A DNA stretch of 21,922 nt from positions 1 to 21,922 of IMG/VR virus record IMGVR_UViG_3300029286_003682; one strand, 5' to 3'. A model generated the notes under the pieces. That model ran no database searches and was not told the origin of the DNA. It was given only the letters and a program-made list of their open reading frames with translations. This DNA comes from a virus. Each line of letters starts with the position of its first letter. Position 1 is the stretch's first letter. Made by a program: the position numbers and the translations under genes. This document shows, in pieces, positions 1 through 21,922 of this stretch.

Positions 1-336
1 TTAACGTGATTTCGCGCCAACCTTTTCAGTTCTGCCAGTTTTACCATAACCAGCCTGTGGCTCGGCGCCCCTTAGTTCTCGCTGGGGTGAAACAATTCTA
101 AGTTTTTTAAATGCTTCCCAATCGCCGGGCGGTCTGTCATCGGGGTCAAAACCCTTGAATTCAAGAGTGTGGATGGGTCGGCCGTTTGATTTTTCTACCA
201 ACTTGACATAAGCAAGCATTAAGGACTGCATTATATCTGATCGCTTACGCTTGCCTTGCGAACACGCGGCCCCGTCGAATCTTTCAAGCAAGTCCAGCCC
301 TATTCTCATGTTTATCTGTTTTGATTTTTTATTCAT
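1..336 (-). CDS. Ribbon-helix-helix transcriptional regulator
   Basis: Predicted 111-aa DNA-binding protein. Residues about 5-50 look like an RHH fold: a short beta strand (QINMRIG), a first helix (LLERFDGAACSQGK) and a second helix starting at RSDIMQSLMLAYVK. The C-terminal half is basic and probably disordered. The start at 336 was chosen over the upstream in-frame ATG at 396 because GGAAGG lies about 7 nt before it on the minus strand and the RHH fold begins right after. It is the only minus-strand gene and is divergent from another RHH gene at 480. An operator-like palindrome, TGTATATACA, sits 34 nt upstream of its start, so autoregulation is likely. Seen: fold pattern, ribosome site, stop TAA. 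Inferred: repressor or copy-control role. No specific family is recognised. Confidence 0.75.
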   Translation of the reverse strand: MNKKSKQINMRIGLDLLERFDGAACSQGKRKRSDIMQSLMLAYVKLVEKSNGRPIHTLEFKGFDPDDRPPGDWEAFKKLRIVSPQRELRGAEPQAGYGKTGRTEKVGAKSR

Positions 337-369
337 AACTATACCTTCCGAATTTCTTTTTAAAATCAA

Positions 370-379
370 TGTATATACA
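370..379. promoter_or_regulatory. Operator-like palindrome TGTATATACA
   Basis: A perfect 10-bp palindrome lying inside a longer block, CAATGTATATACA followed by GCTAT at 383-387. A near copy (CAATGTATAGACA, then GCTAT) occurs at 448-467, in the promoter of the divergent gene. RHH proteins typically bind short half-sites as dimers, which fits two sites between two RHH genes. Confidence 0.5.
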
Positions 380-443
380 AATGCTATTAAAAGCAAGCAA
401 AACCAAGCGTTTTCTTTAGCTAATTTTTAAGGCTATTATTTCG

Positions 444-472
444 TTGACAATGTATAGACATTGCTATATATT
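444..472 (+). promoter_or_regulatory. Sigma70-type promoter (TTGACA-17-TATATT)
   Basis: TTGACA at 444-449 and TATATT at 467-472, separated by exactly 17 bp: the strongest promoter-like sequence I can see in the window. It drives the rightward genes. The expected transcription start is at about 478-480, essentially on the ATG at 480, so the transcript may be leaderless. An imperfect inverted repeat (447-456 with 465-474) and the second operator-like copy (451-460) lie within the spacer, so a bound repressor would block polymerase directly. Confidence 0.7.
451..460. promoter_or_regulatory. Second operator-like copy TGTATAGACA
   Basis: Nine of ten bases match the perfect palindrome at 370-379, and flanking CAA and GCTAT are also shared. 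It lies between the -35 and -10 elements of the rightward promoter. Confidence 0.45.
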
Positions 473-479
473 GTTCAGC

Positions 480-689
480 ATGAAAAGCAAATTTCTGATT
501 ATCCGAATCAGCAAGGATGAAAAGAAGCAGATTAAAAAGGCCGCTCGGAACTCAAAATCCGTGGCGGCCTTTTTGCTTTCATCGGCGCGGATGGCGGTCA
601 AGTACCGGAAGCTCTTAACCCAGGCCGAAGCACTGGCCGGGAAATACACAAGGTCTGAGTTGCAATTAACTGTCGCTGGCCGGCGTTAA
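480..689 (+). CDS. Small ribbon-helix-helix protein
   Basis: Predicted 69-aa basic protein. Residues 3-40 fit an RHH domain: strand KSKFLIIRIS, helix DEKKQIKKAARNS, then helix VAAFLLSSARMA. The basic tail and RHH pattern also recall small plasmid mobilisation or antitoxin proteins. An upstream in-frame TTG at 444 is rejected because it is part of the -35 box. The ATG at 480 has no Shine-Dalgarno but lies 8 nt after the -10 element, consistent with leaderless translation. The gene opens the rightward transcript and precedes an HTH gene by 4 nt. Role as early repressor or activator is inferred. Confidence 0.65.
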   Translation: MKSKFLIIRISKDEKKQIKKAARNSKSVAAFLLSSARMAVKYRKLLTQAEALAGKYTRSELQLTVAGRR

Positions 690-693
690 GAGA

Positions 694-990
694 ATGAAAA
701 CAACAACACTTGAACTGATCCGGAGCGTCCTTAAAGCCGATGAAACAGTTACGGCCGACGAACGGGCGCGAATTATCCGGGCTATGAGCACGCCAAGTGA
801 AACACCAAAGCCGGACAGGTTGCGGATTGCATCATTCAAAGAGGCGGCAGAACGGCTGGGCGTGGCCCGCCGGACAATTTATTACTATTGTCGCAAGGGT
901 TTTTTGACGCGCGTATCCATACCAGGCAAAGAACGTGCAAACGGTGTAACAGGAGAATCGTTGGAGAACGCAATAAAAGGAGCGGCATGA
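694..990 (+). CDS. MerR/excisionase-like helix-turn-helix protein
   Basis: Predicted 98-aa DNA-binding protein. Residues about 47-92 carry the winged HTH pattern of excisionases and MerR-type regulators: SFKEAAERLGVARRTIYYYC as the HTH, then a wing (RKGFLTRVSIPGKE). The N-terminal 40 residues look like a helical extension. It starts 4 nt after the RHH gene stop with weak AAGAG spacing, so it is probably co-transcribed and translationally coupled. The gene ends in ATGA. It could be an excisionase for a prophage state, but no integrase is seen in this window, so a general phage regulator is equally possible. Confidence 0.7.
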   Translation: MKTTTLELIRSVLKADETVTADERARIIRAMSTPSETPKPDRLRIASFKEAAERLGVARRTIYYYCRKGFLTRVSIPGKERANGVTGESLENAIKGAA

Positions 991-1415
991 AAAATGAAGG
1001 CTATATATATCCTACTGATCTTTTTCGCGTTTTACGCGCCCGAGCTGAACGGCAACGTCAAAAATGGATTGAACCGCCAAAATTCCCGGAATCCATCACC
1101 GACTCAATCCGTGCCCTTGAAAACATTCTCTCCTGCGGCCATCTCAGGAACCTTGACCGGATGGGCGACGTGGTACAGCCGAGAGAGTTGCCGGCGAGAA
1201 GGAACAGGCGGCCGGCGAATCCTAATGGCAAACACTTAGCCGCTTATAGACTCGCATTTTACTTGCGCCCTACCGACAAACATAACCGCAAAATTGAACA
1301 TGAAGTTCGGGCAACAGATCCGCGTGACGAACCTAGTGAACGGCCGCACGACTTTACTGACATTCACGGACCGCGGCCCAGGACGCCGGTCCCGTTCTCA
1401 GGGGACTATCATTGA
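987..1415 (+). other. Overlapping reading frame, 142 codons, over the RlpA-like gene
   Basis: An open frame with a better translation start than the RlpA-like frame it overlaps: AAAAGGAG at 975-982 and an ATGA overlap with the preceding gene. Its first ~50 residues (MKNEGYIYPTDLFRVLRARA...) look like an ordinary soluble protein. From about 1120 onward the other frame carries clear RlpA homology and this frame turns arginine- and proline-rich, as shadow frames do. It could be a real overprinted gene, or the true N-terminus of a frame-shifted product. I do not recognise the protein. Confidence 0.3.
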
Positions 1416-1518
1416 TATAACCCGGGCGGCTTTTTTAGCCTTGGACGGACAACTACAGAGCGGTCGGATGAGCGTCAGTGTGGAGATTTATGAAACACAT
1501 ATCCCAAACAATCATTGA
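994..1518 (+). pseudogene. RlpA-like double-psi beta-barrel protein with in-frame TAG
   Basis: RlpA-family proteins are secreted peptidoglycan-active (lytic transglycosylase-like) proteins. The frame begins with a signal-peptide-like segment (MKAIYILLIFFAFYA), then GWATWYSRESCRREGTGG, LMANT, a TAG codon at 1237-1239 (codon 82), PLIDSHFTCALP, and FGQQIRVTNLVNGRTT...FTDRGPG...GTIIDITRAAF. These are the family motifs in the right order and in one frame, so a single nonsense codon interrupts an otherwise intact domain. TAG is one base from CAG, GAG or AAG. The downstream half has no ribosome site of its own. Possible readings: recent pseudogene, sequencing error, suppressed stop. The gene sits in the early region, not in a lysis cassette. 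Its start lies 11 nt after AGGAG, which is long. Confidence 0.7.
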
Positions 1519-1696
1519 TCTGTTTGAAAAAGGAGATCTACCCGACCGAGTGCGCTGTAGCCGACCGGACCATGCAGGATCAACCTATACATGGGCGCCA
1601 GACCTTCGATGTTATCGTGCTGATGATGGCGCGGGGTGTTTTTTAACGTGGTATGTGAAACGAAGTTTTGGAGTTTTTTTTCACGAATATGAATAA
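1490..1696 (+). CDS. Small hypothetical protein
   Basis: Predicted 68-aa protein starting MKHISQTIIDLFEKGDLPDR, with two cysteines (in RVRCSRPDHAG and DLRCYRADDGAGC) and an aromatic C-terminus. TGGAG lies 5 nt before the ATG, and the start overlaps the end of the RlpA-like frame by 29 nt, a coupling common in this phage. Its last codons overlap the next gene by 8 nt. No family is recognised. Cysteine spacing could suggest metal binding but is not diagnostic. Confidence 0.45.
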   Translation: MKHISQTIIDLFEKGDLPDRVRCSRPDHAGSTYTWAPDLRCYRADDGAGCFLTWYVKRSFGVFFHEYE

Positions 1697-2486
1697 TCCC
1701 TCTTTAATTCAAGGCGATAATCAACAGCTAAAACTGTTCGGCTCAGATCAGATGGACGACACGCTTTTTGCCGCTGAAGAGACGGCTGAACAGCGTGAAT
1801 ACACCGGCGCGCGTCTTTTCGCTAAGGATCCTGAGCGTTACAAAGCGATCGTAGCGCTGAGCGGTGAAGGATTGGGCGTCTTACGCATTGGAAAGATTCT
1901 GCACGTCAGTCCTCATACGGTCATGGCCGTCCGCGCCCGCGAACCTGAATGTGTGGCAATAGAAAAAAGTAGGATAGCTGGTTTATCCCGCGAAGCCATG
2001 CGAATGTGTGTGGAAGGTATCCTTGAATTGCTCTGCGATCCGGAGCAACGGAAGAAGATGAGCATCAAGGAACTTGGTATCACATTTGGCATCCTCGCTG
2101 AGAAGCACGAATTACTATCCGGCGCGCCAACAGCCAGAATCCAGACAATCGGTGATCCCACCGCAGTCGGAATCCTTGAACACATGCGCTGGGCGAAGGA
2201 AGAATATGAGCGGCGAATGGGTTTTGGGGAAGGAAAAGAAGAGCAAAAGGAAGACGTCAAACCAGCTCCGGGCTCAGGTGAAGACCAAGATCGGCCGACG
2301 ATCGGGACGCCTGGACCAGCTCCGCGGCTTCCGATTGCGCTCCTGGAAGCACCCAAATGTAGCATAGGGCAGACGCCCCACCGCATTGAAGAAACCCTTG
2401 CAAACATTGATCGGAATGAAGGGGGCAAAAACGTGTCCGATATTATGTCTCCTAACAATTTAGACGGAGCTAAGACAAGCACATGA
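1689..2486 (+). CDS. HTH-domain protein, possible small-terminase-like or regulator
   Basis: Predicted 265-aa protein. Residues about 42-85 (LFAKDPERYKAIVALSGEGL, then VLRIGKILHVSPHTVMAVRA) form a convincing helix-turn-helix of the kind found in phage small terminase subunits and transposase-like regulators. A helical middle follows (residues 95-180), then a charged, proline-rich and probably disordered tail. The ATG at 1689 was chosen because the protein pattern starts there; an upstream TTG at 1668 lacks a ribosome site. The gene lies in the early region, about 8 kb from the large terminase, which argues for a regulatory role. The stop overlaps the next ATG (ATGA). Assignment beyond DNA binding is inference. 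Confidence 0.6.
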   Translation: MNNPSLIQGDNQQLKLFGSDQMDDTLFAAEETAEQREYTGARLFAKDPERYKAIVALSGEGLGVLRIGKILHVSPHTVMAVRAREPECVAIEKSRIAGLSREAMRMCVEGILELLCDPEQRKKMSIKELGITFGILAEKHELLSGAPTARIQTIGDPTAVGILEHMRWAKEEYERRMGFGEGKEEQKEDVKPAPGSGEDQDRPTIGTPGPAPRLPIALLEAPKCSIGQTPHRIEETLANIDRNEGGKNVSDIMSPNNLDGAKTST

Positions 2487-2695
2487 ATATCAATGCGTTA
2501 CAACTGAAAACGAAAAACATGATTAGTAGACATCATAGACATTATGCGACGTGCTTAAAGGCAGTTTATGGAATGAATGGCATGAATGTCCAGATGTCGG
2601 CAATGGACAGAGCGGCGATCAGCGTAGAGGGTCAGTTCCAAATGAAGAGTGTCAGACAGGCGGGGGGGGTCAATTGGCCGCGCCGGCCCCTCTGA
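2483..2695 (+). CDS. Doubtful small hypothetical protein
   Basis: A 70-codon frame whose ATG overlaps the preceding stop (ATGA), the arrangement seen at many true starts here. The composition is unusual (many methionines, MNGMNVQMSAMDR) and no domain is recognised. It crosses a run of eight G at 2661-2668, where frame slippage or assembly error is possible. I see no better gene between 2487 and 2750, so this 260-nt stretch holds either this small protein or a degraded gene. Confidence 0.3.
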   Translation: MNINALQLKTKNMISRHHRHYATCLKAVYGMNGMNVQMSAMDRAAISVEGQFQMKSVRQAGGVNWPRRPL

Positions 2696-2750
2696 AGTAT
2701 CAATCGGTTCATAGCGCACGAAAAATTTTATAAAGGAGGGAAGATAGACG

Positions 2751-2918
2751 ATGAAGATCAACTTTCTGAAGGCGTTGTGGGGAACGGAACGCGAGCAAGA
2801 AACCATTGAGGACATTCCGAAATTTCAAAAAATCCCGCACATGGGAACTTCTCCGGCCAGCCGCGAACAGAAGCGGCAGAGATTCGCCAGGCGGATTACA
2901 AGGAGGCATCAGCGATGA
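2751..2918 (+). CDS. Small basic hypothetical protein
   Basis: A 55-aa frame starting MKINFLKALWGTEREQETIE, with an arginine-rich C-terminus (RFARRITRRHQR). It has one of the best ribosome sites in the window (TAAAGGAGGG at 2731-2740, with 10 nt before the ATG), and its stop overlaps the next ATG (ATGA at 2915). No family is recognised. The basic tail could contact nucleic acid. Confidence 0.55.
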   Translation: MKINFLKALWGTEREQETIEDIPKFQKIPHMGTSPASREQKRQRFARRITRRHQR

Positions 2919-3397
2919 AAGAAACCGCAGTATTCAACCTGACAGAAGAGAACGTAGCGGACGCCCTGGGATTGACCAGGGAAACCGTGCGGCAACTACG
3001 CGCCGATGAACTCTACTTGGATGAGGACTTCATAAATGAAACCGGCGGCCGCGGGATCTGCTATGCGGAACATGCGATTGAGAAGTTGCGCCTGATCCTC
3101 AAAGAAAGCGCCGCGCCTGGCGCAAAACTGGGCGATATTGCCGTCCTCAACGTCTTACCCGCCGCGGCCGCCGACGACAAGGCCACGGTCATTCTGGATG
3201 CCGTGGTAACTAAGATTTACACCCATAATCCACATTACCTTGAAGCGATTTTGGGCGGTCAGCCGATCAATGTCCGGGTGAATAGCAACGTCAACTTCAT
3301 CCCTGGGATGATCCTTCCTTCTCGAAACCTATCAAAGAAAAACCCGCGCCAGTATGGCTTCATAGGGCGCTGTCCAAGAGGAAGGGGGACCTGGTGA
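2915..3397 (+). CDS. HTH N-terminal hypothetical phage protein
   Basis: Predicted 160-aa protein. Residues 10-60 resemble a helix-turn-helix (LTEENVADALGLTRETVRQL followed by a helix ending at EKLRLIL). Residues 85-160 look like a small beta-rich module (ATVILDAVVTKIYTHNPHYL, INVRVNSNVNFIPGM). Its start overlaps the previous gene by ATGA and AAGGAGG lies at 2900-2906. Its stop TGA overlaps the GTG start of the next gene, so the three genes form a coupled cluster just upstream of replication. It probably acts as a DNA-binding accessory or regulator; no named family is recognised. Confidence 0.55.
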   Translation: MKETAVFNLTEENVADALGLTRETVRQLRADELYLDEDFINETGGRGICYAEHAIEKLRLILKESAAPGAKLGDIAVLNVLPAAAADDKATVILDAVVTKIYTHNPHYLEAILGGQPINVRVNSNVNFIPGMILPSRNLSKKNPRQYGFIGRCPRGRGTW

Positions 3398-3678
3398 AGA
3401 CAATCAACAGAGGCAACGGCGATTGGCGGCCCTGGTGGGTCGGCAAGACGATGAAATGCGAAGAATGCGGCCAGATCATTGAGTTGGAGGCTGGGGACGA
3501 GAACCTGGCTAACTGGATGCCTACGATTGACGATAGTGTCTGCATCCGGTGTGAACGCTGTGGAAACACGGTAACGCTGAAGAAACTGAAACAGAACCCA
3601 CCCCGGCCTTTGGCCACCCCTCCAATGGAGAGGATCCAAGACAAAAAGGAGGCAGAAAAATGCGAATCAGAACAATAA
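3394..3678 (+). CDS. Zinc-ribbon protein
   Basis: Predicted 94-aa protein with two CxxC knuckles: C22-E-E-C25 and C53-E-R-C56 (a further C50 is three residues before the second), the layout of a four-cysteine zinc ribbon. The tail (residues 64-94) is proline- and lysine-rich. A GTG start overlapping the upstream TGA is favoured, with GGAAGGGGG about 10 nt upstream; an internal ATG at 3451 has no ribosome site. The last 19 nt overlap the replication gene. Likely a nucleic-acid or protein-binding accessory factor; target unknown. Confidence 0.6.
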   Translation: MKTINRGNGDWRPWWVGKTMKCEECGQIIELEAGDENLANWMPTIDDSVCIRCERCGNTVTLKKLKQNPPRPLATPPMERIQDKKEAEKCESEQ

Positions 3679-4559
3679 AACCGGACTTCTTTAAGGATGA
3701 ACAATTAGCAGAATTAACACCCTTCGCACGGCTGTTGTTTATCGGATTATGGCTTATGGCGGACCGGGATGGACGCTTGGAGGATCGCCCAAAACGGATT
3801 GAGGCGGAGATCCTACCCTATGACTTTCAAGACGTGGACGCACTCCTGAAGGAGTTAGCAGACCATGAAGAACATTTTATCATCCGTTATGAAGTTGACG
3901 GCAAGAAGATCATTCAGGTCCGGACCTTCTTAAAACATCAAAGGATAAATGGCAAGGAAGCCGATACCGCCTCACTTCTTCCAAAGTGTGAAGCACCTGA
4001 GAAGCAACGGGGAAGCAATGGGGAAGCAACGGGGAAGCAGTTGGGAAGCAACGGGGAAGCATCCCTTGACGATAAGCCACTAAAACACCTTGAAAACGTT
4101 GATAAATTAGAGAGGGAAGCAATGGGGAAGCAACGGGGAAGCAATGGGGAAGCAGTTGAGACGGTTGGAAGGGAAGGGAAAGGAAAGGAAGGGGAAGGAG
4201 GGTCGTTGGAACTCCCTCCACCTCCGGACGGATTGCTTTCGCAAGTGAAGTGGATCAAGGAGATCCGGAAAGAATTTGCCGCCCTACGCGATGTGGACAT
4301 TGAAAACGCGCTCACCGGATGCCCGGACGAAGAAGCCCGGAAATCAGGAATGCGCGATTTTGGCCGGGACATGATCGCAACTTTGGGACCATTGCCGCCA
4401 ATTCCTTCAAAAAAGTTGCGCGGTTATCTTTATCTTGCGGAAAAAGAACGCGCAAAAACGGCCCCTCCATCCGGCGGTAGGACACCAGGGATTGAAAATC
4501 TCACCGTGGAAGAACTTATTGAACGGGCAAACGACGCTGTAGCCAGGAAAGGAATTTAA
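3660..4559 (+). CDS. Phage replisome organiser-like protein carrying the origin
   Basis: Predicted 299-aa protein. The N-terminus (MRIRTIKPDFFKDEQLAELT, then FARLLFIGLWLMADRDGRLE and residues to about 95) is the winged-helix start typical of phage replication initiators of the O / DnaD-like organiser group. Residues 115-175 are low complexity (GSNGEA / GKQRGSN) and are encoded by the 11-bp iteron array. The C-terminal part (residues 190-270) is helical and may contact the helicase. The start has AAAAAGGAGG at 3644-3653, and the gene is directly followed by the primase-helicase (3-nt gap), as in lambda-type O/P or T7-like modules. Known for the family: iteron binding and helicase loading. Inferred here: self-origin recognition. 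Confidence 0.7.
   Translation: MRIRTIKPDFFKDEQLAELTPFARLLFIGLWLMADRDGRLEDRPKRIEAEILPYDFQDVDALLKELADHEEHFIIRYEVDGKKIIQVRTFLKHQRINGKEADTASLLPKCEAPEKQRGSNGEATGKQLGSNGEASLDDKPLKHLENVDKLEREAMGKQRGSNGEAVETVGREGKGKEGEGGSLELPPPPDGLLSQVKWIKEIRKEFAALRDVDIENALTGCPDEEARKSGMRDFGRDMIATLGPLPPIPSKKLRGYLYLAEKERAKTAPPSGGRTPGIENLTVEELIERANDAVARKGI
4002..4063 (+). repeat. Iteron cluster A, 11-bp units AAGCAAYGGGG
   Basis: Five tandem 11-bp units start at 4002, 4013, 4024, 4035 and 4046, with a partial sixth at 4057. Four of the five match AAGCAAYGGGG exactly; the unit at 4035 reads AAGCAGTTGGG. Eleven is not a multiple of three, so the units pass through all codon phases, meaning the conserved thing is DNA and not peptide. 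Confidence 0.85.
4117..4160 (+). repeat. Iteron cluster B, 11-bp units
   Basis: Four more tandem units start at 4117, 4128, 4139 and 4150. The first three match AAGCAAYGGGG; the last is AAGCAGTTGAG, paralleling the variant unit of cluster A. Clusters A and B are separated by about 53 bp of comparatively AT-rich sequence. Confidence 0.85.
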
Positions 4560-4562
4560 TCA

Positions 4563-6521
4563 ATGGATGGAAACGAGATCAAGGAACGTCTGAATCAACG
4601 GGCGGAGAGTGTCTGCGCTTATTTGTTGCCGACCGGAAAGAAGGACGGGGCCGAATGGGTATGCGGCGATGTAACCGGGACGCCAGGGACAAGTTTGCGG
4701 ATCCACTTGAGCGGCGCGAAGGTTGGGTATTGGGCTGACTTTCAGGCGGCCGATCAATACCGCGGCCGCAATCTACTTTCGCTCTGGATGGCGGTCCGGA
4801 AGGTCCAGTTTGTCCCGGCCATGAAAGAGGCAATGGACTTTTTGGGGATGAAAGAAGACCGCGGCTGGCGACGGGTCAGTGGTGAGAAGCATTTTGCGAA
4901 GGAAGCGGCGAAGGCGGTTGAAAAGGCACCGCCGGCGCCGGCAACTCCGCCGATAAATCTTGACCGTGAATATGTGCCATTGCGAAAAGAAGGTCCAGTG
5001 TTTAAGTGGCTAACTGAGACGCGGAAAATTCCGCCGGCTGTGCTGGAGTTATACAAGATCGGTGAAAGCCAGGAAGGAGATTGTGTTGTATTCCCCAGTT
5101 TCACCCAGGATGGAAAACTAAACAGTCTGAAGTTCAGAAATATCGTTGACAAAAGCAAGATGTTCGTTCTCCCGAAGGGCGCACCGAAAATGCTGTTTGG
5201 GATTCAGGCAATCCCCACCGAACAATGCGACTTGTTCATTAGCGAAGGCGAAATAGATGCTATGACGCTTGCGGCCTACGGTTTCCCCGCGGTGAGTGTT
5301 CCGTTTGGAGCAAAGTGGCCGGGATCCGATGGCAAGGACCCGAATACGGAATGGATCAAACACGATTATGAATGGATTGAAAAATTCATTGAGGTTTTTC
5401 TGTGCCTGGATGCGGACGATCCAGGACAAAAAGCTACTGCGGCTTTGATTCCGCGGATCGGGCGGACCAGGTGCAGAATTTTGGATTATCCGGCCGGGAA
5501 GAAGGACCCGAATGAGTGCCTGGTGGCCGGCCTGGGTGAACAAGAATTTTGGAAGTTTATGAATGCGGCCCGCGATCTGGATCCGGAAGAGTTGTTGAAA
5601 CCTTCCGAGATTGAACAAGACATTTGGTTTGAGTTTTATCCGGACCTAAATGACAAGAAACGGCTTGGGGATCCTACGCCCTGGCCGGCGCTGAAATTCA
5701 CATTTAATCCGAGCGAGTTGACGATCTGGCATGGTTACAGCGGCAACGGTAAGACGATCCTGCTGAATCATGTGATGCTGGTTTTCGCCGCGTTGTGCGG
5801 GAAGAGCAGTTGCATAGCCAGTTTGGAATTTCCGGCGCGAAAAACATTCAAAAATCTTTGCCGGCAAGCAATGGGCCGCGGCCATCCGGCTTCCGCCGAG
5901 GAATTGCATGACGTGATCCGGTGGATGGATAATTATTTCTGGCTCTACGCTCATATCGGCGAGACTACCGTGGAAGATGCGCTCTACGTTTTCCAGTATG
6001 TTGCGAAGAAGTATGGCGTCCAGCATTTTGTCCTGGATTCGCTGATGATGCTGACCGAGATCGGCGGCGAAGAATACGACAAGCAGAAGGCGGTGTGTCT
6101 GCGACTGAAGCAGTTTGCGACAGATTACAACGTCCACATGCATCTTGTCGCGCACAGCAAGAAGCCGGACAGCAAACACGATCCGGATAAATACCCGCCG
6201 CGCAAGTATGACATATCGGGATCCGGGAACATTTCCAACGTGGCCGATAACGTGATTTGCGTTTGGCGCAACAAGGAAAAGGAAAACGCGCTGGCGAGTG
6301 CGATTGATATGGATAAGGCGGGAGAAAAAGAGGACGCCCAGGCCGTTCGGAATAAATATCTACCGAAAGAAGATGCACGGTTCATCATTCAGAAAAACCG
6401 GGAAACAGGCGAAGAGGTATGGCGGCGTCTGTTTTTCGATAAAGGAGAGGAGGGAAGCTGGCAATACTTTGACGAAGACACAAAGGCGCTCGGCGCCGTG
6501 CAGTTTTGGAAGAAACAGTAA
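4563..6521 (+). CDS. Primase-helicase (Toprim + DnaB-like)
   Basis: Predicted 652-aa replicative protein. Residues 1-95 match the N-terminal module of phage primases (AEWVCGDVTGTPGTSLRIHL, then KVGYWADF). A Toprim domain follows: ISEGEIDAM at about 226-234 and LDADDPG at about 281. The RecA-like helicase domain has Walker A GYSGNGKT at 391-398, Walker B-like HFVLDSLMML with the Asp near 492, and the C-terminal SGSGNISNVADNV region followed by a basic segment. The length and domain order are those of T7 gp4-type bifunctional proteins. No zinc-binding motif is visible at the N-terminus. The start follows the organiser gene after 3 nt and is probably coupled. It should unwind DNA at the fork and may prime lagging strands. 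Confidence 0.88.
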   Translation: MDGNEIKERLNQRAESVCAYLLPTGKKDGAEWVCGDVTGTPGTSLRIHLSGAKVGYWADFQAADQYRGRNLLSLWMAVRKVQFVPAMKEAMDFLGMKEDRGWRRVSGEKHFAKEAAKAVEKAPPAPATPPINLDREYVPLRKEGPVFKWLTETRKIPPAVLELYKIGESQEGDCVVFPSFTQDGKLNSLKFRNIVDKSKMFVLPKGAPKMLFGIQAIPTEQCDLFISEGEIDAMTLAAYGFPAVSVPFGAKWPGSDGKDPNTEWIKHDYEWIEKFIEVFLCLDADDPGQKATAALIPRIGRTRCRILDYPAGKKDPNECLVAGLGEQEFWKFMNAARDLDPEELLKPSEIEQDIWFEFYPDLNDKKRLGDPTPWPALKFTFNPSELTIWHGYSGNGKTILLNHVMLVFAALCGKSSCIASLEFPARKTFKNLCRQAMGRGHPASAEELHDVIRWMDNYFWLYAHIGETTVEDALYVFQYVAKKYGVQHFVLDSLMMLTEIGGEEYDKQKAVCLRLKQFATDYNVHMHLVAHSKKPDSKHDPDKYPPRKYDISGSGNISNVADNVICVWRNKEKENALASAIDMDKAGEKEDAQAVRNKYLPKEDARFIIQKNRETGEEVWRRLFFDKGEEGSWQYFDEDTKALGAVQFWKKQ

Positions 6522-6548
6522 GTCAACAAAGAACAGGAGGAAAAGCGG

Positions 6549-7160
6549 ATGAAAGAAGAAAAGAACAGCGCAGAAGTTGGGATCAAGTCGGTGAATTTAA
6601 CTTTAAGGGGACGCCCCGGATCCCGATTAGTAATTCATGCCTTTACTGACAAGGCTAAACAGGAAATTCGGGACAAGCAACAGAAGAAAGCAAAAAAAGC
6701 GAAAGAACAAAGAGATCCAAACGCCGAATTTATGGCGGCGCGGTATGTGGACGATCAAGGGCGCGAATGTGCGCCAGTTACGGCATTAAAAAAGGCGATT
6801 ATCACAGCGGCAACCGCATTTGACGACATTACAAAAGTCGGTCTGCGGCAAGCGGTGTTTGTGGATTCTATTACGGCTCCTGGTGCGGATTACATTCCGA
6901 TTGAAACCCTTGAAGGAAAACCGGCCGTGGGAGTGATGCGCGAAGATGCCGTTACCATCGGGATTAACACGCGCGGACTGACATACCGGCCCGAATATAA
7001 GGAGTGGCAGTTGCGGATCCGGATCGAATTCAATCCGCGGATCGTCAGCGAAGAACAATTATTGGCCCTGGTAGATCAAGCCGGTTGGGGTGTGGGAATT
7101 TGTGAAGGTCGGCCTGAAAGATCAAGTGCGTTAGGTTGGGGAAGATTCATGCGAGTTTGA
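6549..7160 (+). CDS. Conserved phage protein of the replication module
   Basis: Predicted 203-aa protein of a family I recall from many tailed phages, where it also sits next to recombination or replication genes. Typical features seen: an N-terminal VNLTLRGRPGSRLVIHAFTD strand region, a lysine-rich linker (residues 38-58), ARYVDDQGRECAPVTALKKA, IPIETLEGKPAVGVMREDAV, and a C-terminal RPERSSALGWGRF. AGGAGGAAAAGCGG precedes the ATG at 6549. The biochemical role is not known to me; single-strand DNA binding or annealing would fit the context but is speculation. It is immediately followed by the 5-nt GG array. Confidence 0.65.
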   Translation: MKEEKNSAEVGIKSVNLTLRGRPGSRLVIHAFTDKAKQEIRDKQQKKAKKAKEQRDPNAEFMAARYVDDQGRECAPVTALKKAIITAATAFDDITKVGLRQAVFVDSITAPGADYIPIETLEGKPAVGVMREDAVTIGINTRGLTYRPEYKEWQLRIRIEFNPRIVSEEQLLALVDQAGWGVGICEGRPERSSALGWGRFMRV

Positions 7161-7198
7161 TCCGGTTAAGTGCGGCGGCGATCGTCCGGATCCGGCCG

Positions 7199-7519
7199 GG
7201 CATGGCAGGCGCGTTCAGGATGGGCTTGTCGTGGTTGGGAAAAGTTGAGAGCGGCGTGGCAGGTAAGGTCGTGATTGGAACGGCGCGACCAGGCAAGACA
7301 TGGTTTGGCAGGCGTGGCGAGGTCTGGTTCGGTTTGGTAAGGAATGGGTTTGGCAGGCGGGGCATGAAATGGCAAGGCAAGATGCACTACGGAAAGCACG
7401 GCAGGTTTGGTTAAGCGAGTTATAACGAGGTCTGGCCGGGTCAGGCATGGCAGGTGAGGCGTGGCACGGTCTGATTCGGCAAGGTCGGGTTTGGACGCGG
7501 CCCGGCCGGCGAGGCATGG
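7199..7519 (+). repeat. GG pentanucleotide-periodic array
   Basis: Non-coding stretch of about 320 nt in which GG recurs every 5 nt (NNGGN units). From 7311 to 7376, GG starts at 12 of 14 consecutive 5-nt positions (7351 and 7366 fail). From 7453 to 7518 it does so at 11 of 14. Phase slips of 1 nt occur at about 7208, 7262, 7311 and 7453. The other three bases vary widely, so this is not a simple sequence repeat. Five-nt periodicity ignores codon phase, and frames through it encode only low-complexity G/R/W/A-rich peptides. The strand is strongly G-biased and could form two-tetrad G-quadruplexes. Confidence 0.8.
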
Positions 7520-7528
7520 AGTTTAGTA

Positions 7529-7756
7529 ATGAGAAAACCGGAAAACAGAGAGAAGTTCAAAAAGATCATTGCGACCATGACAGAATTCTACGGCAAACGC
7601 GACGCGAAAATGGTTGTGGAGGTTTTGGAAGAAGAGGCGGTCAAAGCGAAGGAGTTGGAGGCGCGGCGTGAACTGAAACGGATACGAACGAAGGCAGAGG
7701 AAGGAGAAAAAAATGGCACGGACAATATCGGAAGAAAAGAAAACATATCTGGCTAA
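7529..7756 (+). CDS. Small charged helical protein
   Basis: Predicted 75-aa protein, almost entirely helical and highly charged (MRKPENREKFKKIIATMTEF, KMVVEVLEEEAVKAKELEAR). It probably forms a coiled coil in residues 22-60. TGGAG lies 7 nt before the ATG, directly at the end of the GG array. The last 44 nt overlap the next gene. No family is recognised. Confidence 0.5.
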   Translation: MRKPENREKFKKIIATMTEFYGKRDAKMVVEVLEEEAVKAKELEARRELKRIRTKAEEGEKNGTDNIGRKENISG

Positions 7757-7904
7757 GGTTAATAATGAAGAGATTGCGGGGCAAATCTTCCAGATATTTC
7801 ACAATAAAGCGCTGGCATTGCCACCTTTACAAGTGCCGCCTTGTTTGACGGTAAAACAATTTTTGGAGATTGAGACGAATGGTGCGGAGAACAGAGAAAG
7901 ATGA
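7713..7904 (+). CDS. Small hypothetical protein
   Basis: Predicted 63-aa protein (MARTISEEKKTYLAKVNNEE...). GGAAGGAG lies 5-12 nt before the ATG, which supports this start despite a 44-nt overlap with the gene upstream. Its TGA overlaps the next ATG (ATGA at 7901). Mixed helix and a proline patch (LPPLQVPPC). No family is recognised. Confidence 0.5.
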   Translation: MARTISEEKKTYLAKVNNEEIAGQIFQIFHNKALALPPLQVPPCLTVKQFLEIETNGAENRER

Positions 7905-8281
7905 GGGAACGATTACCAGACACGCGGCAGAGCATAACGCACAAGGCGGTCATACGGTGGAACAAAAAACGGATAAAATTTGATATCACGGTGGGGGTTT
8001 ATCCGGATGGTCGGTCAGGGGAAGTGTTTTTGGAATTCGATCAATCGGGATCCATGCTGGATGGCTGGGCGGATTCCTGGTCAACAGCTTTCTCAATGCT
8101 TCTACAACATGGAGAAACGCTGGAGAACCTGGTGAACAAGTTTGGCCGGCGGAGATTTGATCCCCAGGGCATGACGGAGAATCCGGAGATCCCGTTCGCT
8201 TCAAGCGTGGTGGATTATGTGGTGCGGTGGATGGAAAAACAGTTTGGAAAAAAGGAGGTAGAAAGTGCCGACAAAAATTGA
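7901..8281 (+). CDS. Stand-alone TSCPD-domain protein
   Basis: Predicted 126-aa protein matching the TSCPD domain found at the C-terminus of B12-dependent (class II) ribonucleotide reductases. Visible hallmarks: KFDITVGVYPDGRSGEVFLE, then STAFSMLLQHGETLENLVNK, FGRRRFDPQGMTENPEIPFA, and SVVDYVVRWMEKQFG. In reductases this region helps present or bind substrate or effector. A free-standing copy in a phage could modulate the host reductase or another nucleotide enzyme. No reductase gene is in the window. The start overlaps the previous stop; the end overlaps the next gene, whose ribosome site (AAAGGAGGT) lies inside this frame. Confidence 0.7.
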   Translation: MRERLPDTRQSITHKAVIRWNKKRIKFDITVGVYPDGRSGEVFLEFDQSGSMLDGWADSWSTAFSMLLQHGETLENLVNKFGRRRFDPQGMTENPEIPFASSVVDYVVRWMEKQFGKKEVESADKN

Positions 8282-9158
8282 ATGGTGTGATGAGACGTGG
8301 AATTTTCTGACGGGTTGCTCTCCGCTCAGTGAAGGGTGCCAGCATTGCTACGCTAAACGGATGGCGAAGCGGCTGGCCGGGCGGTATGGGTATCCGAAGG
8401 ATGATCCGTTTCGGGTAACATTTCATCCGGATCGGATGGAAGAACCGTGGAAGTGGGCGAAGCCGCGGATTGTCTTTCCGTGTTCCATGTCCGATCTGTT
8501 TCACCATGACGTTGACGGGATTGATCTGGCCCAGGTGCGCCGGGATGCGTGGCACATCATGGAATCCTGCCCGCGGGATACATTCCTTGTGCTGACGAAG
8601 CGGGATACGATCATGCGTTCATTCTGCATGACCCGCGAACCGATGAAGCATATCTGGCTGGGAGTTACCGTTGAAAATCAGAAACACGACGATCGGATCA
8701 TAACCTTGCTGAATACACCGGCCGGAAAAAGGTTTGTGAGTATTGAGCCGATGCTGGGTCCGGTTGATCTTACGCGGATAAAAATCGAATGGCTGGCTAT
8801 TCCCCAGGGAGCCGTCCGGCCGATCGGGCGCGTGATCGAAGTCAACGCCTTGACCGGAAACACGATTGACCACATGGGAATTGAGCGGACCGGCGGCCCA
8901 AAATTGGACCTGGTGATCTGCGGTGGCGAGACGGGGCCCGGTGCGCGGGAATGTAACCTGGCTTGGCCGCGGTTATTGCGCGATCAATGCGTTAAGGCCG
9001 GCGTTCCATTCTTTTTCAAGAAGTGGGGTGATTGGAATGCACGACATTACGGCCGGCATTTTGCAAAACAGTTAATCGGATCATGTATAGACGGCCAGCA
9101 ATGGCGGCAATGGCCCGTGAGCGGCGTTGAATCCGCCGCGCCAAGGAGGTCAGCATGA
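8265..9158 (+). CDS. Gp37/Gp68-family (DUF5131) radical-SAM-like protein
   Basis: Predicted 297-aa protein of the phage Gp37/Gp68 family. It shows WNFLTGCSPLSEGCQHCYAK: cysteines C18, C25 and C28 in a C-x6-C-x2-C cluster expected to hold an iron-sulphur centre. Later motifs are DPFRVTFHPDRM, MSDLFH, DTFLVLTKRD, WLGVTVENQ, FVSIEPMLGP, and VICGGETGPGAREC before FKKWGDW. The family is widespread on mobile elements and is sometimes paired with a three-Cys-motif partner protein; substrate unknown. GTG is the start, supported by AAAGGAGGTAGAAA just upstream. It overlaps both neighbours slightly, so it belongs to the small-gene operon. DNA or nucleoside modification is a possible role, unproven. Confidence 0.85.
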   Translation: MPTKIEWCDETWNFLTGCSPLSEGCQHCYAKRMAKRLAGRYGYPKDDPFRVTFHPDRMEEPWKWAKPRIVFPCSMSDLFHHDVDGIDLAQVRRDAWHIMESCPRDTFLVLTKRDTIMRSFCMTREPMKHIWLGVTVENQKHDDRIITLLNTPAGKRFVSIEPMLGPVDLTRIKIEWLAIPQGAVRPIGRVIEVNALTGNTIDHMGIERTGGPKLDLVICGGETGPGARECNLAWPRLLRDQCVKAGVPFFFKKWGDWNARHYGRHFAKQLIGSCIDGQQWRQWPVSGVESAAPRRSA

Positions 9159-9352
9159 ACCGAAAACTGAAATCGCGTTGGGTTCAACGTCGCGCTCCAC
9201 GGGCTTGTTGGAACTGTAAATGGTTTGCGCCATTAGGCACAGCGGTAGTGAATGAGAGAATGCAAGGCATGTGTAGGAGGTATGCCCCTGATCCTCATAT
9301 GGGCTGGCCGAACATCGGAGGGCATCATGTTTGTGGAGATCACCAATACTAA
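9155..9352 (+). CDS. Small four-cysteine metal-binding protein
   Basis: Predicted 65-aa protein with cysteines at 18, 21, 40 and 60: CWNCKWF, GMCRRYAPDP, WPNIGGHHVCGDH. This layout (CxxCxF ... GxCRRxAP ... WP ... CG) is a recurrent small zinc- or iron-binding family in phages and bacteria whose function is not known. The start overlaps the preceding stop (ATGA) with CAAGGAGG upstream. It may serve as a partner of the iron-sulphur protein just upstream, but adjacency is the only hint. Confidence 0.65.
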   Translation: MNRKLKSRWVQRRAPRACWNCKWFAPLGTAVVNERMQGMCRRYAPDPHMGWPNIGGHHVCGDHQY

Positions 9353-9373
9353 GTTTATAGAAAGGAGGAAGTG

Positions 9374-9610
9374 ATGATTGAATTTGGAACACATATTAAA
9401 TTTGTGCCGGACATTCCGAAGCCCAAGACGAAGACCTGGCGTGTGTTGAATAAATACGACGAGGGACATTTGGGCTGGATAGGATGGTTTGCCCGGTGGC
9501 GCAAGTATTCATTCTTCCCGAATGCGAACACTGTTTATGAACAGGTCTGCCTTCGGGAGATCGCTGACTTCTGTGAACGCAAAACGCAAGAACACAAGAA
9601 AGGAGGATAA
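9374..9610 (+). CDS. Small hypothetical protein
   Basis: Predicted 78-aa protein, aromatic-rich in the middle (LGWIGWFARWRKYSFFPNAN). AAAGGAGG at 9361-9368 lies 5 nt before the chosen ATG; a GTG three bases earlier is possible but too close to the ribosome site. Residues 45-78 look helical with two cysteines. The stop TAA shares a base with the next ATG. No family is recognised. Confidence 0.5.
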   Translation: MIEFGTHIKFVPDIPKPKTKTWRVLNKYDEGHLGWIGWFARWRKYSFFPNANTVYEQVCLREIADFCERKTQEHKKGG

Positions 9611-9744
9611 TGAAAACATTGAAGGGCATCGGGTTTTTGTTGCTGATCGTGATCGTGGTATTCGGACTGACCTACCTTGATTACTGGATTTTTGCAACGA
9701 ATCATCCCGGCGCTCCGTGGTGGGGATGGTTTTTAGAAAAATAA
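9610..9744 (+). CDS. Small single-pass membrane protein
   Basis: Predicted 44-aa protein. Residues 5-24 form one clear membrane segment (KGIGFLLLIVIVVFGLTYLD), followed by an aromatic tail (YWIFATNHPGAPWWGWF). AGGAGG at 9601-9606 precedes the ATG, which overlaps the preceding stop by one base. Size and topology would fit a phage membrane or holin-like peptide, but the location between small early genes gives no support for a lysis role. The charge at the C-terminus is low. Confidence 0.55.
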   Translation: MKTLKGIGFLLLIVIVVFGLTYLDYWIFATNHPGAPWWGWFLEK

Positions 9745-9756
9745 CACAAGGAGGAA

Positions 9757-10110
9757 ATGATGAAGGCATTTTTGAGAATGATTGCGCGGAATTTTATCAC
9801 GCTAACGGTCGGCCTGGTATGGCGGCTTAATCGGGCGTGGAGTCGTCTATGGCATGTTGAGTCATGGATTGACCGGGAGATTGGCAAGGCGCTCAAACAA
9901 GAGCATGAGTTAGCCGCCGCTCAAAGGGGTGCAGACCAGCGCTTCCGGCATGACGTGTTTTTATTGATCGCCGCTATTCTGATGAAACACGGCGGAAGTC
10001 TGACGATCCGGAAGGGCGATATTATGCGGGTGCCCCCGAATTATTCCATTGAGCAAACTGAAGATAAGATATTCGGAGCAATTCGTCTGAATATCAGGTT
10101 TCGGCCGTAA
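9757..10110 (+). CDS. Hypothetical protein
   Basis: Predicted 117-aa protein. The N-terminus is basic and amphipathic to hydrophobic (MMKAFLRMIARNFITLTVGL) and could associate with the membrane. The middle is helical (residues 35-75) and the C-terminus carries IRKGDIMRVPPNYSIEQTED. AAGGAGG lies 4-5 nt before the ATG; a second ATG follows at 9760. It is co-directional with and 12 nt downstream of the small membrane protein, so both may act at the envelope. No family is recognised. Confidence 0.5.
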   Translation: MMKAFLRMIARNFITLTVGLVWRLNRAWSRLWHVESWIDREIGKALKQEHELAAAQRGADQRFRHDVFLLIAAILMKHGGSLTIRKGDIMRVPPNYSIEQTEDKIFGAIRLNIRFRP

Positions 10111-10120
10111 GAAAGGAAAC

Positions 10121-10447
10121 ATGAGAAATAAAACAAAAGCTGATCTTGAAAAGGATATTCGCCGCCTCCACGCGCAAATCTATTACTGGAAACGGAAAGA
10201 GAAGGATCATGCTCATTTACGGAAGATTGAACGCGGCATGAGAGAGTTGGCAAATAATATCAGGATTGTCGGCCGGGAACACAACATGGTCGGTTTTCCT
10301 TTTTGCTTTGACATTAAAGGCGGCCCGTTATGGTTTCATTATAATTGCCGTTGCGCGGCCGAGGCGGACATTATCAAACGTCGGATAAGGGATGAATGGT
10401 GCGGAATATATCGCCGTATTTTATCTTTTAATAGGGAGATTTTGTAA
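10121..10447 (+). CDS. Hypothetical basic helical protein
   Basis: Predicted 108-aa protein, with a coiled-coil-prone first half (MRNKTKADLEKDIRRLHAQI to about residue 50) and a cysteine-containing second half (FPFCFDIKGG, NCRCAAEAD, EWCGIYRR). GAAAGGAAAC precedes the ATG. It is flanked by 10-nt and 2-nt gaps, so it is in the same operon. No family is recognised. Confidence 0.5.
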   Translation: MRNKTKADLEKDIRRLHAQIYYWKRKEKDHAHLRKIERGMRELANNIRIVGREHNMVGFPFCFDIKGGPLWFHYNCRCAAEADIIKRRIRDEWCGIYRRILSFNREIL

Positions 10448-10449
10448 CG

Positions 10450-10653
10450 ATGAAGAAAAGAAAAGTTCGGGGCACTATTATTAACCGCCAAGAATTGCGG
10501 GTAATAAAACATTTGGAACAAAAAAGACGGATGAGAATTATATCCGACGAGGAAAACATACTACTACATGCTGTATTCAGATTATCTTTAATGATTTTAA
10601 GGAGTGAAATGTTAATGGGTAGATTTATCCGTGAATGGAGGAAATCAGGATGA
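10450..10653 (+). CDS. Small basic hypothetical protein
   Basis: Predicted 67-aa lysine- and arginine-rich protein (MKKRKVRGTIINRQELRVIK...), with a hydrophobic helix around residues 38-55. It starts 2 nt after the preceding stop, and its TGA overlaps the terminase ATG (ATGA at 10650). Being directly upstream of the large terminase it could be a packaging accessory, but it is too short for a normal small subunit and shows no recognisable HTH. Function unknown. Confidence 0.45.
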   Translation: MKKRKVRGTIINRQELRVIKHLEQKRRMRIISDEENILLHAVFRLSLMILRSEMLMGRFIREWRKSG

Positions 10654-12827
10654 ACGGAATTGAAGGACATGCGCGGATACCGCCGCCTGGATGGGAGGAC
10701 ATTCGGGCAGAGGCGGCCATATCGGGGACGACGCCAGAAGTAGCCGCTGACAAACTTCTCCGGATGCGGGCGAAGGAACTTGACGCGGAGCTGGCGGATC
10801 CGCTCCATAATGGCTATGAGTCGCCGATCTGGCATGTCTGCGACGCGCTCCTGGGATTTTCGTGGTGTTATGACCAGTTATTTTTGCGGGAGTTAAGACG
10901 GCGGGATGGCTGGACGAATCTGCCCGATCGCGTAAATCGTCCGGATCGAGAGTTATGGGATGAGTTTTGTGAGCGGATGCGGAAACACCTGGGCTATGAG
11001 CGGCCTGTGAAGGCGTTGCTGATCCTGGGCGGACACCGATCGTCAAAGTCTGAATATCCGGCAAAACGGAGCATGATGATGGTGAAAGAGAAACCGCATT
11101 CGCAGATTTGCGCCTTTCACATGAGCGATCCCCGGAGTGTTACCGATCAACAACCGCTCTTCTGGAAATATATGCCGTTGGAGTGGCAGATTCAGATTGC
11201 GAGTCTGATGGCATACATTAAATACAAGAAGAAGACCGGATTTTCAGAGAACAGTTTTATCACGCCAAACGGCGCTATGGTTTATTTTCTGAATTACCAG
11301 CAGAACAAGGACGTGGCCTTTGAAGGCAAGGAAATGGACCTGGCTTGTCCGGATGAATTGATCCCGGTGGATTGGGTGGAGGATATACTTTTACGGTTGA
11401 CAACGCGAGCCGGCAAAGCGATTCCGACCTTTACACCGAAAAATGGTTATACGCCGACAGTAGGATTATTTCTTAAAAGCGCGACGATTATGAGGACGAT
11501 TACGGCGTATTTGTGTCCGCGGGACAACAAGGAAACGGATGAGGCGCGGGCGCTGAGTTTGACACCGGAACAGTATGCGGAATTATGGACAGCGGTGGAT
11601 AAGAAGCGGCCGGCAATGGCTCCGCAATGCGAACCTGAAGACGTGTTGAAATGGTTGGAAGAAGGCACAGAGGCACAAAGGCAGAAGGCACAAAGTAAAG
11701 AGACAAGGGTATTTGACCAAGTGCCGCGTGTAATGAAATGCGTGGATCCACGTAAAGCAGTTGTCTTTTTCAACCCGAGTGATAATCCCTACGGCAACCC
11801 GAAAGAAGTCATTGCGGACTTGCGGAAGAAGGCAAGATGGTATGTCCGCGAACGGTTTTACGGCATGGCAGAGAAGGCCATGAGCGTATTGATCCCGAAG
11901 TTTAACAAAAAAATCCATGTTCTACCGGCCAGCCGGATCCCGGAGGGCGGGACAAACTACTTTTTCTTAGACCCAGCGAAAGATAGGAACAGTTTTATGA
12001 GCTGGTTCAAGCGGAAGGGGCAGGACGTGTATCTCTACCGGGAATGGCCGGGCCGCTACCATATTCCGGGCGTGGGAATTCCGGGCCCTTGGGCGATCCC
12101 CAGTGGCCGTAAGGATGGATTGAACGATGGGGATCCGGGGGAAGGACAGAAACCGTCATTTGGTTTTGGAAATGCCCGATACAAGTTTGAGATGGCCAGG
12201 TTAGAACGTTGGGTGGATTGGAAGAAATGGAAGGAAGAAAGAACTCTTAAATTGAATGGCAAAGATCAAAGTGATGCGTATCCAAAGGATGAAGACCTGG
12301 AAGAATGGGATGAACGGAACGGCGCCGAGGAACTTATCACGTCGCGGTTTATTGATAGCCGAGCGGCCAGCTCACCACAGATTGAGAACGACCGTCCGGT
12401 GTCGTTGAAAACAAAATTTGATGAGATAAATGTCTTTTTCTTTTTAACACCTGGCGAGGACATTGACACCGGAGTAGGCGAGATCAATTCGGCGCTGGAT
12501 TATGAGTTTGACCCGTCTTCGCCAGAAGGCTCCGCCGCGGCAGGTGAGTTAAGATTCATCAATCCGCCACATTTCTTTGTCTGTGAGGATTGTGAAAATT
12601 CAATTTATTCGCTGGAGAACTGGATGAATTCCACGGATGGGCAACACGGGGCATGTAAGGATCCGATTGATTTGATCCGATATTTCTTCATGGCGGAATG
12701 CGAGGACGTGGGGCCGAACGATTATCAAGCCCGCGGCGGAGTATCCTACGGGCGAGAACAGGCCAGCGTCAACGGACAGAACAGAGTGTATCGCGGTCCG
12801 CGGAGATTACCGAGAGGGGGTGAATGA
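10650..12827 (+). CDS. Large terminase subunit
   Basis: Predicted 725-aa packaging ATPase-nuclease. Residues 121-134 contain the Walker A-like motif (LILGGHRSSKSEY, GGHRSSKS at 127-134). A Walker B-like CPDEL has D235 and E236. The RNase H-like nuclease part begins at NYFFLDPAKDRNSF with the first catalytic Asp at about 441, and continues through SRFIDSRAASS to an acidic C-terminal region. It is longer than typical 450-600-aa terminases, with an N-terminal extension and an extra C-terminal stretch containing a CEDCENSI cysteine pair. The start at 10650 is preferred (GGAGG 9 nt upstream, ATGA overlap) over the ATG at 10635, which lies in the ribosome site. The motor docks on the portal and cuts concatemers. 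Confidence 0.85.
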   Translation: MNGIEGHARIPPPGWEDIRAEAAISGTTPEVAADKLLRMRAKELDAELADPLHNGYESPIWHVCDALLGFSWCYDQLFLRELRRRDGWTNLPDRVNRPDRELWDEFCERMRKHLGYERPVKALLILGGHRSSKSEYPAKRSMMMVKEKPHSQICAFHMSDPRSVTDQQPLFWKYMPLEWQIQIASLMAYIKYKKKTGFSENSFITPNGAMVYFLNYQQNKDVAFEGKEMDLACPDELIPVDWVEDILLRLTTRAGKAIPTFTPKNGYTPTVGLFLKSATIMRTITAYLCPRDNKETDEARALSLTPEQYAELWTAVDKKRPAMAPQCEPEDVLKWLEEGTEAQRQKAQSKETRVFDQVPRVMKCVDPRKAVVFFNPSDNPYGNPKEVIADLRKKARWYVRERFYGMAEKAMSVLIPKFNKKIHVLPASRIPEGGTNYFFLDPAKDRNSFMSWFKRKGQDVYLYREWPGRYHIPGVGIPGPWAIPSGRKDGLNDGDPGEGQKPSFGFGNARYKFEMARLERWVDWKKWKEERTLKLNGKDQSDAYPKDEDLEEWDERNGAEELITSRFIDSRAASSPQIENDRPVSLKTKFDEINVFFFLTPGEDIDTGVGEINSALDYEFDPSSPEGSAAAGELRFINPPHFFVCEDCENSIYSLENWMNSTDGQHGACKDPIDLIRYFFMAECEDVGPNDYQARGGVSYGREQASVNGQNRVYRGPRRLPRGGE

Positions 12828-13111
12828 TGAACGAACCGGAAACGACATTTATTCGTCCGAAGGCAATTTTTGAATGGCTGGGGATCACGCGAGATGATCT
12901 CAATAAGGTTGTGTCGGCGGGGTTGATCCATCCGGTGATATTACCTAGGGGAACATACAAAAAATATCTAACGAAAGAGATCAAGAGAGTATTCACACCC
13001 TCCGTCGCTCCCACCGTCGCTCAAAGAGTTATGGTGGGCAGACAAGGAACTATGGAGGGTAAAAAAGGAGTCAAATATGAAACTGTGTCCAAATCAAGAA
13101 AGAATAACTGA
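12827..13111 (+). CDS. Small HTH-like protein with a palindrome-derived tail
   Basis: Predicted 94-aa protein. Residues 1-56 (IRPKAIFEWLGITRDDLNKV, HPVILPRGTYKKYLTKEIKR) look like an excisionase/MerR-type HTH that would normally end near KRVF. The remaining residues, TPSVAPTVAQRVMVGRQGTM and onward, are encoded by a nested palindromic element at 12997-13060, so the C-terminus seems to have been replaced or extended by that insertion. The ATG at 12827 overlaps the terminase stop; an ATG three bases earlier is possible. The last 35 nt overlap the next gene. It could be a DNA-binding packaging accessory, by position. Confidence 0.5.
   Translation: MNEPETTFIRPKAIFEWLGITRDDLNKVVSAGLIHPVILPRGTYKKYLTKEIKRVFTPSVAPTVAQRVMVGRQGTMEGKKGVKYETVSKSRKNN
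12997..13060. repeat. Nested palindromic repeat (two copies)
   Basis: Outer stem ACCCTCC (12997-13003) pairs with GGAGGGT (13054-13060). Inner stem CCCACC (13010-13015) pairs with GGTGGG (13033-13038). Each left arm is followed by GTCGCT and each right arm preceded by TTAT or CTAT. The layout reads as one copy inserted into the loop of another. It lies inside a coding frame. Confidence 0.75.
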
Positions 13112-13550
13112 TCTTTCCCTGGAGGATATTAAGAAAATGGATCCAATGGGGCCGATAGAAAATCCTAATCAAAAGGAGTCAGATATGAAGAAACTGTGGA
13201 ATTGGCTACGGAAAAGAAGAATCACGACCGTCGTCGCATCGGATGCTATGCCGGTCAGGTTGGTCTACATTCAGAAGACGCCGGTGATCGGTCCGGAAAA
13301 ATTACTGGAGATTTTTGCGGTGGATCCAGAAACACCGTGGCTTCTGGCGGTGTTATCAGTCCTGGCCGGCCGGGAAGAAATACAAAAGGAACAATCGGCG
13401 ATATGCGAATTGCCGGATTCACAACGCGCTTTTTATTCCGGTGGAGTCCGGGAGATGGCGGACGCGCAAGAGCAGATCATTGACCTGGTGAAGAAGGGTA
13501 ACGAATTGATGAAGGGAAGAAAACCGGCCCAAGGAACGAAAACAAAATAA
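13077..13550 (+). CDS. Hypothetical protein with two candidate starts
   Basis: Up to 157 aa from ATG 13077, or 121 aa from ATG 13185. Both starts are preceded by the same block, AAAGGAGTCARATATGAA, with ideal 6-nt spacing, apparently a duplication 108 bp apart in the same frame. The conserved-looking part begins at the second start: MKKLWNWLRKRRITTVV, then GPEKLLEIFAVDPETPWLLA, QRAFYSGGVREMADAQEQII and a lysine-rich tail. The residues before it (ITDLSLEDIKKMDPMGPIEN) are polar. No family is recognised; position between terminase and scaffold suggests a packaging or head accessory role. Confidence 0.55.
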   Translation: MKLCPNQERITDLSLEDIKKMDPMGPIENPNQKESDMKKLWNWLRKRRITTVVASDAMPVRLVYIQKTPVIGPEKLLEIFAVDPETPWLLAVLSVLAGREEIQKEQSAICELPDSQRAFYSGGVREMADAQEQIIDLVKKGNELMKGRKPAQGTKTK

Positions 13551-13571
13551 CATTGAAAGGAGGTGAGAAAA

Positions 13572-13736
13572 ATGAAGGAAAGCGAATATCAAATCAAGAC
13601 AGCTGAGATCGAAGTGCAGGAAGCTTCTCTCAACCAACAGGAAGAATCCATTGCATTGCAACGGTTGACCCTGATTGCGAGACGGGAATTACTGGACGAA
13701 ACGCACAATGCACCGCAACAAGTGCCGGAGAAATAG
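13572..13736 (+). CDS. Small coiled-coil-like protein
   Basis: Predicted 54-aa, helical, Glu/Gln-rich protein (MKESEYQIKTAEIEVQEASL, NQQEESIALQRLTLIARREL). It has an excellent ribosome site (GAAAGGAGGTGAG, 13557-13566). It ends in TAG, followed one codon later by TGA, so leak-through would add two residues only. It probably closes the packaging operon before the terminator at 13807. No family is recognised. Confidence 0.55.
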   Translation: MKESEYQIKTAEIEVQEASLNQQEESIALQRLTLIARRELLDETHNAPQQVPEK

Positions 13737-13740
13737 GACT

Positions 13741-13786
13741 GATCCTCCGATGTCGAAACGACTATGGAGGACAAGTCGGAGGGATC
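13741..13786. repeat. Palindromic repeat, third copy
   Basis: CCTCCGA (13744-13750) pairs with TCGGAGG (13776-13782), flanked by GATC on both sides (13741 and 13783). Inside are GTCG/CGAC (13752-13755, 13759-13762) and CTATGGAGGACAAG, the signature of this repeat family. CCTCC can alternatively pair with the internal GGAGG at 13766-13770, so two folds compete. Confidence 0.65.
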
Positions 13787-13806
13787 TGACTGATCGAGAA
13801 AAGAGA

Positions 13807-13835
13807 GGGCGGGAAAGAAATTTCCCGCCCTTTTT
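13807..13835 (+). terminator. Rho-independent terminator
   Basis: Perfect 10-bp stem GGGCGGGAAA / TTTCCCGCCC with a GAAA (GNRA) tetraloop, followed by TTTTT. It lies between the packaging genes and the scaffold-capsid block. Confidence 0.92.
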
Positions 13836-14041
13836 GTATTTCGAGGGACTCTTCGACGCGAAAATCTTGCTCAGGGCAGGCAAAACGGGGTCTAACGGCA
13901 CCGAAATTTGCGGATTTTGCGGATTTCGGGAACGGTCCATTGCACGGTAGATCAAATCATGGGATTTTAAGATCACAAAAGGCGAATACTGCCACGCCGA
14001 AAAAGTAATGGCAGGGAACCTTAATGATGAGGAGAAACATC
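13836..14041 (+). other. Intergenic region upstream of the scaffold gene
   Basis: About 205 nt with no gene. After a terminator, the structural genes need a new promoter. The only candidate I see is TTGCAC at about 13938, followed after 17-19 nt by a T-rich stretch (GATTTTAA), which is weak. A short direct repeat (TTTGCGGATTTTGCGGATTT) lies at about 13907-13927. No tRNA or other RNA is recognised. Confidence 0.35.
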
Positions 14042-15022
14042 ATGGCGAAAGCTCAAAACACGAAAACAACAAGTGCGGCGGCGGCGTCCGAAGACGGCAC
14101 CAAAACCGGAAAAGTTGGGACGACAGTCGAAGAACGAGAACGACTCGCGGCGGTTAATCAATCATCGCCGGACGGCGAAGACACCGACGAAGGTGAAGGC
14201 GCTGGAGAAGGCGAAGACACCGATCAGGGCGAAGGCACTGGTGAAGGTGAAGGCGCCGGTGAAGGCGAAGGCACCGGAGAGGGTGAAGACGATGGCGAAG
14301 GTGAAGGCACCGGCGAAGGCGCCGTTGAAGGTGAAGGTGATCCAGACTTGGATGAAGGCAAGATCAAGGACGGAGAGATAAAAGGTCTTCCGTCGGAAAT
14401 CCAAGCCAAGGTCAACAAACGAATTCACGGCCTTAACATCAAACGGAAAAACGCAGAGGCGAAAGCCGAGCAGACAGAGGCGCAATTCAAAATCCTGAAC
14501 ACAAAACTTCAGGACGAGAATATCCAGGCGGCGATCAAGTTGGGATTCGATCCGAACTATGGCACGGCCGAGGACGCGAAGAAACTGAATCGGGTGGAGA
14601 ATCTGCAAGCGTGGAGAAGTTTCTATCGGGAATATGTAGAAAACGGTTATGAGGGTTCCGGCGTGAAAGATGATCAATCTATGAACGCCGCGGAAGTGAA
14701 GCGAAAGCTTTATGCGGTTGAGGACGAGTTGATGGACATTGGCGGATCGGTCCGATCGAAGGCGATGGAGAGGATGGCCTTGAAAGACGCTGACGCGGCA
14801 GTAGGACGGAAGATCCGTTTGGAGGGTGCCAATAAGTCAACAACGACTCCGCCGAAGAAAGTGAATCCCAAACCGCCGAAACTGCCCGAAGGTGGAGCCA
14901 CGCGCCGGCCGCCAGTAAGCACCGCGGGTAAAGGAAAATCGGGATTCGATCAAAAGGAATTCAACAACTCCGCGCGTGATGAAAACGCGCTGGAGGAACA
15001 ATACAAAAAAATCTTTGGGTAG
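14042..15022 (+). CDS. Putative capsid scaffolding protein
   Basis: Predicted 326-aa protein. Residues 45-106 are an acidic low-complexity run of GEG[A/T/D] repeats. A coiled coil covers about residues 118-165 (SEIQAKVNKRIHGLNIKRKN and onward). The rest is helical, with a basic/proline hinge (TTPPKKVNPKPPKLPEGG), and the end is FNNSARDENALEEQYKKIFG. Acidic disorder plus coiled coil plus a charged helical tail, directly upstream of the major capsid gene, is the usual scaffold profile. The start at 14042 was chosen for GAGGAG about 8 nt upstream; ATGs at 14024 and 14027 lack a ribosome site. It ends in TAG. Assignment is from composition and position. Confidence 0.65.
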   Translation: MAKAQNTKTTSAAAASEDGTKTGKVGTTVEERERLAAVNQSSPDGEDTDEGEGAGEGEDTDQGEGTGEGEGAGEGEGTGEGEDDGEGEGTGEGAVEGEGDPDLDEGKIKDGEIKGLPSEIQAKVNKRIHGLNIKRKNAEAKAEQTEAQFKILNTKLQDENIQAAIKLGFDPNYGTAEDAKKLNRVENLQAWRSFYREYVENGYEGSGVKDDQSMNAAEVKRKLYAVEDELMDIGGSVRSKAMERMALKDADAAVGRKIRLEGANKSTTTPPKKVNPKPPKLPEGGATRRPPVSTAGKGKSGFDQKEFNNSARDENALEEQYKKIFG

Positions 15023-15099
15023 CTGAAGGCGTTACAAAGTGTCGAAGCAAGGGCGCGGCGGACCGTTGACAGCTTCCTGAATTATTAGGAGGTAATGTC

Positions 15100-16107
15100 A
15101 TGCCTGGAATTTATGAAAGAGACCTGAGTTTGAAAGTAGCGGAGGTGGGCGACACCATCTTTATCGCGCAGAGCGATAAAGTGCCGTTTTCTCGCCTACT
15201 GAAGCGTGGAAAGAAACCGGAAAACATGCTGAGCTCCTGGCCGGTGCAAGTCTATCCGGATCGGGCGTTCGAGGGAACCCTGGACGGAAGCGACATTGAA
15301 ACGTTCGAACATACCAACCGCGAGTCCATTGCGGCGTATGCCATGTGGCTAAGGACGAAAGGCTGGATGGTAACCCGCCTGGCGAACCTGACAAAGACAT
15401 GGGGCGTGAAAGGCAAGGAAGAAACCAAGCAAGCCAAGGACGACGGTCTTATCCTGGCTAAAATGGTTGAACGGCAACTTCTTTCCGACGACGAAATGGC
15501 GGTGGAGTCCGGAGAGGTGCCTTATCGCTCGCGCGGCACGTTCAAATGGTTGAGTCCGACCGAGCAAGCGGTGAACCCTGTGCCGGCAAATTACCGGCCG
15601 GATGCGGAATGCGCCTATACCGGAACATTGGCAGACTTTAAGCCGACCAGTATGGAAACCATGCTGGAAGCGGCCGCCACGCAAAAGAATGAAGCGGTTG
15701 ACCTGACCGGGTATGTGGCCATCAAGCTCAAGACCTGCATGAGCGGATGGGCGCAGAAACATGTGGAAGATGTGAATACGGCGCAAGCGCTCACGCGCTA
15801 TAACCTGGATGCCGAAGACAAGAAACTCATCCGAGTGGTTGACTTCTTTGAATTCGACGCCGGGGCAGTCAAAGTATTCCCGACCTGGAACCTGCTCCAC
15901 ACGGCGGCGACTGGCGAGCGCACGGCCAATAGTCTCCGGAGCGGCCTGTTCCTGGATATGGACATGTGGGAGATCTGCTTCCTGGATAATCCGGCGAGTT
16001 ATCTGGAACCCCCGAAATCAGGCGGACCGCGCGGATACCATGACACGGTATATCTCCTGAAGTGTCTTAACCCGACCGGGCAATGCTACGCTAACATTGC
16101 GTCATAA
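15100..16107 (+). CDS. Major capsid protein, SU10-like (DUF5309)
   Basis: Predicted 335-aa HK97-fold-type capsid protein. It resembles the SU10 major capsid family: an N-terminal DTIFIAQSDKVPFSRLLKRG, WPVQVYPD, a central helical segment with TKTWGVKGKEETKQAKDDGL, ALTRYNLDAEDKKLIRVVDF, FEFDAGAVKVFPTWNL, and a C-terminus ending DTVYLLKCLNPTGQCYANIAS. The length suits the family. TTAGGAGGTAATGTC gives a strong ribosome site, fitting a highly expressed virion protein. It lies after the scaffold and before a secreted-looking protein and the portal. Family membership is from recognition of motifs, not from a search. Confidence 0.75.
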   Translation: MPGIYERDLSLKVAEVGDTIFIAQSDKVPFSRLLKRGKKPENMLSSWPVQVYPDRAFEGTLDGSDIETFEHTNRESIAAYAMWLRTKGWMVTRLANLTKTWGVKGKEETKQAKDDGLILAKMVERQLLSDDEMAVESGEVPYRSRGTFKWLSPTEQAVNPVPANYRPDAECAYTGTLADFKPTSMETMLEAAATQKNEAVDLTGYVAIKLKTCMSGWAQKHVEDVNTAQALTRYNLDAEDKKLIRVVDFFEFDAGAVKVFPTWNLLHTAATGERTANSLRSGLFLDMDMWEICFLDNPASYLEPPKSGGPRGYHDTVYLLKCLNPTGQCYANIAS

Positions 16108-16156
16108 ACACAAACGATCGAGGGAACGTAAACGTAGAGAAACTAAAAAGCAAATA

Positions 16157-16187
16157 GCCCCCCGTCGTTCAAGGAACTATGGGGGGC
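16157..16187. repeat. Palindromic repeat, fourth copy
   Basis: GCCCCCC (16157-16163) pairs with GGGGGGC (16181-16187) around the loop GTCGTTCAAGGAACTAT. The loop and arms match the copies at 12997-13060, with the stem bases changed in a compensatory way. It stands in the capsid to next-gene spacer and might also attenuate transcription, since CGATTTTGC follows, but the T-run is short. Confidence 0.7.
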
Positions 16188-16220
16188 GATTTTGCAAAAC
16201 AAAATCGGAGGAAGCGAGAG

Positions 16221-16958
16221 ATGAAGAAATGTAAATATGGACTGATGCAGTTGATCGTGTTTGTGGCTTTGCTGGCGTGGTTGGCGCCGATCGCGGCGCA
16301 AGCGGCTACATTCCGGCCCTTGCTGGAACAGGAGAAGGCGCACTTGGGAGCGACGCATGTGGCGACCATTACCTATGCGGATTTCACAGAGACGACCACA
16401 AACACGTCGACCACGTTGACAAACGTGTTTTCGGCGGTGGCCAAGCAAGGCATTGAGTTAGTGGCCATGCAGTTAAAAACTGCATTTACTACCGGGAACA
16501 CGAATTACACCGGATCCGTTCTGGTTACAGTGGGGGATGGGACTGATCCCGACCTTTACTTGACTTCGACGGAACTGGACAGCGACGGGACGGAAGTATG
16601 GTTGAAATTCGGGCGAAGTGTTCAAGCGGCCACGGCGGCTACTCTACACTATGCCGGGACCAACACTCCAGCCGTAACTGTCGCGGGATCGGTGCTGACA
16701 AATACACTGGTATATTTGAATGCGTCAAGCAACGTGACTACAAATACCATTGTATATGTGCCGGCGGTGCCTACAGCAACGGCGACATTGACGGCAGGAT
16801 CCCAGGCGATTCTGTCGGCATTGACGGATGATTCAACCGGACGGAAGGTCTACACGGCCGCCGATACGATTGACTTCACCTTCACGCCGAATGCGGAAGA
16901 GGCGTTGGGTGCACTTACCGCCGGTGAGGTGCTGTTCTACTTCAAGATAACGCCTTAA
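16221..16958 (+). CDS. Virion-module protein with signal peptide
   Basis: Predicted 245-aa protein. Residues 1-28 form a textbook signal peptide: basic start MKKCKYGLMQ, hydrophobic core LIVFVALLAWLAPIA, then AQA before the likely cut. The mature part is Thr/Ala-rich and beta-strand prone (VATITYADFTETTTNTSTTL, NYTGSVLVTVGDGTDPDLYL, VPTATATLTAGSQ). GGAGGAAGCGAGAG precedes the ATG at 16221; the earlier in-frame ATG at 16179 lies in a palindrome and would hide the signal. Next to the capsid gene it would normally be called a decoration or head protein, yet such proteins do not usually have a signal peptide. It could instead be exported or anchored. No family is recognised. Confidence 0.6.
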   Translation: MKKCKYGLMQLIVFVALLAWLAPIAAQAATFRPLLEQEKAHLGATHVATITYADFTETTTNTSTTLTNVFSAVAKQGIELVAMQLKTAFTTGNTNYTGSVLVTVGDGTDPDLYLTSTELDSDGTEVWLKFGRSVQAATAATLHYAGTNTPAVTVAGSVLTNTLVYLNASSNVTTNTIVYVPAVPTATATLTAGSQAILSALTDDSTGRKVYTAADTIDFTFTPNAEEALGALTAGEVLFYFKITP

Positions 16959-16979
16959 GAAGGCGTGAGAGTAACGGAG

Positions 16980-17015
16980 TATCGGCGTTCCGGGGTAAAA
17001 TACGGAACGCCGATA
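16980..17015. repeat. 13-bp perfect hairpin before the portal gene
   Basis: TATCGGCGTTCCG (16980-16992) pairs perfectly with CGGAACGCCGATA (17003-17015) across a 10-nt loop. No U-run follows, so it is not a standard terminator. It may be an mRNA processing or stabilising hairpin in the 81-nt gap before the portal. Confidence 0.7.
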
Positions 17016-17039
17016 GCCGATCAATACTTGAGGTAAAAA

Positions 17040-19385
17040 ATGCCGGAAGAAAATAGACCCATAGATGAAGTGCAAAGTGATGGTGGAACATCATTAGTTA
17101 CGGAGCCTTCACTGTCGGAATTGAAAAGTGAAGTGGCACAGATTGTCGCGGAGTCGAAAGACACGATCTGGCCGATGCGGGTGGATACGGAATCCACCCG
17201 TTTTTGTCGTTGGGAATATCAATCGGCTGATGGGTTGAAACATAAGGCGGCAAGAGACGATGATAAAGAACCGGAGCCGTTTGAGGGCGCATCGGACATG
17301 CGCGTTAGAACGGCTGATATGCTGATAAACGAGGACGTAATGCTCCTGGTGTTATCGGCCATGCGGGCACAAATCAATTTCAAGGGCACGGAAAGCAAGG
17401 ACACTAAGAAGGCCGGCAACATGGCGATCGTCATGCGCTGGCTGATCCGGAACCATTGGGGAGTGAAGTGGGTCCAAGAACTACTTAAACTTGCAAATTA
17501 TTTTACGGGGGATAGCCCTGGGTTGGCATTACTGGGGATCGTATGGCGGTATGAGACGGCGTTGAAGATGGAGAAACTGACAGCCGAAGAGCTGATGAAA
17601 CTCTATCTGGATCAAGTGGTGGAAGTATTATCAGAAAATGCAGAACGGGAAATGCCGGCGCAGGAAACACCGGCAGAGGAACAGCCGGGCGGTCCCGCCG
17701 AAGGAACTCCGCCGACCGCAGGGATGCAGGACATTCAAGGACTTGCGGCACAGGCGGCAGAAGATTTTAAGACCGCGCTGGCGAGCGAAGAGAGTGATGA
17801 ATTTCTTTCGGCCAAGTTGGCGGAATTCTTCCCAGGGATCCGGCCGGCGCGGGCAAAGAAAGTGATCCGCGAATTGCGCGAGAAAGGCCGGGCGGAGTTT
17901 CCCGTTCCCTATATCAAGCAGGACGGTCCGGACATTCAGGCGAAGCGGTTGAATGAGGATTGGTTCATTCCGCTCAATACGACCGATTTTCAGAGTGCGC
18001 GAGTTTATTTTGAAGCCGAGTGGCTGACCAAGACACAGATCATTGAACGCAAGATCAGCCAGGGCTGGAGTGATGATTTTGTTGAGAAGGTGATCGGGAA
18101 ACGGGAGAAAGACGGATCCCGCCAGGGCGGACATGAAGCATCGGCGGCATTTCCTGACTATATGCGCGACGATGCCGGCGACATTGTTGCGCGACCGTCG
18201 AGTTATTACAAGGGCCTCTATCAAGTCCTAACGGCATTCTATCAGGCGACAAACGAGGACGGAGTGCCCGGCAAATACTTTGTTGTTTTCCATAATGATG
18301 TTGACGTAGTGGCCACGGACCGCCGACTGATTGATTATGCGCATGGCGGTTATCCCGGCCATGTCTTTCGGCGTGAAGTCCTCACTGGCCGGCTATGCGA
18401 TTCGCGCGGGATAGCGGAGTTGGCCGGGACCTATCAGGGATTGGAGAAGGTTTATTGCGATAGTTTTGGCGACCATGCCCAGCTCGCCGGCGTCCCACCG
18501 ATCATTACCCGCAATCGGCAGAGGATGGGGGCGCTCCATATCAAACCGTTATTGGAACTTCCGGCAAAACGGGACGGCGACTTTGAATGGATGAAACCGC
18601 CGGAATATCCGCGGACCGTTGTGGACATGGTGAAGGAACTCCGCCGGCAGAGGGATGAATACTTCGGTCGGACGAATCCGGACGTGGCGTCGGACCTTGT
18701 GCAGTTACAACGGGAATTCAAAGTTTTGTGGTGGCTCTTGAATTTGCGCCAGGCATTAGTCCAGGTCTTTCAACTTTGCCAACAGTATATGCCGGACAAT
18801 TTGATCCAACGGATCACAAACCAGAAGGGCGAATCATTATTTAAGAGCCGCGAGGAAATTCAAGGGCAGTTTGATCTTGATCTCCAATTCGATCCGCGCG
18901 ATCTAGATCCGGATTATCTGGAGAAGATTGGTAAAATTGTTAAGGACCTGCTGATTCCGATGGACCGGGATAAGACTATTCAGACCGCGGCGATCGTCAG
19001 CGCGTTCATGTGGCGGATTTCTCCGGACCTGGCAGAAGCGGCCCTAGTGGACGTGGAACAGGCAAACCAGGCCGAGACAGCGGCGGAGATCAAAGCATAC
19101 CAGGAGATCCGGGCGGGCACGGAACCCGATTTACCGGACGATGGCAGTATCAATTATCAGTTGCGGCTACAACTCTATCAAAATCTTGAGCAGATGAATC
19201 CGGACATTTACCGGGATATGGCTCCGGACAAGTTGAAGATCATGCAGAGCCGGCTACAGCGTATGCAAGTGTTGGCGCAACAGTTTGGCGAGAACGTGGC
19301 GATCGGACGTGAAGGCGGACGGCGAGCATTACCTGCGCCGGCGACAGGAACCGCGACACCCGCGGGCGCACCCACGCCAGCATAA
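17040..19385 (+). CDS. Portal protein
   Basis: Predicted 781-aa portal, the dodecameric ring at the capsid vertex for DNA entry and exit. Residues 80-99 (PFEGASDMRVRTADMLINED) are the hallmark segment near the N-terminus of this portal class. Further support: WFIPLNTTDFQSARVYFEAE, VVFHNDVDVVATDRRLIDYA, GIAELAGTYQGLEKVYCDSF, and the helical C-terminal crown/barrel portion (NQAETAAEIKAYQEIRAGTE, LQRMQVLAQQFGENVAIGRE), ending in an Ala/Pro/Thr tail. Residues about 200-240 are a Pro/Glu/Gln-rich insert. TTGAGG precedes the start weakly. The portal comes after the capsid gene here, an order seen in some podovirus-like groups. Confidence 0.82.
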   Translation: MPEENRPIDEVQSDGGTSLVTEPSLSELKSEVAQIVAESKDTIWPMRVDTESTRFCRWEYQSADGLKHKAARDDDKEPEPFEGASDMRVRTADMLINEDVMLLVLSAMRAQINFKGTESKDTKKAGNMAIVMRWLIRNHWGVKWVQELLKLANYFTGDSPGLALLGIVWRYETALKMEKLTAEELMKLYLDQVVEVLSENAEREMPAQETPAEEQPGGPAEGTPPTAGMQDIQGLAAQAAEDFKTALASEESDEFLSAKLAEFFPGIRPARAKKVIRELREKGRAEFPVPYIKQDGPDIQAKRLNEDWFIPLNTTDFQSARVYFEAEWLTKTQIIERKISQGWSDDFVEKVIGKREKDGSRQGGHEASAAFPDYMRDDAGDIVARPSSYYKGLYQVLTAFYQATNEDGVPGKYFVVFHNDVDVVATDRRLIDYAHGGYPGHVFRREVLTGRLCDSRGIAELAGTYQGLEKVYCDSFGDHAQLAGVPPIITRNRQRMGALHIKPLLELPAKRDGDFEWMKPPEYPRTVVDMVKELRRQRDEYFGRTNPDVASDLVQLQREFKVLWWLLNLRQALVQVFQLCQQYMPDNLIQRITNQKGESLFKSREEIQGQFDLDLQFDPRDLDPDYLEKIGKIVKDLLIPMDRDKTIQTAAIVSAFMWRISPDLAEAALVDVEQANQAETAAEIKAYQEIRAGTEPDLPDDGSINYQLRLQLYQNLEQMNPDIYRDMAPDKLKIMQSRLQRMQVLAQQFGENVAIGREGGRRALPAPATGTATPAGAPTPA

Positions 19386-19399
19386 AAAAGGAGGAAGTC

Positions 19400-19828
19400 A
19401 TGCCAGGATACACAAGAGAAGCGCTGGACCTTTCGGGAGCATTTAAACAAGTGCAGGAACGTCAAAATTTAAGGTTGGCGGCCGCAGAAGTATTTGACCG
19501 GAAACTGGCCATGAAACGCGGGGAGTTGAAACGCTTTGGGAAAAGCGGCCGGTTGCACAGGCAAATATCGGTTGTGGCCGTGATGAATGCGGTGAACGCC
19601 GAGGGCAGGGAAGTTCTCAAAAAGGATGCGGAAGGATACTGGAAGGACCAGGACCGGCGCTATTTCGGAATCACGGAAGGAACGACGAGCATCACGGCCA
19701 TGAAAAATAGACTTGGCAAAGTAACCTACCGGAAAGTGTATGGGCGTGATGGTGTGAGGGAATTTGGAAGTTTGCCAAACAGGCCATCAGGGATTGAAAA
19801 CAAAAACATTACAATCATGGTGATATGA
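19400..19828 (+). CDS. Hypothetical neck-region protein
   Basis: Predicted 142-aa basic protein, helical in residues 5-50 (EALDLSGAFKQVQERQNLRL, FDRKLAMKRGELKRF), then a mixed stretch (AEGYWKDQDRRYFGITEGTT). AAAAAAGGAGGAAGTC gives a strong ribosome site. The gene lies between the portal and an adaptor-like protein, and its stop overlaps the next ATG (ATGA), so a head-completion or tail-connection role is likely by position. No family is recognised. Confidence 0.5.
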   Translation: MPGYTREALDLSGAFKQVQERQNLRLAAAEVFDRKLAMKRGELKRFGKSGRLHRQISVVAVMNAVNAEGREVLKKDAEGYWKDQDRRYFGITEGTTSITAMKNRLGKVTYRKVYGRDGVREFGSLPNRPSGIENKNITIMVI

Positions 19829-20691
19829 AAACTTGCACGATCAAAAGCGTATATGAAGCGATAGTGCGATTGCGGGGAATAGATCCGTTGACGGCGAATT
19901 TGAGCGCCATGCAGAAGGCATTGATAGCTGAATATATCAATGACCGGATGCCCGATGGATGGGAACGCATGTTCTGGTCAGAGATCATGTTGGCGGAACA
20001 GAGAGAATACCGAGACACTTGGGATGATGAAGAGAATTATGTTGTCGGGGATGAAGTTTATCACGAAGCGGCTGACGGCGGGGAACATTATTACATCAGT
20101 TTGCAGAATACGAATGTGGGGAAGGATCCGGACGTGGAAACACTTTGGTGGGCGGAAGTTGGGGATAGTTTTCTGCGGACTCTCAGTTTTCAACAGGACG
20201 GAAAGACAGAGATCGGTGCAGTGGATTTACAGAATTGCGTGTTTGACAAGGATCCGCGGATATACCGATTTGCCGGAAGGATTGAGGATGTGATTTTTTA
20301 CGAGGACGGGATCCTGGTGAGTGCAAATGTAGCACCGGCCCGGCCGTGGATCTGGTTCAGGCCGCCAGTGCCAGAATTTTCTTTAACTGAGTGGGACGCC
20401 GGGACGGCGTATGCAATCGGGGACTTGTGCTATTACGCGACCAGCGGGGAAAGTTACACGGCGCTCCAATCCTCAACGAATAAGAATCCATATCAGCAAA
20501 CGGAATACTGGAAACCTGTAGATTTCCCGGCGTTTTTGAAAACCTTTATCAAGTATGCGGCCCATGCGGAATATCTGCTGGATCCGGTGGAACACGGAAA
20601 AGCAGAGACAAGGGCCCAGACGGAACTGGACGGCTTGGAAGATACAGAGGACCAAAAAGGTGTCCAGAGGAAGGTTGTTTTCGGACGATAA
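19825..20691 (+). CDS. Neck/adaptor-like protein with two chitin-binding-like modules
   Basis: Predicted 288-aa protein. Residues 1-60 (YEAIVRLRGIDPLTANLSAM, then EYINDRMPDGWERMFWSEIM) match the start of a common head-tail adaptor family with an ER-x-x-x-W-E-x-x-x-W-x-E pattern. Two CBM5/12-like modules follow: residues 66-112 (NYVVGDEVYHEAADG, NTNVGKDPDVETLWWAEV) and 190-232 (AYAIGDLCYYATSGESYTAL, NKNPYQQTEYWKPV), each with Y-x-x-GD, a Y-rich strand and a final W. The C-terminus (240-288) returns to a helical tail. Known for the modules: sugar or chitin binding. Inferred: exposed loops of the neck ring. ATGA overlap with the gene before. Confidence 0.6.
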   Translation: MKTCTIKSVYEAIVRLRGIDPLTANLSAMQKALIAEYINDRMPDGWERMFWSEIMLAEQREYRDTWDDEENYVVGDEVYHEAADGGEHYYISLQNTNVGKDPDVETLWWAEVGDSFLRTLSFQQDGKTEIGAVDLQNCVFDKDPRIYRFAGRIEDVIFYEDGILVSANVAPARPWIWFRPPVPEFSLTEWDAGTAYAIGDLCYYATSGESYTALQSSTNKNPYQQTEYWKPVDFPAFLKTFIKYAAHAEYLLDPVEHGKAETRAQTELDGLEDTEDQKGVQRKVVFGR

Positions 20692-20713
20692 AAAACAAAA
20701 GAAAGGGAAATAA

Positions 20714-21037
20714 ATGAATGCAAAAGTAGTTAATTTGGAGTGTCAGTTACAACCTACGCGGGACGGGGTGAAGGCGGAAGAGTTGGCAGTTGCCGGGACA
20801 GTGGTATCACCGGCGGCACTGAATAGCAAGGTAAGCCATTGCTATGTCAGCGTGAAAACCAAGGCGGTCTTGGCCACATTTGACGACACGGCGCCGGCCA
20901 GTTCCGGCGCTGGGATCTATTTGCCGGTAACTTCGGCGCCGATGGTATGGAGCCGGCGCACGGTGGAATGCGCGAAATTCATTGAAGCGGATAACGGCCA
21001 AGCAGGAGTGGTGCGGATTGAACCGTTGTCTGAGTAA
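20714..21037 (+). CDS. Small hypothetical structural-module protein
   Basis: Predicted 107-aa beta-rich protein (VNLECQLQPTRDGVKAEELA, HCYVSVKTKAVLATFDDTAP, GAGIYLPVTSAPMVWSRRTV), ending RIEPLSE. GAAAGGGAAATAA lies before the ATG. Its size and beta content fit a small head-decoration or baseplate-type protein. It precedes the fibre gene by 30 nt. No family is recognised. Confidence 0.5.
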   Translation: MNAKVVNLECQLQPTRDGVKAEELAVAGTVVSPAALNSKVSHCYVSVKTKAVLATFDDTAPASSGAGIYLPVTSAPMVWSRRTVECAKFIEADNGQAGVVRIEPLSE

Positions 21038-21067
21038 AAAAGGCTGAAGGCTGAAGGAGGAAGAGGA

Positions 21068-21922
21068 ATGAAATTAGATATTAGAAATTTTCCGCCACGG
21101 GCGGACCAGTCTACGGCTGGGAAATTAAAAATATTAGTTTTGGCATTCTGCATTCTGCCTTCGGCCTTTCTGTTTGGCCAGGATTATTATCCGCAGGTTC
21201 GGACAAAAGGCGCGGTGGAAGACGGGGAAATTGCGATTTTTGACGGAGTGAGTGGACGCTATATCCGGTCCGGCGGTACGAATATAGCGTCTGCGGTTCA
21301 AACGATGACTAACTTTGTCCCGGTGGCGTCATCGAGTAATTATCTGATTTATTTTCCGGCCACCAGGACACTTACGGGATGCGTGACGAACAAGAATACG
21401 GGACCACAAGGTCCAGCCGGGACGAACGGAGTGGATGGGATCAATGGGACGAATGGGGCGACTGGTCCACAAGGACCGCAAGGTCCGGCCGGAACTAATG
21501 GGATAGATGGAATTAACGGAACGAATGGAACACCTGGAGCAACGGGTCCGGCAGGGACAAACGGGATTGATGGTATCAATGGAACGAACGGGGCAACTGG
21601 TCCGCAAGGGCCGCAGGGCCCGGCAGGAACGAACGGGATAGATGGGATCAATGGGACGAATGGGGCAACGGGACCACAGGGCCCACAAGGTCCAGCCGGG
21701 ACGAACGGAGTGGACGGAATTAATGGAACGAACGGGACAAATGGAGCGCAAGGTCCACCCGGAACGAATGGCGTGGATGGTATCAATGGGACGAATGGCG
21801 CGACTGGTCCGCAAGGGCCGCAGGGCCCGGCAGGAACGAACGGGATAGATGGGATCAATGGGACGAACGGGGCAACGGGACCACAGGGCCCACAAGGTCC
21901 AGCCGGGACGAACGGAGTGGAT
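21068..21922 (+). CDS. Collagen-like phage fibre protein (truncated by window end)
   Basis: 285 codons with no stop before the window ends. GGAGGAAGAGGA lies directly before the ATG at 21068. Residues 20-37 are hydrophobic (KLKILVLAFCILPSAFLFG), like a signal or anchor. Residues 38-111 are a small non-repetitive head (YPQVRTKGAVEDGEIAIFDG). From residue 112 to the end, 58 uninterrupted G-X-Y triplets follow (GPQGPAGTNGVDGINGTNGAT units), predicted to form a collagen-like triple helix. Such trimeric stalks occur in phage tail fibres. The non-collagen C-terminal domain that normally sets trimerisation and receptor specificity lies outside the window. Confidence 0.8.
   Translation, partial: MKLDIRNFPPRADQSTAGKLKILVLAFCILPSAFLFGQDYYPQVRTKGAVEDGEIAIFDGVSGRYIRSGGTNIASAVQTMTNFVPVASSSNYLIYFPATRTLTGCVTNKNTGPQGPAGTNGVDGINGTNGATGPQGPQGPAGTNGIDGINGTNGTPGATGPAGTNGIDGINGTNGATGPQGPQGPAGTNGIDGINGTNGATGPQGPQGPAGTNGVDGINGTNGTNGAQGPPGTNGVDGINGTNGATGPQGPQGPAGTNGIDGINGTNGATGPQGPQGPAGTNGVD
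21401..21922 (+). repeat. Collagen-triplet DNA repeats
   Basis: Tandem units of 6-9 triplets (18-27 codons) built on GPQ-GPQ-GPA-GTN-GxD-GIN-GTN-GAT. At the DNA level 21601-21715 is repeated at 21808-21922 (offset 207 nt) with only two differences, showing recent duplication. Confidence 0.85.

Follow-up and report, generated by a model that had tools for sequence, protein, structure and literature searches.

A GG-periodic pentamer array beside a RAMP-fold gene in a viral contig: a very probable VIPR locus

The IMG/VR record IMGVR_UViG_3300029286_003682 (21,922 nt, analysed over its full length and called the window here) contains a stretch in which GG recurs every five nucleotides next to a conserved 203-aa gene. 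What is this stretch for, and does it belong with the gene? The original prediction placed the array at 7194-7520 and knew of no described function for such arrays, but one has been described since April 2026: VIPR (Viral Interference Programmable Repeat), in which a phage-borne RAMP protein of about 20 kDa, Vipr, acts with guide RNAs called vrRNAs (PMC13142463, a preprint). According to the preprint, a vrRNA consists of alternating GGY and NN, and each NN pair reads two bases of DNA and passes over the next (the “1-nt-skip” code). It also reports vrRNA expression, a Vipr-RNA complex, DNA binding and transcriptional repression; the systems tested, in E. coli, were of type II (PMC13142463). We consider it very probable that the 203-aa gene and the array together are a VIPR system and, by analogy with the published systems, their most likely role is to let the phage find the genes of its rivals and silence them.

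Periodicity and punctuation of the array

All of the predicted GG starts are present, at 12 of 14 successive 5-nt steps from 7311 to 7376 and at 11 of 14 from 7453 to 7518. Compared with 1000 dinucleotide-preserving shuffles of 7194-7520, the array has a clear excess of GG pairs at lag 5 (32 vs 10.8 in shuffles, z 7.3). Pairs are also raised at lags 10, 15, 20, 25 and 30, and they are depleted at lags 2, 3, 7 and 8. This lag-5 signal is the strongest in the window: the best 150-nt stretch has 16 GG pairs, against seven or fewer elsewhere on either strand.

Segmentation of the array gives 63 five-nt units, of which 44 begin with GG and 55 have a pyrimidine at the third base. The full GGY is found in 40 units, and the array is more degenerate than those of most relatives. 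The first reading of the sequence missed the third-base pyrimidine, the non-random nature of the 1-nt slips and the earlier start of the array, which is at approximately 7164, directly 3' of the stop codon of the 203-aa gene (7158-7160). The idea of selection on GG spacing stands but is incomplete: the third base is also constrained, and the other two bases, which had been thought free, are not idle and match target genes. Similarly, there are 1-nt phase slips between blocks, but they are not random. Each is a 4-nt unit (GGCA followed by GG six times, GGCC once), and these units, which we call “punctuation”, split the array into about six blocks (“guides”) of 8-10 repeats each (Table 1). Guide 0 is less certain than the others because it has the poorest GG conservation. 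Scans for promoters and terminators gave hits at chance level only, none of which stood out, and an Rfam search gave no match.

Table 1. Coordinates of the gene, guides and punctuation at the locus, with the NN pairs of each guide
Feature	Position in window	Strand	NN pairs	Basis
predicted vipr gene, 203-aa RAMP-fold protein	6549..7160	+		profile, structure, homology
guide 0, degenerate first GGYNN block	7164..7203	+	TA-GC-GG-TC-CG-CC-CG-AT	segmentation
punctuation GGCA 1	7204..7207	+		segmentation
guide 1	7208..7257	+	GC-CA-TG-TT-GT-TG-AA-TG-GC-GT	segmentation
punctuation GGCA 2	7258..7261	+		segmentation
guide 2	7262..7306	+	AA-CG-TT-AC-GC-CA-AA-AT-TT	segmentation; 18/18 match in L137
punctuation GGCA 3	7307..7310	+		segmentation
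guide 3, one 6-nt unit	7311..7351	+	GT-GA-CT-TC-TT-AA-AT-TT	segmentation
punctuation GGCA 4	7352..7355	+		segmentation
guide 4, irregular	7356..7399	+	GG-AT-AT-AA-AA-GC-AC-..-AC	segmentation
punctuation GGCA 5	7400..7403	+		segmentation
guide 5	7404..7448	+	TT-TA-GA-AT-GA-CT-CG-CA-AT	segmentation
punctuation GGCA 6	7449..7452	+		segmentation
guide 6	7453..7503	+	GA-GT-AC-CT-TC-AA-CG-TT-CG-CC	segmentation; 20/20 match in L130
punctuation GGCC 7	7504..7507	+		segmentation
terminal stub, GGYNN units past last punctuation	7508..7522	+		common at relatives' array ends

Arrays in relatives follow the same plan. Position 1 is G in 78% of units, position 2 is G in 91% and position 3 is C or T in 89.5%, with positions 4 and 5 nearly uniform. 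GGCA makes up 244 of their 394 four-nt units, and the spacing from one punctuation to the next peaks at 9 and 10 pentamers. Most arrays (25 of 45) stop 1-3 units after their last punctuation and inner guides that short are rare, which suggests that a GGCA-GG serves both as the end of one guide and as the start of its successor.

The 203-aa gene and the spread of the gene-array pair

The 203-aa gene was originally labelled a replication-module gene, a label that its fold and homology overturn. The protein belongs to phrog_4652 (E 2e-22), an uncharacterised phage family, and has no match in Pfam. Its AlphaFold2 model (mean pLDDT 85) has CRISPR Csm3/Cas7 subunits as its top matches in both Foldseek (E 2e-4) and VIA-align 2 (Z up to 10.9 over about 150 residues). 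We located the vipr gene of phage SUSP1 in KT454805, between SUSP1's own arrays, and the 203-aa protein is homologous to its product (BLASTP E 2e-9; hhalign probability 97.6%). Judged by homology and modelled structure, the protein is Vipr, a stand-alone RAMP-fold protein. It shares its fold with the Csm3/Cas7 RAMPs of Class 1 CRISPR effectors, a family that is RNA-guided by function. However, the window has no CRISPR repeats, no further cas-type gene was found among the neighbours tested, and the array uses a gapped pentamer code, not contiguous spacers.

That the array belongs with this gene, as had been proposed, is borne out by related phages: of 34 IMG/VR viral contigs encoding a relative of the protein, 31 have a lag-5 array near the gene on the same strand, be it upstream, downstream or on both sides. 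For example, arrays flank vipr on either side in L014, L026, L035 and others. Some array calls on the opposite strand are low-scoring artefacts of GGC/GCC symmetry.

The same punctuated arrays occur in prophages of Rhizobium leucaenae, Mesorhizobium, Methylobacterium, Martelella and Phyllobacterium, and in the isolated Gordonia phage ODay, where the array is next to a Vipr homologue. The Vipr proteins of these prophages and ODay are only 35-40% identical to that of the window. In ODay (L138), the homologue is gp19 (MW534375 10343-10972), annotated as “hypothetical protein”, and the GGCA-punctuated array that follows it is unannotated. ODay therefore offers a laboratory model for this type of array.

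Hardly any other gene of the window has a counterpart in the phages with a 70-85% identical Vipr, and across the window's clade a stretch of about 3 kb around vipr contained no conserved neighbour gene and no conserved vap (the VIPR accessory gene). With so few genes in common and no conserved neighbour, the vipr-array pair seems, from these genome comparisons, to move between phages. A terminase query found one relative only. A more distant group has a candidate accessory gene: an ORF of 166 aa (phrog_15946-like, no Pfam match) lies between vipr and the array at L042:10660-11160 and is conserved in 20 distant loci, so it is likely an accessory gene of that group, putatively vap.

Targets of the guides

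The best evidence for what the guides read comes from the Rhizobium leucaenae prophage (L042). When 243 guides were ranked with skips of 0-3, its guides 5 and 3 gave the top matches, and did so at skip 1 only (E 1.8e-5 and 3.4e-5). A set of 298 Rhizobiaceae genomes contains a single match to guide 5 (20 of 22 bases), which reads in frame within the portal gene of a phage (PF04860). With the mismatched pair left open, the site occurs in three viral contigs, in the portal gene each time. Testing all guides against these portal-match contigs produced the guide 3 match, in which 16 of 16 bases lie in frame in an HK97-type major capsid gene (PF05065) of L121 and L123. The portal and capsid sites are in the same two contigs, so a single array directs two of its guides at one set of rivals, the first against the portal gene and the second against the capsid gene. 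The base skipped in these matches is the codon wobble position. The guide 3 match exactly fills the interval between two successive GGCA units, which makes the punctuation a guide boundary. The preprint's 1-nt-skip code is thereby confirmed in a different array type, which fixes the reading frame of the window array. The 154 guides of the window's clade favour the same phase: NN fits sense codon positions 1-2 best in 68 of them, with 27 for the next phase.

Two of the window's own guides have candidate targets. Guide 6 matches L130, a tailed phage, at 20 of 20 bases (ten pairs) under the 1-nt-skip rule, in frame in a 168-aa ORF with an HEFGH motif; the search used nine pairs, and the tenth matched unasked. 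Guide 2 matches 18 of 18 bases under the same rule, in frame in a long ORF of L137, a 130-kb viral contig. Chance alone gives about one match per 18-base pattern in viral_contigs, and these matches are therefore suggestive, not proven, pointing to genes in L130 and L137 as possible targets. The first nine NN of guide 1 had no exact match in viral_contigs. Guide 5 had exact matches in five contigs, all in one homologous gene and all out of frame, and we rejected these as chance.

Other searches were less productive. With 145-243 guides, about 0.5-1.3 Mb of related contigs and skips of 0-3, there was no excess of matches over shuffled guides, nor did any significant target emerge when the complete set of guides was run locally against related phages (about 1.3 Mb). 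The local scan had a weak excess of 2-mismatch hits at skip 1 (42 vs 21-28), on which we do not rely. A guide from L043 had six matches with 1-2 mismatches in the 298 Rhizobiaceae genomes, which is near the chance expectation, and was set aside. An L002 guide had no exact match in viral_contigs, and the window as target of an L002 guide (16 of 18 bases, in frame, ORF 17040-19385) was not significant. An L044 guide had no match in 121 genomes. It fits its own phage's head gene at 18 of 22 bases in frame (L044:8131-8163), a match not significant alone, and by sequence it looks as if its intended target were the equivalent gene in a rival.

Mechanism, comparison with known systems and alternative readings

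The proposed mechanism builds on what was observed by computation: the array, its punctuation and boundaries, the fold and homology of the protein, and the 1-nt-skip matches in a relative of the same type. Vipr would coat a guide RNA read from 7164-7522, with about six guides head to tail. Each guide would comprise 8-11 GGYNN pentamers, with GGY as a scaffold gripped by the protein and the two N bases pairing with two of every three bases of the DNA target. GGCA then GG would mark each guide boundary. The guides would correspond to stretches of rival phages' genes, read so that the skipped base falls on the wobble position of each codon, and the Vipr-guide complex would therefore attach to such a gene and keep it from being transcribed. 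The window array is presumably transcribed with vipr, processed near GGCA and active in repressing rival genes.

Like the type II VIPR of the Escherichia phage SUSP1, the window's system has a homologous RAMP protein, GGYNN repeats and hypervariable NN, and is phage-borne. SUSP1 and the Rhizobium leucaenae prophage, which has the window's array type, both have targets inside genes under the 1-nt-skip rule, where the wobble base is the one passed over, and the window's own guides may have such targets too. The layout is different. SUSP1 has four separate vrRNAs of ~100 nt, each with a structured 3' tail (PMC13142463; the gaps can be seen in its sequence), whereas the window's guides are joined directly with GGCA between them, and a search by eye found no tail. 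The window's clade also differs from SUSP1 in having no conserved vap gene, which the cited parts of the preprint describe as typical of VIPR but not universal (PMC13142463). VIPR guides are given there as 9-16 repeats, so some of the window's (8-10, with a family mode of 9-10) are slightly short. The preprint has one line, with fig. S18, on “staggered arrays with overlapping vrRNAs” (PMC13142463). The window array may well be this architecture, since a 4-nt GGCA produces a 1-nt stagger, and arrays which end 1-3 units past their last GGCA are as expected if neighbouring guides overlap.

VIPR itself is thus already known, as is, in one line, the existence of staggered arrays (PMC13142463). Possible novelties are the punctuation by GGCA, the lack in this clade of both a tail and an accessory gene, the horizontal transfer of the cassette and the use of portal and capsid genes as targets. 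We tentatively suggest, as a possibility that falls short of even odds, a pared-down form of VIPR: one mobile vipr with no accessory gene, paired with a tail-less polycistronic array in which GGCA-GG ends and starts guides aimed at rival portal and capsid genes. The pair may travel as a cassette between otherwise unrelated phages. The same code, from independent data, is found here in a different array type, in soil phages, Alphaproteobacterial prophages and an isolated Gordonia phage. With GGCA as the boundary signal, sequence alone suffices to read the guides, and decoding them in this way makes it possible to follow conflicts between phages in metagenomes.

The array could instead be a DNA-level ruler, with GG on one helix face every half turn binding a replication or packaging protein. 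The 5-nt spacing and the replication genes nearby suit this idea, but it leaves the position-3 pyrimidine and the GGCA punctuation unexplained. Moreover, phages with no other gene in common with the window phage also have the array, which therefore has no tie to their replication modules; it is always on the vipr strand, as RNA requires; and the free bases fit two of every three bases in rival genes. We regard the ruler as highly unlikely. Two-tetrad G-quadruplexes, in RNA or displaced DNA, are scarcely credible: the GG-N3-GG-N3 sequence would allow them and the fold z-score of -2.4 is in their favour (it indicates some excess of ordinary structure), but they require no position-3 pyrimidine, register marks or RAMP gene, and they predict nothing on target matches. 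Both of these ideas came from the original prediction, and the constrained pyrimidine, the informative NN and the RAMP neighbour leave neither supported.

The prediction that the array is non-coding was correct. All frames are rather open, and ORFs 7136-7414 and 7215-7517 cross the array, yet the frame changes with each pentamer and once more with each 4-nt unit, and relatives differ freely in the two N bases, which reduces a protein-coding repeat to a negligible prospect. It is also improbable, if less extremely so, that this is a decayed VIPR array which no longer works. Its mean unit score is 1.96, compared with 2.0-3.3 for most relatives (i.e., lower GG conservation), and guides 3 and 4 are irregular. 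However, vipr is intact, with 85% identity to relatives; the array of SUSP1, which has been studied by experiment, scores alike (1.84-2.14); and guides 2 and 6 retain full in-frame matches. A VIPR system remains our preferred reading of the locus.

Elsewhere in the window, 8265-9158 encodes a DUF5131 family protein (Pfam E 4e-79) that is also present in several otherwise unrelated relatives. The ORF at 14024-15022 contains low-complexity Gly-Glu repeats, and close to the right end of the window lies a repeat of collagen-like or proline-rich character (21329-21895).
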